Made by a program: the position numbers and the translations under genes | Shown: positions 1 to 64,000 of the stretch, in pieces | Layout of the letters: each line of letters starts with the position of its first letter | Position numbering within the stretch: position 1 is the first letter of the stretch | The notes under the pieces: model-generated | What the model was told of the DNA's origin: nothing | Databases searched by the model: none | Seen by the model: only the letters and a program-made list of their open reading frames with translations | Source of the DNA: Leucobacter sp. G161 | GTDB taxonomy: Bacteria > Actinomycetota > Actinomycetes > Actinomycetales > Microbacteriaceae | Length of the DNA stretch: 64,000 bases | Assembly (NCBI RefSeq): GCF_001482305.1 | Contig: NZ_LOHP01000074.1 | Span: 1 to 64,000, forward strand | Direction: 5' to 3'

Positions 1-2
1 GC

Positions 3-1337
3 CAGCAGGTCGAGCGGCCAGCTGGTGCCGAGCGCGGCGCGACCCGGATCCGGCCGGTCGATAGCGAGAAACCGCAGAAGTTCACTGCCAAGCTGTGGAC
101 CGCGGATGACGCTGCCGGAAAGACCTTCAAGGAACTCGGCCTCGGTGGCAACATCGTGCGGACGCTGGGGGAGCTTGGGGCTGAGGCGCCGTTCCCCGTC
201 CAGGTTGCAACGATCCCGGACGCGATCGCGGGACGCGATGTGCTCGGGCGCGCGGAAACCGGATCCGGAAAGACAATCGCGTTCGGTGCGGCGCTCGTCG
301 AACGACTGCTCGTACTCAAAGCACAGGGCAAGCTCGGCGAGAGTACCTCGAAGAAATTTACACAGCCCAAGCGCGGGGAGCGCTCGGCGCGCGGTGAGCG
401 TACGCCAACGCGCAATCCGAAGGCGCTCATCCTTGCACCGACCCGCGAGCTCGCACTGCAGCTCGACCGCACCGTGCAGCCGCTCGCCCGCTCGGTGGGC
501 TTCTACACGGCACAGATCGTTGGCGGGGTGCCGAGCGAGCCGCAGGTGCACGCGCTCGAACGCGGCGTAGACATCGTGATTGGCACGCCGGGCCGGATCC
601 GTGACCTCGTCGAACGACGCAAGCTCGACCTGCGCGAGGTGCAGGTCTCGATCATCGACGAGGCTGACCACCTGTGTGAGCTCGGTTTCCTCGAAGAGAC
701 GCAGTGGACGCTCAGGCAGACGGAGCGTGGTGGGCAGCGGATGCTGTTCTCGGCAACCCTCGACCGCGACGTTGAAGAGCTTGTCGCCGAATTCCTCGTT
801 GATCCTGCCGCGCACGAGATCGAACACGCGAAATCGACGGTGCCGCACCGGGTGTACATGGTCATGCGTGAGGATCGCGACCAGGCGATCCTCGAGTTTG
901 CCAAGATCCCGGGCCGCGTGATGCTGTTCAGCCGCACCCGCGCCGCCGCGGAGAGCATTACCGAGATGCTCGAAGCTGCCGGGATCTCAGCGACGTCCTT
1001 GCACGGCAACCTGAGTCAGGCCCGCCGCGAGATCAACCTCAAGCAGTTCTCATCGGGGAAGGCTCGGGTGCTCGTTGCGACGGATGTCGCGGCGCGCGGG
1101 ATCCACATCGACGATGTTGACGCGGTCGTGCAGCTCGATCCGCCGCAGGAGGCGAAGACCTTCGTGCATCGCTCCGGTCGCACCGGTCGCGCTGGCCGCG
1201 GTGGGCAGGTCGTGACGTTGATTCCCCGTACCTGGCAGCAGCGGACGCGCGACATGCTCGACGAGGCGGGCATCGAGCCGCTCGTGTTCGAGGCGTTCGA
1301 ACCGAAGCAGCGCGCGCGCAGCACCCGCAAGAAGTAG
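3..1337 (+). CDS. DEAD-box ATP-dependent RNA helicase (5' end cut by window edge)
   Basis: Superfamily II RNA helicase that uses ATP to remodel RNA in the cytoplasm, for example in ribosome assembly or RNA decay. The frame stays open to the left edge without a stop, so the gene starts outside the window; the GTG at 156 is internal because the Q-motif region (FKELGL...PFPVQ) begins upstream of it. Visible motifs in order: AETGSGKT (motif I, about 252-275), PTRELA, TPGR, DEAD within IDEADHL, SAT within LFSATLDRD, TDVAARG and HRSGRTGRAGR. All catalytic motifs are intact. A basic tail (RARSTRKK) closes the protein. A GC hairpin 66 nt downstream may end the transcript. The specific RNA target cannot be told from sequence. 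Confidence 0.93.
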   Translation, partial: QQVERPAGAERGATRIRPVDSEKPQKFTAKLWTADDAAGKTFKELGLGGNIVRTLGELGAEAPFPVQVATIPDAIAGRDVLGRAETGSGKTIAFGAALVERLLVLKAQGKLGESTSKKFTQPKRGERSARGERTPTRNPKALILAPTRELALQLDRTVQPLARSVGFYTAQIVGGVPSEPQVHALERGVDIVIGTPGRIRDLVERRKLDLREVQVSIIDEADHLCELGFLEETQWTLRQTERGGQRMLFSATLDRDVEELVAEFLVDPAAHEIEHAKSTVPHRVYMVMREDRDQAILEFAKIPGRVMLFSRTRAAAESITEMLEAAGISATSLHGNLSQARREINLKQFSSGKARVLVATDVAARGIHIDDVDAVVQLDPPQEAKTFVHRSGRTGRAGRGGQVVTLIPRTWQQRTRDMLDEAGIEPLVFEAFEPKQRARSTRKK

Positions 1338-1402
1338 AGATAAGCGCCAGAGAACCCGTGGCGAATTTGTAAGGTTCGTACAAGCTCTCGGTGTCTGGGC
1401 TC

Positions 1403-1424
1403 GGGGCAGGTTGTCGACTGCCCC
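1403..1424 (+). terminator. possible GC hairpin terminator after the helicase
   Basis: Perfect 7-bp stem GGGGCAG / CTGCCCC with an 8-nt loop, between the helicase stop and the next gene. There is no T-tract, so intrinsic termination is uncertain. The rest of the 1338-1553 gap shows no gene. Confidence 0.35.
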
Positions 1425-1553
1425 GCGCTCGGTTGAGTGATCTCCAAGGCCGACATACGCTGGCAGCATTACCAGGGCACGGGTGTGAGCGGGTGATCTG
1501 CGTGGTCGACGTTCTCCTCTGCCTCTGCCGTCAGGATCGAATTGGAGATATCG

Positions 1554-3629
1554 ATGGCCAACACTGCCCCCCGTATCAATGTTCAGCAGGTGAGCGACGC
1601 GCTCCTCGGCAAATGGAAGGCCGAGCGCCTCGAATCCCGGGAGCTGGTGAGGAGCAATCCGAGCCTGCACACCATCCACGGCCAGCCGATGGACGAGCAT
1701 CGCATTCGCGTGCTCAACCAGCTGCACGAGCTTGTCGACGCTGGCGCTATCCAGCGTGCCTTCCCGGCCTCGCTCGGCGGTCAGGACAATCACGGAGGCA
1801 ACGTCGCCGCGTTCCAGGAGCTCGTGCTCGCTGACCCGTCGATGCAGATCAAGGGCGGCGTGCAGTGGGGGCTGTTTGGCTCGGCGATCCTCCACCTCGG
1901 CAACCAGTCGCACCATGAAAAGTGGCTGCCGGACGTGATGAATCTGAAGCTCCCCGGGGCGTTTGCGATGACCGAGATCGGTCACGGCTCAGATGTGGCC
2001 TCGATCGGTACGACCGCGACCTACGATGTCGACGCCGAAGAGTTCGAGATCCACACCCCCTTCAAGGGTGCGTGGAAGGAATTCCTCGGCAATGCGGCGC
2101 TGCACGGGCAGGCAGCCGTCGTCTTCGCGCAGCTCATCACGCGCGGCGTGAACCACGGCGTGCACGCGTTCTTCGTGCCGATCCGCACCCCGGAGGGCAA
2201 GCTGCTGCCGGGTGTTGGCAGCGAGGACGATGGGGTCAAGGGCGGGCTGAACGGCATCGACAATGGCCGGTTGCACTTCACGAACGTGCGCATCCCGCGC
2301 GAGAACCTGCTCAATCGCTACGGCAACGTCGCGGCTGACGGGACCTACACGTCGGACATCGAGAGCCCTGGCCGCCGCTTCTTCACCATGATCGGCACGC
2401 TCGTGCAAGGGCGCGTCTCGCTCGACGGCGCCGCCGTGCGTGCGATGCAGGCTGCGCTCACCATCGCGATCCGATACGGCACTGAGCGGCGACAGTTCCC
2501 CGGAGCTTCGGGGCGTGAGACCGTGCTCATGGATTACGGCCAGCACCAGCGTCGTCTGCTGCCGCGCCTCGCAGAAACCTATGCCATGGCGTTCGCCCAC
2601 GAGCGCCTCCTCACGGTCTTCGACGAGGTCTTCTCGGGCGCGAAGGACACCGACGAGAACCGCGAGGATCTCGAGACGCTCGCAGCAGGCCTGAAGTCAC
2701 TCTCGACGTGGGCCGCGCTCGACACGCTCCAGGAGGCGCGCGAGGCCTGCGGTGGCGCGGGCTTCATCGCGAAGAACCGGCTTACCGGTCTCCGTGCAGA
2801 CCTCGATATCTATGTGACCTTCGAGGGCGACAACACGGTGTTGCTGCAGCTCGTCGGCAAGCGGTTGCTCACCGACTATGCTGCGCGGTTCAAGGACGGC
2901 GACAAGGCAGCGCTTGCCCGTGCAGCGGCGAGCCAGATCGGCGACAGGGTCGACCGTTTTGGGCTCCGCCAGCTCGGCCAGAGCATCGCTGACCTCGGAC
3001 AAACGTCCCGCTCGGTCGAGAGCTTCCGCTCGCCCCAAGCGCAGCGCGATCTACTCACCGACCGCGTCGAGACCATGGTTGCCGAGGTCGCCTCGGTGCT
3101 CCGCGATGCCGGGAAGGATGCGCCGAAGGACGAGCGTGCTGCCCGCAACGAGGACGCGTTCAACTCGCAGCAGCACAAGCTCATCGAGGCTGCGCGTGCG
3201 CACGCCGAGCTGCTGCAGTGGGAGGCCTTCACGGAAGAGCTCGAGAAGCTCAGCGATCCGGGCACGAAGCAGGTCATGACCTGGCTGCGTGACCTCTTCG
3301 GCCTCACGCTCATCGAGCGCAACATGACCTGGTACCTCGTGCACGGCCGCATGTCCGGTAAGCGTGCAGAGGCCGTCACCGCGTACATTGATCGGCTTCT
3401 CGGGCGTCTGCGCGAGCACGCGCTCGACCTTGTCGACGCCTTCGGTCTGGACGACGGCCTGCTGCGTGCCGAGATCGCCACCGGCATTGAAGAGGAGCGT
3501 CAGCAGGAGGCGCAGAACTACGTTGACGCGCACCGCGCCGCTGGTACCTGGCCCGTTCACGAGAAGGAACTCCGCGCCAAGGCGAAGGCTGCTGAAAAGG
3601 CCGCCGCGAAGGCTGCTGCTCGAGTGTAG
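1554..3629 (+). CDS. acyl-CoA oxidase/dehydrogenase family flavoenzyme (691 aa)
   Basis: FAD-dependent oxidation of acyl-CoA to 2-enoyl-CoA in beta-oxidation. At 691 aa it is far longer than classical acyl-CoA dehydrogenases (about 380 aa) and resembles the acyl-CoA oxidase layout: N-terminal helical domain, beta domain with MTEIGHGSDV (about residues 140-150), flavin helical domain with ACGGAGF, then TFEGDNTVLLQ, and a long C-terminal helical domain. The tail is Ala/Lys-rich (KAKAAEKAAAKAAAR). ATG 1554 is preferred over an upstream in-frame TTG at 1542 because GGAG at 1544-1547 lies 6 nt before it. It is transcribed alone; a strong hairpin follows. Whether it passes electrons to oxygen or to ETF cannot be decided here. 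Confidence 0.88.
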   Translation: MANTAPRINVQQVSDALLGKWKAERLESRELVRSNPSLHTIHGQPMDEHRIRVLNQLHELVDAGAIQRAFPASLGGQDNHGGNVAAFQELVLADPSMQIKGGVQWGLFGSAILHLGNQSHHEKWLPDVMNLKLPGAFAMTEIGHGSDVASIGTTATYDVDAEEFEIHTPFKGAWKEFLGNAALHGQAAVVFAQLITRGVNHGVHAFFVPIRTPEGKLLPGVGSEDDGVKGGLNGIDNGRLHFTNVRIPRENLLNRYGNVAADGTYTSDIESPGRRFFTMIGTLVQGRVSLDGAAVRAMQAALTIAIRYGTERRQFPGASGRETVLMDYGQHQRRLLPRLAETYAMAFAHERLLTVFDEVFSGAKDTDENREDLETLAAGLKSLSTWAALDTLQEAREACGGAGFIAKNRLTGLRADLDIYVTFEGDNTVLLQLVGKRLLTDYAARFKDGDKAALARAAASQIGDRVDRFGLRQLGQSIADLGQTSRSVESFRSPQAQRDLLTDRVETMVAEVASVLRDAGKDAPKDERAARNEDAFNSQQHKLIEAARAHAELLQWEAFTEELEKLSDPGTKQVMTWLRDLFGLTLIERNMTWYLVHGRMSGKRAEAVTAYIDRLLGRLREHALDLVDAFGLDDGLLRAEIATGIEEERQQEAQNYVDAHRAAGTWPVHEKELRAKAKAAEKAAAKAAARV

Positions 3630-3643
3630 GCCTGGCGCCTGCG

Positions 3644-3681
3644 GCGGCGGGGCGTGATCCTTGTGGATCGCGCCCCGCCGC
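3644..3681 (+). terminator. strong hairpin after acyl-CoA oxidase-like gene
   Basis: A 17-bp stem (GCGGCGGGGCG... paired with ...GCGCCCCGCCGC, one G-T pair) with a TTGT loop starts 14 nt after the stop codon. No T-run follows. Confidence 0.6.
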
Positions 3682-3762
3682 ACTTGCATCGTGAAGCCCC
3701 CGTTTAATCTATTCAGACCCGTTTTCGGTCCTCGCAGGAGTCGGTCTAAATTAAAAGGGTCG

Positions 3763-3798
3763 GTGAGGATGCTGGGGGTGAGGATGCTGGGGGTGAGG
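3763..3798 (+). repeat. 15-bp direct repeat, 2.4 copies
   Basis: GTGAGGATGCTGGGG occurs at 3763-3777 and 3778-3792, followed by a partial third copy (GTGAGG). It lies just upstream of the pip promoter, probably slippage-prone. No ORF uses it. Confidence 0.8.
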
Positions 3799-3822
3799 CC
3801 GCGCGCGGGGCCGCCCAAGCCC

Positions 3823-3828
3823 TAGGCT
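3823..3828 (+). promoter_or_regulatory. -10 box TAGGCT of a leaderless transcript (pip)
   Basis: TAGGCT ends exactly 6 nt before the ATG of pip and no Shine-Dalgarno is present, the usual geometry of leaderless actinobacterial genes. Confidence 0.65.
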
Positions 3829-3834
3829 TGAGCT

Positions 3835-4806
3835 ATGACCGAGCTGCGCACCCTGTACCCCGAGATTGAGCCCTACGACCACGGCATGCTGGCTGTGGGG
3901 GACGGCCACGAGATCTACTGGGAGGTGTGCGGCAACCCGAACGGGAAGCCCGCAGTGTTCCTCCACGGCGGCCCCGGCGGCGGCCTCGCCCCGGACTACC
4001 GGCGCTACTTCGACCCCGAGATCTACCGCGTGGTGCTGTTCGAGCAGCGCGGCTGTGGCCGCTCGACGCCGCACGCGAGCGATCCCGCGGCTGACCTGTC
4101 AACAAACACGACCTGGCACCTCGTCGCCGACATCGAGCGGCTGCGCGAGCACCTCGGCATCGACACCTGGCTCGTGTTCGGCGGATCGTGGGGATCGACG
4201 CTCTCGCTCGCCTACGCGCAGACCCACACGGATCGGGTCACCGGGCTCGTGCTCCGCGGCATCTTCACGCTGCGCAAGAGCGAGATCGACTGGTTCTACC
4301 AAGACGGTGCATCCCACATCTTCCCCGACGTCTGGGAGGAGTACCTCTCGGTGATCCCCGAGGCGGAGCGCGGCGATCTCGTGGCGGCGTACAATCGCCG
4401 GCTCAGCGATCCCGATCCCGCGGTACACGTGCCGGCTGGCGTGGCATGGACGGTGTGGGAAAACTCGACGGTGCGGCTCATCCCGAACGAGGACGTCATC
4501 GCTGAGGCGCGCGCAGACGTCGCCTCGGCGGTCGCGTTCGCGCGCATCGAGAACCACTTCTTCTCGCACGGCGGCTGGTTCGAAGACGGCCAGCTCATCG
4601 CCGATGCGGGTAAGCTCGCTGAGATTCCGGGCGTCATTGTGCAGGGCCGTTACGACGTCTGCACCCCGGCGCGTTCAGCGTGGGATCTGCATCGCACCTG
4701 GCCAGAAGCAACGCTCGAGATGATCGGCGATGCGGGCCACGCCTCGAGCGAGCCAGGCATCGTCGACGCGCTCGTGCGCGCGACTGACCGCTTCGCGGGT
4801 AAATAG
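3835..4806 (+). CDS. pip: proline iminopeptidase (S33 alpha/beta hydrolase)
   Basis: Cytoplasmic serine peptidase that removes N-terminal proline from peptides. It has 323 aa, the normal family length. The start LYPEIEPYDHGML is typical of bacterial proline iminopeptidases. The oxyanion motif HGGPGGG lies at about residues 44-50, the nucleophile elbow GGSWGS at about 118-123, the acid in GRYDVCTP at about 274 and the histidine in AGHASSEPG at about 302. It is not in an operon. The ATG at 3835 follows TAGGCT by 6 nt and has no ribosome binding site, so the mRNA is probably leaderless. Confidence 0.92.
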   Translation: MTELRTLYPEIEPYDHGMLAVGDGHEIYWEVCGNPNGKPAVFLHGGPGGGLAPDYRRYFDPEIYRVVLFEQRGCGRSTPHASDPAADLSTNTTWHLVADIERLREHLGIDTWLVFGGSWGSTLSLAYAQTHTDRVTGLVLRGIFTLRKSEIDWFYQDGASHIFPDVWEEYLSVIPEAERGDLVAAYNRRLSDPDPAVHVPAGVAWTVWENSTVRLIPNEDVIAEARADVASAVAFARIENHFFSHGGWFEDGQLIADAGKLAEIPGVIVQGRYDVCTPARSAWDLHRTWPEATLEMIGDAGHASSEPGIVDALVRATDRFAGK

Positions 4807-4840
4807 CTCAACGCTGCAAGCCTGAGTCACAGAGACGGGA

Positions 4841-4846
4841 TAGCAT
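4841..4846 (+). promoter_or_regulatory. -10 box TAGCAT of a leaderless transcript (ypfJ-like)
   Basis: TAGCAT ends 6 nt before the ATG at 4853; no Shine-Dalgarno is seen in the 46-nt gap after pip. Confidence 0.6.
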
Positions 4847-4852
4847 TCCAGC

Positions 4853-5746
4853 ATGACCTTCAACGAGAACGTTCGCATTGACACGAGTCAGGTGCAGAAG
4901 CGCAGCGGCGGTGGCCGGCGCACCGGCATGGCCGTTGGCGGCGGCGGTATCGGGCTCATGCTCGTGCTGTTTCTCGGCTCCCAGTTGCTCGGTGTGGACC
5001 TCACCGGACTTGCGCCAGCCCTGAGCTCGGGTGGCGGAGCAGCCTCGTCGAGCGAACAGGTCGTTGAAGTCGACAACTGCAAGACCGGCGCCGACGCGAA
5101 CGCGAACGTTGAGTGCCGCATGACGGCGACGAGCGACTCGCTCAACCGTTACTGGAACACCCAGGTCGGCAACTACCGCGGGCCGCAGCCCGTCGCGCTG
5201 TTCAGCGGCCAGACCCAGTCGCAGTGCGGCACCGCGTCGGCGGCGACCGGCCCGTTCTACTGCCCACCCGAAGAGCGCATCTACGTCGACACCGCGTTCT
5301 TCAACACGCTGCGCTCCGACTACGGCGCCTCGGGCGGTCCGCTCGCTGAGATGTACGTGCTCGCACACGAGTGGGGCCACCACATCTCGAACATCACCGG
5401 CTCGCTGAACCAGGCCGGCCGCGAATCGGGGGCGACCTCGGGGTCCGTGCGCCTCGAGTTGCAGGCGGACTGCTTCGCCGGCGCCTGGGTCGGTGCCGCA
5501 CAGACAGTCACCGACGACAGCGGGGTGCCGTTCCTGAAGCCCGTCACGCAGTCCGAGATCAATGACGCGCTCAGCGCCGCCGCGGCGGTCGGCGATGATC
5601 ACATCATGGAGTCCTCGGGTGTGCGGGTCGATCCCGATCGTTTCACCCACGGCACCTCAGAGCAGCGCCAGCGCTGGTTCATGACCGGGTACGAGCAGGG
5701 GCCGACGTCGTGCGGCACCTTCGAGGTGCCGGCGAACCAACTGTAA
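4853..5746 (+). CDS. YpfJ-type neutral zinc metallopeptidase, membrane anchored
   Basis: Member of the putative neutral zinc metallopeptidase family (YpfJ); substrate unknown. The 297-aa protein has a short basic N-terminus, one membrane segment at about residues 24-45 (a Gly-rich start, then GLMLVLFLGSQLL), then an extracytoplasmic domain. The zinc site is HEWGHH (about residues 169-174), with the third ligand probably in ELQADCFAGAW (about 203-213). Cysteines before and after the catalytic region could form disulfides. It starts 46 nt after pip but has its own leaderless-type -10 box, so the two genes are probably separate transcripts. It ends tail-to-tail with the LysR gene. Confidence 0.85.
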   Translation: MTFNENVRIDTSQVQKRSGGGRRTGMAVGGGGIGLMLVLFLGSQLLGVDLTGLAPALSSGGGAASSSEQVVEVDNCKTGADANANVECRMTATSDSLNRYWNTQVGNYRGPQPVALFSGQTQSQCGTASAATGPFYCPPEERIYVDTAFFNTLRSDYGASGGPLAEMYVLAHEWGHHISNITGSLNQAGRESGATSGSVRLELQADCFAGAWVGAAQTVTDDSGVPFLKPVTQSEINDALSAAAAVGDDHIMESSGVRVDPDRFTHGTSEQRQRWFMTGYEQGPTSCGTFEVPANQL

Positions 5747-5766
5747 TTCGAGCTCATCGAGCTGGG

Positions 5767-6690
5767 TTACTTGCGCGCCTCGCCGGCTTGCACGAGTCGC
5801 GCCATCGCGGTGCGCAGGGCCTGCACAGTTGTCTGCACCGAGCGCCTGTGCAGTGTTTCGGGTCGGGTGAGGAGATCGATCGTTCGCGTCGCATTCACCC
5901 CCGAGAGCGGGCGTAGCACGAGACCCTGCAGCGCCGAGCCGACCGTGTAGCGCGGCACCATGCCGATCGCGTCGCCCGTCGCCACGATCGAGGCGACCGA
6001 GCCGTAATCGTTGATGCGGTGCACGACGTTCACCGGGCGGTCAGCGACGGCGGCGATCGCGCCGAGCAGGTCGTCGGGGGAGTAGCCGGCGCGGCTCGTC
6101 ACCCAGGGCTCGCCAGCGACGTCAGCCGGCGTGAGGGAGCTGCGCTCGGCGAGCGGATGTTCCGCCGGGAGGGCGATGTCGAGCGGTTCCTGCGCGAGCC
6201 GAATCACGCGCAGGCCGGACGCGGGCCACGGCGGGCTGTGTTCGAGCCGGTGCGCGAGTACGAGGTCATAGTTCGCGGTGAGGAGTGGGAAATCGTCTTG
6301 TGACACATCTTCGTCTGCGAGCCGAAGGGCGGGCGGGGAAGCGGCACCGCGGAGTTCAGCGAGCAGCGCCCCGAAGATCGCCTGCGAGGCGCTGTGAAAG
6401 CCGCAGACCCGCACGATGCCGGCCGGCTCCTGCTCGAAGGCTTCGACCGCGCCGGCTGCGGCTGCGAGGGCCTCAATGACTCCCGTTCCCGCGCGTGCGA
6501 GCGCGTGGCCCGCCTCGGTGAGTACGAGTGTGCGGCCTTCGCGCCGGGTGAGCGGTGCACGAAACTCCCGCTGCAGCGCGGTGATCTGCTGCGATACCGC
6601 GGAGGGCGTGACGCGCAGGCTCTCAGCGACCGCGGTCACGCTGCCGAGCGTGCCGAGTTCGCGGAGGATCTCGAGCTGATAGATTTCCAC
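5767..6690 (-). CDS. LysR-family transcriptional regulator
   Basis: A 307-aa LysR regulator. The N-terminal winged HTH covers residues 1-60 (GSVTAVAESLRVTPSAVSQQITALQ) and is followed by the linker helix and a two-lobed effector-binding domain. The start is GTG at 6690. It is divergent from tdh-kbl across an 86-bp gap holding an inverted repeat, so it most likely controls threonine catabolism and itself. This is context inference; the effector is unknown. Confidence 0.85.
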   Translation of the reverse strand: MEIYQLEILRELGTLGSVTAVAESLRVTPSAVSQQITALQREFRAPLTRREGRTLVLTEAGHALARAGTGVIEALAAAAGAVEAFEQEPAGIVRVCGFHSASQAIFGALLAELRGAASPPALRLADEDVSQDDFPLLTANYDLVLAHRLEHSPPWPASGLRVIRLAQEPLDIALPAEHPLAERSSLTPADVAGEPWVTSRAGYSPDDLLGAIAAVADRPVNVVHRINDYGSVASIVATGDAIGMVPRYTVGSALQGLVLRPLSGVNATRTIDLLTRPETLHRRSVQTTVQALRTAMARLVQAGEARK

Positions 6691-6699
6691 GCCACCCCA

Positions 6700-6732
6700 T
6701 TCTTTAGCTGTAGCTTAATGGAAACTAAAGAA
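6700..6732. promoter_or_regulatory. inverted repeat in the LysR/tdh divergent promoter
   Basis: TTCTTTAG (6700-6707) and CTAAAGAA (6725-6732) are perfect 8-bp arms 17 nt apart. A smaller AGC-TGTA-GCT palindrome overlaps the left arm. The place and AT-rich dyad fit a LysR binding region. Confidence 0.5.
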
Positions 6733-6776
6733 AGTGGCCCTTGTTCTGAACTGTGCGTCGCCGAGACGATAGCTGT

Positions 6777-7820
6777 ATGCGAGCACTCTTCAAGCCGGAA
6801 CCCGGCCCCGGGTTCACCCTCTCCGAGGTCCCCGATCCACACTGCGCGGCCGACGAGGTCATTATTCGCGTCATGCGCACCGGCATCTGCGGCACCGACC
6901 TCCACATCCTCGACTGGGATGCCTGGGCGGCCTCCAACGTCGACGCGCCGCTTATCGCCGGCCACGAGTTCTACGGCGAGGTCGTCGAGATCGGCGAGCA
7001 GGTGCGCGACGTGCGCGTGGGGGATCGCGTCTCCGGCGAGGGGCACATCGTCTGCGGCACCTGTCGCAACTGCCGCGCGGGGCGCCGGCAGATGTGCATC
7101 CGCACGAAGGGCCTCGGCCTGCACCGCAACGGTGCGTTCGCCGAGTACCTCTCGCTGCCCGCGAGCAACGTGTGGGTGCACTCCGACACCATTTCGCCTG
7201 AGCTCGGAGCAATCTTCGATCCACTGGGCAACGCCGTGCACACGGCGCTCGCCTTCCCGCTCGTCGGCGAAGACGTGCTCGTGAGTGGCTGCGGCCCGAT
7301 CGGCCTGATGTCGGTCGCTGTCGCCCGCCACGTCGGTGCACGCTACGTCGTCGCCACCGACGTCAGCGAGGCTCGCCTCGAACTCGCCCGCGGCCTCGGC
7401 GCGCACGAGACCGTCAACGTCGCCCACGAATCGATCCGGGACACCCAGAAGACGCTCGGGATGCGCGAGGGCTTCGACATCGGCTTCGAGATGAGCGGCG
7501 CGGGCACGGCGCTCCCGGGCATGCTCGAAAACATGAACCACGGCGGCAGGATCGCGATGCTCGGCCTCCCCACCGAACAGTTCGCGATCGACTGGGCGAA
7601 GGTCGTCACCCACATGATCACGCTCAAGGGCATCTACGGGCGTGAGATGTTCGAGACCTGGAATGCGATGGCCGCGATGCTCGAGACGAGCGAGCAGCTG
7701 CGTGAGCGCATCACCTCGGTCATCGCCGACGTGCTTCCCGCACGCGACTGGGAACAGGGCTTTCGGGCGGCGAAGTCCGCCACTACCGGAAAAATCATCC
7801 TCGACTGGACGGAACTGTAA
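6777..7820 (+). CDS. tdh: L-threonine 3-dehydrogenase
   Basis: Zinc-dependent medium-chain dehydrogenase oxidising L-threonine to 2-amino-3-oxobutanoate with NAD+, first step of the threonine-to-glycine route. The 347-aa protein starts [12 protein letters not shown] at ATG 6777; an in-frame GTG at 6753 would add only eight residues without similarity. Visible are [10 protein letters not shown] with the catalytic zinc Cys, GHEFYGEV, a structural zinc cluster ([15 protein letters not shown]) and a Rossmann stretch ([11 protein letters not shown]). The assignment to threonine rests on the kbl gene overlapping its stop codon (TAATG). Confidence 0.93.
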
Positions 7821-9004
7821 TGTACGGCGCATTTAAGCAACACCTCAGCTCAGAACTCACCGCGATCGAAGACGCAGGGCTCTTCAAGCGCGAGCGCGGC
7901 ATCGCCGGCCCCCAGGGCCCCGAGATCACCGTGAACGATGCGCCCGTCTTGAACTTCTGCGCGAACAACTACCTCGGCCTCGCCGACCACCCGAGCATCG
8001 TCAAGGCCGCGCATACCGCACTCGACGAGTGGGGCTACGGGCTCGCGAGCGTGCGTTTCATCTGTGGCACGCAGGATCAGCACCTCGAGCTCGAGTCCAG
8101 GCTGTCATCGTTCCTCGGCACCGAGGAGACGATCCTCTTCGCCTCGTGCTTCGACGCGAACGGTGGCGTGTTCGAGACGCTGTTCGGCGCAGAAGACGCG
8201 ATCATCTCTGACGCGCTGAACCACGCCTCGCTCATCGACGGCATCAGGCTCTCGAAAGCCCGCCGCTACCGCTACGCGAACTGCGACATGGAAGAGCTCG
8301 AGGCCCGCCTGCAGGAGGCATCGGACGCGCGCTTCCGCGTCATCGTCACCGACGGCGTCTTCTCGATGGACGGTTTCGTCGCCCCGCTTGAAGCGATTTG
8401 CGACCTTGCGGACAAGTACGACGCGCTCGTGCTCGTTGACGACTCGCACGCCGTCGGCTTTATGGGCGAGAGCGGAGCCGGTACGCCGGAGCTCTGTGGC
8501 GTTGCTGACCGCGTCGACATCCTCACCGGCACCCTCGGGAAGGCACTCGGCGGCGCCTCGGGCGGCTACGTCTCGGGTCACAGCGAGATCATCCAGCTGC
8601 TGCGGCAGCGTGCGCGGCCGTACCTGTTCTCGAACACGCTCGCGCCGACAATCGTCGCGGGCTCCCTCGCGGCGCTCGACCTCGTCGAGCAGGCGGGCGG
8701 TGAGCGCGTGCAGCTCCAGCAGAACGCTGAGCTCTTCCGCGCCCTGATGACTGAGGCAGGCTTCGACCTGCTGCCGGGCAACCACCCGATCGTGCCCGTC
8801 ATGTTTGGGGACGCTGCCCGCACCGCCGAGGTCGCGGCCGAGCTGCAGCGCCGGGGCGTCTTCGTGACGGCGTTCAGCTTCCCGGTCGTGCCGAAGGGCG
8901 AGGCGCGCATCCGCGTGCAGCTGTCCGCTGCGCACACGGAGGAGCAGATTCGCACGTGCGTGGCGGCGTTCGTCGCCGCAACCGAGGCGGTCGTCTCGGC
9001 CTAA
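7820..9004 (+). CDS. kbl: glycine C-acetyltransferase (2-amino-3-ketobutyrate CoA ligase)
   Basis: PLP enzyme that cleaves 2-amino-3-oxobutanoate with CoA to glycine and acetyl-CoA, finishing threonine degradation begun by Tdh. The 394-aa length matches the family. Motifs include [14 protein letters not shown] near residue 40, [25 protein letters not shown] with the PLP-binding Asp, and the Schiff-base Lys in GTLGKALGG (about residue 242). ATG 7820 overlaps the tdh stop in TAATG, so translation is coupled. Confidence 0.95.
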
Positions 9005-9020
9005 CCGGCGGGCCCCGGAG

Positions 9021-9596
9021 TCAGTGCGGGAGCGCCGCGAGGATCGCTTCGGCGAGCGATCTCGCGGTCTGCACCCACGCGTCGGAACCTTCGAGCCCGG
9101 ACTTCGCCATCGAGCCCTCGAGCAGAAGGGAGAGATGCGCTGCGACCGGTGCGGGCTCCGTGGTGAGTCCCGCGAGATGTGTGCGGAGGATCTCCTCGAC
9201 CTCATCCTTGTGTGCCCGCACCGCTAAGCGACCGGGGTGGCCGACCGGGAGTTCCGCAGCAGCGTTGAGGAGTCCGCAGCCGCGCCAACCCTCGCGATAA
9301 CCGGAATTGGCGTGGTCGGCGTACGCGTCGAACACCGCGAGGACGCGCTCAGCAGGGCTCTCCGTCTGCGTGAGCCGCGTCTCATACATGCCGAGCCACT
9401 CCTCGTGTCGGTCGGCGAGGTAGCTCGCAACGAGCGCGTCTTTCGAAGCAAAGTTGTTGTACAGACTGCCCTTGGCGACACCCGCGCTCGCGATGATCGT
9501 GTCGATCCCCGTCGCCGCGACTCCGGATGCGTAAAACTCCTCCGCGGCCGCGCGGAGCAGGCGGTCACGTGCGGGTGTGCGCTGGGTGTGGGTCAC
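9021..9596 (-). CDS. TetR/AcrR-family repressor
   Basis: A 191-aa TetR-type regulator. The N-terminal HTH (residues about 10-55: RLLRAAAEEFYASGVAATGIDTI..GVAKGSLYNNF) is clear, followed by a helical ligand domain. The start is GTG 9596 with GGAGGA just upstream. It is divergent from a DMT exporter across 69 bp containing a TetR-type dyad, so it probably represses both; the ligand is probably an exported compound. It ends tail-to-tail with kbl, 16 bp away. Confidence 0.88.
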   Translation of the reverse strand: MTHTQRTPARDRLLRAAAEEFYASGVAATGIDTIIASAGVAKGSLYNNFASKDALVASYLADRHEEWLGMYETRLTQTESPAERVLAVFDAYADHANSGYREGWRGCGLLNAAAELPVGHPGRLAVRAHKDEVEEILRTHLAGLTTEPAPVAAHLSLLLEGSMAKSGLEGSDAWVQTARSLAEAILAALPH

Positions 9597-9637
9597 GGTT
9601 CCTCCCGGGCTGGGGTGTCGCTCCAGTGTACCCAGTT

Positions 9638-9653
9638 AGACCGATCTGTCTAC
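9638..9653. promoter_or_regulatory. TetR operator between repressor and DMT exporter
   Basis: TAGACCGATCTGTCTA is a 16-bp dyad with one mismatched pair. It lies directly upstream of TATGCT (9655-9660), the probable -10 of the exporter gene, whose ATG follows 5 nt later. Confidence 0.65.
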
Positions 9654-9665
9654 TATGCTGAGCGG

Positions 9666-10595
9666 ATGACCTCCTCCACATCGCTGCGCCCCGGTCTCGG
9701 CGTCCTGCTGGTACTCCTTGCTTCGTTGCTCTGGGGCACGACCGGCACCGCGGCAACGTTTGCGCCGGAGGTGAGCCCGCTCGCGATCGGGGCGGCCGCT
9801 CTCGGCGTCGGTGGCCTACTGCAGGCCGTCGTCGCGGGGCGTGGCCTGTTGCGCGCCGGCCCGCTGCTGCGCCCGCACTGGCGAGTCGTGGTCTTCGGGG
9901 GCCTGGGTGTCTTCGCCTACCCGCTCGCGTTCTACAGCAGCATGCACGCCGCTGGTGTGACGATCGGAACGGTCGTCTCCCTCGGATCCGCGCCCGTGTT
10001 TTCCGCACTGCTTGACTGGGCGATTGACCGCCGCCGACCTACGCGGCGCTGGATCATCGCCGCGGCATTCGGACTCTCGGGCATGGCCGTGCTGAGCCTG
10101 TTCGGCGGGCACGCCGCCGGCGGCGGCACCGGAAATGTTGGCGGAGGCGTCGCGCTCGGGCTCCTCGCCGGGGCGAGCTACGCCGGGTACGCCTGGGCCG
10201 CCCATCGGCTCATCGGGCCGGGCGTGGACTCCCGCGTCGCCATGGGGGCGGTCTTCGGTCTCGGCGGGATCCTGCTCATGCCCGTGCTCATCGCGACGGG
10301 CGCGACACTGCTCTCGTCGTGGCGAGCGTTCGGGGTAGGCGCATACATGGCGCTCGTGCCCATGTTCCTCGGCTACGTCCTGTTCGGGCTCGCGCTTCGG
10401 CACGTCGATGCGACGACCGCGACCGTGCTCACGCTCTCAGAGCCGGTGATCGCTGCCGGGTTTGCCGCCCTCATCGTCGGCGAGCGACTCGCGGGCGGCG
10501 GTATCGTCGGCGTGGTGCTCATCGGGGTGAGCCTCGCGCTGTTCGCGCTTCCCGCACACCGCCGACGGTCACCGGGGGGACCGACGTCGGGTTAG
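9666..10595 (+). CDS. EamA/DMT-superfamily transporter
   Basis: Ten-helix drug/metabolite transporter, 309 aa, with two EamA repeats (first about residues 10-140, second about 160-300). The protein starts MTSSTSLRPGLGV at ATG 9666; the long upstream extension of the frame runs through the TetR gene and operator and is rejected. The WGTTGTAATF opening is typical of EamA repeat 1. The substrate is unknown. It is divergent from, and probably repressed by, the TetR protein. The mRNA may be nearly leaderless. Its stop codon overlaps that of the convergent gene at 10592. Confidence 0.88.
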   Translation: MTSSTSLRPGLGVLLVLLASLLWGTTGTAATFAPEVSPLAIGAAALGVGGLLQAVVAGRGLLRAGPLLRPHWRVVVFGGLGVFAYPLAFYSSMHAAGVTIGTVVSLGSAPVFSALLDWAIDRRRPTRRWIIAAAFGLSGMAVLSLFGGHAAGGGTGNVGGGVALGLLAGASYAGYAWAAHRLIGPGVDSRVAMGAVFGLGGILLMPVLIATGATLLSSWRAFGVGAYMALVPMFLGYVLFGLALRHVDATTATVLTLSEPVIAAGFAALIVGERLAGGGIVGVVLIGVSLALFALPAHRRRSPGGPTSG

Positions 10596-11404
10596 CGGCG
10601 TTTTGCCTTGCGGCGCTCCGCCTTTTCCCGCTCCCGCTTCTCCGTGGCCGCCTGTAACTGCGCACCGCGTGAGTTGGCTTTGAGTTTCGGCTTTTTCTTC
10701 TGCGCGGGCTGCTGGCGCTGAGCCGCAGGAGTGTCACTCGGCGATGTCGCGGCCTCGGCAGTCCGCGAGGAGCGTGCGGTGCGGCCACGCATCACGCCGG
10801 CGAGGTGCTGCATATCGGGCGCATCTCGCTCGACGGGCCAGCTTGCCCAGACGGTGCCGGCGACGATCTGATCGGAGATCCGGATCGTCACGTGCTGGTG
10901 CTTATCGGTGATGTGCCGCGCGAGTGGGGCGGGCATGAGGATGCCGCCCAACCCGGTCGCCACCAGGTCGAGAGCCGCGTTGATATCGGCTGGCATCCAT
11001 GCTGGGTCAGCCCACGGCTCGGGATTCGGCCACTCGGCTGCGTGATTGGGGTGGTCGAGCAAACGGATGTCCGCGAGCTCGGCGAGTGACACAGTGTCGC
11101 GCCCGGTGAGGTCGTGACCTTTCGGGAGCACGACCGCGAGCGCCTCGTCGTACAACCGGAGGGCGTGGTGGGTGCGCTCGCTGGGGCCGTCCGCGCCCTC
11201 GGGCACGTGGCCTGGGGCCGTACGCTCGAGGATCATGTCGAACTCGGCCGCGTTGCCCGGCCGCCCGTACGGGCGAGGGAACGGCACGATCGTCAGGGGG
11301 CGCTCCGGAGAGACAACCTGCCAGCGCTTCACCCACTTACTCGGCGCGACACCGCGAGTGAAGCCAAGGAGGATCTTGGAGGTGGCTGGGGTATCTTCGT
11401 TCAT
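10592..11404 (-). CDS. LysR substrate-binding-domain protein without HTH
   Basis: Resembles the effector-binding domain of LysR regulators (LDHPNHAAEWPNPEPW, ATGLGGILMPAPLARHI) but no helix-turn-helix precedes it; the frame is too short upstream. Instead a low-complexity basic tail follows (about residues 210-270, rich in Lys, Arg, Gln, ending EKAERRKAKRR). Starts at ATG 11407 or 11404 are possible, GAGG standing 5 nt before the second; a GTG at 11419 overlaps the stop of the upstream alkyltransferase-like gene (GTGA). Function unknown; such domains could sense a ligand without DNA contact or bind nucleic acid through the tail. Confidence 0.75.
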   Translation of the reverse strand: MNEDTPATSKILLGFTRGVAPSKWVKRWQVVSPERPLTIVPFPRPYGRPGNAAEFDMILERTAPGHVPEGADGPSERTHHALRLYDEALAVVLPKGHDLTGRDTVSLAELADIRLLDHPNHAAEWPNPEPWADPAWMPADINAALDLVATGLGGILMPAPLARHITDKHQHVTIRISDQIVAGTVWASWPVERDAPDMQHLAGVMRGRTARSSRTAEAATSPSDTPAAQRQQPAQKKKPKLKANSRGAQLQAATEKREREKAERRKAKRR

Positions 11405-11415
11405 CATTGCCTCGT

Positions 11416-11754
11416 TCACAGCATCACGTCTGCATAAATTTCGTGGGTGTAGGGGAGCCGTGCTGCGGACAGCGCAATGCGGTACTCCTCCGGAGACTCG
11501 ACCCGCCTGAGCGGAGTGCTCTCCTCCCGGTACCGGGGGAGGGCGTCGCGCTCATGGCCCTGCGGCGGGAGCCCGCTCGCCGGCACCACTCGCCACCACG
11601 GGACCGCGTGCCCGTACAGGGCCATGACTCGGCCGACCGCGCGCGGGGCCTCCGAGCCGATTGCGATGCCGACGTCGCCATAGGTCATGACGCGGCCGGC
11701 GGGGATACGCTCGACGACCGCGAGGACGGCTTCGGTGAAATCGGGATCTGGCAC
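11416..11754 (-). CDS. alkyltransferase-like (ATL/MGMT-family) DNA-binding protein
   Basis: A 112-aa protein of the O6-alkylguanine transferase DNA-binding fold. It has the family arginine-finger/HTH stretch (VERIPAGRVMTYGDVG..IGSEAPRAVGRVM) and the active-site loop, where the PCHR cysteine is replaced: it reads VPWWRVV. It is therefore an alkyltransferase-like protein, expected to bind O6-alkylguanine and flag it for nucleotide excision repair rather than to repair it itself. The downstream gene overlaps its end (GTGA), suggesting coupled translation. Confidence 0.85.
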   Translation of the reverse strand: MPDPDFTEAVLAVVERIPAGRVMTYGDVGIAIGSEAPRAVGRVMALYGHAVPWWRVVPASGLPPQGHERDALPRYREESTPLRRVESPEEYRIALSAARLPYTHEIYADVML

Positions 11755-11865
11755 GGCATCAAGCCTACGCCCGCGCGCGCCATCGCATCACCGAAAACGC
11801 AGACAGCGAAGCCCCGCCATCCAGGACGTATCCGGATGCGCGGGGCTCAAGCGTGTGCGGCGTGG

Positions 11866-12594
11866 CTAGATTCCGGAGACCCCGAGGAGCATGCCGATGG
11901 TGTACGTGGCTGCTACGGCGATGCCTCCGAAGAGTAGCTGCCTGCCGGCGCCCGCGAGCCAGCTGCGCTTCGTGGTCCGCGCCGCCAGCCCACCGGCGAG
12001 CAGCAGGCCGACGCCGCCGAACGCGAGGCCGAGCCAGAGGTTTCCGAATCCGAAGACGAAGGGAATGATCGGGATGAAGGCGCCAACGCCGAATGACAGC
12101 AGCGAGGAGATCGCGGCTACCCACGGGGACGGGCGGTCGTCGAGGCTCAGCCCAAGCTCGTGAGCAAGGTGAACCCGCACAGCGCTTTCGGTGTTCGCGT
12201 GCACCTGGGCAGCTGCGATGTCTGCGGTCTCTTCGTGCATGCCGAGGCGCGCAAAGAGTGCTGAGAGTTCGGCCTCTTCACCGATCGGGTTCCGAGTGTG
12301 CGCTTCCCGTTCGATGCGTACCTCGGCGTCGAGCTGCTCGTTCGCGGTTCGGACGGAGGTGTATTCGCCGAGCGCCATCGAGATCGCGCCTGCGATGAGC
12401 CCCGAGATGCCGGTGATGGCGACGATGGTGTTGGATGCGCCCGCTGCTGCGATACCGGCGATGAGACCGATGTTCGAGACAAGACCATCCATGGCACCGA
12501 AGACGGTCGCGCGGAGCCAGCCGGAGGAGACGTCTGCGTGGCGGTGGTCGTAATCGTGTGGGCGAGAAATGTCGCTCGGCGTCGGGGCGTTCAC
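11866..12594 (-). CDS. VIT1/CCC1-family metal transporter
   Basis: Integral membrane protein of the vacuolar iron transporter (VIT1/CCC1) family, expected to export Fe2+ or Mn2+. The chosen GTG start at 12594 gives 242 aa and has AAAGG 6 nt upstream; the frame extends to 12708 but that part lacks similarity. TM1 region WLRATVFGAMDGLVSNIGLIAGIAAAG and the GISMALGEY-like stretch (GAISMALGEYTSV) are diagnostic. A cytosolic helical segment (residues about 85-150) carries several Glu/His (EAELSALFARLGMHEETADIAAAQ), then three more membrane spans. Two perfect palindromes upstream suggest metal- or stress-responsive control. Confidence 0.86.
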   Translation of the reverse strand: MNAPTPSDISRPHDYDHRHADVSSGWLRATVFGAMDGLVSNIGLIAGIAAAGASNTIVAITGISGLIAGAISMALGEYTSVRTANEQLDAEVRIEREAHTRNPIGEEAELSALFARLGMHEETADIAAAQVHANTESAVRVHLAHELGLSLDDRPSPWVAAISSLLSFGVGAFIPIIPFVFGFGNLWLGLAFGGVGLLLAGGLAARTTKRSWLAGAGRQLLFGGIAVAATYTIGMLLGVSGI

Positions 12595-12695
12595 ACGGGC
12601 CTTTCTGTTGCGTCGTGAGGCACGTTGCGCGGCATGGATTACTGCGCAAAGGGCAACGCTAACAGGGATTTTGCGTGAGGGAATAGCCCCTCCTG

Positions 12696-12738
12696 AAGCT
12701 CGAATCATCGAGCTTTCTGAGTTCGCTATAGCGAACTC
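12696..12738. promoter_or_regulatory. two adjacent perfect palindromes upstream of VIT-family gene
   Basis: AAGCTCGA-ATCA-TCGAGCTT (12696-12715) is separated by 3 nt from the 20-bp perfect palindrome GAGTTCGCTATAGCGAACTC (12719-12738). They lie about 100-145 bp upstream of the VIT-family start and just past the end of the upstream minus-strand gene. They could be repressor operators or RNA hairpins; no T-tract follows on either strand. Confidence 0.55.
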
Positions 12739-12759
12739 CTATGCGCGGTGCGGCGTCGG

Positions 12760-13230
12760 CTACAGCACGGTAATCGAAGTCGCTTGCCACCGTTCCCGAA
12801 TGATCTCGAATCTCAGAGCCACCGCCCGTGCACGAGCGGGCGTCGTGAGCACGACCGAGGCCTCGATGACGCCCGTGACGGGGCGTGTGGCGCGCACCCG
12901 CCGCACACTCGGAACGATGCGCCGGTGGTCGCGGTACAGCGAGCGGCGCTCAACGTTGAGCGCCCGCAGCTCCCCGAGCGTTTCGGCGACGCCGGCGGTG
13001 ATCCACTTGCCGAGCTGTCCGACCTGGCGTGTGCCTTCAACTGCCTCGAACGCGAACACCGCGACCGCACCGATAGTCTGCGCTGAGAGACGGGGAATCG
13101 GGGGAGGATCGGGGACCTCGTGCGGCTGCTGGCTTGCTGACTCTGGTGCTGCCTCGACGGCGTGCAGCCGCCGGTACCGATGCGGAGACGTCGGCGAGCG
13201 TGGGGTTGGAGATGAGAGCGGCGCACCCAT
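12760..13230 (-). CDS. Rv3235-family protein
   Basis: A 156-aa protein: proline-rich disordered N-terminus (about residues 1-50), then a compact domain (AQTIGAVAVFAFEAVEGTRQVGQLGKWI...LNVERRSLYRD...VRRVRATRPVTGVIEASVVLTTPARARAVALRFE) resembling the actinobacterial Rv3235 family. Biochemical role unknown. The family often lies near secA/pdtaS genes, and here it is divergent from a PdtaS-like kinase. ATG 13230. Confidence 0.7.
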   Translation of the reverse strand: MGAPLSSPTPRSPTSPHRYRRLHAVEAAPESASQQPHEVPDPPPIPRLSAQTIGAVAVFAFEAVEGTRQVGQLGKWITAGVAETLGELRALNVERRSLYRDHRRIVPSVRRVRATRPVTGVIEASVVLTTPARARAVALRFEIIRERWQATSITVL

Positions 13231-13408
13231 AATGTGGACTTTCTGTGTTTTGGGACGGAACTGTCCGCAGCCCCCACTCCGCGGCTGGATATGTGAAAGC
13301 CCACGTTACGTGCGCCGCATTATCGCGGGTCAAGGGTCGCATTCGCTCCGGTGTTCTGCTGCCTGGTACCGAACCGTCAGGTCGTCAGGGGATATCGGCG
13401 ACGTGCCC

Positions 13409-13414
13409 TAGGCT
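13409..13414 (+). promoter_or_regulatory. -10 box TAGGCT of a leaderless transcript (pdtaS-like)
   Basis: TAGGCT ends 6 nt before GTG 13421 and there is no Shine-Dalgarno, so the transcript is probably leaderless. Confidence 0.6.
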
Positions 13415-13420
13415 TAGAGC

Positions 13421-14929
13421 GTGGCAACCCTTCGAAACCTTGCAACGAAGTACTCGGATCTCACCGGAGAGGAGCTCGAGTGGCTAGAGCTGCTCGCGCT
13501 CGACCTTCCGCTGCTCGCGGACGTCGCGCTCAGCGATGTGGTGCTCTGGGTGCCCTCGGATAATGGCGACTACCTCGCCGTCGCCCACAGCCGGCCTGCC
13601 GGCTACATCACGCTGTTCTATCGCGACGTGATTGGTGACTTCCTCCGCCCGGAGTGGCGCGAGGTCGTTGAGCAGGCTCTCGAAACGGGCCAGCCTGCTG
13701 CTTCGACGTCACCGGCCTGGTACGAAGAGAACCCGATGAAGCTCACCGCGTACTCGATCAGCAGGCGCGACAGCCAGGGCAACGTCATCGGCCCGTTCGC
13801 GGTCGCGACGGTGCACACGACGGCGCACGACACCCAGCATGCGTCGCGCATCGCAGCCTCGTTCCGCGAGGTCGCAGGCGATCTGCTCGGCATGATCCAG
13901 ACCGGCGCATTCCCGAACCCGGGCGGCATGGGCGGCCAGCAGGGCGCCCCGCGCGCGACCGACGGCCTCGTGCGCGTGAACCTCGAGGGCATCGCGACGT
14001 TTGTGAGCCCGAACACGCAGACCACCTTCACGATGCTCGGCTACCGCGACGAGATCGAAGATCAGAACTTCTCCGAGGTGCTCTCCGAAGTGCTCAAGGG
14101 GCAGTTCGACACGAACGAGTCTCTCCCGCTCATCAGCCAGGGTAAGGTCGCCAAGCGCACCGAGATCTTCGCGCGCGGGCTCTCGGTCGCGATGCGTTCG
14201 ATCCCCGTCTACCGTGACGGTGAGCGAATCGGCGGCGTGATCCTCACCCGGGACGTGAGCGAGCTGCGACAGCAGGCTCAGGAGCTCATCACCAAGGACG
14301 CGACGATTCGTGAGATCCACCACCGCGTGAAGAACAACCTGCAGACTGTGGCCTCGTTGCTGCGCGTGCAGGCACGCCGTGCTCGCAGCGAGGAAGCGAA
14401 GCAGGTGCTCGGTCAGGCGATGCGCCGTGTTGCGGCAATCGCCGTCGTGCACGACACGCTCTCGACGGGCCTCGCGCAGATCGTCGACTTCGACGTCGTC
14501 TTCGAACGCGTGCTCGGGCTGGCCGCGGAGGTCGCGAGCCTGCACGGCACCACCGTGCATCCGCGCAAGGAGGGCTCCTTCGGGGAGCTACCCTCCGAGT
14601 ATGCGACGCCGCTCGCACTCGCGCTCACCGAGATCGTGACGAACGCGGTGGAGCACGGGCTCGCGGGCCGCGAGGGTGAGGTCTTCATTCGTGCGGATCG
14701 TACCCCGGAGCGGCTCACTGTCGAGGTCATCGATACCGGCACGGGCCTCCCCGGCGGCACCGTCGGAGACGGGCTCGGCACGCAGATTGTGCGCACGCTC
14801 ATCGAAGGCGAGCTGGGCGGATCGATCCACTGGGGCGCCGACGTTGCCGGCGGCACCCGAGTGGCGATCGATATTCCGTTGCACTGGCTCGCAGCGCAGA
14901 CGCGGCCGATCCCGAAGGTCGAACGCTAG
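13421..14929 (+). CDS. pdtaS: PdtaS-type cytosolic sensor histidine kinase
   Basis: A 502-aa kinase without membrane segments. The order is an N-terminal GAF-like sensor (residues 1-150), a PAS domain (about 185-285, GLVRVNLEGIATFVSPN...), a HisKA_2 dimerisation helix with the phospho-acceptor in IREIHHRVKNNLQTVASLL (about 305-325), and a HATPase_c domain (EIVTNAVEHGL, DTGTGLPGG, GTQIVRTLIEGELGG). This matches PdtaS (Rv3220c of mycobacteria), which signals to the ANTAR antiterminator PdtaR; that partner is not in the window. Probable leaderless GTG start. Confidence 0.9.
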   Translation: MATLRNLATKYSDLTGEELEWLELLALDLPLLADVALSDVVLWVPSDNGDYLAVAHSRPAGYITLFYRDVIGDFLRPEWREVVEQALETGQPAASTSPAWYEENPMKLTAYSISRRDSQGNVIGPFAVATVHTTAHDTQHASRIAASFREVAGDLLGMIQTGAFPNPGGMGGQQGAPRATDGLVRVNLEGIATFVSPNTQTTFTMLGYRDEIEDQNFSEVLSEVLKGQFDTNESLPLISQGKVAKRTEIFARGLSVAMRSIPVYRDGERIGGVILTRDVSELRQQAQELITKDATIREIHHRVKNNLQTVASLLRVQARRARSEEAKQVLGQAMRRVAAIAVVHDTLSTGLAQIVDFDVVFERVLGLAAEVASLHGTTVHPRKEGSFGELPSEYATPLALALTEIVTNAVEHGLAGREGEVFIRADRTPERLTVEVIDTGTGLPGGTVGDGLGTQIVRTLIEGELGGSIHWGADVAGGTRVAIDIPLHWLAAQTRPIPKVER

Positions 14930-14937
14930 GGTTTCGG

Positions 14938-15351
14938 CTATTGGCGGTCGCGTGATCCTCGGACGAGGACCGCGACGCCGACGCCGAGGAGCAGGATTCC
15001 GAGGCCCAGAATCGTGGTGATGAGCCACGCGGTTGGGTCCACGGATCCGCCAACGGCGCGCACCGCCACGTAGGCGCAGAACACGAGAATGAGTGCACCC
15101 CACACGATTGGGCTGGTGCGCGGGCTCGCCTTCTGGGGACGCTGCGGTGCCGTGGGCTGGGCGACCGTGGGCTGGGCGACCGTGGGCTGTTGCGTCGTGA
15201 ACTGCGGCTCCGACGGCATGGGTTCGGCCGGCATGGGTTCGGCCGGCATGGGCTCCGCCGCTATGGGCCCCGCAGGCATCGGCACGGCGGGCTGCTGCGC
15301 CGCGGGCTTCTGCGCCGGGGGCTGCGGCTCTGAGGTCTGATCGGTGCTCAT
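14938..15351 (-). CDS. proline-rich membrane protein with two helices
   Basis: A 137-aa protein with no family recognised. Residues 1-80 are Pro/Gln/Ala-rich with internal repeats (AEPMP three times, PTVAQ twice), probably disordered and cytosolic. Two membrane segments follow (about 83-102 and 112-132), ending in a basic RGSRDRQ. ATG 15351 overlaps the stop of the upstream PspC gene (ATGA), so it belongs to the same operon as an accessory of the PspC/LiaF module. Confidence 0.8.
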   Translation of the reverse strand: MSTDQTSEPQPPAQKPAAQQPAVPMPAGPIAAEPMPAEPMPAEPMPSEPQFTTQQPTVAQPTVAQPTAPQRPQKASPRTSPIVWGALILVFCAYVAVRAVGGSVDPTAWLITTILGLGILLLGVGVAVLVRGSRDRQ

Positions 15352-16961
15352 CGTGCGAGCTCCTTCTCTAGCTTTGCGATCTCGTCGAGGGTGAAGTCAA
15401 GCGTATTCTGCAGACGTTCCTCTCGCACTTCGCTGATCCCGGGCTCTTTGAGTTCGCCGCGGAGCTCACCGGCCTGCTCGCGTAGTTCGCCGAGCTCCTC
15501 GCCGAGTTCCGCGTACGACACGTCATTCGTGCCGCGTGCACCCGCCGCGCGCTCACGCGGTGCGGCGTTGGGCGCATCCCGTACGTGCACGCTGCCCGCG
15601 AGCATATAGACGGTGACGCGAGTGGCTTCCTCGGAATCGCTCACGCGAGTGTCGAAGGTGCGTGACACGAACGGGCCAGCGAGGGTAGCCGTGTCGTGGG
15701 TGACTTCCAACGCGTCGACGGTGCCGGCAAGCAGCCGCACCGTGAGCACGACCGGCTCCGACGCAGGCAGCGTGATCACAGACTTGCCCGCGACCTGCCA
15801 CACATCAAGGTTGTGGGTTCCGCCGCTCGCGTCAAGGGCGGTGAGGTCGACCTCGCTCTTCCCAGCGAGCAGCACAGTAGCGGGCGCGGTCGTGCTGACG
15901 CCAATGGTGCCAAACGGCTGGAACTTACTTCCTGGCGGGAGCACCGAAGTGAAGAGCAACGCGACTACGCCGCAGGCCGCGAGGAACCCGACCCAGCCGG
16001 TCCGCCGGCCACGGATGCCAGCGACGATCAGTGAAACCGCCAGCACCGCAGTTGCGCCGAGCAATGCCGCGGTGAGGACGAGGCCAGCGTTCAACTGCAT
16101 ATCGAAGGCGATGAAGGCTGCCCCGCCCGCCGCGAGCAGGGCAAGGGCGAGCGTGATGACGACGTGGGCCGCCCCCAGCTTCGTGAGTTCGTGCTGCTCG
16201 GCGTACCTGGCACTCCAGTCGTCCGCCTGCTTGCCGACGTCTTCACTCCACCGCGTGGCCTGTTCGCCGGCGCGCTCGGCGCCCGCAGTGAGCCGCTGAG
16301 TCCAATCCTGCGCGGGCGCGGTTGGAGCGGTTTGCGCGGTGTGGTCGGCAGTCGGCGTGGCGCCTGCTTGCGCTCCCTCAGACGGGGACGCGGGCGCCGA
16401 GAACGTTGTGGGCGGCGCGGTCTCCTCGCGGACCTTGCGTCCGTGCTGCAGCACGAGTCGGCTCACGAGGAATCCCGCCGCGGCAATGACCCCGATCCAG
16501 ACGATCACGGCGACCGTTGTCGACATCCAGTCGGGCACGCCGACTGCGTTCCAGAGGCTCCAACCTCCGAACGCGGTGATTCCGAGCACGCGGAAGAAGA
16601 CTGGCAGCACTACGAAGACTCCGACCGCGACAGTAGCTACTACCGCCGCGGTCCCCGCTCGCCCCCGGAATACCTCCTCAAGGTGGATGCGCCCGCCCTG
16701 GTCCGGCAGCAGCAGCCAGCCGGCGAGGTAGAGCACGATGCCGGGGCCACCGAGTACGGCGAGCACGACGAAGATGCCGCGCACAATGATCGGGTCGATG
16801 CCGGCGCGCATGGCGATACCGCCGGCGACACCAGCGAACCAGCGGTCGCCGCCGCGGCCGATGCCGAGCCCGCGAATCCAAGTGAAGAAGCCGGCACCGA
16901 ACGGCGCGTTCTGTGGAGCGCCGGTCGGGGCGGCCCCTGAGGGAGGAGGTGTCTCGTTCAT
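15348..16961 (-). CDS. PspC-domain membrane protein with LiaF-like C-terminal domain
   Basis: A 537-aa envelope-stress protein. The N-terminal PspC domain (about residues 35-95: DRWFAGVAGGIAMRAGIDPIIVRGIFVVLAVLGGPGIVLYLAGWLLLP) is followed by further membrane segments, a cytosolic stretch rich in Ala/Thr/Gln, two to three more helices, and a beta-rich C-terminal domain (about 345-465, with VLLAGKSEVDLTALD and VYMLAGSVHVRD) like the LiaF/toastrack fold. The tail is a charged coiled coil (LGEELGELREQAGELRGELKE). It is divergent from a PspC-kinase/NarL pair and probably modulates it. Confidence 0.82.
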   Translation of the reverse strand: MNETPPPSGAAPTGAPQNAPFGAGFFTWIRGLGIGRGGDRWFAGVAGGIAMRAGIDPIIVRGIFVVLAVLGGPGIVLYLAGWLLLPDQGGRIHLEEVFRGRAGTAAVVATVAVGVFVVLPVFFRVLGITAFGGWSLWNAVGVPDWMSTTVAVIVWIGVIAAAGFLVSRLVLQHGRKVREETAPPTTFSAPASPSEGAQAGATPTADHTAQTAPTAPAQDWTQRLTAGAERAGEQATRWSEDVGKQADDWSARYAEQHELTKLGAAHVVITLALALLAAGGAAFIAFDMQLNAGLVLTAALLGATAVLAVSLIVAGIRGRRTGWVGFLAACGVVALLFTSVLPPGSKFQPFGTIGVSTTAPATVLLAGKSEVDLTALDASGGTHNLDVWQVAGKSVITLPASEPVVLTVRLLAGTVDALEVTHDTATLAGPFVSRTFDTRVSDSEEATRVTVYMLAGSVHVRDAPNAAPRERAAGARGTNDVSYAELGEELGELREQAGELRGELKEPGISEVREERLQNTLDFTLDEIAKLEKELAR

Positions 16962-17074
16962 ACTTCGAGTCTGCCCTGGCCGAACGAAGTGGGCTATGGG
17001 GGTTCACCCTGATCGAACCCTGGTTCCTCCCCCTGAGGGCCCTGCGAACGAGCTGAGGGTGCTTGGATGGAGAC

Positions 17075-18505
17075 ATGATCAGCACACAACCGCCGTCGCG
17101 CACCCTCACGCGCTCGACCTCGGAACGCCTCCTCGCCGGGGTCTGCGGGGGGCTCGCTGAGCACCTGCGCGTGCCGGTGATGTCCGTGCGGATCGTGATG
17201 CTCGCTCTGGTGCTCGCCGGTGGGGCCGGGGTACTGCTGTACCTCTGGCTCTGGGGAACGGTTCCGCTCGACACGGCTGCGGGGGGCGTCGCGCCGCTGC
17301 GCAGCGCGCTCACCAAACCTGCTCAACCCGTCTCCGTCCCCACGCAGCCTCCGGCGACATCGAATGCCCGCGAGAACGCAGCCGCGGTTGCCCGCGTGCT
17401 GCCGCAGCAGCCGGCGCGACCCGTGAGCCCTGCGCCCGTACCTCCACCTGCTTCCGCGCTCGCCGCAGGGCAGCAGGCCCCGCACACGGAGGTTCCTGCC
17501 GTCGACGCGCGAGCCGCGAGGATCAGCCGGTGGCCCGTTGCCGAGCTGCTGTTCGGGGCGTGCCTCCTGCTTGTCGGGGTGCTGTTTGTGGTGCAGCGGT
17601 TCGGGGTTGAGCTTCGGCTCTCGATTATTCTGCCCGGCCTGGCGGTGCTCGTTGGCGTTGGACTGACCTGGTGGCAGATTGCCGACCGGAACCGGCCGGA
17701 CGCGAACCAGGTGCCGCGCGTACTGGGTGCCCTCGCGCTCGTCGCGGTCGGGGTGCTCATGTTTTTTGTCACCGCGGAGAACCCGAGCGTGTGGACGGTG
17801 ATCGCAGCTGCCCTCGCTGCGCTCGCTGGTGTCGCGCTCGCGATTGCGCCGTGGCTGCTCAGGCTCAATCGCGAGCTCGTGGCCGAGCGTGCCGGCCGGG
17901 CGCGAGAAGCGGAACGCTCGGAGATCGCCGCCCACCTGCACGACTCGGTGCTGCAGACGCTCGCGCTCATTCAGCAGCGGTCTGAACCGGGCAGCGAGGT
18001 GGCCCGCATCGCGCGCGGTCAGGAACGTGAGCTGCGTGAGTGGCTGTTCCGGGCTGCGGACGGCGGAAGCGCCGCGCCGCGCGAGACCGCGCTGGAGGAA
18101 CTGCGGGCACACGCCGCCGCTCTCGAGGACACTCACGCTGTGCGATTCGAGACGGTCGGTGTGGGCGCCGAGGTTGCCGTCCCCGAGCCGATCGTCGCCG
18201 CGGCGAAGGAAGCCATGTTGAACGCCGCGCAGCACGCCGGGGGAGAGGTGACGGTGTTCGCGGAGGTGACACCCGTTCGGGTGTCCATTGATATCACCGA
18301 TCGCGGCCCAGGTCTCGACCCGGGAAACCTCCCCGAGGGGCGCATGGGCGTGCGAGATTCGATCCTTGGGCGCATGTCACACGCAGGCGGAACTGCGAAG
18401 ATTGTGCCCGGGCCTGGCGGCAGCGGGACCTCGGTGCGGCTCGAGATGCCGCGTGAACTGAAAATGAATCCTGCGGGCGACGCAGAGACAGGGGCGACAT
18501 CGTGA
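17075..18505 (+). CDS. PspC-domain sensor histidine kinase (LiaS/DesK type)
   Basis: Membrane histidine kinase, about 476 aa. The N-terminal PspC domain (residues about 10-70, RLLAGVCGGLAEHLRVPVMSVRIVML) is followed by a Pro/Ala-rich linker, four to five membrane helices (about 155-265), a HisKA_3 dimerisation helix with the phospho-His in SEIAAHLHDSVLQTLALI, and HATPase_c motifs (AAKEAMLNAAQHAGG, DRGPGLDPGNLPEGRMGVRDSI). ATG 17075 or the in-frame TTG 17063 are both possible. It is coupled to its response regulator (GTGA overlap at 18502) and divergent from the PspC/LiaF-like operon, forming an envelope-stress signalling module. Confidence 0.87.
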   Translation: MISTQPPSRTLTRSTSERLLAGVCGGLAEHLRVPVMSVRIVMLALVLAGGAGVLLYLWLWGTVPLDTAAGGVAPLRSALTKPAQPVSVPTQPPATSNARENAAAVARVLPQQPARPVSPAPVPPPASALAAGQQAPHTEVPAVDARAARISRWPVAELLFGACLLLVGVLFVVQRFGVELRLSIILPGLAVLVGVGLTWWQIADRNRPDANQVPRVLGALALVAVGVLMFFVTAENPSVWTVIAAALAALAGVALAIAPWLLRLNRELVAERAGRAREAERSEIAAHLHDSVLQTLALIQQRSEPGSEVARIARGQERELREWLFRAADGGSAAPRETALEELRAHAAALEDTHAVRFETVGVGAEVAVPEPIVAAAKEAMLNAAQHAGGEVTVFAEVTPVRVSIDITDRGPGLDPGNLPEGRMGVRDSILGRMSHAGGTAKIVPGPGGSGTSVRLEMPRELKMNPAGDAETGATS

Positions 18506-19170
18506 GCGATTCGAACGGCGGGCGGATCCGCGTGGTCATCGTTGACGATCACCAGATTTTCCGCACCGGGCTCCGCGCCGAGCTCGGCCCCGAGGTTGAG
18601 GTGGTCGGCGAGGCCGCGACGGTCGACGAGGCGGTGGAGCTCATTCCCGGTCTCGCGCCAGACGTCGTGCTGCTCGATGTGCATCTGCCAGGCGGCTCGG
18701 GCGGGGGCGGTGCGGAGGTGTTGCAGCGGCTGGTTGGAACCTCAGCAACGACGAGGTTTCTCGCGCTCAGCGTCTCTGATGCTGCCGACGATGTGGTGAG
18801 CGTGATCCGCGCGGGCGCGCGTGGGTACCTGACGAAGACTGCTTCCGGTGCCGAGGTGACGGCGGCGGCGCTGCGCGTGCGGGGAGGCGACGCAGTCTTT
18901 TCGCCGCGCCTCGCTGGGTTCGTGCTCGACGCGTTCGGGACGGGTCTCGGCGAGACCGCTGCGGCGGATGACGAGCTCGATCGTTTGACCGCACGCGAAC
19001 AGGAGGTCATGCGTATGATCGCGCGCGGATATGCGTACAAGGAGGTCGCGGCGGAGCTGTTCCTCTCGGTGAAGACGGTGGAGACGCACGTTTCCAGTGT
19101 GCTGCGAAAGCTGCAGCTGTCTAACCGCCACGAGCTCACAGCTTGGGCGCTCTCGAAGCGCCTGCTGTAG
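18502..19170 (+). CDS. NarL/LuxR-family response regulator
   Basis: A 222-aa DNA-binding regulator. The receiver domain (residues 1-125) has acidic pocket VDDHQIF and phospho-acceptor Asp in DVVLLDVHLPGG (about residue 57), and a conserved Lys in GYLTKTA. The LuxR HTH is at about 155-215 (LTAREQEVMRMIARGYAYKEVAAELFLSVKTVETHVSSVLRKLQ). Start GTG 18502 overlaps the kinase stop (GTGA). It is the cognate partner of the PspC-kinase; the PspC/LiaF operon is the likeliest target. Confidence 0.92.
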   Translation: MSDSNGGRIRVVIVDDHQIFRTGLRAELGPEVEVVGEAATVDEAVELIPGLAPDVVLLDVHLPGGSGGGGAEVLQRLVGTSATTRFLALSVSDAADDVVSVIRAGARGYLTKTASGAEVTAAALRVRGGDAVFSPRLAGFVLDAFGTGLGETAAADDELDRLTAREQEVMRMIARGYAYKEVAAELFLSVKTVETHVSSVLRKLQLSNRHELTAWALSKRLL

Positions 19171-19213
19171 GGGCGGTAGCCGCCACGCAATCGTGGGGCG
19201 GCGACTTGGAAAC

Positions 19214-19268
19214 TTGTGTGGAGAAAGCTCCTCGGACTACAGTGAGTACCGAGCGAGTGATCGGTCGG
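19214..19268 (+). promoter_or_regulatory. promoter with TetR operator, SDR-ACAD-APH operon
   Basis: TTGTGT (19214-19219), 18-nt spacer, TACAGT (19238-19243), then 5 nt later CCGAGCGAGTGATCGGTCGG (19249-19268). That 20-mer is an imperfect dyad (CCGA-CGA....TCG-TCGG pairs) and is identical to the operator at 23157-23176. Its place just after the -10 fits repression. Confidence 0.75.
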
Positions 19269-19314
19269 CCCGAGAGGGTGGGTCACCGTTCTTTCAATGA
19301 CGATGGAGTTTGAG

Positions 19315-20091
19315 ATGACACACAGCAGTACGCTCCCGCTCGCGGGCAAGGTGGCGATTGTCACCGGGGCAAGCCGAGGAATTGGCCTCGCAATCGCGGC
19401 TCGGCTCGCCGCCGACGGCGCGAAGGTCTGCATCACCGCGCGCACCGAAGATGCACTGCGCGATGCAGCGCAGACCCTCCCGGAAGGGCAGGTGATGGTC
19501 GTACCTGGCAAAGCCGATGACCCAGACCACCGGGCCGAGGTGATGGATCGCGTCGCCTCCCAGTGGGGACGGCTCGACGTGCTCGTGAATAACGCCGGCA
19601 TCAACCCGATCTATGGCAAGCTCATCGACGTCGATCTCGGCGCCGCCCGAAAGATCATCGAGGTGAACGTCGTGTCGATGCTCGCCTGGGCGCAGGCGGC
19701 GTACCACCACCCGACACTCGGCTTCGCCGGGCACGGCGGTTCCATCGTGAACCTCTCCTCGGTGACAGGGAAGACACCCTCGCCCGGGATCGGCATGTAT
19801 GGCGTGACCAAGGCTGCGGTGATGCACCTGACGACGACCCTGGCCGCCGAGCTCGGCCCGGACGTGCGCGTCAACGCCGTCGCGCCGGCCGTGGTGAAAA
19901 CCGACTTCGCGAAGGCGCTGTATGAGGGGCGCGAGGCCGACGTTGCCGCCGGCTACCCCATGCAGCGACTGGGTACCCCGGAAGACATCGCGGGCGCTGT
20001 CGCCTATCTCGTCTCACCCGATGCCTCGTGGGTTTCGGGGCAAACACTCGTTCTCGACGGCGGCTTGCTCGCCACAGGAGGTGCAGCGTGA
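19315..20091 (+). CDS. short-chain dehydrogenase/reductase
   Basis: NAD(P)-dependent oxidoreductase of the classical SDR type, 258 aa. It has the Rossmann motif VTGASRGIGLA (about residues 15-25), NNAG, catalytic Ser in NLSSVTG, YGVTK with Tyr and Lys (about 158-162), and the C-terminal family ending SPDASWVSGQTLVLDGG. ATG 19315 is chosen because GGAG lies 6 nt upstream; two earlier in-frame ATGs lack this. First gene of an operon with an acyl-CoA dehydrogenase and an APH-like kinase, probably a hydroxyacyl-CoA-type dehydrogenase in acid catabolism; the exact substrate is unknown. Confidence 0.88.
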   Translation: MTHSSTLPLAGKVAIVTGASRGIGLAIAARLAADGAKVCITARTEDALRDAAQTLPEGQVMVVPGKADDPDHRAEVMDRVASQWGRLDVLVNNAGINPIYGKLIDVDLGAARKIIEVNVVSMLAWAQAAYHHPTLGFAGHGGSIVNLSSVTGKTPSPGIGMYGVTKAAVMHLTTTLAAELGPDVRVNAVAPAVVKTDFAKALYEGREADVAAGYPMQRLGTPEDIAGAVAYLVSPDASWVSGQTLVLDGGLLATGGAA

Positions 20092-21338
20092 CCACCATGC
20101 TTCCCGAACCATTTGAAGCGCTCCGGCTGCGGACACGCGAGTTCATTCGCACGGTCGTGATCCCGGCCGAACCGAAGCCGGGCACCACCCTCGACCATGA
20201 CACCCGTCTCGACCTTATGGCGCAGGCGAAGCGCGCCGGTGTGTTCGCGCCGCACCTCGCTGTCGAATACGGTGGGCAGGGCGTGCCACTTGAGCACTGG
20301 CCCGCGATCTTCATCGAGGCCGGGTACTCGCCGATCGGGCCTGCCGTGCTCAACTGCATGGCGCCGGATGAGGGCAACATGCATATGCTCGAGCTCATCG
20401 CGACCGAGGATCAGAAGGAACGATACCTCCGGCCGCTCGGCGCGGGGGATGTTCGTTCCTGCTTCGGCATGACCGAGCCGCACCCGGGCGCCGGGTCTGA
20501 CCCGCTCGCCCTCCAATCGTCGGCCGAACGCGTCGCCGGCGGCTGGAAGATCAACGCGCACAAGCGCTTCATCAGTGGTGCGGAGGGAGCGGCATACTGC
20601 ATCTTGATGGCGCGCACCGAAGCTGTCGAGACCGAGGGCTTCCCGGCCGGGGCGACAATGTTCCTCATCGACATGGACCATCCGGGCGTGCGCATCGGAA
20701 ACCCGATCAACGCGATCGACACCGCTATCGCGGGCGGACACCCGCACGTCTACTTCGAGGAGTGCGTTGTCCCCGACGACGCGGTGCTTGGCGCACCGGG
20801 CGAAGGCTTCGCATACGCGCAGGTGCGCCTGGGGCCGGCGAGGCTCACGCACTGCATGCGCTGGCTCGGCCTCGCCAAGCGCGCGCAGGACATCGCGCTG
20901 GATCGGGCCGGGCACCGTGAGCTGTTTGGGTCGCAGCTGCGCGAACTCGGCATTGCGCAGGACATGCTCGCGCAGTCCGAGATCGACATCGCGACGTCCG
21001 AAGCGATCATCGACCGCACTGCCGTGATGCTCGAACGTGATCCGAAGGCCGGAGCAGCGCTCTCAGGCATCGCAAAAGTGCACTGCTCCGATGCGATCGG
21101 CCGGATCATCGACCGAGCGATCCAGCTCTGCGGTGGTGACGGGGTCACCGACGCGCTGCCCCTCGCCTCGTATGCGAACGAGGTGCGGCCCTTCCGCATT
21201 TACGACGGCTCAAACGAGACCCACAAATGGGCGATCTCCCGCCGAGCCTCCTCGCGACGCCGACGTGAGGTCGAAGCGGGGGAGCCCCGCCGCGACGTCG
21301 TTGACGAGCACGGCGAGGACCTCTGGGGTCAGCAGTGA
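20088..21338 (+). CDS. acyl-CoA dehydrogenase
   Basis: FAD enzyme for alpha,beta-dehydrogenation of an acyl-CoA, 416 aa. Visible are FGMTEPHPGAGSDPLA (FAD/substrate loop, about residue 125), the helical C-terminal domain (HRELFGSQLRELGIAQDMLAQ) and IQLCGGDGVTDALPLA. Start GTG 20088 has GGAGG upstream and overlaps the SDR stop (GTGA). The next gene overlaps its own stop (GTGA). This ACAD with a linked APH-type kinase resembles the ACAD10/11 pairing, where 4-hydroxyacyl-CoA is phosphorylated and converted; that role is inference. Confidence 0.9.
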   Translation: MTTMLPEPFEALRLRTREFIRTVVIPAEPKPGTTLDHDTRLDLMAQAKRAGVFAPHLAVEYGGQGVPLEHWPAIFIEAGYSPIGPAVLNCMAPDEGNMHMLELIATEDQKERYLRPLGAGDVRSCFGMTEPHPGAGSDPLALQSSAERVAGGWKINAHKRFISGAEGAAYCILMARTEAVETEGFPAGATMFLIDMDHPGVRIGNPINAIDTAIAGGHPHVYFEECVVPDDAVLGAPGEGFAYAQVRLGPARLTHCMRWLGLAKRAQDIALDRAGHRELFGSQLRELGIAQDMLAQSEIDIATSEAIIDRTAVMLERDPKAGAALSGIAKVHCSDAIGRIIDRAIQLCGGDGVTDALPLASYANEVRPFRIYDGSNETHKWAISRRASSRRRREVEAGEPRRDVVDEHGEDLWGQQ

Positions 21339-22411
21339 TCGCGCTCGCCGACGGGATCGAGGTCGTCGCAACGATCGAAGACGCCGCTGACCTCCCGATG
21401 CCGCCACTGCTCGTGCTTGACCGGGTCGCCGCCTTCCTCGATGCCCACGGGATCGGGGAGGGGGCGCTCTCCTGGCAGCGGATCGGTGACGGCCAGTCGA
21501 ACATTACCTACCTCATCGAGCGCTCAGGCGAGCGTGTGGTGCTGCGTCGCGGCCCCAGGCCGCCCCTGCCCAAGTCCACGCACGACATGATTCGCGAGGC
21601 GACGGTGCAGCAGGGCTTGCACCGCGTGGGTGCTCCGGTGCCCCGGATTCTCGCGGTGTGTGAGGACCCCGATGTGCTTGGGGTCCCGTTCTATCTCATG
21701 GAGTACCTCGACGGTGCGATCGTGCTCGATACAACGCCCGCGGCCTTCGACACCGTCGAGGGGCGCAGGCGGGCCTCTCAGGCGCTCGTGGACACGCTCG
21801 TCGAGCTGCACGGTGTCAATCTGGAGCGGGCAGGGCTCGGATCATTCGGCCGCCCCGAGGGGTATCTGGAGCGTCAAGTGAAGACCTTCACGAGCCTCGC
21901 CGGGCAGGTGTCGCGGCGAGAGCTACCGCTCCAGGCCGAGCTCTCGCAGTGGCTCGAGCGACATCTCCCCGCCCCACAGCGCGTGGCACTCGTCCACGGC
22001 GACTACCGCTTCGGAAACGTGATGTTTCGGCACGAGGGGCCGCCCCGTGTGCTCGCGGTTCTCGACTGGGAGATGGCTGCCCTCGGTGACCCGCTCGCCG
22101 ATCTGGGGTATCTCGTCGCGACCTATAGTGACCGGACATCGCAGGGCACGGTGATGGAACTCACGAGCGCGACCAGACAGGACGGCTATCTCACCCGGGA
22201 CGAGCTCGTGGAGCGGTATGCGCTCGGAACCGGCCTCGACGTCAGTGACCTGCGGTGGTACCAGACGCTCGCTCTCTGGAAATCCTCGGTATTTCTCGAA
22301 GCGATCTATACTCGGTGGCGCGCTGGAGAGCGACCAGGCGACAGCTTTGCGCACACGCTGGAAGACGCGGTGCCGCAGATCCTCGAGACCGCGAGGGCCC
22401 TCACGCGGTAA
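21335..22411 (+). CDS. APH-family phosphotransferase (ACAD10/11 kinase-like)
   Basis: A 358-aa aminoglycoside-phosphotransferase-fold kinase. It has the glycine-rich N-lobe GDGQSNITYLIE, the ATP Lys region (VVLRRGP), the catalytic loop HGDYRFGNVMF (about residues 223-233) and metal-binding LDWEMAALGDPLADLGYL. In this family the partner ACAD acts after phosphorylation of a hydroxyacyl-CoA. GTG 21335 overlaps the ACAD stop, so the three genes of the operon are translationally coupled. It ends convergently with the TetR gene. Confidence 0.88.
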   Translation: MIALADGIEVVATIEDAADLPMPPLLVLDRVAAFLDAHGIGEGALSWQRIGDGQSNITYLIERSGERVVLRRGPRPPLPKSTHDMIREATVQQGLHRVGAPVPRILAVCEDPDVLGVPFYLMEYLDGAIVLDTTPAAFDTVEGRRRASQALVDTLVELHGVNLERAGLGSFGRPEGYLERQVKTFTSLAGQVSRRELPLQAELSQWLERHLPAPQRVALVHGDYRFGNVMFRHEGPPRVLAVLDWEMAALGDPLADLGYLVATYSDRTSQGTVMELTSATRQDGYLTRDELVERYALGTGLDVSDLRWYQTLALWKSSVFLEAIYTRWRAGERPGDSFAHTLEDAVPQILETARALTR

Positions 22412-22468
22412 CGCGGTGTGCCACGATCCGGGCCTCGGCCGCGAACGCGAGAGCGGGCGCAGCCGAGG

Positions 22469-23062
22469 CTATCGGACGTATCGGGCGGTGTCTCGACTGA
22501 TCTCGGTGTAGATGCCGACGATCTCGTCCACGCTGAGCGGCCCACCGTGCCGAAACCACTGAGCAACGCCCAAGCAGATGTGCGTGATGGCGCGTGCGAC
22601 ATGGCGCGGTTCCGGCGTCGCAAAGATGCCCTCGGCAGCTCCGTCCGTGACGGCGTCAATCAAGTATTGCTCGACGCCGCGGCGAGACGCGATGTGCTGT
22701 TCGCGGGGCTCGGGCTGGAGCGAACGGATCTCGCTGTAGGTAACGAAGGCCACTTCGCCGAACTCCGCGTGGAACTCAAGCAAGCACGCGACGAGGGCAT
22801 CGAAGCGTCCGAGCGTCGTTGTCGCCGACTCCCGCGCCAGGATGAGTGCGGTGTGCAGCTCGTGCATCGAGACCTCACAGAGCTTCTCGAGCAGCGCCGC
22901 CTTCGACGGGTAGTGATGATACAGGCCGGGGACCGAGAGGCCAGCCTCGCTCGCGATCTCGCGAATCGAGGTTCCGTGAAAGCCGTTCCGCACGAAGCAA
23001 GCGAGGGCAGCGCTGCAGCAGGTGTCAAACACGATGGGCTGCGGGAAGTGGGACTCGGTCAT
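22469..23062 (-). CDS. TetR-family repressor of acid-catabolism genes
   Basis: A 197-aa TetR regulator. The HTH at residues about 12-55 reads FDTCCSAALACFVRNGFHGTSIREIASEAGLSVPGLYHHYPSKAALLEKL. The start MTESHFPQP at ATG 23062 is preferred; the upstream 57-codon extension runs into the divergent promoter. It sits between the SDR-ACAD-APH operon and an acyl-CoA ligase, both preceded by an identical 20-bp dyad. It is therefore the probable repressor of both units, with an acyl-CoA as the likely inducer (as known for many TetR regulators of fatty-acid genes; inference here). Confidence 0.85.
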   Translation of the reverse strand: MTESHFPQPIVFDTCCSAALACFVRNGFHGTSIREIASEAGLSVPGLYHHYPSKAALLEKLCEVSMHELHTALILARESATTTLGRFDALVACLLEFHAEFGEVAFVTYSEIRSLQPEPREQHIASRRGVEQYLIDAVTDGAAEGIFATPEPRHVARAITHICLGVAQWFRHGGPLSVDEIVGIYTEISRDTARYVR

Positions 23063-23115
23063 GAGTGTCAGAATTGCATGCCGCGGGCTCGGGCGCAACT
23101 GGGCGCGGCCGGGGG

Positions 23116-23176
23116 TTGCTTCCGCGGCTGAGTGGTGATTACAATAAACGTATCGACCGAGCGAGTGATCGGTCGG
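23116..23176 (+). promoter_or_regulatory. promoter with second copy of the TetR operator
   Basis: TTGCTT (23116-23121), 18-nt spacer, TACAAT (23140-23145), then CCGAGCGAGTGATCGGTCGG at 23157-23176, identical to the site at 19249-19268. It drives the acyl-CoA ligase gene at 23236 and also lies upstream of the divergent TetR gene, allowing autorepression. Confidence 0.8.
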
Positions 23177-23235
23177 TGCGTGTGGCGGGGCATCATCCCG
23201 CACGAGACGTATTGGATTGCAGGTAAGGATCAACG

Positions 23236-24882
23236 ATGATCGACGCGCTGGAACGATGGCATCAGTGGTACCCCGACCACGTCACCCCCGGGTTGGACCT
23301 CGCCCACCACACGCTCACCGAGGCGTGGCAGAGCAGACTCGCCAACGACCCCAACGGGGTAGCCATGCGGTACTTCGGTTCGACCTACTCCGCGAGCACC
23401 GTGGATGCGGCTGCCAACGCGCTCGCCGCAGGGCTCCAAGGGAAGGGCGTGCGGCCGGGCGACATCGTCGGCATCCAACTGCAGAACATCCCCCAGTTCC
23501 CGCTCGTGCAGCTCGCACTCTGGCGGCTTGGTGCAGTCGCGTTGGTGCTGAACCCGATGTACAAGCTCCGGGAACTCACCACGATTCTCGCTGACGCGCG
23601 TCCGGTCGGGATCGTGGGGACTACGGGCGTCGTCGAGGAAACCATGCGCGAACTGGGCGACCTCGCCCCGGCCTGGGTGCTCACCACCCGCGACTACGAG
23701 GTGACAGACCGAGACAACCGCGTCCCAGGGGAGCTCGGCAGGCCGATGCCCGGAGCGCTGGCATCGAACGACCTGTTCGGGCTCATCAACGCCCACCGAG
23801 GGCAGATGCCCCGCCCCGTCCAGGTATCGGCAGAGAGCCCAGCGCTGCTCACCTACACTTCGGGCACCACCGGTGACCCGAAGGGCGCCATCGCGACGCA
23901 CCGGAACCTGCTCGCGACCGCCGAGGCGACGCGGCAGTGGTTCGACGTCGCACCCGGGGAGCGGGTGCTCGCGGTCGCACCCCTCTTTCACATCACCGGC
24001 GCGGTGGCGACCGCAACGATGGCGCTGGTGTCTGGAGCCGAGCTTGTGTTCATCGGCCGACTCACTCCCGAACACTTCATCGAGGCCGTCACTGACTACG
24101 AGGTTCACCACATCTGCGGATCCATCACCGCGTACAACGCGCTCCTCGACTTGCCGCACGGCGGTGTGGCCGAGATGCGCTCGCTACGCACAGTGTTCTC
24201 CGGGGGCGCCCCGGTGCCGCCGAAAACTGTCGAGCGATTCGCGCAACGCTTCGGCCACTACATTCGCAACGTCTACGGCATGACCGAGACGGCCTCGGCC
24301 TGCATCGCGGTGCCCGTGACGCGTGAGGCGCCGGTCGACGACGCCACCGGCACGCTCGCAATCGGGCTGCCGATGTCGGGCGTCCGTGTGCGGATCCGCG
24401 ACGCGGAGGGCAGACTCGCTACGGCGGGTACGCTCGGCGAGCTTGAAATCAGTGGGCCGAGTATCACCTCCGAGTACCTCAACAAGCCGGAGGCGACCGC
24501 GGCAACGCTTGTCGAAGGCTGGCTAAAAACCGGGGACATCGCCTTCGTTGATGGTGACGGCTGGGTGTACCTTGTCGACCGCAAAAAGGACCAGATCAAT
24601 GTGTCCGGCTACAAAGTCTGGCCGCGCGAGGTCGAAGACGTGCTCTACGAGTTCCCCGGAGTACGTGAGGCCGCGGTGATTGGCAGGGCGAATTCATACA
24701 GCGGCGAAGAAGTCATCGCCTTCGTCTCGTTGCAGGCCGGCAGCGACGCGACACCCGAGCAGATTCGCGTATCGGTGAAGCAGAAACTCGCAAGCTACAA
24801 GGCGCCACGCGAAGTCGTGATCCTCGACGACCTCCCCAAGACCGCAACAGGCAAAATACAGCGTCTCGCACTGCGCGAGTAA
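23236..24882 (+). CDS. AMP-dependent acyl-CoA synthetase/ligase
   Basis: ANL-superfamily enzyme that activates a carboxylic acid to its CoA thioester with ATP, 548 aa. Motifs are LTYTSGTTGDPKGA (P-loop, about residues 205-218), YGMTETAS (about 348), WLKTGDIAFVDGDGWVYLVDRKKDQINVSGYKVWP and the C-terminal Lys in LPKTATGKIQR. Its promoter carries the TetR operator shared with the SDR-ACAD-APH operon, so it should feed that pathway. AAGGAT upstream of ATG 23236 is a fair ribosome binding site. The acid substrate is unknown. Confidence 0.92.
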   Translation: MIDALERWHQWYPDHVTPGLDLAHHTLTEAWQSRLANDPNGVAMRYFGSTYSASTVDAAANALAAGLQGKGVRPGDIVGIQLQNIPQFPLVQLALWRLGAVALVLNPMYKLRELTTILADARPVGIVGTTGVVEETMRELGDLAPAWVLTTRDYEVTDRDNRVPGELGRPMPGALASNDLFGLINAHRGQMPRPVQVSAESPALLTYTSGTTGDPKGAIATHRNLLATAEATRQWFDVAPGERVLAVAPLFHITGAVATATMALVSGAELVFIGRLTPEHFIEAVTDYEVHHICGSITAYNALLDLPHGGVAEMRSLRTVFSGGAPVPPKTVERFAQRFGHYIRNVYGMTETASACIAVPVTREAPVDDATGTLAIGLPMSGVRVRIRDAEGRLATAGTLGELEISGPSITSEYLNKPEATAATLVEGWLKTGDIAFVDGDGWVYLVDRKKDQINVSGYKVWPREVEDVLYEFPGVREAAVIGRANSYSGEEVIAFVSLQAGSDATPEQIRVSVKQKLASYKAPREVVILDDLPKTATGKIQRLALRE

Positions 24883-24975
24883 CCCAGCGAAGCTCGGCCG
24901 CAGGCCAGCCCGCGCACCCCAACGATCCCGCCAGCTGGCGCGGATCACAGTCAACAGATGCAAAGGAGCAGTGTG

Positions 24976-26319
24976 ATGACTACGCAGACAGCAGAGGGCC
25001 GGACAGGTACCTCGAAGCACCAGGTGAGTGCCGCTCATCGGAAATCAATGGTCGCGAGCAGCGTCGGCCAGGTCCTTGAATGGTACGAATGGAGCGCATA
25101 CGCCGTATTCGCGCCGTTCATCGCGGGCATGATGTTCAACCCCGACAACCCCGTCTCTGCGCTGCTGGCGACCTTTGCGGTGTTCGCGGTCGGCTTCCTC
25201 ATGCGTCCGCTCGGAGGGCTGCTGTTCGGCATCATCGCCGACCGAAAGGGGCGCAAATTTGTGCTCGTGACCACCATGCTGTCCATGGCGATCGCCTCGG
25301 TCGCCATCGGGCTCATGCCCTCATACTCGCAGGTGGGCATCTGGGCTTCCGTCGGCCTCCTGCTCGCACGCATGATCCAAGGCTTCGCGCACGGCGGAGA
25401 ATCGGCGACCGCGAACTCCTACATCGCCGAGATCGCACCCCGGCATAAGCGCGGCCAGTGGGGCAGCGTCGTCTTTATCGCGATCTTTGGTGGCACGATC
25501 ATCGCCTACACGCTCGGCGGCGCGATCACCAACGTGCTCGCGGAGTCCGAGGTTGCCGCGTGGGGCTGGCGGATTCCCTTCCTCCTCGGGGCGGTACTCG
25601 CGCTCGTCGCCCTGTGGCTGCGCCGCAACATGATCGAGTCTGAGGTGTTCGCTGAAGAGGCGGTGCAGGAACTGCTCGTCGACGACGGGGAGCCGGCAAC
25701 GAAGATGACCGCCGCCGCCATTGCGGGGCGGCCGAAGAGCCAGCTCACCGCAGTACTGTTGCTTGTCGCGATGGTGACCGGAATCACCGCCGCGCACTAC
25801 ACCTGGAGCTCGTACGTCTCGACGTATGCGATTGTCGAGCGTGGAATGCCGACGCAGTCCGCCTACTGGGCAATCGTGCTCGCCCAGGTCATCGCCTGCG
25901 TGGCACTGCCGTTCTGGGGCAAGCTCTCGGACCGAATCGGGCGCAAGCCACTGCTGTACGGCTTTGCGATCGCGATGGCGGTCGCCCAGTTCCCGCTCAT
26001 GAGCCTCATCAGTGACCAGGCGTGGACACTGTTCGTGGCCGCCGCAATCGCGCTGCTCATCGTCGGCGCCGCCGGGGCTCTCCTGTCGAGCTACATGTCA
26101 GAGCTGTTCCCAACGGCAACACGCACGCGGAACATCGGTATTGCCTACGGCTTCTCGGTTGCGGTCTTCGGTGGGTCGGCTCCCTACCTGAACCAGCTGT
26201 TCAACAGCCTCGACCTGGGGTGGATGTCCAACGTCTACGTCATTGTTCTGTGCTGCGTCACGTTCATCGCGGTGACCCGGATGCCGGAAACACGGGGCAT
26301 CGACCTCAGCAAGGTGTAA
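24976..26319 (+). CDS. MFS transporter, metabolite:H+ symporter (MHS) type
   Basis: Twelve-helix major facilitator, 447 aa from ATG 24976 (AAGGAG at 24963-24968). It has the MHS-typical first helix VGQVLEWYEWSAYAVF, the loop 2-3 signature GIIADRKGRKFVL, the helix 4 motif GFAHGGESATANSYIAEIAP, and the second-half repeat KLSDRIGRKPLL. The family imports carboxylates such as shikimate, citrate or benzoate-like acids. It lies 93 nt after the acyl-CoA ligase, so it is a likely importer of that enzyme's substrate (inference). Confidence 0.9.
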   Translation: MTTQTAEGRTGTSKHQVSAAHRKSMVASSVGQVLEWYEWSAYAVFAPFIAGMMFNPDNPVSALLATFAVFAVGFLMRPLGGLLFGIIADRKGRKFVLVTTMLSMAIASVAIGLMPSYSQVGIWASVGLLLARMIQGFAHGGESATANSYIAEIAPRHKRGQWGSVVFIAIFGGTIIAYTLGGAITNVLAESEVAAWGWRIPFLLGAVLALVALWLRRNMIESEVFAEEAVQELLVDDGEPATKMTAAAIAGRPKSQLTAVLLLVAMVTGITAAHYTWSSYVSTYAIVERGMPTQSAYWAIVLAQVIACVALPFWGKLSDRIGRKPLLYGFAIAMAVAQFPLMSLISDQAWTLFVAAAIALLIVGAAGALLSSYMSELFPTATRTRNIGIAYGFSVAVFGGSAPYLNQLFNSLDLGWMSNVYVIVLCCVTFIAVTRMPETRGIDLSKV

Positions 26320-26343
26320 CGACTGCGCAGGTAGAGAACCGGA

Positions 26344-26374
26344 GGGCTGGGGCGATCGAAGATCGTCCCAGCCC
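26344..26374 (+). terminator. hairpin terminator after MHS transporter
   Basis: GGGCTGGGGCGATC pairs with GATCGTCCCAGCCC (one G-T) across a GAA loop, 24 nt after the stop. No strong T-run. The remaining gap to 26534 holds no gene apart from a short GTGCATA/TGCGCA dyad near 26407. Confidence 0.65.
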
Positions 26375-26533
26375 TTGCGCGTGGTGCGCACAGGCAGCCG
26401 GGCCAAGTGTGCATATTTGCGCATGAGCCGTGCGGTAAGAGGCGTTGCGGGGTGCATCGGTGTCCACCACGATGGGACTGAACTCACGTTCGGTGAAGAC
26501 GTGGACGTTGGTCTGAGCTACAAGGAGGTAGCA

Positions 26534-27883
26534 ATGTCGGTAGATACGCAGCGCACAGAACCCACTGGAAAGATGGGGGCACTCAGGAGGGTCGTCGTCG
26601 CTTCGATGGCGGGCACTGTCGTCGAGTGGTACGAGTTCTTTCTGTACACGTCGGCGGCAACGCTCGTCTTCAACCTCATCTTCTTCCCGCAGACCGACGA
26701 GCCCCTCGACGGGGTCATCGCAGCCTTCGTGACCTACGCGGTCGGATTCATCGCGCGCCCGCTTGGCGGCGTCGTCTTCGGCTACTTCGGGGACAAATAC
26801 GGCCGGAAGAATCTCCTCCAGGTCGCCATCATTATGGTGGGCGTGAGTACGTTCTTGATGGGCTGCCTGCCGACCTTCCAGACCATTGGCTACTGGGCGC
26901 CGGCGCTCCTCGTCACGCTGCGGTTCTTCCAGGGCTTCGCGGTCGGCGGCGAGTGGGGCGGCGCCGTGCTGCTCGTTGCCGAGCACGCACCGAAGGAGAG
27001 TCGCGGCTTCTGGGCAAGCTGGCCGCAGGCTGCGCTCCCGCTCGGCAACCTCCTTGCGACGATCGTGCTGTGGGTGCTCTCGGGTGTGCTCACCGACGAG
27101 CAGTTCCTGTCGTGGGGCTGGCGGATCGGCTTCTGGCTGTCGGTCGTTATTGTCGCTGTCGGCTACTACGTTCGCACCAAGGTGACTGACGCCCCGATCT
27201 TCACCGAGTCGCAGGCGATCGAGGTCGTCACCGAGAAGCGCACGAACGGTCTCGTCGAGGTCTTCCGCTATTACCCCCGACAGGTGTTCACGGCAATGGG
27301 GCTCCGGTTCGCGGAGAACATCATGTACTACCTCGTCGTGACGTTTTCGATCACGTATCTCTCGATCCACGTGGGCATGGAAACGACGCCGATTCTCGGC
27401 TTCCTGCTCATCGCTCACGCGGTGCAGTTCATCGTGATCCCGCTCATTGGACGCCTCGCAGACATTATTGGCCGACGGGTGGTCTACGGGCTTGGCGCGG
27501 CGCTCTCGGCCGGCTGGGGCTTCATCGCCTTCCCGATGTTCGAGACGGAGAACACGGTCGTGATCGTGAGCGCAATCGTGATCGGCCTGGTCTGCCACGG
27601 CATGATGTACGCCGGACAGCCGGCGATTATGGCCGAGATGTTCCCGACGCGGATGCGCTACTCCGGGGTGTCGCTCGGGTACCAGGTCACCTCGATCGTC
27701 GCGGGCTCCGTCGCACCGATCATCGCCGCTGAGCTGCTCAAGCGGACGGGGTCCAGCGTGCCGATCGCGATCTATCTCGCGATCGCCTGCTGCATCACGC
27801 TCATCGCGGTCGTGTCACTGCGCGAGACGAAGGGCATCGACCTCAAGGAGCTCGACCGGATCGACCGCGCGCGCTTCGAGTAA
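26534..27883 (+). CDS. MFS transporter, MHS type (second copy)
   Basis: A 449-aa MHS-family symporter starting at ATG 26534 with AAGGAGG (26523-26529) as a strong ribosome binding site; the upstream extension of the frame is rejected. Features include helix 1 MAGTVVEWYEFFLYT, loop YFGDKYGRKNLL, GFAVGGEWGGAVLLVAEHAP and RLADIIGRRVVYG. The protein differs clearly from the preceding MHS transporter, so it is not a recent duplicate. It neighbours the LysR-mmsB-mmsA locus and may bring in a branched-chain or hydroxy acid; unproven. Confidence 0.9.
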   Translation: MSVDTQRTEPTGKMGALRRVVVASMAGTVVEWYEFFLYTSAATLVFNLIFFPQTDEPLDGVIAAFVTYAVGFIARPLGGVVFGYFGDKYGRKNLLQVAIIMVGVSTFLMGCLPTFQTIGYWAPALLVTLRFFQGFAVGGEWGGAVLLVAEHAPKESRGFWASWPQAALPLGNLLATIVLWVLSGVLTDEQFLSWGWRIGFWLSVVIVAVGYYVRTKVTDAPIFTESQAIEVVTEKRTNGLVEVFRYYPRQVFTAMGLRFAENIMYYLVVTFSITYLSIHVGMETTPILGFLLIAHAVQFIVIPLIGRLADIIGRRVVYGLGAALSAGWGFIAFPMFETENTVVIVSAIVIGLVCHGMMYAGQPAIMAEMFPTRMRYSGVSLGYQVTSIVAGSVAPIIAAELLKRTGSSVPIAIYLAIACCITLIAVVSLRETKGIDLKELDRIDRARFE

Positions 27884-27909
27884 CGGAACGCCCGCGAGAC
27901 AGGGCGGAA

Positions 27910-27951
27910 GGGCTCCACCGGCAGGCCTCGTTCGAGGCAGTGGTGGGGCCC
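27910..27951. terminator. bidirectional terminator between MHS transporter and LysR gene
   Basis: Outer stem GGGCTCCACC / GGTGGGGCCC with inner stem GCCTC-GTTC-GAGGC, between convergent genes, overlapping the LysR stop region. Confidence 0.65.
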
Positions 27952-28868
27952 TACGCGCTGTTCGCCGCGGCACGTATGTCGAGATGATGCTGTTGCGCGT
28001 GGTCGATGAGCGCCTGGAGCGTGAGCGCTACAGCAGGCTTGCGCAGCGCCTCCTCGCGGGCGACCGCCCAGTAGTCGATGTCGTGGCCGTATTCGTCGGC
28101 GAGCACGCGAACGAGGTGTGGGTGGGCGTGGGTGAGGTAGTCGGGGAGGATCCCGATGCCCGCGGACTCCAGCGTGGCGGACACGTGCGCGAACACGCTC
28201 GTTGAACTGATGCTCGGTTTCCCGATCGGCAGTCCGCGATGCGCCGCATCGAGGTCGTCAACCTGGAGGGCCGATTCGACATAGAAAATGAGGCGATGCT
28301 CTTCCAGCTCGGCTACAGACCGTGGGGTCCCGTGCTCTGCGAGGTACTCCGGTGTAGCGAAGAGCGCGAGCCGGTAGCTGGAGAGTCGCAGCGCCGAAGC
28401 GTTGTTCACGCTCGGTTTGCCCACGACGATCTCGATGTCCACGCCGGAGCGGTGCTGACGCACTCGCTGAGTCGCCGCGATCACCTCGAATGCGACATCT
28501 GGGTGACGGCGCTGGACCTCAACAAATGCCGGGATCGCGCAGGTTGAGCCGAATGCGTCTGGCGTCGCGACACGGACGAGGCCGGAGATCGTGCTGGGAC
28601 GATCGTGGGCGGCGAGGCGGCCGATGGCAGCCTCCATCTCCTCGGCAGCGATCATCGCCCGCTGGCCCAGCTCAGTGAGTTCCCAGCCGCTCGGGGTGCG
28701 CACCAGCACGCGATCGCCGAGGCTGGCCTCCAGCGACGCAAGTCGGCGGGAGACGGTCGAGTGGTTGACGCCGAGGGCATCGGCAGCTGCCGTGTACCTG
28801 CCGAGTCGTGCGACCGCGAGGAACGTCATGAGAGCCTCAGGCTGGAGGTCAGGTCGCAAATGTCGCAT
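27951..28868 (-). CDS. LysR-family regulator of mmsBA
   Basis: LysR regulator of about 305 aa. The HTH (ALMTFLAVARLGRYTAAADALGVNHSTVSRRLASLEASLG) is near the N-terminus, then the effector domain with GILPDYLTHAHP. Start ATG 28868 (MRHLRPDL) is chosen because earlier in-frame ATGs (28883, 28904) fall on a 14-bp palindrome that looks like the operator; CACAAT lies 6 nt before this ATG, suggesting a leaderless transcript. It is divergent from 3-hydroxyisobutyrate dehydrogenase and most likely controls valine or 3-hydroxyisobutyrate breakdown. Confidence 0.83.
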   Translation of the reverse strand: MRHLRPDLQPEALMTFLAVARLGRYTAAADALGVNHSTVSRRLASLEASLGDRVLVRTPSGWELTELGQRAMIAAEEMEAAIGRLAAHDRPSTISGLVRVATPDAFGSTCAIPAFVEVQRRHPDVAFEVIAATQRVRQHRSGVDIEIVVGKPSVNNASALRLSSYRLALFATPEYLAEHGTPRSVAELEEHRLIFYVESALQVDDLDAAHRGLPIGKPSISSTSVFAHVSATLESAGIGILPDYLTHAHPHLVRVLADEYGHDIDYWAVAREEALRKPAVALTLQALIDHAQQHHLDIRAAANSA

Positions 28869-28877
28869 GTCGCCATT

Positions 28878-28928
28878 GTGCATCAATGCACGGATGGATT
28901 GCAATATTGGGGTGCTTCTGTGTATTGA
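28878..28928 (+). promoter_or_regulatory. LysR site and mmsB promoter
   Basis: GTGCATCAATGCAC (28878-28891) is a perfect 6-2-6 palindrome. Just downstream TTGCAA (28899-28904), 18-nt spacer and TATTGA (28923-28928) form a plausible promoter for the gene at 28986. The dyad lies upstream of the -35, as expected for an activator, and covers the start of the divergent lysR gene, allowing autoregulation. Confidence 0.6.
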
Positions 28929-28985
28929 TTCTCATTCGGAAGGTGGCGATGATGAAGATACACAACCGACGTCAAGGAGGACATC

Positions 28986-29930
28986 GTGGCTACGATCGCT
29001 TGGATTGGCTTAGGGAACATGGGTTCCCGCATGACTAGACACCTCATCGATGCAGGACACAGCGTGTTCGGCGTTGACCCCAACGAGGCCGCGATGGCCC
29101 AGGCCGTCGCCGTCGGCGTGACCCCGGCGGCATCGGTCGCCGCCGCGGTCGCTAATGCCGACGCCGTCATCACGATGCTGCCCAAGGGCGAGCACGTGCG
29201 TGCCGTGTACGACGGGCCAGACGGCATTTGGGCGAACGCCAAGCAGGGCGCCGTGCTTTTCGACTCCTCAACCGTTGACCTCGACACCTCTGGCTGGTGC
29301 CACACCGGCTCCCAGGAACGCGGGATTGCCTTTGTTGACGCCCCGGTTTCCGGCGGCACCGCCGGCGCAGCCGACGGCACGCTGGCGTTCATGCTGGGCG
29401 GTGATGCCGCAGCCGTCGAGCGCGTCCGTGAGCTCATCGCGCCGATGGCAGGCAATATCTTCGCGACGGGTGGGCCGACCACCGGCATCGCAGCGAAGAT
29501 CGCGAATAACATGATGCTCTTCATCGCGCAGCAGGCCTGTGCGGAAGGGTCGCAGCTTGCCGAGCAGCTCGGCCTCGACGCGCAGGTGTTCTGGGACGTG
29601 GTCACCGCGTCGTCAGGCAACTCCTGGCCGCAGCAGACCTGGTACCCGGTACCCGGCATCGTTGAGCGTGCCGCGGCGAACCAGAACTTCGACGCGACCT
29701 TCAGCGCGGACCTCGCACGCAAAGACATCGGTCTTGCGGTGCAGGCAGGCGCCGACCGCGGTGTCGCGCTTCCCGGTGCCCAGGCAGCGATGGCTCAGCT
29801 CGATCGGCTGATCGCTGAGGGGCTCGGACACAAAGATTGCAGCCTCGTGGTGAAGTACTCTTCGCCGGACGGGAAGGTTGCTGGCTACGATCCAGAATTC
29901 GACACTCAGACAGAGGGCGTATCACGATGA
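28986..29930 (+). CDS. mmsB: 3-hydroxyisobutyrate dehydrogenase family
   Basis: NAD-dependent beta-hydroxyacid dehydrogenase, 314 aa, oxidising 3-hydroxyisobutyrate to methylmalonate semialdehyde in valine catabolism. It has the Rossmann start IAWIGLGNMGSRMTRHL, signature DAPVSGGTAGAADGTLAFMLGG (about residue 118), and catalytic Lys in GIAAKIANNMML (about 170). GTG 28986 has GGAGG upstream. The next gene, mmsA, overlaps its stop (ATGA), which supports the valine-pathway assignment. Confidence 0.9.
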   Translation: MATIAWIGLGNMGSRMTRHLIDAGHSVFGVDPNEAAMAQAVAVGVTPAASVAAAVANADAVITMLPKGEHVRAVYDGPDGIWANAKQGAVLFDSSTVDLDTSGWCHTGSQERGIAFVDAPVSGGTAGAADGTLAFMLGGDAAAVERVRELIAPMAGNIFATGGPTTGIAAKIANNMMLFIAQQACAEGSQLAEQLGLDAQVFWDVVTASSGNSWPQQTWYPVPGIVERAAANQNFDATFSADLARKDIGLAVQAGADRGVALPGAQAAMAQLDRLIAEGLGHKDCSLVVKYSSPDGKVAGYDPEFDTQTEGVSR

Positions 29931-31414
29931 CGTACACGATTGGTCACTATGTTGGCGGCGCCCGCCTCGCCGGCGGCGACCGCAGCGCCGGCATCTTCCA
30001 GCCGGCGACCGGGGCAGAGCAGGGGCGCGTGCAGCTCGCGTCGACCGAGTTCGTCGACTCCGCGGTGCAGGTCGCGAGCGAGGCGCAGCGCTCGTGGAGT
30101 CAGCTTGGCTCGGCGAAGCGCGCGAGAGTGATGTTTAAGCTGCGCGAGATCATCGAGGCCCGCACTGACGAACTGTCTGCCATCATTACGAGCGAACACG
30201 GCAAGGTGCTGTCTGACGCTGCGGGGGAGGTAGCCCGCGGCCTCGAGAACGTCGAGTTCTGCGCGGGGCTCGTCCACCATATGAAGGGTGAGGCGGCGGA
30301 GCAGGTGGCGTCTGGCATTGACGTGCTGCAGCGCCGCCAAGCCCTGGGCGTCGTCGCCTGCATCACCCCGTTCAACTTCCCTGCGATGGTGCCGCTCTGG
30401 ATGGTCACCACGGCGATCGCGGCTGGGAACGCTGTCATCCTGAAGCCCAGCGAACGCGACCCCTCGGCCGCGATCTGGATCGCTGAGGCGTTCACCGAGG
30501 CCGGGCTCCCGCCAGGCGTGCTCAACGTCGTGAACGGCGACAAAGAAGCTGTCGACGCGCTGCTCGAGCACCCCGAGGTGCGGGCGATTTCGTTCGTTGG
30601 CTCGACCCCGATTGCCAGGTACATCTACGAGACCGCGGCGACCCGCGGCAAGCGAGTGCAGGCGCTCGGTGGCGCGAAGAATCACATGGTCGTTATGCCC
30701 GACGCCGATCTCGACGCGGCGGCAGATGCTGCGGTGTCGGCCGCATACGGCTCAGCTGGGGAGCGCTGCATGGCGGTCTCCGTCGTGGTCGCCGTTGGTG
30801 ACATCGCCGACGCGCTCGTCGAGAAACTCGCGCAGCGTGCTCGCACGCTGCGCGTGGGGGACGGCCGTGACGCGACGAGCGACATGGGGCCACTCATCAC
30901 GCAGGCAGCGAAGGATCGCGTACTCGAGTTCGTGGACGGCGCCGAGGGCGAGGGCGCGACGATCGTCGTCGACGGTCGCACGCAGGATCTCCCGGAAGCC
31001 GGCTTCTTCGTCGGGGTGTCCCTCCTCGACAATGTGCGGCCCGGCATGCGGGTGTACGACGAGGAGATCTTTGGCCCCGTGCTCGCCGTCGTGCGAGTGG
31101 AGACGTTTGACGAAGCGGTACGGCTCATCAACTCGAGCAAGTTCGCCAACGGTACGGCGATCTTTACTCGTGACGGCCGGAGCGCACGCCAGTTTGAGGT
31201 CGCCATCGAAGTCGGCATGGTAGGGATCAACGTGCCGATCCCGGTGCCGATCGGAGCGTTCTCGTTCGGAGGCTGGAAGGACTCGCTGTTCGGTGACACC
31301 CACATGTATGGGCCGGAGAGCTTCAACTTCTACACCCGCCGCAAGGTCGTGACGTCGCGCTGGCTCGAAGCGAGCGAATCGCAGTTGGACCTCGGGTTCC
31401 CCACGAACGGCTGA
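29927..31414 (+). CDS. mmsA: CoA-acylating methylmalonate-semialdehyde dehydrogenase
   Basis: Aldehyde dehydrogenase converting methylmalonate semialdehyde plus CoA to propionyl-CoA and CO2 with NAD+. It has 495 aa from ATG 29927 (MTYTIGHYVGG). Visible are ITPFNFPAMVPLWM near residue 145, NAD site FVGSTPIARYIYE, LGGAKNHMVVMPDAD, and the catalytic Cys in GSAGERCMAVSVVVAVG (about residue 281), all typical of MMSDH. Overlap with mmsB (ATGA) shows one operon. A bidirectional hairpin follows. Confidence 0.94.
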   Translation: MTYTIGHYVGGARLAGGDRSAGIFQPATGAEQGRVQLASTEFVDSAVQVASEAQRSWSQLGSAKRARVMFKLREIIEARTDELSAIITSEHGKVLSDAAGEVARGLENVEFCAGLVHHMKGEAAEQVASGIDVLQRRQALGVVACITPFNFPAMVPLWMVTTAIAAGNAVILKPSERDPSAAIWIAEAFTEAGLPPGVLNVVNGDKEAVDALLEHPEVRAISFVGSTPIARYIYETAATRGKRVQALGGAKNHMVVMPDADLDAAADAAVSAAYGSAGERCMAVSVVVAVGDIADALVEKLAQRARTLRVGDGRDATSDMGPLITQAAKDRVLEFVDGAEGEGATIVVDGRTQDLPEAGFFVGVSLLDNVRPGMRVYDEEIFGPVLAVVRVETFDEAVRLINSSKFANGTAIFTRDGRSARQFEVAIEVGMVGINVPIPVPIGAFSFGGWKDSLFGDTHMYGPESFNFYTRRKVVTSRWLEASESQLDLGFPTNG

Positions 31415-31421
31415 CGGTCAG

Positions 31422-31456
31422 GCTCTGCCCGGTGCGCCACACGCACCGGGCCGAGC
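31422..31456. terminator. bidirectional terminator between mmsA and pmt
   Basis: GCTCTGCCCGGTGCG pairs with CGCACCGGGCCGAGC (one mismatch) across CCACA, between convergent genes. Confidence 0.7.
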
Positions 31457-31468
31457 CTGTTGCCCTCG

Positions 31469-32989
31469 CTACGCCCAGCCCGGCAGCCACAGGTGCCACC
31501 GCCAGAACCAGTCGGGTACGGGCATTCCTGACCAGACGGGGAAGAACAGCAGCGAGACGACGACCGCCACAGCCACAAACACTCCGACCGCTATCCTGCG
31601 CCCGGCTACCGTTTCGACGTCGCCGCGACGCCGACAGATCACTCCGATCACCAGCGCGAGCGCGAGCGCGGCAAACGGAGTGAGGACGACCGCGTAAAAC
31701 TGGAAGACCGCAGACCGCGAGAACGTGAGTACCCACGGCAACCAGCCCGACAGATAGCCGGTGATCACGAACGCGGCGGCGTATGCACCCGCACCGAGCC
31801 TGCCATCGCCGCGGACGAGTCGCCGAGGCACACGGAGTGCACGGATGATCCACCACGCGAGCACAAGAAGCGCGAGTACGCCGCCCCAAGTGACGATGAG
31901 GTTGGGCAGTGGCGAGATTGCCGCCGTTGCTCCGTTCGCGAACGACTCCTGATACATCGCGGTCGGCCGGAGGCCGAGCGGCCACGTGAGCGGGTGCGCC
32001 TGGTACGGGTGCGGCGCCGACAGGGTTGAATGCCACGCAAACATGTCGACGTGGTACTGCCAGAGCGCCACGGGCCAGGGGGCGCTGTCGCGGCCCCACC
32101 CGCCAGAGGTCACGATCCACCCCGCCCAGCTCGCGACGTACACGGCGGCTGCGGTCGGCAAGGCGATGAGTCCGGTTGCGAGTGCCTGACGCGCGGCGCG
32201 GCCCCAGGCTCTTGCCGGGCTCGCCTGCCGGTGCAGGCCGAGGTCTGCCGTGAGCCCGAGACGGCGACGGGCCTCCCGCGCGGCAACCACCCGAACGAAG
32301 GCGTCACGAGCCGCAGTGAGTAGGAGAAAGGCGGCGAGCGGATACAGGCCCGACCACTTCACCGATGCCGCGCACCCGAACGCGGCGGCTGCTGCAAACA
32401 GCCACGGTCTGGCCCACATCACCGTGAGCCCACGCTTCGTGAACCGGCTCCGCCGCATCACCCAGACATGGTCACACCACATGAGCAAGGCCCCGAGCAC
32501 CACGAAGAGGGTGAGCGCGCCATCGAGTAGGCCGACCCGCGTGAGCACCACATGCACGCCGTCGATCGCGAGGAACAGGCCGGCGAGGATCGCCACGACA
32601 CTGCTGCGGCTGATCCGCCACCCGAGCAGCATCGTGAGCCCGACCGTCGCGACGCCCGTGAGTGCGACCGCAGCCCGCCAGCCCCACCCCGAGCCCTCAC
32701 CAAACACCGCAAGGCCGAGCGCAATGACCCACTTTCCGAGCGGCGGGTGCACCGAGAACGAGGGGTCCGCGAGGTAGCCCGCGCCCATGAGTGGATCGTC
32801 GTCGGGCCAGCTTGTCGTAAAGCCGTGCGCGAGCTGCGTGATCGCGTCCCGCACGTAGTAGATCTCGTCAAACACGAGCGTGCCCGGCCTGCCGAGCGCC
32901 CAAAAACGCAGGATCGCAGCGAGCGCGAGCACGGCGAAGACACCGACGGCGGCGAATACACGGGAACGCCTGTGCAATCTGACGGGCAT
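31469..32989 (-). CDS. pmt: polyprenol-phosphate-mannose-protein mannosyltransferase (GT39)
   Basis: Integral membrane O-mannosyltransferase, 506 aa, moving mannose from polyprenyl-phosphate-mannose to exported proteins (Rv1002c/Pmt type). TM1 is residues about 12-30; the first loop carries the catalytic acid region FDEIYYVRDA (about 42-51) and HPPLGKWVI; about ten membrane spans follow, with a C-terminal WFWRWHLWLPGW. ATG 32989 follows TAGGCT by exactly 6 nt, so the mRNA is probably leaderless. Only 28 bp separate its start from that of proS. Confidence 0.9.
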   Translation of the reverse strand: MPVRLHRRSRVFAAVGVFAVLALAAILRFWALGRPGTLVFDEIYYVRDAITQLAHGFTTSWPDDDPLMGAGYLADPSFSVHPPLGKWVIALGLAVFGEGSGWGWRAAVALTGVATVGLTMLLGWRISRSSVVAILAGLFLAIDGVHVVLTRVGLLDGALTLFVVLGALLMWCDHVWVMRRSRFTKRGLTVMWARPWLFAAAAAFGCAASVKWSGLYPLAAFLLLTAARDAFVRVVAAREARRRLGLTADLGLHRQASPARAWGRAARQALATGLIALPTAAAVYVASWAGWIVTSGGWGRDSAPWPVALWQYHVDMFAWHSTLSAPHPYQAHPLTWPLGLRPTAMYQESFANGATAAISPLPNLIVTWGGVLALLVLAWWIIRALRVPRRLVRGDGRLGAGAYAAAFVITGYLSGWLPWVLTFSRSAVFQFYAVVLTPFAALALALVIGVICRRRGDVETVAGRRIAVGVFVAVAVVVSLLFFPVWSGMPVPDWFWRWHLWLPGWA

Positions 32990-32995
32990 ATGCTC

Positions 32996-33011
32996 AGCCT
33001 ACGGCTAGCAT
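32996..33011. promoter_or_regulatory. face-to-face leaderless promoters of pmt and proS
   Basis: On the minus strand TAGGCT (32996-33001) stands 6 nt before the pmt ATG; on the plus strand TAGCAT (33006-33011) stands 6 nt before the proS GTG. The two -10 boxes are 4 bp apart, so each promoter's -35 region would lie within the start of the opposite gene. Confidence 0.65.
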
Positions 33012-33017
33012 GGGAGA

Positions 33018-34781
33018 GTGATCACACGGCTCAGCTCATACTTTCTCAAGACTCTGCGCGAAGACCCCTCTGACGAGGAGGCGCGGAGCCACAAACTGCT
33101 CCTGCGCGCCGGCTACATCAGGCGCCAGTCACCGGGCGTGTTCGCGTGGCTGCCACTTGGCCTGCGGGTGAAGGCGAAGATCGAGCAGATCGTGCGCGAG
33201 GAAATGGCAGCGGCGGGCGCCCACGAGGTGCACTTCCCCGCAATGCTGCCACGCGAGCCGTATGAGGCGACCGGTCGTTGGGAAGAGTACGGCGACGACA
33301 TGTTCCGCCTGCAGGATCGGCACGGCGCCGACCACCTCCTCGCTCCCACGCACGAGGAAGCGTTCACGGTCCTCGTGAAAGACATCGTCACGTCCTATAA
33401 GGACCTGCCGCTGCAGCTCTTCCAGATCCAAGACAAGTACCGTGACGAGGTGCGCCCCCGCGCTGGCCTGTTGCGTGGGCGCGAGTTCACGATGAAGGAC
33501 GCGTACTCCTTCGACACCACCGATGAGGGGCTCGACGCGAGCTACCAGAAGCAGCGTGACGCCTACGAGCGCATCTTCACGCGCCTCGGGCTCGACTACG
33601 TCATCGTGTCGGCTGACGCCGGCGCGATGGGCGGGTCACGATCGGAAGAGTTCCTGCTGCCGATCGCGATCGGCGAGGACACCTTCGTGCGCTCGGCAGG
33701 CGGCTACGCGGCCAACGTCGAGGCGTACTCGACGCCGGTGCCCGAGGCGCTCCCCACCGAGGGGCTGCCGGAGGCCCAGGTCTTCGACTCACCCGATACC
33801 CCGACGATCGAAACGCTCGTCGCACACACGAACGCGGTCATGCCGCGCGAGGATGGCCGCCCCTGGGCCGCCGCAGACACGCTGAAGAACGTCGTGCTCG
33901 CGGTCACCGATCTCGAAGGTGAGCGCTCGCTCGTCGTCATCGGGATTCCCGGCGATCGCGACGCCGACATGAAGCGCGTTGAGGTGGCGTTCCCCAACTG
34001 TGAGGTGGAGCCGGCAACCGCCGCCGACTTCGCGAAGCACCCGGGGCTCGTGAAGGGCTACATCGGGCCCGGCGTTGCCGGCGCCCCCGTGCTCGGGCTT
34101 GAGAGCTCGAGCGGCGTCAAGTACCTCCTCGATCCTCGTGTGGTGCCCGGCACTCAGTGGGTGACCGGTGCGAACGAACACGAGAAGCACGTCGCGTTCC
34201 TCGTCGCAGGCCGCGATTTCACCGCCGATGGCGTTGCAGACATTGCTACGGTGCGAGAAGGTGACCCCGCTCCCGACGGCTCGGGCCCCATCGAGACCGC
34301 CCGCGGCATGGAGATCGGCCACGTCTTCCAGCTCGGCCGCAAGTACGCTGAGGCGCTCGGGCTCAAAGTGCTCGACGAGAACGGCAAGCTCGTCACCGTC
34401 ACCATGGGCTCCTACGGCATCGGCGTCACCCGTATTCTCGCGGCGCTCGCTGAGATCAACAACGACGACCGCGGTCTCGTTTGGCCGCGGAACATCGCGC
34501 CGTTTGACGTGCACGTTGTCGCAACGGGCAAGGATCCCGCGATTCTCGAGATTGCCGAGTCGCTCGTGAGTACGCTCGCAGCTGGCGGCGTCGAGGTCAT
34601 GTTCGATGACCGCCCGAAGGTGTCACCCGGCGTGAAGTTCGGTGATGCTGAGCTCATCGGGGTGCCCCGCGTTGTTGTCGTCGGCCGCGATGCCGCGGAG
34701 GGCTTCGCCGAGGTGTGGGACCGTGCGGCTGGCACGAAGGACAAGGTTGCGCTGTCGGAGGTGCCCGCGCTCTTCGCGTAG
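33018..34781 (+). CDS. proS: prolyl-tRNA synthetase (bacterial type with INS domain)
   Basis: Class II aminoacyl-tRNA synthetase charging tRNA-Pro, 587 aa. Motif 1 region [14 protein letters not shown], motif 2 PTHEEAFT and [27 protein letters not shown] are clear. The editing insertion (INS) lies at about residues 230-395, then motif 3 [14 protein letters not shown] and the anticodon-binding domain. Start GTG 33018 has no ribosome binding site but TAGCAT ends 6 nt before it: leaderless. A repeat-rich gap follows. Confidence 0.96.
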
Positions 34782-34795
34782 GCCCCCATGCGCGG

Positions 34796-34885
34796 GGCTC
34801 CGGTAGCCCTCTTTCGCGGGCTCCGGTAGCCGCCCCTTCGCTCGGGGGTCCGGTAGCCCCCCCCCTGCGCGGGGCTCCGGTAGCC
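34796..34885 (+). repeat. array of four 13-bp GGCTCCGGTAGCC units
   Basis: Units at 34796-34808, 34819-34831, 34847-34858 (one base missing) and 34873-34885, spaced about 23-28 bp apart with variable C/T- and G-rich filler. Each unit is itself a weak dyad (GGCT..AGCC). It lies immediately after proS. Confidence 0.8.
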
Positions 34886-34903
34886 GCCTTTCGCGCGACG
34901 TTC

Positions 34904-34971
34904 GATCTGGGATCGACGGTAGATATGCCGCTTCGGTGGAGGTAAGGCATAGCAACCGACGATCCCAGATC
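34904..34971. repeat. long hairpin element, 26-bp arms
   Basis: The left arm (34904-34929) starts GATCTGGGATCG and ends TATGCC; the right arm (34946-34971) starts GGCAT and ends CGATCCCAGATC. 23 of 26 positions pair across a 16-nt loop. It shares the stem ends GATCTG/CAGATC and the TATGCC/GGCATA block with the hairpin at 60775-60828. Confidence 0.75.
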
Positions 34972-34985
34972 TATGTGCCTGCGCC

Positions 34986-35051
34986 GTGCTGGGGTTGTGC
35001 TGGGGTTGTGCTGGGGTTGTGCTGGCGCTGTGCCTGCGCCGTGCTGGCGGG
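34986..35051 (+). repeat. 11-bp tandem repeat, six copies
   Basis: GTGCTGGGGTT at 34986, 34997 and 35008, then diverged copies GTGCTGGCGCT (35019), GTGCCTGCGCC (35030) and GTGCTGGCGGG (35041). It lies between the hairpin element and the hydrolase gene and is not coding: the hydrolase starts at 35114. Confidence 0.85.
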
Positions 35052-35113
35052 GCGGCTTCTCTGCGCACTCGGAGGGCACTCGACTAGCATGGCCCCACAC
35101 TGTTGGAGGTGCC

Positions 35114-36052
35114 GTGACTCAGAGCCGAGGGAACGCCGAACGCCGACCAAACACCGCGATCGACCAGCGGCCCGGGACAGACGTCGCGATCGAATGCGCC
35201 GACGGATACCGACTCGCAGCGCGGTCATTCGCGCCGAGCCAGGCGACGGACCTCGGCATGACGGCGGTTATCACGACCGCAACCGGAGCGAAGGCCTCTT
35301 ACTACTGGCGCTACGCCGAGTATCTCGCCTCGCGGGGTTTCCGGGCAGTCGTCGCTGACTACCGCGGTATCGGCCGCTCCGCACCCGCGGGTGGTGCAGC
35401 CGGGCTGCGTGGCATGGCGACGCGGTGGCACGAGTGGGGCACGCTCGACATCGATGCCGTCATTGCATGGGCATTAGAAGACGGGCCAGGGCGCCAGCTC
35501 GTCGGGGTCGGCCACAGCTTCGGCGGCCTGGGAGTGTGTCTGGCTCCTCGCGCGCCCGCAATCCAGCGGCTCCTCATGGTGGGCGCCCAGCACGCGCACT
35601 GGCCTGACTACGCTGCCCGAAGCCCGCGTGCATTCTGGCAATGGCACGTCACGATGCCGACGATTGCCGCAGTCACCGGGTACTTCCCGGGGCGGCGCCT
35701 CGGGTGGCTGGAAGATATGCCGCGCGGTGTGGCCTTCGACTGGGCTCGGGGGAGGGCCAACTTTGCCGACACGATTGGGCGTGACGGCCAAATCGTGATG
35801 GAGCGCGTCGCGGAGCTCGAGTTCGACGTCCTCGCGGTCGCCGCAACAGACGACCCTTTCGCGACCGAGGCTGCAATTGAGCGGTTGCTCGAATACCTAC
35901 CAGCAGCCTCTGTCGAGCGCTGCGCGCTCGAACCCGCAGAGCTCGGTGTCTCCGAGATCGGACACCTCGGAGTGTTCCACGAGCGCTTCAAGGACGCGCT
36001 CTGGGGGCGTTCGGCGGAGTGGCTCACCACCGGGCACCGCACCAAGGAGTGA
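35114..36052 (+). CDS. alpha/beta hydrolase
   Basis: A 312-aa alpha/beta-hydrolase-fold protein, cytosolic. The nucleophile elbow is GVGHSFGGLG (about residue 133); an earlier strand carries VVADYRGIGRS; an acid candidate is in AATDDPFATE and a histidine in SEIGHLGVFHE. Start GTG 35114 has GGAGG upstream (35105-35109); the in-frame extension to 34973 translates tandem repeats and is rejected. Substrate unknown; esterase or lipase-like. Confidence 0.83.
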   Translation: MTQSRGNAERRPNTAIDQRPGTDVAIECADGYRLAARSFAPSQATDLGMTAVITTATGAKASYYWRYAEYLASRGFRAVVADYRGIGRSAPAGGAAGLRGMATRWHEWGTLDIDAVIAWALEDGPGRQLVGVGHSFGGLGVCLAPRAPAIQRLLMVGAQHAHWPDYAARSPRAFWQWHVTMPTIAAVTGYFPGRRLGWLEDMPRGVAFDWARGRANFADTIGRDGQIVMERVAELEFDVLAVAATDDPFATEAAIERLLEYLPAASVERCALEPAELGVSEIGHLGVFHERFKDALWGRSAEWLTTGHRTKE

Positions 36053-36109
36053 GGCGCCGCGATACGCGCCCCAAGCACCGAGTCGAAGCATGAGAGACAG
36101 GAGAATCAC

Positions 36110-36460
36110 GTGACACCGCACGACGATCAGACACGCGAAGTGCGACGCGATGACGGCGAGCTCATCGGAGTCGTTAGACGGACGGCGACCGGGCTGTGGA
36201 CACCGTGCGCGGTGTTCGGCCTGCCACTCGCGGAGGCACGTGCGGAGGAGGCTGCTACCCAATACATCTTGGACCACGGCCTCGGATATCTCGCAGAACG
36301 GTGGGAGGTTCGCGAAGGGGATACATGGGTGACTGCTCAGATCATCGAGGCGCGGCCTCGCGAGGTCACTGTGAGCTTTGCAGACTACGGCCATCCTCGC
36401 CTGTTCAACTCGCGACGGACGTTGCAGGATCCACTGCCAGAGCAACTGCGGTTGGCTTGA
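36110..36460 (+). CDS. uncharacterised 116-aa protein
   Basis: No family recognised. A small acidic, soluble protein with no membrane span. An N-terminal hydrophilic stretch is followed by GELIGVVRRTATGLWTPCAVFG, a helix (LAEARAEEAATQYILDHGLGYLAERWEV), then a beta-rich end (WVTAQIIEARPREVTVSFADYG). Start GTG 36110 with AGGAGA upstream. It follows the hydrolase by 57 nt and is probably co-transcribed; a strong hairpin follows. Confidence 0.7.
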   Translation: MTPHDDQTREVRRDDGELIGVVRRTATGLWTPCAVFGLPLAEARAEEAATQYILDHGLGYLAERWEVREGDTWVTAQIIEARPREVTVSFADYGHPRLFNSRRTLQDPLPEQLRLA

Positions 36461-36514
36461 CGAACCCGAACGGCGGCCGGGCGGCCGCCTGGGGAGGCCA
36501 TTCTGGAAATAGTT

Positions 36515-36550
36515 GAGGGCCCCGAACGTGGATGCACGTTCGGGGCCCTC
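36515..36550. terminator. bidirectional terminator before carD
   Basis: Perfect 16-bp stem GAGGGCCCCGAACGTG / CACGTTCGGGGCCCTC with loop GATG between convergent genes. Confidence 0.8.
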
Positions 36551-36588
36551 AGCTTGCGACGCAGCGCAACATTCTTGGGATGCGACGG

Positions 36589-37074
36589 TTACGAGGCGAG
36601 AACCTCGTCGAGGATCATGCCGGCCTTCTCCTCGTCAGTCTTCTCCGCGAGCGCGAGCTCGGACACGAGAATCTGACGGGCCTTGGCGAGCATGCGCTTC
36701 TCTCCAGCGGAAAGCGAACGCACCTCCTGGTCGCGGCGCCACAGGTCACGAACGACCTCCGACACCTTGATGACATCTCCGGAAGCAAGCTTCTCGGTGT
36801 TCGCCTTGAAACGGCGTGACCAGTTGGTGGGCTCTTCGGTGAACGGGGTGCGAAGCACCTCGAACACCTCCTTGAGGCCCTCCTGATCAATCACGTCGCG
36901 AACGCCGACGAGATCGCAGTTCTCTGCGGGCACCTCAATCGTCAGGTCTCCCTGATCGACCTGAAGCTTCAGGAAGAGCTTTTCCTCGCCACCGAGTTTG
37001 CGCTTCTTCACCTCGATGATCTTGGCTGCGCCGTGGTGGGGGTAGACGACGGTCTCTCCGACCTCAAATTGCAT
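36589..37074 (-). CDS. carD: CarD-family RNA polymerase-binding regulator
   Basis: A 161-aa transcription factor that binds the RNA polymerase beta subunit and promoter DNA, stabilising open complexes at rRNA and other housekeeping promoters; essential in mycobacteria. The N-terminal RID domain ([22 protein letters not shown]) and C-terminal helical DNA-binding part ([28 protein letters not shown]) are intact. ATG 37074 has AAGGAG upstream; the longer frame to 37239 is rejected. It is divergent from an LpqE-like lipoprotein, an order also known in mycobacteria. Confidence 0.95.
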
Positions 37075-37254
37075 CGAGTTGCTCCTTGTGTTAAACCAAC
37101 CACTAGAATACCACAGCTCGCTGTCGGGAGCCCGGTGTATCTTGCGACTCGGCCAGGCTCGAGTCGCGACGGCCCCGCACTGGGGATAGTATTGACGTAG
37201 GTCTGCGTGCTTCGGGCGCGCACGTTTCAGTTCATCCACGGCTCGGAGGCCCTC

Positions 37255-37884
37255 TTGAAGAATCGGATCGCCGCTTCACTCGCACTTGCAGCAGCGCTCA
37301 CGCTCGGCATGAGCGGGTGCAGCCTCATCGCGCATAACGCTACCGGCGTCGAGTACGCGCCGAGTGACGGCGTACAGGTCACCTCGGAAGGCGTCGCACT
37401 TCGCAACATCATGCTTGTCGCCGACGAGGCTGGCGAGAATTTCAACCTCGTGTTCACCTCGGTGAACAACACGGGTGCCCCCGCTCAGGTTTCGCTCAAC
37501 ATGAAGAGTGAGTCCGCTGACGCGACGCTCGACTTCGAGGCTCCCGCAGGCACGACGTCGTTCGGCAACCCCGAGACCGACGACGAGCTCCTCGTCACCG
37601 CTCTCGATGGCTTGCAGGCGGGCCAGACCGTGAAGACGTACTTTACGATCAACGGCACAGGCGACCTGGTCGAGTTCATCCCGCTGCTTGACGGAACGCT
37701 CAAGGAGTACCAGGGCTACGTTCTTGCTGCCGGCGCTGGCCAGCTTGCTGAGATGAACGCCGAGGATCTCGCGGACATGACCGAAGCACAGATCGCTGAG
37801 GCCGCAGAGGCCGCTGGCGAGTCGGTCGAGGACTTCACCAAGCGCGTTTCGCAGATCGCAGCAGACGCCACAAAGGTCGGCTAA
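37255..37884 (+). CDS. LpqE-like lipoprotein (PCuAC-type domain)
   Basis: Exported lipoprotein, 209 aa. Start TTG 37255 with GGAGG (37245-37249) gives a signal peptide [22 protein letters not shown] whose lipobox Cys is at about residue 22. The mature part is a beta-sandwich of the copper chaperone PCuAC type ([35 protein letters not shown]), then a long acidic helical tail ([20 protein letters not shown]). A typical PCuAC His/Met metal site is not evident. Adjacent divergent carD matches the lpqE-carD order of mycobacteria. Confidence 0.78.
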
Positions 37885-37917
37885 CAACGGACTTGATCTA
37901 GCCCTCGCGCTAGACAG

Positions 37918-37953
37918 AACGGGCGCCCAGCGAATGTTCGCTGGGCGCCCGTT
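37918..37953. terminator. bidirectional terminator between lpqE-like gene and regX3
   Basis: Stem ACGGGCGCCCAGCGAA / TTCGCTGGGCGCCCGT, perfect, with a TG loop between convergent genes. Confidence 0.8.
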
Positions 37954-37971
37954 TGCGTTGCTGGGTGTGCG

Positions 37972-38664
37972 TTACCCGAAGCGGTAGCCGACACCACGCA
38001 CCGTAGAGATGAGCTTCGGCTGCGCCGGCTCCTCCTCGATGCGCGAGCGCACACGCTTCACGTGCACGTCAAGTGTCTTCGTGTCGCCGTAATAGTCGCT
38101 GCCCCAGACCCGATCGATGAGCTGGCCCCGGGTGAGCACGCGTCCGCTGTGCCGCATGAGGAGTTCGAGGAGCTCAAACTCACGCAGGGGCATCGCGATC
38201 TCTGTGCCTCGAACGGTGACGGTGTGCCGATCGGTGTCGAGGCGGATGCCGTGCGAGTCGAGCGCGCCACCGTCGTCGTCGGTCTCGGGCTCGTCTGCCG
38301 GGACCGCACGGCGCAGCGCAGCACGCACGCGCGCGAGCAGCTCGCGGGTCGAGTATGGCTTGGTCACGTAGTCGTCGGCGCCAAGTTCGAGCCCCACGAC
38401 GATGTCAATTTCGCTGTCCTTGGCGGTGAGCATGATGATCGGCACCTGCGAGCGCAGCCGGATCTCGCGGCAGACCTCGGTGCCGGGGAGCCCGGGCAGC
38501 ATGAGATCGAGGAGCACCAGGTCGGCGCCGTCCGCGTTGAACGCTCGCACAGCGTCGTTTCCGTCATCGACGACTGTGACGCTGTATCCCTCGCGTTCCA
38601 AGAGGAACGCGAGCGGCTTGGAGATGGACTCTTCGTCTTCGACGAGGAGGATGTTTGGGGACAC
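37972..38664 (-). CDS. regX3: OmpR-family phosphate response regulator RegX3
   Basis: A 230-aa response regulator. The receiver domain has VEDEE, phospho-Asp in DLVLLDLMLPG (about residue 53) and TKPYS; the C-terminal winged helix (about 130-228) has LREFELLELLMRHSGRVLTRGQLIDRVWG and LDVHVKRVRSRIE. Start GTG 38664 overlaps the senX3 stop by one base (TAGTG). With senX3 and divergent phoU this is the actinobacterial phosphate-starvation locus. Confidence 0.92.
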   Translation of the reverse strand: MSPNILLVEDEESISKPLAFLLEREGYSVTVVDDGNDAVRAFNADGADLVLLDLMLPGLPGTEVCREIRLRSQVPIIMLTAKDSEIDIVVGLELGADDYVTKPYSTRELLARVRAALRRAVPADEPETDDDGGALDSHGIRLDTDRHTVTVRGTEIAMPLREFELLELLMRHSGRVLTRGQLIDRVWGSDYYGDTKTLDVHVKRVRSRIEEEPAQPKLISTVRGVGYRFG

Positions 38665-39812
38665 TACGCGCGTCCTTTCGTGTCTGTGAGCTGCTGCAGG
38701 GCCTTGCGCGTGCGCTTCACGCGTTTTGCGCGCTTCTTCTTCGGAATGTCGTTGAGTGGGAAAGAGAGTGTGAATCGTGAGCCTTCGCCGGGGGTCGAAC
38801 GCACCGTGACATCGCCACCGTGTGCCCGGAGGGAGTGTCTCGCGATGCTGAGCCCGAGACCGGTCCCGCCGTCCTCGCGGCTGCGGGCGCCGTCGACACG
38901 GTAGAACCGCTCGAAGATGCGCTCGAGGTGCTCTGGCGCGATTCCCGGGCCGGTGTCGGTGATGGTGATGGTGAAGTGTCGTTTCTTGTGCGCGATGCGG
39001 ATCCGCACCGACGCGCCCTCGGGGGAGTGCCTGATGGCGTTGCTGAGGATGTTCGCGACCGCGCTCGAGATTGCGCTCGCGCGCCCCTGAATCGCGGCAG
39101 TCCGCTTCGGATTCGAACTGTCGACGAAGAACAGGTCGACGCCGCGGCGCTCGGCAAAGCTCTCGTGCGCATCGATCTCCTCGTCGACGACGGCGCGGAG
39201 GTCAACCTCGTCGAGGTGCTCGGGGCGCAGCGTCGATTGCGCTTCGGAGAGCTGAATAATGTCGCGGGACAGATCGGCAAGTCGCTTGGATTCTTTCACG
39301 AGACTCGACGCGAACTCCCGCACGAGTTCGGGATCGTCTGCCGCCTCCCGCACAGCTTCTGAGAGTAGCCCGACTGCGGCAATCGGCGTCTTCAGCTCGT
39401 GCGAGACGTTTGCGATGAAGTCGCGGCGCATAGCGGTGAGTCGCTGTTCCTCGCCGAGATCCTCCGCGATGACAACCACGAAGTTCGCTTCGACCCGGAT
39501 GACGTGCGTGCGCACCGGAGCTCCGGGATCATCGGGATGTGGATCACGGTGGGAGGGCGTGCCGGTCGCGAGGACGTGCTGCGCGCGCTGCTGAAACTCT
39601 CGTGTGCGGAGCAGTCCGAGCTCGGTTGGGGTCTCGCTGCGGCGCGCGACGGCATTCGCATAGACGGCAGTGAGGTTGCGGTCGAGGATGACAGCGAACA
39701 CGTCGAGCCCGTCGAGAATCGCGGTCGCGGTCTCGGGGAGGCCATGGAGCTTCGGGAGCTCGGCAAGCGGGAGCATGTCTTCATCGTAAACGGGAGCGAT
39801 CCATCCGCGCAC
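38664..39812 (-). CDS. senX3: SenX3-like histidine kinase lacking membrane segments
   Basis: A 382-aa (or 371-aa from ATG 39779) kinase. A PAS-like sensor fills residues about 20-115; HisKA carries the phospho-His in FIANVSHELKTPIAAVGLL; HATPase_c has NILSNAIRHSPEG, DTGPGIAPEHLERIFERFYR and GGTGLGLSI. Unlike SenX3 of mycobacteria, no N-terminal membrane helix is present, and an in-frame stop lies a short way upstream. The C-terminus is very basic (KKKRAKRVKRTRK). Partner of RegX3; divergent from phoU. Confidence 0.88.
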   Translation of the reverse strand: MRGWIAPVYDEDMLPLAELPKLHGLPETATAILDGLDVFAVILDRNLTAVYANAVARRSETPTELGLLRTREFQQRAQHVLATGTPSHRDPHPDDPGAPVRTHVIRVEANFVVVIAEDLGEEQRLTAMRRDFIANVSHELKTPIAAVGLLSEAVREAADDPELVREFASSLVKESKRLADLSRDIIQLSEAQSTLRPEHLDEVDLRAVVDEEIDAHESFAERRGVDLFFVDSSNPKRTAAIQGRASAISSAVANILSNAIRHSPEGASVRIRIAHKKRHFTITITDTGPGIAPEHLERIFERFYRVDGARSREDGGTGLGLSIARHSLRAHGGDVTVRSTPGEGSRFTLSFPLNDIPKKKRAKRVKRTRKALQQLTDTKGRA

Positions 39813-39913
39813 GAGGTAGTGAAGAGTTCGTCCACTGTTTACCTTGTAGTGACGGGTAGTTCACCGGGGGAAGCGAAAGTAAGTACGTAAGAGGTTGGCC
39901 ACGAAAGGACACC

Positions 39914-40555
39914 ATGCGCGCAGTATTCCAGCAGTCGCTGAGTGAGTTGCAGGAGCGGCTCGCTCTGATGGCAGAGCTCGTCGAAGCATCGATCTCCGAG
40001 GCGACCACCGCCTTCGGAAGCTCGGATGCCGAACTTGCCGAAAACGTCATCGAGCGTTCCGACGAGGTAGACGCGCTCGCGCTCGCCCTCGATGAACTCG
40101 CATTCGACATCCTGCTTCGGCAGTCACCGGTCGCATCGGATCTTCGCCTCGTCGTTGCGTCGCTGCGCATGAGTTCGGAGCTCGAGCGGATGAGCGACCT
40201 CGCCGAGCACATCGCCGAGCTCGCGCGCTACCGCTACCCGGACAGCGCGATCCCGAAGGGGCTGCGGAAGACCTTCACGAAGATGGGCGCGCTCGACGTG
40301 GAGATGGCCGAGGCCGTTGTGCGGTTGTTGCGCGAGCAGGATCCGGCGATCATCCTGGAGATCCGCGACCTCGAGGACGACCTCGACAAGCTGCACGCGA
40401 AGGTCTTTACGAAGATGCTCAGCGACAAGGTGAACGCTGACGCTCTCGGGCTCGTCGACGCCACGCTCGCCAGCCGCTACCACGAGCGTTTCGGCGATCA
40501 TGCGGTGGGCGTCTCGAGGCAGATGCAGTTCTTCTTCTCTGGAGAGATTGCATAG
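39914..40555 (+). CDS. phoU: phosphate signalling regulator PhoU
   Basis: A 213-aa all-helical protein with two PhoU repeats (about residues 15-100 and 118-205), each with the family acidic patches (ELAENVIERSDEVDALALALDE; LRDLEDDLDKLH). It links phosphate uptake to the SenX3-RegX3 pair. ATG 39914 has AAGGA upstream. It is divergent from senX3, the common actinobacterial arrangement; no pst genes are in this window. Confidence 0.92.
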   Translation: MRAVFQQSLSELQERLALMAELVEASISEATTAFGSSDAELAENVIERSDEVDALALALDELAFDILLRQSPVASDLRLVVASLRMSSELERMSDLAEHIAELARYRYPDSAIPKGLRKTFTKMGALDVEMAEAVVRLLREQDPAIILEIRDLEDDLDKLHAKVFTKMLSDKVNADALGLVDATLASRYHERFGDHAVGVSRQMQFFFSGEIA

Positions 40556-40601
40556 CTCGCGCTCAATCGCAACATTCACGGGACCCCGAGAACGCAAACG
40601 G

Positions 40602-40607
40602 TAAGCT
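40602..40607 (+). promoter_or_regulatory. -10 box TAAGCT of a leaderless transcript (cysS)
   Basis: TAAGCT ends 6 nt before the cysS GTG; no ribosome binding site. Confidence 0.6.
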
Positions 40608-40613
40608 TGGGGC

Positions 40614-42098
40614 GTGACTCAACGCATCTACGACACGCACGAGCAGGCAATCGTCGACTTCGTCCCGCAGCACGCGGGCACGGTCGGGATCTACGTCTGT
40701 GGACCCACCGTGCAGTCGTCGCCGCACATTGGCCACCTCCGGAGCACCCTCGTGTACGACCAGATGCGCCGGTGGTTCCGTGCAACCGGTCACGATGTGA
40801 CGTTGATCCGCAATGTCACGGACATCGACGACAAGATTCTCGACAACGCTCGGATTGCGGCGGAGGCCGGTGGAACCGAGCAGTGGTGGGCGCTCGCGTA
40901 CCGCGTTGAGCGGGAGTTCACGGACGCCTACGATGCGCTCGGTGTGCTCGCACCCACGTACGAGCCGCGAGCAACCGCGAACATTGGCGAGATGATCCGG
41001 CTCATCGAGGAGCTCATCGAGCGCGGTCACGCCTACCAGGCGAATGACGGCTCAGCGAGCGTCTACTTCGATACCGGCTCCTGGCCCGACTACGGCTCGC
41101 TCACGAGGCAGCAGCGAGACCAGATGGAAGACGCCGCTGACTCCGAGCCCGTCGGGAAGCGCGACCCGCGCGACTTCGCGCTCTGGAAGGCACACCGCGA
41201 CACCGAACCCGAGTCGGCCTCGTGGCCGTCGCCCTGGGGGCAGGGACGCCCGGGCTGGCACATCGAGTGCTCGGCGATGGCCGCGCGTTACCTCGGTGAC
41301 TCGTTCGACATTCACGGCGGTGGGCTCGACCTTCGTTTCCCGCACCACGAGAATGAGCTTGCGCAGTCGCGCGCCGCGGGTCAGGGGTTCGCGCGCCACT
41401 GGATCCACAACGGGCTCGTGAACACGGGCGGCCAGAAGATGTCGAAGTCGCTCGGCAACTCGCTGTTCGCTGCCGATCTCCTTGCCGAAGCTCGGCCGAT
41501 TGTGCTCAGGTATTTCCTGGGCTCCGCGCACTACCGCTCGACGCTCGAGTACTCGGATGGTTCGCTCGCCGAGGCCGCGGCAGCATTTGAGCGGATCGAG
41601 GGCTTCCTTGAGCGCGCCGAGGAGTTCATGGTCGCCTCCGGTGAGGACCGCGCTGCCGGTGAAGGCGTCGCGCAGCTCTACCTCGCGCCACTCGCAGGCA
41701 CCGCAACGACCGATTCGCTGCCCGCAGCGTTCACGGCCGCGATGCTCGACGACTTTGCGATCCCGCAAGCGCTCGCGGTGCTGCACGAGGCAGTCCGCGC
41801 CGGAAATACAGCCATCGATTCGGGCAACGGCGACGAGCTCGTACGGCTCGCGATCGAGGTCGTCGCGATGCTCGATGTGCTTGGACTCGATCCACGCGAT
41901 AGTGTATGGGGCGCGGCTTCTGGGAACGCCGCTGCCGACACCGCGCTCGATGCGCTCATCGTCGGCCTCATCGAGCAGCGTGCCGATGCACGCGCAAACA
42001 AAGACTTCGCCACGAGTGACGCGATCCGCGATCGCCTAGCTGGTGCTGGAATCATCCTTGAAGACAATCCGAACGGAACCCGCTGGAGTCTCATATGA
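40614..42098 (+). CDS. cysS: cysteinyl-tRNA synthetase
   Basis: Class I synthetase charging tRNA-Cys, 494 aa. Zinc-binding Cys and HIGH motif are in [17 protein letters not shown] (about residues 26-43); further zinc ligands include [10 protein letters not shown] and [17 protein letters not shown] is at about residue 274. The C-terminal helical domain ends [14 protein letters not shown] 40614 is probably a leaderless start. rlmB overlaps its stop (ATGA), forming a cysS-rlmB operon as in other actinobacteria. Confidence 0.96.
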
Positions 42099-43111
42099 GC
42101 AATAAGAAGGGGCGCACAGGCGCCGTACGCAAGAAGGGGCTCGGTAAGGGCGTCGGTTCTGGAGGTCAGGGTCGCCAGGCGCTCGAGGGCCGTGGCCCGA
42201 CGCCTCGTGCCGAGGACCGCGAGTATCACCCCGCCGCAAAGGCGAAGGCTGCGCGCGAGCGCTACGAAGCCGCGAAGGCACGCCATCAGGGCGGCGCCGG
42301 TGGCGGTGGCGGGCGAGGCTCGAACACACGCAAGACCGACGAGTCAGAGCTCGTAACTGGCCGCAACGCCGTGCTTGAGGCGCTCCGCACGAAGATTCCA
42401 GCGACCACGCTGTATATTGCTGCGCGCATCGAGATGGATGACCGCATGCGCGAGATTATGCGCATCGCGACCAACCGCGGCGTTGCCGTGCTCGAGGTCA
42501 TGCGCCAAGAGCTCGACCGTATGACCGATCGCGACACCGTGCACCAGGGCGTCGTACTCAAAGTACCGCCGATGGAATATGCGCACCCGATGGATCTGCT
42601 CGAGGACACCCTCGACCGTGGAGAGACCCCGCTGTTCGTCGCGCTCGACGGCGTCACCGACCCGCGCAACCTCGGCGCGATCATCCGCTCGGTCGGCGCG
42701 TTCGGTGGCCAGGGTGTCATCGTGCCGCAGCGACGCACGGCGAGCCTGAACTCCGCCTCGTGGAAGACCTCGGCTGGCGCCGCGGCCCGTATTCCCGTGG
42801 CACGGGCGTCGAACCTCACGCAGACGCTGAAGGAGCTGAAGAAGCAGGGTCTCTTCGTCGTCGGACTCGACGGCGACGGTGACGTCAGCCTGCCCGGTCT
42901 CGACCTCGCAGGCCGCCCGCTCGTGATCGTCGTCGGCAGCGAGGGTAAGGGCCTGTCCCGCCTCGTCACCGAGACCTGCGACGCGATCGTGTCGATCCCG
43001 ATCTCGGCAGTGACCGAGTCGCTCAACGCCGGCATCGCAGCGTCGGTTGCGCTCTACGAGGTGTCGAAGCTCCGCGCGGCTGAGGCTGCGGAGTCCGCAG
43101 CGGCCGAGTAG
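42095..43111 (+). CDS. rlmB: 23S rRNA 2'-O-methyltransferase RlmB (TrmH/SPOUT family)
   Basis: Methylates the 2'-OH of a guanosine in 23S rRNA using SAM. It has 338 aa: a basic Gly-rich tail (residues 1-80), SpoU substrate-binding domain ([22 protein letters not shown]), then the knotted SPOUT domain with [40 protein letters not shown] and [17 protein letters not shown] 42095 overlaps the cysS stop. A strong terminator follows. Confidence 0.94.
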
Positions 43112-43142
43112 TTTCGGGTCGCCGACTCAGCCCAGACAACAC

Positions 43143-43181
43143 GAGAGAGGGCCTCCTGCGTCAAGCAGGAGGCCCTCTCTC
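43143..43181. terminator. bidirectional terminator between rlmB and serC
   Basis: Perfect 17-bp stem GAGAGAGGGCCTCCTGC / GCAGGAGGCCCTCTCTC with loop GTCAA between convergent genes. Confidence 0.85.
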
Positions 43182-43199
43182 GTTCGTTGGTGCAGTCGG

Positions 43200-44324
43200 C
43201 TACAGCCGCTCGAGGATGTAGTCGATCGCGCCGGTGAGCGTGCGCACATCATCGGGATCGATCGAGGTGAAGGTCGCGATGCGCAGCTGGTTGCGGCCCA
43301 GCTTGCGGTACGGCTCGGTGTCAACGATGCCGTTGGCGCGGAGCGCCTTCGAGATCGCTGAGGCATCGATCGAGTCGTCGAAGTCGATCGTCGCGACGAC
43401 CTGCGAGCGGTGCGCGGGATCGGTCACGAACGGCGTCGCCACCTCAGACTGCTCGGCCCAGTCGTAGAGCACGCCGGAGGATTCCGCGGTGCGAGCCGAG
43501 GCCCAGGAGAGGCCGCCGTTCTCATTGATCCAACGCACCTGCTCCTCCATGAGCGCGAGCGTTGCGAGTGCGGGGGTGTTCAGCGTCTGGTTCAGGCGCG
43601 AGTTCGAGAGGGCGCCAGCGAGGTTCAGCGACTCCGGAATGTACCGGTCGCCGTTCGTCTGCCGCTCGATCCGCTCGATCGCAGCGGGCGACACCAGTGC
43701 GAACCAGAGGCCGCCGTCCGACGCGAAGTTCTTCTGCGGTGAGAAGTAGTAGACGTCGGTCTCAGCAGCATCGAATTCGATGCCGCCGGCGGCGCTCGTC
43801 GCGTCGACCACAGTGAGGGCTCCCGGATCCACATCGGGGCCGGCGGCGCGACGCACCTCGGCCATTACGCCCGTCGACGTCTCGTTGTGCGGGTACGCGT
43901 AGAGGTCAATGCCCGCCTGCGGGAGGATCTCGGAGCGCGAGCCTGGCTCGGCCTGTCGGATCACCGGCTCTTCGAGGAACGGTGCAGCGGCAGCGGCGAT
44001 GCCGAACTTTGCGCCGAACTCACCAAACGTGAGGTGCTGGCTGCGGCGCGAGATCAGCGAGTGAACAGCCGAATCCCAGAACGAGGTCGCTCCGCCATTG
44101 GCGAGGAGGATCTCGTAGCCCTCGGGCGCGCGGAAGAGATCGGCAAGTCCCGAGCGCAGACTTCCCACGAGATCCTTCACGGGAGCCTGGCGGTGCGAGG
44201 TGCCGAGCACGGTCGGCTGCAGGCTCGACAGGAACGCGAGCTGCTCGTCGCGGATCTTCGACGGGCCGCAACCAAAACGTCCGTCGGCGGGAATGAGTGA
44301 TGATGGAAGTTCTATGGCGGCCAT
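43200..44324 (-). CDS. serC: phosphoserine aminotransferase
   Basis: PLP enzyme of serine biosynthesis converting 3-phosphohydroxypyruvate to phosphoserine. It has 374 aa from ATG 44324 (MAAIELPSSLIPADGRFGCGPSKI). Actinobacterial SerC features include LGTSHRQAPVKDLV, NGGATSFWD, AYPHNETSTGV, DATSAAGG and the PLP Lys in YYFSPQKNFASDGG. On the minus strand TACAAT lies 7 nt before the ATG, so the mRNA is nearly leaderless. Confidence 0.94.
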   Translation of the reverse strand: MAAIELPSSLIPADGRFGCGPSKIRDEQLAFLSSLQPTVLGTSHRQAPVKDLVGSLRSGLADLFRAPEGYEILLANGGATSFWDSAVHSLISRRSQHLTFGEFGAKFGIAAAAAPFLEEPVIRQAEPGSRSEILPQAGIDLYAYPHNETSTGVMAEVRRAAGPDVDPGALTVVDATSAAGGIEFDAAETDVYYFSPQKNFASDGGLWFALVSPAAIERIERQTNGDRYIPESLNLAGALSNSRLNQTLNTPALATLALMEEQVRWINENGGLSWASARTAESSGVLYDWAEQSEVATPFVTDPAHRSQVVATIDFDDSIDASAISKALRANGIVDTEPYRKLGRNQLRIATFTSIDPDDVRTLTGAIDYILERL

Positions 44325-44486
44325 ACGCCCAATTGTAGGGAGTAACTGGTGCTCGTGCCGCCATGCACCGACCGCGATTCTGGTGGCCATGGCCGAATAC
44401 TGCGGCCGAGTGGCTGAACTCTTGCGTGAGTGCGCGCTCGAGATGTCGTAAGCTGGGGCTACGCAGACGGCTTGTAGGGGTATACA

Positions 44487-45176
44487 TTGACGGACCTGAT
44501 TGACACCACCGAGATGTACCTTCGAACGATCCTCGAGCTCGAGGAAGAAGGCATCGTGCCGTTGCGCGCGCGCATCTCGGAGCGACTAAGCCACTCGGGC
44601 CCGACGGTTTCGCAGACCATTGCCCGGATGGAGCGGCTGGGACTCGTGATCGTGACGGGCGACCGGCAACTCGAGTTCACCGAGGAGGGACATGCCCGCG
44701 CGATCCGCGTGATGCGCAAGCATCGCCTCGCTGAGCGGCTCCTCGCAGACGTCATTGGCCTCGAGTGGGAGTTTGTTCACGAAGAGGCATGCCGCTGGGA
44801 GCACGTGATGAGCGAGCAGGTTGAGTTGAAGCTGCTGAGCATCCTTGACCGTCCGACCGTCTCCCCGTACGGCAACCGCATTCCGGGGCTCGAAGAGCTC
44901 GGTGCCCGCCCGGCCCCGCCGCTCGACAGGAATGAAGTTGGGATCACCGACTGGCTTGCCCAGCCGCATAACCCGACGCGCGTCACCATTCGGCGCCTGG
45001 CCGAGCCAGCGCAGAACGAACCCGAGTTGCTTGCCCAGCTCTCAGCTGCCGGGGTGGTTCCCGGCAGTACAGCTTCTCTCACCCGCACAGGCGATGTTGT
45101 TCGTGTGGCAGTGGAAGGAAACAGTGAAGCCATCGACATTCCTGTGGAGGTGGCGGCACACATTTTCGTCTCATAG
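44487..45176 (+). CDS. ideR: DtxR/IdeR-family iron-dependent repressor
   Basis: Metal-dependent transcriptional repressor, 229 aa, closely following C. diphtheriae DtxR: TTEMYLRTILELEEEG, HTH LSHSGPTVSQTIARMERLGLV, VMRKHRLAERLL, and the metal ligands of HEEACRWEHVMS (Cys, Glu, His retained). The C-terminal SH3-like domain occupies about residues 155-229. TTG 44487 is the start fitting the family; AGGGG lies 6 nt upstream. It probably represses iron uptake with Fe2+; manganese sensing cannot be excluded. Confidence 0.92.
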   Translation: MTDLIDTTEMYLRTILELEEEGIVPLRARISERLSHSGPTVSQTIARMERLGLVIVTGDRQLEFTEEGHARAIRVMRKHRLAERLLADVIGLEWEFVHEEACRWEHVMSEQVELKLLSILDRPTVSPYGNRIPGLEELGARPAPPLDRNEVGITDWLAQPHNPTRVTIRRLAEPAQNEPELLAQLSAAGVVPGSTASLTRTGDVVRVAVEGNSEAIDIPVEVAAHIFVS

Positions 45177-45256
45177 ATGAGGCGGCGTCTACTTATGAGA
45201 AATTCGTAGACGTTCGAAATCGCCATTATTGGCGAGCCCATTTCCAATGGAGCTGA

Positions 45257-46627
<1,371 letters not shown>

Positions 46628-46643
46628 CAGCAGGAATCCAAGC

Positions 46644-46672
46644 GTGACAATTTCGTGATGTTCGGTTAGGCT
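46644..46672 (+). promoter_or_regulatory. promoter of NlpC/P60 gene
   Basis: GTGACA (46644-46649), 17-nt spacer, TAGGCT (46667-46672). The predicted leader of about 60 nt carries a small GCGACC/GGTCGC hairpin before the GTG at 46741. Confidence 0.55.
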
Positions 46673-46740
46673 TGGTCAAGTCTTAGCTTCGCGACCGGTT
46701 CAGGGTCGCAATAAAAGCACCAACGTAAGGTAGATATTTC

Positions 46741-47499
46741 GTGAATTCACAGCCCAGTACCGAGGTCGTAGCTGCGACTCACCCCGCAGCATCGTCCAAG
46801 GCGAAGGTCAAGAAGATCGCACGAGTGAGCGGCGCCGCCGTCTTCACTTTCGCAATGTTCGGCACGCTCGCGCTGCCGGCATACGCGTTCAACGACACGG
46901 AAGCACCGGTCGCGGCAGTCGCCGAATCGCAGTCGATTAAGGTCACCGCCGGTCCCGCGCTTACGCAGATTGATGACATCCCGCTTGAGGTCGACACGTC
47001 GGTCGCTGAGCAGGAGCGTCGCGAGAAGCTTGTCGCTGAGGCCGAGAAGCGCTCCAAGGAGCTCGAAGCAGCGAAGCAGGACGGCGACAAGCCGGCTGGC
47101 GCCGCGGCAGCAGCAGCCCCTACCGCAGCTGAGATCCCCGCCGGTTCGGGAGCAAGTGGCCTCGTGGCGGCAGCGCTCGCGCAGGTTGGCGTGAACCAGG
47201 ACTGCACCGACCTTGTCCAGAACGCACTTGCTGCGATCGGTCAGAGCGAGCGTCGCGACGCTGGCGGTTACGATCACGGCGTGAACGACTTCTTCCGCTA
47301 CGGCGCTTCGGTCGACTACGTGCACGGCACCACGGCGCTCGCCCCCGGCGATCTCCTCATGTGGCCCGGCGCACCTCACGTTGCCATCTACATCGGTGGC
47401 GGCCAGGCCGTGCACGGTGGATGGACCGGCGGCACGACCGTCGTCGCGGGCCTCAGCACGTACGCTGGGTTGCCCACGCAGGTTGTTCGCATGAGCTAA
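46741..47499 (+). CDS. secreted NlpC/P60-family cell-wall hydrolase
   Basis: Exported peptidoglycan peptidase (probably a D,L-endopeptidase), 252 aa. A long basic N-region then membrane/signal segment VSGAAVFTFAMFGTLALPAYAFND (cleavage near residue 50). A charged coiled region (EQERREKLVAEAEKRSKELEAAKQ) precedes an Ala/Pro linker. The NlpC/P60 domain (about 138-252) has the catalytic Cys in NQDCTDLV and His in PHVAIYIGGGQAVH. GTG start. Monocistronic with a strong terminator. Confidence 0.88.
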   Translation: MNSQPSTEVVAATHPAASSKAKVKKIARVSGAAVFTFAMFGTLALPAYAFNDTEAPVAAVAESQSIKVTAGPALTQIDDIPLEVDTSVAEQERREKLVAEAEKRSKELEAAKQDGDKPAGAAAAAAPTAAEIPAGSGASGLVAAALAQVGVNQDCTDLVQNALAAIGQSERRDAGGYDHGVNDFFRYGASVDYVHGTTALAPGDLLMWPGAPHVAIYIGGGQAVHGGWTGGTTVVAGLSTYAGLPTQVVRMS

Positions 47500-47510
47500 A
47501 AGCTTAATCA

Positions 47511-47546
47511 CAAGAGGGGCGCAGCTTACGAGCTGCGCCCCTCTTG
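47511..47546 (+). terminator. terminator after NlpC/P60 gene
   Basis: Perfect 16-bp stem CAAGAGGGGCGCAGCT / AGCTGCGCCCCTCTTG, loop TACG, followed by CGTTTGG. Confidence 0.85.
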
Positions 47547-47666
47547 CGTTTGGGGCTGCGCGCGTGGCGCGCTGGCGTGCCGCTGCGCGTGATTCAGGTC
47601 TGGCCGTCTGTCGGAGCGCGCGCTCGGTGCGCTAGACTCGTTGCTTGGCGCATGCGTGCGCTACCC

Positions 47667-47739
47667 GCCTTGGTAGCTCAGTGGATAGAGCACTTCTCTC
47701 CTAAAGAAGGTGTCGGAGGTTCGATTCCTCTCCAGGGCA
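47667..47739 (+). tRNA. tRNA-Arg (anticodon CCT)
   Basis: A 73-nt cloverleaf. Acceptor GCCTTGG / CCAGGGC, D arm GCTC-AGTGGATA-GAGC, anticodon stem CTTCT / AGAAG with loop CTCCTAA (anticodon CCT, reads AGG), T arm GGAGG-TTCGATT-CCTCT, discriminator A at 47739. CCA is not encoded. Confidence 0.95.
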
Positions 47740-47748
47740 CATTGGATA

Positions 47749-47790
47749 ATGGCCGGAATTTCAGCACTGTGATGCTGGAATTCCGGCCAT
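47749..47790 (+). terminator. terminator after tRNA-Arg
   Basis: An 18-bp stem starting ATGGCCGGAATT and ending AATTCCGGCCAT (one G-T), 6-nt loop, followed by a T-rich ATTTACTTTTCT. The 200-nt stretch from here to 47991 shows no gene. Confidence 0.85.
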
Positions 47791-47990
47791 ATTTACTTTT
47801 CTGTGGGCTGTCGCTCGGCGTCGGCGTCGATGACGTTGCCGGGGTCGATAGCGGCACGAGGATCCAGGCTTGTCGACCGATGCGAACATGACGTACAGTT
47901 GTGGCATTGTTGTGTGGCTCACGGACACGTTGGGGTGTTCACTCATGGAGCGGGCCTGCTGGTGGGATTCCAGAGCTGAGAGGTGCCGAG

Positions 47991-48794
47991 ATGGAGATTG
48001 TGCAGACCTTGACGGTGCTTGACGAGGCGGCAGACGCGCTCGATCGGACGGTCAGCGAGTTGCCGCCCCGCAGGTGGTTGCGGCCGACGCCCGCGCGTGG
48101 CTGGAACATTGCGAACCAGATAGGGCACCTCGCATGGAGCGACGAGCTGTCGCTGCAAGCGTTGCAGCGCGATCCCGGGTTTGCGCAGTTCGTCGCCCGG
48201 GTTGCATCCAGCGATGTGAGCGGCTTCATCGATAGGGGCGCGCGTGAGCGCGCGACCCTGCCGGTCCCACAGTTGCTACGCGAGTGGCGTGCGGGCCGCG
48301 AGTCGCTTCGGCAGGCCTTTGCGGAGGCCGACCCGTCAGACCGAATCGCGTGGCTGGGGTCGCCGATGCTGCCGCGCACGATGGCCGACATGCGCATTGT
48401 GGAGACGTGGGCCCACGCCGTCGATGTCTTCGATGCACTCGGGCAAGAGATGCCGCCGGTGGCCGGCGTCGCGACCGTGGTGAAGATGGGCATTCGAACG
48501 CGCGAATCCTCGTTCCGGGTTCGCCAGATCGAGATTCCGGAGGCCCCGGTGCGGGTGGAGTTAGCGCTGCCAGACGGAGCGCGTGTTGATTACGGCCCCG
48601 CAGATGCCCCCGAACGGATTCTCGGGAGCGCCTGGGGGTTCGCGGCGGTCGTGACCCAGCGCAGGAACGTCGCCGACGTTGAACTCGAAGTGGTGGGCGG
48701 TGGTGCTGCGCGGTGGATGCGCATCGCGCAGGCGTTTGGTGGCGCCCCAACGAACGGACCCTCTCCCGGGGTGCGGTTGGAGTGGCATCGCTGA
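47991..48794 (+). CDS. TIGR03084-type DinB/MDMPI-fold metal-binding protein (paralogue 1)
   Basis: A 267-aa cytosolic protein with an N-terminal four-helix DinB/maleylpyruvate-isomerase-like metal-binding domain (His in NQIGHLAW, Glu and His in IVETWAHAVDVFDAL), then a beta-rich C-terminal domain. The family is common in actinobacteria near acyl-CoA genes but its reaction is unknown; isomerase or thiol-dependent activity is only a guess. ATG 47991 with GAGAGG upstream. A close paralogue lies at 50543, flanking the acyl-CoA ligase. Confidence 0.78.
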   Translation: MEIVQTLTVLDEAADALDRTVSELPPRRWLRPTPARGWNIANQIGHLAWSDELSLQALQRDPGFAQFVARVASSDVSGFIDRGARERATLPVPQLLREWRAGRESLRQAFAEADPSDRIAWLGSPMLPRTMADMRIVETWAHAVDVFDALGQEMPPVAGVATVVKMGIRTRESSFRVRQIEIPEAPVRVELALPDGARVDYGPADAPERILGSAWGFAAVVTQRRNVADVELEVVGGGAARWMRIAQAFGGAPTNGPSPGVRLEWHR

Positions 48795-48805
48795 ACCACG
48801 TGCCG

Positions 48806-50377
48806 CTACGTCGATGAGGCAGTGGGCGTGAGGTCTTTGACCCACTCCCGCAACTCCACCTTCCGCACTTTTCCGGTTGCGGTGAGCGGGAGGGACTCGA
48901 CGAAGAAATACTGGCGGGGGATCTTGAACCCGGCGAGCGTGTCGCGCGCGTGCTGATCCAAGCGTTTGGCGAGCGCCGCTGTGTCGTCCGTGTTGCTGCC
49001 ATGGGGAACCACGATCGCGGTGACCGCTTCGCCCCAGTAGTCGTGCGGTGTGCCGATCACTGACACGTCAGCAACGCCCTCGTGGGTGTACAGCGCCTGT
49101 TCGACCTCGATGGGGTAGACGTTCTCCCCGCCCGTGATGACCATGTCTTTCTTGCGGTCTACGAGGTAGTAAAAACCTTCGCCATCGACGCGCGCGAGGT
49201 CGCCAGAGTAGAACCATCCGTCCCGGAAGGATTCGGTATTCGCGTCGGTGCGGTTCCAATACCCGCTGAACACGGATGGGCCGCGGATGATGAGCTCGCC
49301 AACCGTCTCGGCAGGGACGTCTGCGCCGGCCTCGTCGACGACGCGGAAGTCGACGTGGTTCGACGGCTTCCCGATTGACCCTGCCTTCGTCGTGATGAAC
49401 TCGCTTGAGAGGATCGCGGCTGCCGCGGCGGTCTCGGTCATGCCGAACCCCTCGATGAAGGCCATTCCCTTCGCCTGGAGCGCTTCAATCACGGGAATTG
49501 GGCACGGTGCTCCGCCGCTAATAGCCACCTGGAGTGAACTCGTGTCGTGTATGTCGAGCTCTCCGGAGCGGAGGATCGCCGTCCACATCGTGGGAACCGC
49601 GAATGCGGTGGTGCACGCATACTTCTCGACTGCGGTTGCCCATGTGGCGGGGGCGAACGCTTCCAGGATGTAATTACTGCCGCCCCAGTAGACGGTCGGC
49701 AGGGTGTATACCGCGAGCCCTCCGATGTGGAACAGCGGTGCCGCAACGAGGTTGCGGTTGTGGTGGTTGATCCCTGCCTCTGCATTGTTGTGGTACAGCG
49801 AGACCCAGAACAGGTTGGTGTGGGTAATCATCGCGCCCTTCGGCCGGCCTGTGGTGCCCGAGGTGTACATGAGGAGGGTGGGGCTCTCCGGATCCATATT
49901 GGGCAGCGCCTCAAGCGGATCACCATCGCTGATGAGGTCTTCGAATGCGCTGTGGGTCTGTGTTCGGCGTTCGGCCGCGGTGAGGAGCGGGATAACTTCC
50001 TCGATGATGGTGCCCTCCTTCGCCGCTGACACGACCTCAAGTAGGGGAGTCGAAGCAAACACGAGCTTCGCCCCGGCGTCATCGAGAATGTAGTGCATCT
50101 CTGGGGCTGTGAGGCGGTGGTTGATCATCACGGTGATCGCCCCTAGCTTGGCGAGCGCGAACATGAGCTCGAGCATCGCGGGGCTATTCAGGCTGCACAG
50201 TGCAACCCGGTCGCCGGCCTCGACCCCACGGGAGCGCAGCGAGGACGCCAGGCGCGTGGTGCGTTCGTCGAGTTCTCGAAACGTGTAGGAGACTTCGGTG
50301 TCTACGTCCACGAGCGCGGGCCGGCCGCCGATGCGCTGTGAGTGGATGCTCAGCCATTGTCCGAGTGGAACGCTCAT
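48806..50377 (-). CDS. AMP-dependent acyl-CoA synthetase (long-chain type)
   Basis: ANL-family acid:CoA ligase, 523 aa. It has LLMYTSGTTGRPKGAMITHTN, FGMTETAAA, WFYSGDLARVDGEGFYYLVDRKKDMVITGGENVYP and the catalytic Lys in LPLTATGKVRKVELR. ATG 50377 is preceded by GGGAG; the frame upstream to 50422 is rejected. It lies between two TIGR03084-type paralogues, convergent with the first and divergent from the second across a palindromic operator, so it is probably co-regulated with them. Confidence 0.92.
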   Translation of the reverse strand: MSVPLGQWLSIHSQRIGGRPALVDVDTEVSYTFRELDERTTRLASSLRSRGVEAGDRVALCSLNSPAMLELMFALAKLGAITVMINHRLTAPEMHYILDDAGAKLVFASTPLLEVVSAAKEGTIIEEVIPLLTAAERRTQTHSAFEDLISDGDPLEALPNMDPESPTLLMYTSGTTGRPKGAMITHTNLFWVSLYHNNAEAGINHHNRNLVAAPLFHIGGLAVYTLPTVYWGGSNYILEAFAPATWATAVEKYACTTAFAVPTMWTAILRSGELDIHDTSSLQVAISGGAPCPIPVIEALQAKGMAFIEGFGMTETAAAAAILSSEFITTKAGSIGKPSNHVDFRVVDEAGADVPAETVGELIIRGPSVFSGYWNRTDANTESFRDGWFYSGDLARVDGEGFYYLVDRKKDMVITGGENVYPIEVEQALYTHEGVADVSVIGTPHDYWGEAVTAIVVPHGSNTDDTAALAKRLDQHARDTLAGFKIPRQYFFVESLPLTATGKVRKVELREWVKDLTPTASST

Positions 50378-50469
50378 GATTATTCTCCCTTGAATGATCA
50401 AGCCGATGACCACTCCGGGCATGGGTAGTGAAATCGGCGTTCCTTCGCTACTGTATGTGAAGGGACAAT

Positions 50470-50489
50470 AACAATCAAGGATGATTGTT
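50470..50489. promoter_or_regulatory. palindromic operator between acyl-CoA ligase and TIGR03084-type gene
   Basis: AACAATC-AAGGAT-GATTGTT: perfect 7-bp arms, 6-nt centre, AT-rich in a GC-rich surrounding, in the divergent promoter. No regulator gene lies nearby. Confidence 0.6.
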
Positions 50490-50542
50490 TTGCTCGCAAG
50501 AGCCGAAGCTATCTTCCTGCCGACCGATGGGCTGTGATGGGC

Positions 50543-51334
50543 ATGGATATCGTGGACGCCGTACAGATTCTCAATGAGTCGTCTGACCTGCTGGACAGCA
50601 CGGTCGCGCGGCTCGAAGGCGCGGACTGGCTACGGTCGACGCCGGCTGAGGGGTGGACCGTCGCCGACCAGATTGGGCACCTGACCTGGACCGACGAGAT
50701 CTCGCTGCAGGCACTCACGGACCCCGTCGCGTTTCAGCGGCTCGCGGAGGAGGTTGCGAGCGCCGCCGACGCGGGATTTGTGGATCGTGGTGCGCACGAG
50801 CTCGCGGCGCTCCCCGCAGCTGACCTGCTGGCCCGGTGGCGTCGTGCGCGCCGCGAGCTGAGCGAGGGACTGCTCGCAGCGGATCCCGGCGGCAAGATAC
50901 CGTGGTTTGGCCCGCCGATGCGCCCGATTACCATGGCGACAGCCCGCACGATGGAGACCTGGGCGCATTCACTCGACGTGTTCGACACGTTCGGAATCGA
51001 GTTCCCCGAGACCTCCGCACTCTGGGCCGTGGCACGTATCGGCGTGCGCACCCGCGACTTCGCGTTCCGCCTGCGCAGCCTCGCCGCCCCGGGGGACGTC
51101 AGGGTCGAGCTCGACATGCCTGGGGGTGAGCGCTTTGAGGACGGCCCGGAGGATGCTCCGGACCGGGTGGTCGGCTCTGGCTGGGGCTTCGCAGCCGTGG
51201 TGACCCAGCGGCGAAACCTGGCGGACGTCGACCTTGCGGCTGTGGGCGACGGCGCGAGTACCTGGATGGGAGTGGCTCAGGCCTTCGCCGGCGCACCGAC
51301 CGCTGGACCCGCGCCAGGAGAGCGGCTCGCCTAG
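50543..51334 (+). CDS. TIGR03084-type DinB/MDMPI-fold metal-binding protein (paralogue 2)
   Basis: A 263-aa paralogue of the protein at 47991, with the same candidate ligands (DQIGHLTW; METWAHSLDVFDTF), the same GxRTRxxxFRxR segment and GWGFAAVVTQRRN-x-ADV ending. ATG 50543 is chosen because MDIVDAVQILNES aligns with MEIVQTLTVLDEA of the paralogue. It is divergent from the acyl-CoA ligase and followed, 80 nt on, by an acyl-CoA dehydrogenase, so a role with CoA-bound acids is likely but undefined. Confidence 0.78.
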   Translation: MDIVDAVQILNESSDLLDSTVARLEGADWLRSTPAEGWTVADQIGHLTWTDEISLQALTDPVAFQRLAEEVASAADAGFVDRGAHELAALPAADLLARWRRARRELSEGLLAADPGGKIPWFGPPMRPITMATARTMETWAHSLDVFDTFGIEFPETSALWAVARIGVRTRDFAFRLRSLAAPGDVRVELDMPGGERFEDGPEDAPDRVVGSGWGFAAVVTQRRNLADVDLAAVGDGASTWMGVAQAFAGAPTAGPAPGERLA

Positions 51335-51414
51335 CGACGTCGCTCCGCGAGCGCGGTGCACAAGCGGCTTGGCCGCACACAGAGAACACCAGGAAGACGA
51401 ACGGCGGGATTGGC

Positions 51415-52623
51415 ATGTTGAATCAGTATGAGGCTGAGGTTATTGGCCGGGACGAGCTCGCGGAGCTCAAACAGGTGACGAAGCAGTTCGTCGCGGCCGA
51501 GGTGCTCCCAGAGCAGACCGAATGGGAGCGTGATGGTGCGATCCCGCGGGCTCTGCATCGCGCGGCCGGTGACCTGGGGCTCATCGGTGCTGGATTTCCT
51601 GAGGCTGTTGGCGGCGGGGGAGGCGGGCTGCTCGCCACCGTCGCGATCACTGAGGCCGGGGACGAGGCAGGGATGTCGGGCGGGGTGTATGCGTCGCTGT
51701 TTACTGCCGGTATCGCGGTGCCGCACATGGTGCTCGCCGGGAGCGCAGAGCAGATCGATCGTTTCGTGCGGCCGACGCTCGCCGGAGAGCTCATCGGGTC
51801 GCTGGCAATTACTGAACCAAGTGGGGGCAGTGACGTGGGGCACCTGCGTGCACGTGCCGAGCGGGAAGACGATCACTACGTCATCAGCGGGTCGAAGACG
51901 TTCATCACCTCGGCGACCCGTGCGGACTTCGTGACCACTGCGGTTCGCACGGGCGGCCCCGGCGCCCGGGGAGTCTCCCTCGTCGTGGTGCCCACTGACA
52001 CTCCAGGCTTCGGCGTCGCGAAGAAGTTGGAAAAAATGGGATGGCGCGCGTCCGACACCGCAGAACTCTTCTACGACCGTGTCCGAGTTCCCGCGTCGAT
52101 GCTCATTGGCGAAGAGGGAGCGGGGTTTGCGTACATCTCGCACGGGTTCGTGAGTGAGCGGGTGAGCCTTGCTGTCCAGGCGTACGCGAGTGCGCAGCGA
52201 GCGCTGGATCTCACCGTTCAGTGGTGCCGCGACCGCGAAACCTTTGGGAAGCCGCTCATTGCTCGCGATACGGTGCAGGCGAAACTCGCGGAGATGGCGA
52301 GGCGCGTTGATGTTGCGCGTGTGTATACGCGGCGTGTGGCTGAGCGGTGGGATGAGTTCACGGCTGCGGGTGCCGCGGCGGCGCCCGAGGGAGACGCCGA
52401 GGGCCTGAATATCGTGTCTGCGGCGGCGTTCGCGAAGAATACTGCGACGATCAACGGTGAATGGGTCAACCGTGAAGCGGTGCAGTTGTTTGGCGGTATG
52501 GGATTTATGGCCGAGAGCGAGGTCGAGCGGATCTATCGCGATAGCCCCGTTCTGGCTATTGGCGGCGGCACAGTTGAGATCCTCACGACGCTGGCGGGGA
52601 AACATCTCGGGTACCAGCCCTAA
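51415..52623 (+). CDS. acyl-CoA dehydrogenase
   Basis: FAD-dependent acyl-CoA dehydrogenase, 402 aa. It has LAITEPSGGSDVGHLRARAE (about residue 128), GSKTFITSATRADF, the C-terminal helical domain with RETFGKPLIARDTVQAKLAEMARR, LFGGMGFMAESEVERIYRD, and terminal IGGGTVEILTTL. It probably acts on the product of the nearby ligase. Ribosome binding site is weak. A perfect 12-bp hairpin follows the stop. Confidence 0.9.
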   Translation: MLNQYEAEVIGRDELAELKQVTKQFVAAEVLPEQTEWERDGAIPRALHRAAGDLGLIGAGFPEAVGGGGGGLLATVAITEAGDEAGMSGGVYASLFTAGIAVPHMVLAGSAEQIDRFVRPTLAGELIGSLAITEPSGGSDVGHLRARAEREDDHYVISGSKTFITSATRADFVTTAVRTGGPGARGVSLVVVPTDTPGFGVAKKLEKMGWRASDTAELFYDRVRVPASMLIGEEGAGFAYISHGFVSERVSLAVQAYASAQRALDLTVQWCRDRETFGKPLIARDTVQAKLAEMARRVDVARVYTRRVAERWDEFTAAGAAAAPEGDAEGLNIVSAAAFAKNTATINGEWVNREAVQLFGGMGFMAESEVERIYRDSPVLAIGGGTVEILTTLAGKHLGYQP

Positions 52624-52651
52624 GTGACTGTGGCTGCCTCTGGCGGGCGCC

Positions 52652-52682
52652 GGCATCGCGGCGGAGTCGTCGCCGCGATGCC
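52652..52682 (+). terminator. terminator before the metal-transport regulon
   Basis: GGCATCGCGGCG pairs perfectly with CGCCGCGATGCC across a 7-nt loop, 28 nt after the acyl-CoA dehydrogenase stop. Confidence 0.75.
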
Positions 52683-52694
52683 TCACAAGTGATT

Positions 52695-52725
52695 ACTTGC
52701 GCAAGTGATTGAATGTCACTATGCT
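52695..52725 (+). promoter_or_regulatory. CorA-operon promoter overlapped by ACTTGCGCAAGT palindrome
   Basis: The perfect 12-bp palindrome ACTTGCGCAAGT (52695-52706) contains the probable -35 TTGCGC; 16 nt later comes TATGCT (52720-52725) as -10. A repressor bound here would block the -35. The same core (TTGCGCAA) occurs at 56919-56930 and 60196-60207, next to the ArsR gene. Confidence 0.7.
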
Positions 52726-52740
52726 GATGAGTGCGCTTCG

Positions 52741-52882
52741 TTCGGTGAGGCTCTTGCGTGAACACAGGCCACTGATCTGACGACATCGAGAGATGCCCAA
52801 GGTTAGGACAGGCACCCTCGGCTTAAGGGGGCTGCCCAAGGTGGCTGCACTACGACTACGTCACGCAATGCCGAAGCTCTGA
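52741..52882 (+). ncRNA. M-box (ykoK) Mg2+ riboswitch
   Basis: The leader of the CorA operon follows the M-box plan. GGTGAGGCTC at the 5' side and CCGAAGCTC at the 3' side frame the aptamer. TTGCGTGA (52754-52761) pairs perfectly with TCACGCAA (52861-52868). ACAGGCCACTG is followed by a CATC-GAGA-GATG tetraloop hairpin (52784-52795), and CTGATCT (52772-52778) can pair with AGGACAG (52805-52811). A CACCCTCGGCTTAAGGGGG arm and GGTGGCTGCA come next. A small GAGCC-AAC-GGGCTC-like hairpin near 52901-52916 may be the expression platform. High Mg2+ is expected to switch off the downstream operon. Confidence 0.88.
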
Positions 52883-52946
52883 CATGGAAGCGCGTTGTCC
52901 CCGAGCCAACGGGCTCATTTGGCGTGCCCTGAGAGGAACAAGCGGT

Positions 52947-53264
52947 ATGCGCACAGCACTCTACGAACAGCCCCTGCAGGCGGGGGGATCCGCCCCCGTC
53001 GCCGCAGAACGGCCGACAACCGCGGTCCTGCCGCAGGGAGGACCGACCCGGTGGCGGAGCCAGTTCTTCACGGACACACGTACGCCCGGAGGGAAGAAGC
53101 AGCGAGCTACGCGGTACGAGCGATTCACCACTCGGATGGTGCTCGTCAGCAGCGTCATCATGCTCGGCGTAACCGCGACTCTGCACGTCATCAACTATGA
53201 CCTTGAGACGAAGACCTCGTCGACGTCCGGCACACACGGCGGCTTCTATAAGGAAGGCGAGTAG
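52947..53264 (+). CDS. small single-span membrane protein, first gene of CorA operon
   Basis: No family recognised. It has 105 aa from ATG 52947, about 65 nt after the M-box. A hydrophilic N-terminal half with a basic patch (GGKKQRATRYERFTTR) precedes one membrane span (MVLVSSVIMLGVTATLHVI, about residues 63-82), then a short tail (NYDLETKTSSTSGTHGGFYKEGE). Basic residues before the span suggest the N-terminus is inside. The operon position suggests a partner of the CorA-like proteins; that is inference. Confidence 0.75.
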   Translation: MRTALYEQPLQAGGSAPVAAERPTTAVLPQGGPTRWRSQFFTDTRTPGGKKQRATRYERFTTRMVLVSSVIMLGVTATLHVINYDLETKTSSTSGTHGGFYKEGE

Positions 53265-53328
53265 GCGTCCAGCCTCCCAGCCACATCGTGAGCGCGGAAT
53301 GCCGCGTCCAATCAGGAAGTGAAAGTTA

Positions 53329-54279
53329 ATGAACAATGAGTACGGAACGACGGCGCTGGCGGGCGACGTCCAATCCCTCAACGGCGGCCGGTGGCAGCGC
53401 GTGCGTGGGGAAAGCTCTCGCGTGCATGCTGACCTGCGTGCGGAGTTTGGGGTCGACTTTGAAGATGCTGCCTCCTCCTCGTTCAGCACCGAGAATGGGC
53501 TGAGTTACCTGCCCATCACCTACGTGGCCAGTTCCGCCGAGGGTTACAGCACCACGCGGATTATGCTCGCCATCAGCGATTCGATCGTCGTGACGATAGA
53601 GCCGAGCGCATCAGCTGCCGCGCTCGACCTCGCGGTCGCACGGATGGCGCGCGACGGACGCGAAGACGACAGCGCCGTGGAGATCGTCGCGAGCATCCTG
53701 CAAGCCGTTGCCGATACGACCGACGAGCTCGTGAGCTCAATGAGTCAGGGCACCGAGCGGATGATGATCGAGACGGGGGCGATTCTGCAGAGCCTCGAGG
53801 CGAAGAAGTCACGCGAGTTTGGGGTGAGTGATGTCACCTACACCCAGCAGGAGCTCGCAGACATGGAGTCGCTGCTCTCGCACTGCATGGAGAGCCAGCT
53901 CGCGCTCGCAGAGGCCGCGCGGCACCTGCGGGCGAAGCTCTGGGGCCTCGGACTTGAGACCCGGTCGGATTTGAGCAGGCTCATCGAAGATATCGTCGCC
54001 ATCGAGCCCCACATCGAATTTGTGCACGACCGAGTGCGCCTGCTGCAGCAGACGAACAACCTCGCGCTCAACGTGAAGCAGAACCAGATTATCAAGGTCT
54101 TCTCCGTGGTCACCGCCGTATTCCTGCCGGTGATGCTGCTCTCGACGTACTACAGCATGAACTTCGAAAACATGCCGATCCTGTCGTGGCAGTACGCCGA
54201 GCCGATGGTCATCGTGCTCAGCTTCCTCTTCGCGCTTGCCCCGCTCTTCTACGTGCGGTGGCGCGGCTGGCTGCGCTAG
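53329..54279 (+). CDS. CorA-like divalent cation transporter, SMN variant (CorA-1)
   Basis: A 316-aa CorA-superfamily protein: cytosolic alpha/beta N-domain (residues about 1-140), long stalk helices (about 145-250), TM1 (NQIIKVFSVVTAVFLPVMLLSTY), the pore loop and TM2, ending YVRWRGWLR. The signature reads YSMNFENMP: the usual GMN is SMN at about 276-278, while the following ENMP is kept. In CorA the GMN triad forms the outer selectivity filter, so selectivity or activity may differ. It is led by an M-box and a TTGCGCAA operator and followed by a small membrane protein and two more paralogues. Confidence 0.87.
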   Translation: MNNEYGTTALAGDVQSLNGGRWQRVRGESSRVHADLRAEFGVDFEDAASSSFSTENGLSYLPITYVASSAEGYSTTRIMLAISDSIVVTIEPSASAAALDLAVARMARDGREDDSAVEIVASILQAVADTTDELVSSMSQGTERMMIETGAILQSLEAKKSREFGVSDVTYTQQELADMESLLSHCMESQLALAEAARHLRAKLWGLGLETRSDLSRLIEDIVAIEPHIEFVHDRVRLLQQTNNLALNVKQNQIIKVFSVVTAVFLPVMLLSTYYSMNFENMPILSWQYAEPMVIVLSFLFALAPLFYVRWRGWLR

Positions 54280-54318
54280 GCCACAGACTTTCCCAACTAC
54301 TCAGCAAAGGAACCACTC

Positions 54319-54567
54319 ATGTCGAACAAGAACCTCAACGGTACGCTCCCAAACGCAAGCTCGAAGCCGGTTGCCTGGAGCTCGCGCATCGATGTCCACC
54401 ACCTCGGCGGTGATGCCTCGGCAGGCCAGTCGCAGGATGGAAGCGACTCGGCGCGGCAGGGCAGCTCGAAGATCGAGAAGGAAATCATTTGGGCTGTGGT
54501 CGTGCTCTATGCGGGCCTCATCGCCTGCTTCGCCGGACTCCACCTCTTCGGGCTCTCGCTCGGGTAA
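54319..54567 (+). CDS. small single-span membrane protein, third gene of CorA operon
   Basis: No family recognised. It has 82 aa from ATG 54319 with AAAGGA upstream. A polar Ser/Gly/Asn-rich N-terminus includes DVHHLGGD, then KIEKEIIWAVVVLYAGLIACFAGLHLFGLSLG forms one membrane span at the C-terminus (about 52-80). It sits between two CorA-like genes and has the same outline as the first small protein of the operon, so both may be subunits or modulators of the transporters. Confidence 0.72.
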   Translation: MSNKNLNGTLPNASSKPVAWSSRIDVHHLGGDASAGQSQDGSDSARQGSSKIEKEIIWAVVVLYAGLIACFAGLHLFGLSLG

Positions 54568-54633
54568 TCCGCCCCCAGTTCACATGATCGGCCGCCGAAG
54601 CGGGGCCGATCCCCATGTCTTGAAAGTGTGACC

Positions 54634-55581
54634 ATGCAAGAAAACACAGCAACGGGTGCGCAGCTCGACGCTCAGCAGCTGCCACGGCAGGGCTGGCTGC
54701 GGGTGCGTGCCTCGGACCAGATCATGCTCGCGAATATCCATAGGCAGTACGGAATTCGACTCGAGCGGCCGGTGCGGCACGCGGTTGAAGAGCAGGGCTT
54801 CGTGCTGCTGCCGCTCGACCTGCCGCTGCCCGACCGTGAGCCGGACTCGAGCGAGGGCGCGTCGTTCTCGTCGACGCAGATCCTCATCGCGTTCACTCCC
54901 GAGCTCCTCATCACCGTCGAGCCTGACCACCCGATCGACGCGCTGCGGCGCGCGCAGGATCTGCTCGCGCGGAGTGACGACAGCTCGGCAAGCCGGGACG
55001 CGCTCATCATCATTCTTGAAGAGCTCAACGACGCGATGCAGGAGACTGTCGCGCAGATTTCGCAGGTGCTCACGCGCCTCGCGGATCAGGCGGTTGATAG
55101 CAGTGGGGGCTTCAAAATGGAGGGGCGCCAGGTCGGTGTCGCCGACATTGCGCAGACCGCAGTCATGCTCGGAGGCGCGGAGGAGCTCATCGCCCGGACG
55201 GTGCAGGGGCAGCTCATGCTTGAGCGCGCGGCGCGGTGGGTGCGACGCGGCGGTGGCGACGTGGAATTTGACTATTCGACGACGCTGTCTGACATTCAGG
55301 GCGGCCGCCGGCACGCACGGTTCCAGCACGCCAAGGTGCGGAATATTCAGCAGTCGCTCATGACGACGCTCGATCTCAAGCAGAACCAGATCATCAAGGT
55401 GTTCACGGTGGTCACCGCGGTGTTTACGCCGCCGACCCTCATCGCCGCATATTACGGCCAGAACTTCGCAAACATGCCTGAGCTCGCGCTCGGCTGGGGT
55501 GAATGGTTCGTGATGGGCACGACCGCGCTGTTTGCGCTCGTGCCGCTCGCGTACATCAAGCGGAAGGGGTGGTTGCGATGA
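54634..55581 (+). CDS. CorA-like divalent cation transporter, GQN variant (CorA-2)
   Basis: A 315-aa CorA-family protein (a GTG at 54628 would add two residues). N-domain, stalk helices (EELNDAMQETVAQISQVLTRLADQAV...), TM1 (QNQIIKVFTVVTAVFTPPTLIAAYYG) and TM2 (EWFVMGTTALFALVPLAYIKRKGWLR) are all present. The signature reads YYGQNFANMPEL: GMN is changed to GQN at about 275-277, but the downstream NMPEL is canonical. It is coupled to the third paralogue by an ATGA overlap at 55578. Confidence 0.87.
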   Translation: MQENTATGAQLDAQQLPRQGWLRVRASDQIMLANIHRQYGIRLERPVRHAVEEQGFVLLPLDLPLPDREPDSSEGASFSSTQILIAFTPELLITVEPDHPIDALRRAQDLLARSDDSSASRDALIIILEELNDAMQETVAQISQVLTRLADQAVDSSGGFKMEGRQVGVADIAQTAVMLGGAEELIARTVQGQLMLERAARWVRRGGGDVEFDYSTTLSDIQGGRRHARFQHAKVRNIQQSLMTTLDLKQNQIIKVFTVVTAVFTPPTLIAAYYGQNFANMPELALGWGEWFVMGTTALFALVPLAYIKRKGWLR

Positions 55582-56468
55582 GCGTTCGGAGCATTACGCG
55601 CGACACCTGGACCAGGGTCTTCCTGGATGCTCCTGAGGATTTCGCGACCGCCGAGCGGGTGCTCTCGAATCGGCTCCATCGCGGTGGGGAGGATCACGAG
55701 CGGCGGCTGCCGGTCACGATTGTGTCGGCGGGCGGTGGCGCAGCACACGTGTACAACCTCACGGTGATTGTGCGCGCCGAGCAGATCATCACGGTCGAGC
55801 CTGGCGCCGGTATTCCGCTGTTGCAGGACGTCGAGGCGCGCCTCCAGTGGGCTGACGCTGCAACCGACACCCCGCACCACGCGTGGTACGCGATCGCCCA
55901 GGCCGGGTTTCAAGCGAGCGCCGGCGCGCTGGAGTTCGTCGAATCGGATATCAACCTGGTTCGTGCGCCGATGGTGGAAGCGAGTCGCGAATCATCGCGT
56001 AGCCTCGGCGTCAGTGATTTGCCGCGGGTGAGCGAGATGCTCGTCGACATCGACCACGCGCTCTCGCACGTGGCATCCTCGATTGCGACACTGACGCAGC
56101 TCGCGCGGCTGCTGCGCCGTGAGACCGCGGTGCCGGGATCCGGTATCGAGCGGCCCCAGGTGGATGCGCTCATCCAGCAGGGTGAGGCGCTCACCCGCAG
56201 GGTCGAGTTCATGGTGGACCGTCACAGGTTCCTCTCGCAGGGCGCCTCGCAGCAGATCTCCACGAGCGACCTCAACATCGTCAAGATCTTCACGGTGCTC
56301 TGGGCGATCCTCATCCCCGGCACCACACTCATCAACTGGTACGGGCAGAACTTCGAGTTCATGCCAGAGCTCAGCTGGGAGTACTCGAGCTGGATCCAAA
56401 TCCTCGGGGTGTTCTTCCTCGCGGTGATCCCGATCTATACGGTGAAGCGCGCAGGGCAACTGCGGTAA
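55578..56468 (+). CDS. CorA-like divalent cation transporter, GQN variant (CorA-3)
   Basis: A 296-aa CorA-family protein, start ATG 55578 overlapping the preceding stop. It has a reduced N-domain, stalk helices, TM1 (TSDLNIVKIFTVLWAILIPGTTLINWYG) and TM2 (WIQILGVFFLAVIPIYTVKRAGQLR). The signature reads WYGQNFEFMPEL: GQN at about 256-258 and NMP changed to FMP. The most diverged of the three. Last gene of the operon; a perfect bidirectional terminator follows. The three unlike paralogues could form hetero-oligomers, which would be new for this family. Confidence 0.86.
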   Translation: MSVRSITRDTWTRVFLDAPEDFATAERVLSNRLHRGGEDHERRLPVTIVSAGGGAAHVYNLTVIVRAEQIITVEPGAGIPLLQDVEARLQWADAATDTPHHAWYAIAQAGFQASAGALEFVESDINLVRAPMVEASRESSRSLGVSDLPRVSEMLVDIDHALSHVASSIATLTQLARLLRRETAVPGSGIERPQVDALIQQGEALTRRVEFMVDRHRFLSQGASQQISTSDLNIVKIFTVLWAILIPGTTLINWYGQNFEFMPELSWEYSSWIQILGVFFLAVIPIYTVKRAGQLR

Positions 56469-56482
56469 CGTGGACAGACACC

Positions 56483-56516
56483 AAGCGGGCGGATCGAGTC
56501 ATCGATCCGCCCGCTT
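56483..56516. terminator. bidirectional terminator after CorA operon
   Basis: Perfect 15-bp stem AAGCGGGCGGATCGA / TCGATCCGCCCGCTT with loop GTCA between convergent units. Confidence 0.85.
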
Positions 56517-56532
56517 CTGCGTTCGCTGCGTG

Positions 56533-56832
56533 CTAGCTCCGCCGGTCTCGCGTGACGGCGAGCGTGCACACGATGGCGACCGCGATGCACAGGCCGGCGA
56601 CGCCAACCGGAACCGAAGCCTCGCCCTCGGCGATCATTACGGCGACGAGTTCGATGAGGGATGCGAGGAAGAGGAGCATTGCGATGAACGCGAGCATCGA
56701 ACGGACCCAGAGCCGTGTTGAGGCGCGTACGGGTGCGTGGCTGGCGGGCGGATCGTGTGGCTGATGGACGATGCCGTCAGTGTTGGCCGGCCGGCCGATA
56801 CCGGAGTGGGTCAACCAGATTGAGTGGCGCAT
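56533..56832 (-). CDS. small two-span membrane protein under TTGCGCAA control
   Basis: No family recognised. It has 99 aa from ATG 56832 (GGAG upstream; the longer frame to 56904 runs into the operator and is rejected). A His-containing polar N-terminus (MRHSIWLTHSG...GIVHQPHDPPASHAPV) precedes two membrane spans (about residues 44-66 and 72-93) and a short basic end (TRDRRS). Its own promoter carries the palindrome shared with the CorA operon and the ArsR/ABC locus. The clustered His residues (positions about 3, 9, 26, 29, 35) could bind metal; speculative. Confidence 0.7.
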   Translation of the reverse strand: MRHSIWLTHSGIGRPANTDGIVHQPHDPPASHAPVRASTRLWVRSMLAFIAMLLFLASLIELVAVMIAEGEASVPVGVAGLCIAVAIVCTLAVTRDRRS

Positions 56833-56918
56833 GTGAGTCTCCGCTGTCTGTCGTGGGCGGGCTGCATGGCAGCGTGCATGGGACGAGGCTCGGGCCTCGG
56901 CCACTCATATACTACTTC

Positions 56919-56938
56919 AATTGCGCAAGTACGCAAGT
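56919..56938. promoter_or_regulatory. TTGCGCAA operator in promoter of the two-span protein
   Basis: AATTGCGCAAGT (56919-56930) differs by one base from ACTTGCGCAAGT, with a half-site ACGCAAGT directly after (56931-56938). Read on the minus strand, TTGCGT, a 16-nt spacer and TAGTAT give a promoter with the palindrome inside the spacer. Confidence 0.6.
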
Positions 56939-56994
56939 GTGGCGAGTGTTCGAGGACTCGAGTGCCACAGGCACGCGCCATCGGAGCGCGCCGA

Positions 56995-58356
56995 TTAGCG
57001 TGGCGGGTTGCCCGCGTCCGGGTCGAGCAACGCGCTGAGGCCAGTCGCAACCTCGGACAGCATGAGTTCGTCGCTGTCCGCATCAAAGTCGAAGAGTTCT
57101 CCGTACCGGCCCCAGTCGATCGCGAGCGTGAGCTGGCGTTCCGCATCCTGTTCGTTGAACCCGCGTCGCAGCAGGTCTCGGAAGAAGTCTGCCCGGAGGG
57201 ATCCGGTGTCGCTGTGTTCGAGTGCCTTCACGATCGTCCGCACGAGGGGAGCGCGCGCGACCGCCAGCTCGGCGAAGCTGATCTTGCTCTCGTGAATGCC
57301 CGCCCAGTGCCAGGCGTAGCCCGCATCGGTGATGAAGCTCTGTGCGCCATCAACGGTGAGGAGTCCGAGCATGCTTGCCGCGTCGACGAGCGGCAGCAGG
57401 TCATCGATGTCGAATGACAGTTCATCGGCGAGATCTGGAAGATCGGTTTGGCCGCCGTGCGCGACCACGATCTCGATGAGGCCAGCCAGTCCGCCGCTCG
57501 TCGCCTCCGGCAGCGGATGGGTGAGCGGCCCAGGGGGAGCCTCGCTTGCGTGCCCGGCGCCAGGGGTTTTCCCGGTGAGGAGCGCATACAGGTGGTCAAC
57601 AGCGGATTCGAAGGTCGGGCTGCGCTTGTCGCGGGGACGCGGAATATGGATCGGGATCTCGGCCTGGATCGCCCCGGGTGTGCCGCCAAGCACGAGCACG
57701 CGATCGGCGAGCTGCACGGCCTCCTCGATGCTGTGGGTAACGATGCAGATGCTCTGGCCTGACAGCTCGCGGTCGCCCCACACTTTCATCAGCTCACTGC
57801 GGAGGTTCTCGCCGGTGAGCACGTCCAGCGCCGAGAACGGCTCGTCCATAAGCAGCAGGTCGGGGCGCTGCACGAAGGCCCGCGCAAACCCAACGCGCTG
57901 CGCCATGCCGCCCGACAGCTCTCGCGGGTACGCGGTTTCGAAACCATCGAGCCCGATCGCGTCGATCGCGTCGATCGCGCGCTGGGTGCGTTCGGCCCGC
58001 GGTACCCCCGCGGCTCGGAGGCCGAGCTCGACATTTTCGAGCACCGTCAGCCACGGCATCAGCGCGAACGACTGGAACACCATTGCGACGGCCGGGTCAG
58101 TCTCGTCCACCGGAACGCCCCGGTAGCGCACCTCCCCGGCTGACGGCGGGATCAGGCCCGCGAGGACTCGGAGTAGCGTCGACTTCCCCGATCCAGACCT
58201 GCCGAGCAGCGCCACGATTTCGCCCTCGCGGATCGTGAGATTCACGCCCTCGAGCACGCGCAGGCTGCCGCCGTCCGCCGACGGAAACGACTTCGCGATC
58301 GCTTCTGCGCTCACGAGCACGCGGCCTGGAGGCTGAGTGCTGTATACGTTCGTCAT
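56995..58356 (-). CDS. NitT/TauT-type ABC transporter ATPase with AAA-associated C-terminal domain
   Basis: A 453-aa ABC ATPase. The nucleotide-binding domain (residues about 14-255) has Walker A LLGRSGSGKST, Q-loop VFQSFALMPW, signature LSGGMAQRVGFARA, Walker B LLLMDEPFSALD and H-loop VTHSIEEA. It is of the nitrate/sulfonate/bicarbonate branch. The C-terminal domain (about 290-450, GLIEIVVAHGGQTDLPDLADELSFDIDDLLPLVDAASMLGLL) is the AAA-associated winged-helix-like domain, probably regulatory. It starts 22 nt after the permease stop. The cargo is unknown, but context points to a metal ion or its ligand. Confidence 0.88.
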   Translation of the reverse strand: MTNVYSTQPPGRVLVSAEAIAKSFPSADGGSLRVLEGVNLTIREGEIVALLGRSGSGKSTLLRVLAGLIPPSAGEVRYRGVPVDETDPAVAMVFQSFALMPWLTVLENVELGLRAAGVPRAERTQRAIDAIDAIGLDGFETAYPRELSGGMAQRVGFARAFVQRPDLLLMDEPFSALDVLTGENLRSELMKVWGDRELSGQSICIVTHSIEEAVQLADRVLVLGGTPGAIQAEIPIHIPRPRDKRSPTFESAVDHLYALLTGKTPGAGHASEAPPGPLTHPLPEATSGGLAGLIEIVVAHGGQTDLPDLADELSFDIDDLLPLVDAASMLGLLTVDGAQSFITDAGYAWHWAGIHESKISFAELAVARAPLVRTIVKALEHSDTGSLRADFFRDLLRRGFNEQDAERQLTLAIDWGRYGELFDFDADSDELMLSEVATGLSALLDPDAGNPPR

Positions 58357-58378
58357 AGGGGAGGATCCTTCAGCGTCA

Positions 58379-60193
58379 TCATGTCAGGGAGTACCGGGTT
58401 TCGGCTAGCCGGTAGAGTCTTCGCCAGAGCAGCCGGTTCGTCGCGACGACGAGCACGCTCATGACGGCAACCCCGACGAGCACGCGGCCGGTATCACCAG
58501 CAGCCGTCGCCTCCGAGATATACGCGCCGAGCCCGGTCGCCGTGAGCGTCGTGTCGCCGTAGCTCACGACCTCCGCAACGATCGAGGCGTTCCATGCTCC
58601 GCCAGCCGCCGTCAGCGCACCGGTGACCCAGCTGCCAAAGATCGCAGGGCCGTAGAGCGTGCGCCAGGTGAGCGCGCGCCCAAGGTTCAGGCTCCGCGCG
58701 GACTCGCGCAGATCGATCGGGATCGCCGCTGCTCCCGCAATCACGTTGAACAGGATGTACCACTGCGAGCCGAGCGCCATGAGGAGGATGCCTCCCACGT
58801 CAAGGCTCACTCCGGTCGCGATGAGCGCGAGCGCGAACAGCGGGAACAGGAAGTTCGCGGGGAAGCTCGCGAGTACCTGCACGATCGGCTGCGCGAAGCG
58901 CGTCACGCGAGGACTCAGCCCGATCCACACCCCGATCGGCACCCATACGAGGGTCCCGATCACCAGCACTACGAGGACGCGACCGAGGGTGATGAACCCG
59001 AGACCCGCGGTCACCGCGAACTGTTCGAGACCAACATCGTTGGCGACGAAAGCGAGGGCCGCGGCGAGCCCCCAGACCAGCAACGCAGTGCTCGCGACTG
59101 CCGCGGCGACCCCTCCCCAGCGTGGCATAGTGCGGAGCGCCCCGCGGGGACGTCTGCCCGTGCGGCCCAGGACACGCATTGCGCGCTCGAGGCCCTCGCG
59201 CAGTGGCCGCGTGAGTGCGGCGAGCGCCCCTGGGATCGACGACCGCCGCAGCACGTCGTACACGACGCTCGTCTGCGGGTCTGCGGTGTCCGTGTCACCG
59301 AGTCGGAAACGCTCAGCCCATGCAGTGAGCGGGCGCCAGAACACGAAGTTGACGCCTACGACGAGCACGACCATCACTGCGGCTGCGAGCAGAAGTAGGT
59401 CGATCCGTGCGTCCTGAGACGCGGCGGCGGCGAACGACCCAATCCCTGGCAGCGCGTAGTCTCGCTGGCCCACAGTGAGCACCTCGGAAGCGATGAGGAA
59501 GAACCAGCCGCCGCCGAAACTCATCATTCCGTTCCAGACCAGGGGGAACGCTCCAGAAGGGGCGTCGAGCTTCCAGAACCGCTGCCACCTCGTCAGGCCC
59601 ATCACGCGGGCTGCTTCGTCGAGCTCTTTCGGTTGGGAGATCAGCGACTGATAGAACGCGAACGTCATGTTCCAGACCTGGCTCGTGAAAATCGCGAAGA
59701 TCGCCGCGCTCTCGAGCCCGAGTGCAGAGCCGGGGAAGAGGGCGAGCCAGAGTGGCAGCGTGACCGCGAGGAACCCGAGCACCGGCACCGACTGCAGCAC
59801 GTCAAGGACGGGGATCATGATCCGTTCGGCGTGCCGCACCCGTGCGGCGATGGTTGCGTAGACGAACGAGAACACGACCGAGAACGCGAGCGCAACGAAC
59901 ATGCGCAGCAGTGAGCGGGCCGCGTAGTAGGGCAGGTGTGCTGGGTCGGTGGACACTGCGGCCGGGGCCGACGCCTGGTCGAAAGGCGCTGCGAGATCTG
60001 GGGACACCTGCGAGACGGCCCAGAACGCAATGAACAGGCCCGCGAAAACGACGACGTCGGCAAGGCGACTGCGGCTGCCGCGCGGGGGAGCGACGGGCCT
60101 GCGTAGCGGCGCTGCAGGGTGCGGTTCGATGTCCAGCTCCTGTCTCTCAGCGTGCGATGGCGCTCTCGGGCGCTCCCAGCCTATGACATGCAA
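58379..60193 (-). CDS. fused double ABC permease (NitT/TauT type)
   Basis: One polypeptide of about 600 aa carries two BPD_transp_1 permease halves, each with an EAA loop facing the ATPase: ELDEAARVMGLTRWQRFWKLDAP in the first and DLRESARSLNLGRALTWRTLYGP in the second. About twelve membrane spans. The start is uncertain: TTG 60193 is the last in-frame conventional start before TM1, but it lies upstream of the predicted -10 (TAGGCT, 60178-60183). The good ribosome site ACAGGAG is followed 6 nt later by ATC (60130) and directly by CTG (60136). So the true start may be non-canonical. No substrate-binding protein gene accompanies the pair. Confidence 0.85.
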   Translation of the reverse strand: MHVIGWERPRAPSHAERQELDIEPHPAAPLRRPVAPPRGSRSRLADVVVFAGLFIAFWAVSQVSPDLAAPFDQASAPAAVSTDPAHLPYYAARSLLRMFVALAFSVVFSFVYATIAARVRHAERIMIPVLDVLQSVPVLGFLAVTLPLWLALFPGSALGLESAAIFAIFTSQVWNMTFAFYQSLISQPKELDEAARVMGLTRWQRFWKLDAPSGAFPLVWNGMMSFGGGWFFLIASEVLTVGQRDYALPGIGSFAAAASQDARIDLLLLAAAVMVVLVVGVNFVFWRPLTAWAERFRLGDTDTADPQTSVVYDVLRRSSIPGALAALTRPLREGLERAMRVLGRTGRRPRGALRTMPRWGGVAAAVASTALLVWGLAAALAFVANDVGLEQFAVTAGLGFITLGRVLVVLVIGTLVWVPIGVWIGLSPRVTRFAQPIVQVLASFPANFLFPLFALALIATGVSLDVGGILLMALGSQWYILFNVIAGAAAIPIDLRESARSLNLGRALTWRTLYGPAIFGSWVTGALTAAGGAWNASIVAEVVSYGDTTLTATGLGAYISEATAAGDTGRVLVGVAVMSVLVVATNRLLWRRLYRLAETRYSLT

Positions 60194-60225
60194 TAACTTG
60201 CGCAAATTGCAGAATGAGGGATCAT
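60178..60225. promoter_or_regulatory. divergent arsR/permease promoters sharing one TTGCGCAA operator
   Basis: ACTTGCGCAAAT at 60196-60207. On the minus strand TTGCGC (60205-60200), 16-nt spacer, TAGGCT (60183-60178) serves the ABC operon. On the plus strand TTGCGC (60198-60203), 16-nt spacer, GATCAT (60220-60225) lies 6 nt before the arsR ATG, a leaderless layout. One palindrome thus supplies both -35 boxes. Confidence 0.65.
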
Positions 60226-60231
60226 TAGTAG

Positions 60232-60633
60232 ATGGACGACCACCACTTATCCGACGCACCCGCCCTGCCAGCCATTACCGACGCGCAATTACAGGCGGCC
60301 GCCGCAACGTTTGACATGCTGTCCACGCCGACCAGGCTTCACCTCGTCTGGCTCCTCGCCTCGGGGGAGTACGACGTGTCGACCCTTGCCGAGCTGGCGA
60401 ATGCCAACGTTCCCGCCATCAGCCAGCACCTTGCAAAGCTGCGGGCGGCAGGCATCGTCGCCGCGCGACGGGACGGTCGGAGGCAGTTGTACCGGGTTGA
60501 AGATCCACACATTCTCGCGGTGGTCGCGCAAATGTTCAGCCACATCGCGCCCGATGGCACGCTGGCAGCCGAGTCCGATGAGCGGCGCGCCCCCAGAGCC
60601 CCACGCTTCGCGGTCGCCGAGCCCGCACGCTAG
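60232..60633 (+). CDS. ArsR/SmtB-family metal-sensing repressor
   Basis: A 133-aa winged-helix repressor. HTH VSTLAELANANVPAISQHLAKLRAAGIV (residues about 49-76), wing ARRDGRRQLYRVED. The alpha3 Cys box (ELCVCD) is absent (ELANAN), but helix alpha5 has Asp91-x-His93 and His104, positions that match the Zn/Ni/Co site of CzrA and NmtR; the fourth ligand position is Pro107. His4 and His5 at the N-terminus could complete a site as in NmtR. It is divergent from the ABC transporter across a TTGCGCAA palindrome, so autoregulation and control of the ABC, CorA and two-span protein units are likely. Confidence 0.87.
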   Translation: MDDHHLSDAPALPAITDAQLQAAAATFDMLSTPTRLHLVWLLASGEYDVSTLAELANANVPAISQHLAKLRAAGIVAARRDGRRQLYRVEDPHILAVVAQMFSHIAPDGTLAAESDERRAPRAPRFAVAEPAR

Positions 60634-60673
60634 GCCGATCCGCCCACTGCGCTCGTAGCGTACGCTCCCAGCC

Positions 60674-60751
60674 GCCTCGCGCCTCGCGCCTCCGGGCTCT
60701 ACCCTCTCGGCCGCTACCCTCTCGGCCGCCGGGCTCCGGGCTCCGGGCTCC
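60674..60751 (+). repeat. GC-rich short tandem repeats
   Basis: GCCTCGC twice (60674-60687), the 15-mer CTACCCTCTCGGCCG twice (60699-60713, 60714-60728), and GGGCTCC three times (60731-60751). Like the array at 34796-34885, it contains CTCCGG and GGTAGC/GCTACC blocks and sits beside a GATCTG hairpin. Non-coding gap between arsR and the next gene. Confidence 0.75.
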
Positions 60752-60774
60752 GGCCGCCGCGCGCTTCGCTCTGG

Positions 60775-60828
60775 GATCTGCCCCAGTTATGCCCCAGCAA
60801 CTGAAAATGGGCATATCTTCGGCAGATC
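60775..60828. repeat. long hairpin element related to 34904-34971
   Basis: The left arm 60775-60794 starts GATCTGCC and ends TATGCCC; the right arm 60809-60828 starts GGGCATATCTTC and ends GCAGATC. 17 of 20 positions pair over a 14-nt loop. Stem ends and the TATGCC/GGCATATCT block match the hairpin after proS. Overlaps the stop codon of the minus-strand gene. Confidence 0.7.
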
Positions 60829-61363
60829 ACATGTCTTGCGTCGGCGGATGCGCGAGGAGTTCGACCCGCTCAGCAAGATAGGCAGCTAGCGTTTGCGCCC
60901 CGTCGAGCGGTGCGCCGGCACGCCAGCGGACCCGGAGTTCCCCGCCAACCACGCCCAGCGGGAGATCCGGGGCGAGACCGGTGAAGGATGGCTCGTCCAG
61001 GGGGACAGGCAGCGCGTCAAAGTTCACGGCGGTTCCCTCGGGGTAGCCGCCATGCAGCGAAGCGGCTGCGATATCGCGGCGCTCCTCCCGGGACACGGAC
61101 TGGTTGCCAGGGTACGGGCGGACAGCCGAGCGTGTTGCGCGGCCGGCCACGAACAGCGCGGGGGCAGAAGGGTCTGTGCCGACGAGGAGCGTTCCCAGCC
61201 GCCACACTTCGCCAAGAGGCTGCATGGTGGCCTTACGGCGAATGAGCAGCTTGCGCCGCTCCGGGATGAACAGGGCGAGAGCCTCGGGCGGCACCCCGGC
61301 ATCACGCAGTTTCACGGCCGCCTCGCGTACGGCCTCCGTCACACCAGTCACAAGCTCACTCAC
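60827..61363 (-). CDS. uncharacterised 178-aa protein
   Basis: Soluble protein of unknown function; similar proteins in related genera are sometimes labelled glutaminase, which the sequence does not support. Residues include a basic segment (LFIPERRKLLIRRKATM), WRLGTLLVGTDPSAPALFVAGRATRSAVRPYPGNQSVSREERRDIAAASLHGGYPEGTAVNFD, and an acidic C-terminal helix (TLAAYLAERVELLAHPP). Start GTG 61363 follows TACACT by 7 nt (nearly leaderless); the long upstream frame overlaps the divergent gene and is rejected. Confidence 0.72.
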   Translation of the reverse strand: MSELVTGVTEAVREAAVKLRDAGVPPEALALFIPERRKLLIRRKATMQPLGEVWRLGTLLVGTDPSAPALFVAGRATRSAVRPYPGNQSVSREERRDIAAASLHGGYPEGTAVNFDALPVPLDEPSFTGLAPDLPLGVVGGELRVRWRAGAPLDGAQTLAAYLAERVELLAHPPTQDM

Positions 61364-61370
61364 GAAGCTA

Positions 61371-61398
61371 AGTGTAGGCACCCCTCGGGGTTTAGGCT
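61371..61398. promoter_or_regulatory. divergent near-leaderless promoters
   Basis: Minus strand TACACT (61376-61371) stands 7 nt before GTG 61363; plus strand TAGGCT (61393-61398) stands 7 nt before ATG 61406. Only 42 bp separate the two starts. Confidence 0.5.
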
Positions 61399-61405
61399 GG
61401 GGAAG

Positions 61406-63001
61406 ATGCAGACTCAGCCCACCAGATCCGCGACGGTTCGCGCCATGTTCCTCGTGCTCGCGGGTTCGATCGGCATGCAGGCAGGGGCCGCCATCTCGAT
61501 CTCGCTCTTCGCCGACCTGGGCGCGGCGGGAACCAGCGGGCTGCGAATGCTCATTGCGGCAGTCATCATGCTCGTGCTGTTTCGTCCGCGGCTGCGGGGG
61601 AGAACCCGCGACGAGTGGCTCGGAATCGTGCTGTACGGCGCGGCAATGGCCGCGATGAATCAGCTGCTCTATCAGGCGATCGACCGGCTGCCGCTCGGCG
61701 TCGCAACGACGCTTGATTTCCTGGGGCCGTGCATGGTCGCGTTCTTCGCCTCGCGCAGACTCCGCGAGGGGCTGCTCGCGATCGCCGCGTTCGCTGGCGT
61801 AGTACTCATGGCCGGGTTCGGCGGGCCATTCGATCCGATTGGGATCATCTGGGGGCTGCTCGCGGGCGCAAGCTTTGCCGGATACACCGTGCTCGCGCCG
61901 CGCATCGGGCACTCAGACGGCGGGCTGCAGAGCGTTGCCCTGTCGCTCGCTGTAGCCGGCGTGCTGACACTCCCGTTCTCGCTGCCGGTCATCACTGTGG
62001 CGACGCTGCCGCAGTGGGGGTTGCTCGCGCTGTCTGCACTCATCGGGACGGCGCTCGCGGTATCGGTCGACACGGTCGCAGGCCGGCTCACGTCTGCCCG
62101 AATTCTTGGAGTGTTCTTCGCTTTTGATCCGGTGGTCGGTACGATCGTCGGCGTGCTCTTCCTCGACCAGATCCTCACCCCGACCGCACTCGTTGGCATC
62201 CTCCTGGTCGTTGTGGCTGGCGCCGCGATCGTCTGGCTTGCCGGGCGCAATCAGGCCGCGGTTGGTCCCGATCGGCCCACTGCAGCGCCCGCGACAGAGT
62301 CGCTTGAGGTCGAACGGAAGTACGAGGTTGCGGCGGACAGCGAGATCCCGTCGGCTGCCGCGTTTACCGCTGTCGACCTCGGTGTCGGCGCTCCGGAGAC
62401 GCACGTGATGCACGCACGCTACTACGACACCCCAGACGGCGCGCTCGCCAGGCAAGCAGTCGCGATGCGCGTTCGCGAGGGCGGCTCAGACGAAGGCTGG
62501 CACGTGAAAGCGAAGGGCGCTGGCGGAACGCGCGAACTCCACTGGCCGCTCGCAGACGAGATGCCGCAGGGACTCGTCGATGCGCTCCGCACGTGGATCG
62601 GTGACGCTGCCGAGCACGTGCAGCCCATCGCCGAACTCCACACGGAGCGGCGCATTGTGCGTCTGGTTGACCCCGCCGGTATCGAAGTGGTCGAACTCGC
62701 CGACGACCGGGTACGCGCGAGCGACCTCCGAGCGGGATCCGGTGCTGGCCGGGTGGACCGGGCATGGCGTGAGTGGGAGGCCGAGCTCATGCCCGGCGCA
62801 GACGAGACGTGGTTGGATCGCGTCGGAACCGTCCTCGAACAGGCTGGCGCGTACGCGTCGCCGAGCTCGGCAAAGATTGCGCGGGCCACCGGCACCCTGG
62901 TCTCGCTCGCCGCTGCGAAGGGCGCCCCAGCAGAGGTGATCGCACAGCTGCAGGAGATGGACAGGGTTGATCAAGCTGCCGCGCGTAGGCTGAGCACATG
63001 A
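61406..63001 (+). CDS. EamA exporter fused to a CYTH (triphosphate tunnel) domain
   Basis: One 531-aa frame joins two known families. Residues about 8-290 are a ten-helix EamA/RhtA-like exporter (SIGMQAGAAISISLFADLGAAGTSGLRML; second repeat IIWGLLAGASFAGYTVLAPRIG; LALSALIGTALAVSVD). After a 20-residue Pro/Ala-rich linker, residues about 300-495 form a CYTH domain: EVERKYEV (the ExExK signature), YYDTPDGALARQAVAMRVREGG, WHVKAKG, HTERRIVRLVDPAG, EVVELADDRV, WREWEAEL and SPSSAKIARATG. CYTH enzymes bind or hydrolyse triphosphates with Mg2+. No stop, start or ribosome site is seen at the junction. The next gene overlaps its stop (ATGA). Confidence 0.88.
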   Translation: MQTQPTRSATVRAMFLVLAGSIGMQAGAAISISLFADLGAAGTSGLRMLIAAVIMLVLFRPRLRGRTRDEWLGIVLYGAAMAAMNQLLYQAIDRLPLGVATTLDFLGPCMVAFFASRRLREGLLAIAAFAGVVLMAGFGGPFDPIGIIWGLLAGASFAGYTVLAPRIGHSDGGLQSVALSLAVAGVLTLPFSLPVITVATLPQWGLLALSALIGTALAVSVDTVAGRLTSARILGVFFAFDPVVGTIVGVLFLDQILTPTALVGILLVVVAGAAIVWLAGRNQAAVGPDRPTAAPATESLEVERKYEVAADSEIPSAAAFTAVDLGVGAPETHVMHARYYDTPDGALARQAVAMRVREGGSDEGWHVKAKGAGGTRELHWPLADEMPQGLVDALRTWIGDAAEHVQPIAELHTERRIVRLVDPAGIEVVELADDRVRASDLRAGSGAGRVDRAWREWEAELMPGADETWLDRVGTVLEQAGAYASPSSAKIARATGTLVSLAAAKGAPAEVIAQLQEMDRVDQAAARRLST

Positions 63002-63210
63002 GCAAGTCATCGAAGCCGAAGAAGAACCCGCAGGGCAAGGGCGATGAGCCGACCCCGGAAGCCCGCAGGAAGCAGGTGCTGCTCGGGCTCGCGATGGGCG
63101 CGGTCATGGGGCTCGTGCTCTGGTACTTCACCCAGTTCTGGATGTGGTTCCCCGCGGGACTCACCGTTGGCCTCGCGACCGGCGTGATCATGAAGCCACC
63201 GGCCAAGTAA
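62998..63210 (+). CDS. small two-span membrane protein
   Basis: A 70-aa protein of unknown function. A very basic polar N-terminus (SKSSKPKKNPQGKGDEP, then ARRKQ) precedes two membrane spans (VLLGLAMGAVMGLVLWYF and MWFPAGLTVGLATGVIM). ATG 62998 overlaps the stop of the EamA-CYTH gene, so it is co-translated and may be its partner. Confidence 0.75.
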   Translation: MSKSSKPKKNPQGKGDEPTPEARRKQVLLGLAMGAVMGLVLWYFTQFWMWFPAGLTVGLATGVIMKPPAK

Positions 63211-63300
63211 CTATCGAGTCGCCATACGTGCGCCAGAGCCCGCAGTTCCGGGCGCATGTACACTCAGAAATACCCCCAATGACGAGGACTGAAAGCGATC

Positions 63301-64000
63301 ATGGAACAGACCGTATTTGAAACACACCGGCCCGCGGCACGAATCATTGACGATTCGCTTGCCGGCACGAAGCACGGGGTGTTTTGGCTCGAGGACGTCG
63401 CAGACTCAGCGGTAACGTATCCGAAGCTCGACGGGAGCGTGACTGTCGACGATGCCGTGGTCGGCGGCGGCTACGCGGGGCTCTGGACAGCGATCAAGCT
63501 GAAGCAGGAGCATCCCGAGCGCCGAGTCATACTGCTCGAAGCGGTCAAAGTCGGGTGGGCGGCGTCTGGGCGCAACGGCGGGTTCTGTGAGGCAAGTATC
63601 TCCCACGGCGAGCCAAACGCCGAGGCGCGCTGGCCAGACGAGACGGGCACGCTTCGCCGCATTGGCTACGAAAACCTCGACGCAATGGAACAGTTCATCA
63701 CCGAGCATGAGCTCGATGTTGATTGGGAGCGCACCGGCCAGTTGTCGGTTGCAAACCACGAATATCAGGTGGACTGGGTCGGTGAGAGCCCCGATCCACA
63801 CGTGGTGACCCTGTCTGAGACCGAGGTGCGCGCCCGCGTGAACTCCCCGACGTTCCTCGCAGGCGAGTTCTCCCCGCGGGAAAACGCGAACCTGCACCCG
63901 GCGAAGCTCGCGGTCGAACTGGCGAAGTTCGCCGCGAAGATCGGCGTGGAGATTCACGAGGGAACCCCGGTCGACCGCCTCGAGGGCCGGGACGATGAGC
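63301..64000 (+). CDS. FAD-dependent amine/amino-acid oxidase (DAO family), 3' end cut by window edge
   Basis: The open frame begins at ATG 63301 and runs off the right edge (233 codons visible, no stop). The N-terminus resembles gamma-glutamylputrescine oxidase-type proteins of the DAO family: about 50 residues, then the FAD-binding VVGGGYAGLWTAIKLKQEHPERRVILLEA (GxGxxG near residue 52-57), then SGRNGGFCEASISHG. A DAO-type mid-section follows (NLHPAKLAVELAKFAAKIGVEI). The substrate cannot be told. It is probably transcribed from the 90-bp gap after the small membrane protein. Confidence 0.83.
   Translation, partial: MEQTVFETHRPAARIIDDSLAGTKHGVFWLEDVADSAVTYPKLDGSVTVDDAVVGGGYAGLWTAIKLKQEHPERRVILLEAVKVGWAASGRNGGFCEASISHGEPNAEARWPDETGTLRRIGYENLDAMEQFITEHELDVDWERTGQLSVANHEYQVDWVGESPDPHVVTLSETEVRARVNSPTFLAGEFSPRENANLHPAKLAVELAKFAAKIGVEIHEGTPVDRLEGRDDE

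Follow-up and report, generated by a model that had tools for sequence, protein, structure and literature searches.

We analysed a 64,000-nucleotide stretch of a Leucobacter sp. G161 contig (hereafter the window), where an M-box leader and a triple CorA-like operon share one block with a gene for a small membrane protein, an ABC transporter and a divergent arsR. On the forward strand, an M-box (ykoK) magnesium riboswitch aptamer (52730..52896; Rfam RF00380, 126.7 bits, cut-off 44) leads the corA operon. Its first gene encodes a small one-TM protein (52947..53264, presumed start) that has no Pfam match and is kept in relatives, and it is followed by CorA-like 1 (53329..54279; PF01544, 131.8 bits), a second small one-TM protein (54319..54567), also kept in relatives, CorA-like 2 (54634..55581; 115.7 bits) and CorA-like 3 (55578..56468; 70.1 bits). 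On the reverse strand lie a gene for a two-TM membrane protein (56533..56832, presumed start), which is without a Pfam match and was seen in no genomes other than this one and three that are closely related; abcA (56995..58356), an ABC transporter ATPase (PF00005, 117.4 bits) with a C-terminal PF09821 domain (116.5 bits); and abcP (58379..60136), a type I ABC importer permease fused from two halves, with two BPD_transp_1 stretches (PF00528), whose frame is open to 60259 and whose start codon is uncertain. The forward-strand arsR (60232..60633) encodes an ArsR/SmtB-family repressor (PF01022, 45.8 bits; NF033788, 81.3 bits, cut-off 55). Profile matches thus confirmed the riboswitch over the CorA operon, the three CorA genes, the ABC transporter and the ArsR helix-turn-helix named in a preliminary description of this DNA. 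YGMN is the signature of the canonical CorA Mg2+ channel. It is absent from all three CorA-like proteins, which carry YSMN, YGQN and YGQN in the window and in all extracted copies (17, 7 and 7, near-duplicates counted); their TIGR00383 scores (107.5, 108.9 and 56.8) all fall under the cut-off of 200.75.

The preliminary description had reported three near-identical 12-mer palindromes in plausible promoters and proposed that one ArsR controls every transcription unit of the block. The 12-mers are present exactly at 52695-52706, 56919-56930 and 60196-60207. Around their shared core, TTGCGCAA, we delimited three 24-bp palindromes: operator 1 at the corA-operon promoter (52689..52712, core 52697-52704), operator 2 at the membrane-gene promoter (56913..56936, core 56921-56928), with a second TTGCG half adjoining on the reverse strand, and operator 3 between the divergent abcP and arsR promoters (60190..60213, core 60198-60205). 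The presumed forward-strand corA-operon promoter (52697..52725) has its -35 TTGCGC (52697-52702) within operator 1, a 17-nt spacer and the -10 TATGCT (52720-52725). The claim of plausible promoters needs a correction: a sigma-70 scan returned no promoter reaching its threshold, and the promoters are read by eye, as TTGCGC-17 nt-TAnnnT, an arrangement found at all 10 corA-type M-boxes of the genus. The second and only other M-box of the genome (RF00380, 140.7 bits, cut-off 44) lies on another contig and heads mgtA-mgtC, and the palindrome sits at the -35 of both M-box promoters.

Motif counts in the window do not establish a regulon. TTGCGCAA occurs three times, always inside the block, against a shuffle mean of 0.99 (at least three in 8 of 100 shuffles), and the 12-mer with up to two mismatches occurs six times, against a mean of 1.98 (at least six in 3 of 100); we rejected these statistics as proof because shuffled sequences match the counts. 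In the genome-wide scan suggested by the preliminary description, the 12-mer with up to two mismatches was rarer (97 sites) than its reversed-pattern control (376), and three of the eight sites with up to one mismatch fall in the block. Because the genome holds only 29 exact TTGCGCAA copies (control, 60), three within 7.5 kb have a chance of ~4e-5, a post hoc estimate. The bare 8-mer is, in part, common outside promoters, the finding named beforehand as speaking against the proposal: 26 of the 29 copies lie outside the block, 17 of them in ORFs called by a crude caller. The extended operator is more discriminating. Scored with a PWM on exact copies only, operators 1 and 3 (29.0 and 25.1; 99% null, 6.0, for operator 1) exceed all 26 other copies (top, 18.9), operator 2 (18.2) falls slightly under two unrelated copies (18.9 and 18.6), and the mgtA-promoter site (11.2) falls under five copies outside the block. 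A copy before a Clp_N/polyketide-cyclase-like gene (C17:24574) scored 1.4 and was rejected as a regulon member. The underlying operator alignment omits, by eye, exact copies off the system's promoters (L069:11685 and L070:11791, both inside mgtA, L078:14717 and two in L089), and the PWM (35 sites) further omits the window sites, L061 and one L068 site. As far as positions and sequences tell, several genomes carry two labels: G526=L062, G515=L063, G550=L064, G536=L065, G548=L066, G328=L067, G537=L068, G527=L076 and G545=L061.

The real evidence for a predicted operator is conservation, not window counts. Comparison with relatives, a check that the preliminary description had proposed, shows the three palindromes to be, in sequence, one operator: other Leucobacter retain the 24-bp palindrome at the block promoters, and further genera of actinobacteria have it next to arsR. 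Across nine corA promoters (with the near-identical genome L139 omitted), the operator is 75% identical vs 26% for the 50 nt upstream. Of 21 loci with an ArsR of at least 62% identity, from several genera, 20 carry a site next to arsR that is either exact or high in score; the ABC transporter is present at 19, and the examined flank includes CorA/MgtA/MgtC/MgtE-NRAMP genes at 14. The same or a one-mismatch counterpart of operator 3 adjoins arsR in relatives, and operator 2 is retained in all four genomes seen with the two-TM membrane gene. G522 (L186) has ArsR and no operator site in the 300 nt upstream. A strict 24-bp pattern hit none of 394 class genomes, and we judged it over-strict because G328, which has two real sites, fails it. 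Since the corA operon and arsR are inherited as one block, their common motif is not fully independent evidence. Taken with the fourth site, at mgtA-mgtC, the comparison supports the proposal that a single ArsR would serve all transcription units of the block.

The distribution of M-boxes bears on what this ArsR might sense. Genus-wide, the palindrome precedes all 10 corA-type M-boxes and 3 of 11 mgtA/mgtC-type ones; five of the eight mgt-type promoters that lack it are in ArsR-bearing genomes. It is missing from the M-boxes of genus members without this ArsR (3/3). In genera with M-box-less loci, mgtC-mgtA is found together with this ArsR and its operator, as is the CorA triplet in Actinotalea. 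The mgtA of the proposed regulon, outside the window, scores 1144.9 bits with TIGR01524 (cut-off 610.75) and 1162.6 bits with NF011702 (cut-off 975), and all three P-type ATPases tested exceed the cut-offs of Mg-translocating models. The M-box is known to regulate mgtE, corA and mgtA, and the two M-boxes of this Leucobacter genome likewise head corA-like and mgtA-mgtC operons; the difference is that a presumed DNA-binding repressor shares the promoter in Leucobacter and takes the place of the M-box in other genera. Because the same genes are headed by the operator in some lineages and by the M-box in others, magnesium status is most likely what ArsR reports. The target genes point to magnesium, the metal that the preliminary description had left open.

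The ABC transporter, described earlier as NitT/TauT-type, resembles SsuBC, TauBC and NrtBCD in its related ATPase and permease. It differs from these importers in its permease, fused from two halves, in its PF09821 C-terminal domain and in its M-box or ArsR control; the NCBIfam equivalog models listed for NitT/TauT importers are all below cut-off (ATPase, best 25 of 186), and no substrate-binding protein family was found among the nine block proteins scanned. Another genomic TTGCGCAA copy, at C1:31535, was considered as the site of a missing binding-protein gene and rejected, as the adjoining gene encodes a DctP (TRAP) protein. PF09821 was found in 22 genomes, and neighbourhoods were taken from eight besides the window's own. 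In a second family, an Rfam scan of 21 loci placed the same ABC genes under an M-box at 18 of them, usually behind mgtC (order M-box-mgtC-abcP-abcA in 15 of the 18). Four of 22 ABC loci in this family (L197-L199 and L210) have an exact TTGCGCAA directly before the M-box, in genomes whose closest ArsR reaches at most 47%. We read these copies as chance because they lie downstream of the presumed -10 and are not conserved in neighbours, and they show that TTGCGCAA close to an M-box is by itself no proof of regulation. ABC loci L177-L179, L217 and L218 showed neither an Mg gene nor an M-box or ArsR. In G821 and G725, the PF09821 genes (L187 and L188, outside the Rfam-scanned set) are accompanied by no permeases but distant ones (35 and 28%), and tblastn detected no Mg gene. 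If ArsR reports magnesium, the transporter would be a Mg2+-regulated importer, probably of Mg2+ itself, and may represent a novel kind of magnesium transporter.

The AlphaFold model of ArsR (mean pLDDT, 85.4; best PDB matches, 8qkf and 1r23) matches SmtB proteins best, with CzrA near, and SmtB is also among the best matches by sequence. Like these alpha5 zinc sensors, it combines a winged-helix fold, a divergent promoter with an inverted repeat and D-x-H-x10-H; judged by sequence, its own predicted inverted-repeat operator overlaps the arsR promoter, as expected of the ArsR/SmtB family. D91, H93 and H104 align with the D-x-H...H of SmtB, positions that act as metal ligands in SmtB, and together with D108 they are invariant or near-invariant among 120 relatives, across which no cysteine is conserved. 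The alpha5 motif of SmtB and CzrA, D-x-H-x10-H-x2-E/H, is only partly present. The variant site, D91-x-H93-x10-H104-x3-D108, has P107 followed by an acid at +4 where SmtB and CzrA have E/H at +3. Further differences are a conserved basic tail, RRPPRxPRF, and the presumed targets, which serve Mg2+ uptake, whereas those of SmtB and CzrA are metallothionein or exporter genes.

We consider it probable that the block and mgtA-mgtC form a magnesium-acquisition regulon under an ArsR/SmtB-family repressor that reports Mg2+ sufficiency. The missing GMN of the CorA triplet and the mgt-type M-box promoters that lack the site speak against it, and our confidence was lowered slightly because of the four TTGCGCAA copies near M-boxes without a close ArsR. 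An ArsR dimer on the 24-bp palindrome, centred on the -35, would exclude RNA polymerase from the CorA-like triplet operon, mgtA-mgtC, the small membrane gene, the PF09821 ABC transporter and arsR itself. In Leucobacter, two gates would act on the corA operon and, for some species, on mgtA as well: ArsR at initiation and the M-box in the leader. ArsR would repress when Mg2+ is ample and be released when it falls, most simply if a divalent ion at the helix 5 Asp/His/His/Asp site stabilises the DNA-bound form. ArsR sensors are normally released from DNA by metal binding, opposite to the need of uptake genes; Mg2+ co-repression of this kind would invert that response. Only tentatively do we propose that this is the first ArsR/SmtB protein to read Mg2+ itself as co-repressor, and that the fused-permease/PF09821 transporter is a binding-protein-independent Mg2+ importer, to our knowledge an undescribed class.

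The ArsR family is best known for sensors of toxic metals, and the SmtB-like fold and sequence, the aligned D91, H93 and H104 with their ligand role in SmtB, the lack of a conserved cysteine and the family rule of metal-induced release would all fit a rather unlikely alternative in which ArsR senses competing or toxic Zn, Co, Ni or Mn at the alpha5 site and a rise in that metal frees the DNA, so that Mg2+ transporters counter poisoning of Mg2+ sites. Against it, the fourth ligand is displaced, other lineages have M-boxes in the operator's place at these genes, and no heavy-metal exporter family occurs among the proteins tested from ArsR/ABC loci, a subset of genes. We think it improbable that the regulon is real and its signal non-metal, such as a nucleotide or redox, with structural alpha5 residues: ArsR-family proteins of this kind exist, and the matches include BigR and SqrR, but the (near-)invariance of the four residues and the missing cysteine argue otherwise. 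Chance, or a promoter-inherent motif with TTGCGC as -35 and no ArsR involved, would suit the shuffle-range window count, the many copies outside the block and the four M-box loci of the second family, but is very hard to square with conservation far past the -35, over 24 bp, with the corA-promoter footprint, with the site by arsR in several genera and with its absence at the M-boxes of ArsR-less members of the genus.

Within open-licence PubMed Central text we found no paper describing control of Mg2+ transport by an ArsR protein, and none on PF09821 ABC transporters; PMC11895460, whose ArsR is Rv0081, is unrelated. The magnesium regulon that we favour would place the same gene set under riboswitch, repressor or both, by lineage, a natural experiment in regulator exchange, and its M-box and ArsR links offer a lead to the function of PF09821 ABC transporters, through which Mg2+ may enter by a new route. 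Magnesium protein sensors are few; PhoQ is one, and we know of no ArsR/SmtB repressor among them. In enterobacteria, PhoPQ places mgtA and mgtC under one protein regulator, as proposed here; PhoPQ uses a membrane sensor kinase, whereas the Leucobacter ArsR would be a one-component, cytoplasmic regulator.

The window belongs to contig C74. The genome totals 3.55 Mb over 109 contigs, and its nearest named relatives are Leucobacter; its ArsR is 98% identical to the copy in a Leucobacter bin and 89% identical to that of L. komagatae. The block begins with operator 1 and its promoter, followed in order by an M-box (the Mg riboswitch RF00380, 126.7 bits), a small transmembrane (TM) protein, CorA-like 1, a second small TM protein, CorA-like 2, and CorA-like 3. 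On the opposite strand lie a two-TM protein with operator 2, an ABC ATPase (abcA; PF00005 plus PF09821), and a fused permease (abcP; two BPD_transp_1 stretches), and the block ends with operator 3 and arsR, which diverges from abcP. The sites coincide with the presumed -35, with operator and M-box in tandem, and an ArsR dimer on the operator would be expected to repress sterically.

The preliminary description had proposed that one palindrome unites these promoters. Counts of its core, TTGCGCAA, within the window are weak evidence by themselves (three copies versus a shuffle mean of 0.99; three were reached by 8 of 100 shuffles). Because the whole genome holds only 29 exact copies, three within 7.5 kb are unlikely (chance approximately 4e-5, calculated post hoc). 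Of the 26 copies outside the block, 17 fall inside ORFs, as called by a crude GC3 caller. The mgtA promoter copy is one of the nine that do not. Conservation in neighboring genomes was confirmed: when the corA-type M-box promoters of nine genomes (one from each) are compared in pairs without gaps, identity averages 0.75 over the operator and 0.63 over its arms without the core, versus 0.26 in 50 nt well upstream. The 15 nt after the operator, which contain the presumed -10, reach 0.66, and the M-box start 0.55. Forty aligned sites, 37 of them from relatives and the other 3 from the window, were picked by their core, with near-duplicates among them and both strands of each counted; they give the consensus TCAAYnACTTGCGCAAGTnRTTGA, in which the terminal T/A carries 1.6 bits, though it lies outside the selection criterion. 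Operator 2 is retained in all four genomes seen with the membrane gene.

Querying the genome_contigs collection once with this ArsR returned 29 loci, of which we compared the 21 whose best segment reaches 62% identity or more (L061-L081). They belong to Leucobacter, Actinotalea, Micropruina, Flexivirga, Lapillicoccus, Microbacterium, and other actinobacteria. An exact TTGCGCAA lies within 240 nt of arsR at 14 of these, and six more (L066, L067, L069-L072) have a one-mismatch variant, TCAATGRCTTGCGCAYA..., in the arsR-abcP gap, scoring 22.3 to 25.5 on a matrix (PWM) built from the relatives' sites; the 99% level for random 250-nt window pieces is 6.0. Neither exact search nor PWM scoring found a site beside arsR at L080, whose ArsR frame start looks odd. 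Beyond the 21, L216 (genome G204) has a site scoring 18.3, and L186 (G522) shows nothing before arsR by PWM, yet has a site before mgtA. The ABC transporter is present at 19 of the 21 loci (missing from L074 and L080), and Mg2+ genes lie in the examined flank of 14: a CorA-like triplet plus M-box (L062-L065, L068, L076), mgtC-mgtA (L066, L067, L069-L071, L079), both gene sets without an M-box (L072), or MgtE_N/CBS and NRAMP genes (L074). This count leaves out a weak MgtE match 2.6 kb off in L077; L061, L073, and L081 are short contigs, and no Mg2+ genes were seen in the examined flank of L075, L078, or L080. Three P-type ATPases, from L066, L067, and the window genome, score above the cut-offs of Mg-translocating models.

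Several further features were observed around these loci. At L069:13842-15383, a diverged second ArsR copy with its own TTGCGCAA lies behind an extra CorA-like gene (PF01544, 40.5 bits). A family of approximately 150-170 aa (L067:13333-13830, L069:13399-13905, L070:13514-13864, L072:17216-17656) points away from mgtA or from the corA operon, and two TTGCGCAA lie in between; the three members scanned (L067, L069, L072) were Pfam negative, and the L069 copy has two C-terminal TM stretches. At L082, L083, and L084 (Sphaerisporangium, Crossiella), more distant ArsR relatives (56-58%) adjoin a Na/Ca-exchanger-family gene, with related palindromes (PWM 17.3, 15.0, and 7.6, respectively), and such a gene likewise adjoins a TTGCGCAA at L074. 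An operator-like TTGCGCAA (L078:14717-14724), 5.7 kb away from arsR, directly precedes a LytR-CpsA-Psr gene, and another ArsR-like gene (L122:2563-3234, contig C60) has TTGCGCAA at its start, with flanks unlike the operator (PWM 1.7).

The window genome has two M-boxes in total. The second (C17:25942-26110, 140.7 bits) leads a Mg-translocating P-type ATPase and MgtC, the pair that adjoins arsR in other genera, and is preceded by TTGCGCAA at C17:25906-25913, arranged as at the first (TTGCGC, 17 nt, TATGGT). The examined locus of the canonical CorA (YGMN; contig C64) has no TTGCGCAA. Among 54 genus genomes, the window genome included, ArsR was found in 12 (E 1e-20 or better) and 21 M-boxes were spread over 13. 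When the 80 nt leading up to the conserved GAGGCTC element (close to where the M-box starts) are searched for TTGCGCAA, the core precedes 10 of 10 corA-type and 3 of 11 mgtA/mgtC-type M-boxes, the latter in the window genome, G545 (apparently the source of L061), and L. komagatae (G526). All ten M-box genomes with ArsR have at least one M-box with TTGCGCAA, and none of the three without ArsR (G523, G524, G539) does (Fisher p 0.0035 across the 13, kinship uncorrected and G545 near-identical to the window genome). As counter-evidence, TTGCGCAA is missing before five mgt-type M-boxes of genomes that do have ArsR.

Depending on lineage, mgtA-mgtC and the abc genes have an M-box without the operator or the operator without an M-box, and mgtA also has both; the CorA triplet has both in Leucobacter and the operator alone in Actinotalea. 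Since operator and M-box replace each other over the same genes, ArsR and the M-box most likely respond to one shared condition, low Mg2+. The ArsR may bind Mg2+ itself or a different ion whose level follows it; the sequence fits either.

The ABC transporter also occurs apart from ArsR loci. Few genomes of the class have abcP (7 of 296), and the family of genome G246 has it in 22 of 251. An M-box was found at 17 of 20 Rfam-scanned loci of this family plus G246 itself (18 of 21 scanned), and the M-box start at the remaining locus, L210, was recognized by pattern. G1053 (L219) and G286 (L182) have no M-box even over wider stretches, and L207 has little upstream sequence on its contig. mgtC precedes abcP at 18 of the 22 loci, and G286 is flanked by an mgtA-like fragment. 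No ArsR match lies in the 22 loci (approximately 1.5 kb each side in most); the best in the whole genomes reaches at most 54% identity, with E 1e-20 passed by 5 of 22 (G477, G975, G994, G1034, G1047) and 1e-10 by 21. To judge by these matches, the family has distant ArsR members but lacks an ortholog of the closeness seen in the 29-locus scan. An exact TTGCGCAA just before the M-box at 4 of the 22 loci is downstream of the presumed -10 and altered in neighbors. The abc genes of G733 adjoin NRAMP and MgtE_N/CBS genes. The Mg2+ link of the transporter thus extends beyond ArsR, most G246-family loci having an M-box or mgtC and no ArsR match nearby. Yet the link is not universal: no Mg gene, ArsR, or M-box lies near the abc genes of G683, G659, G639, G307, or G142 (the last on a 5.2-kb contig), and just ArsR and a site lie near those of G034, G069, and G204. 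PF09821 occupies its own short ORF (approximately 160-180 aa) in other phylum lineages (L159, L160, L161, L163-L165, L167, L170, L171), and G821 (L187) has a stand-alone PF09821 frame beside a separate ATPase match.

ArsR has 487 relatives at E 1e-15 or better, of which 120 were listed and aligned; the named ones among these have generic names only. Rounded to two decimals, D91 and D108 show no variation across the 120, 99% is reached by H93 and H104, and cysteine is never the commonest residue at any position. In the structural model (mean pLDDT 85.4), the last helix spans 92-103; D91 and H93 sit where it begins, and H104 immediately beyond its end. Among solved structures, SmtB proteins are closest in fold. 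D91, H93, and H104 align with the D-x-H...H residues of SmtB, which serve there as metal ligands; in contrast to SmtB, the last acid is shifted and a conserved basic tail is present. Literature searches, covering open-licence full text, returned no description of an ArsR regulator of Mg2+ transport or of PF09821 ABC transporters. The component families are all known; new, as far as searched, are the wiring and the proposal that an ArsR serves magnesium and that PF09821 ABC transporters are under magnesium control.

The CorA-like signatures YSMN, YGQN, and YGQN are unchanged in every extracted copy (17 CorA-1, 7 CorA-2, and 7 CorA-3, near-duplicates included), also in Actinotalea, and the three proteins may assemble into one mixed channel whose selectivity is altered. 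At 53329-56468 and in relatives, the triplet with its fixed non-GMN signatures shares one operon with two conserved one-TM small proteins, an organization that suggests accessory subunits of such a channel.
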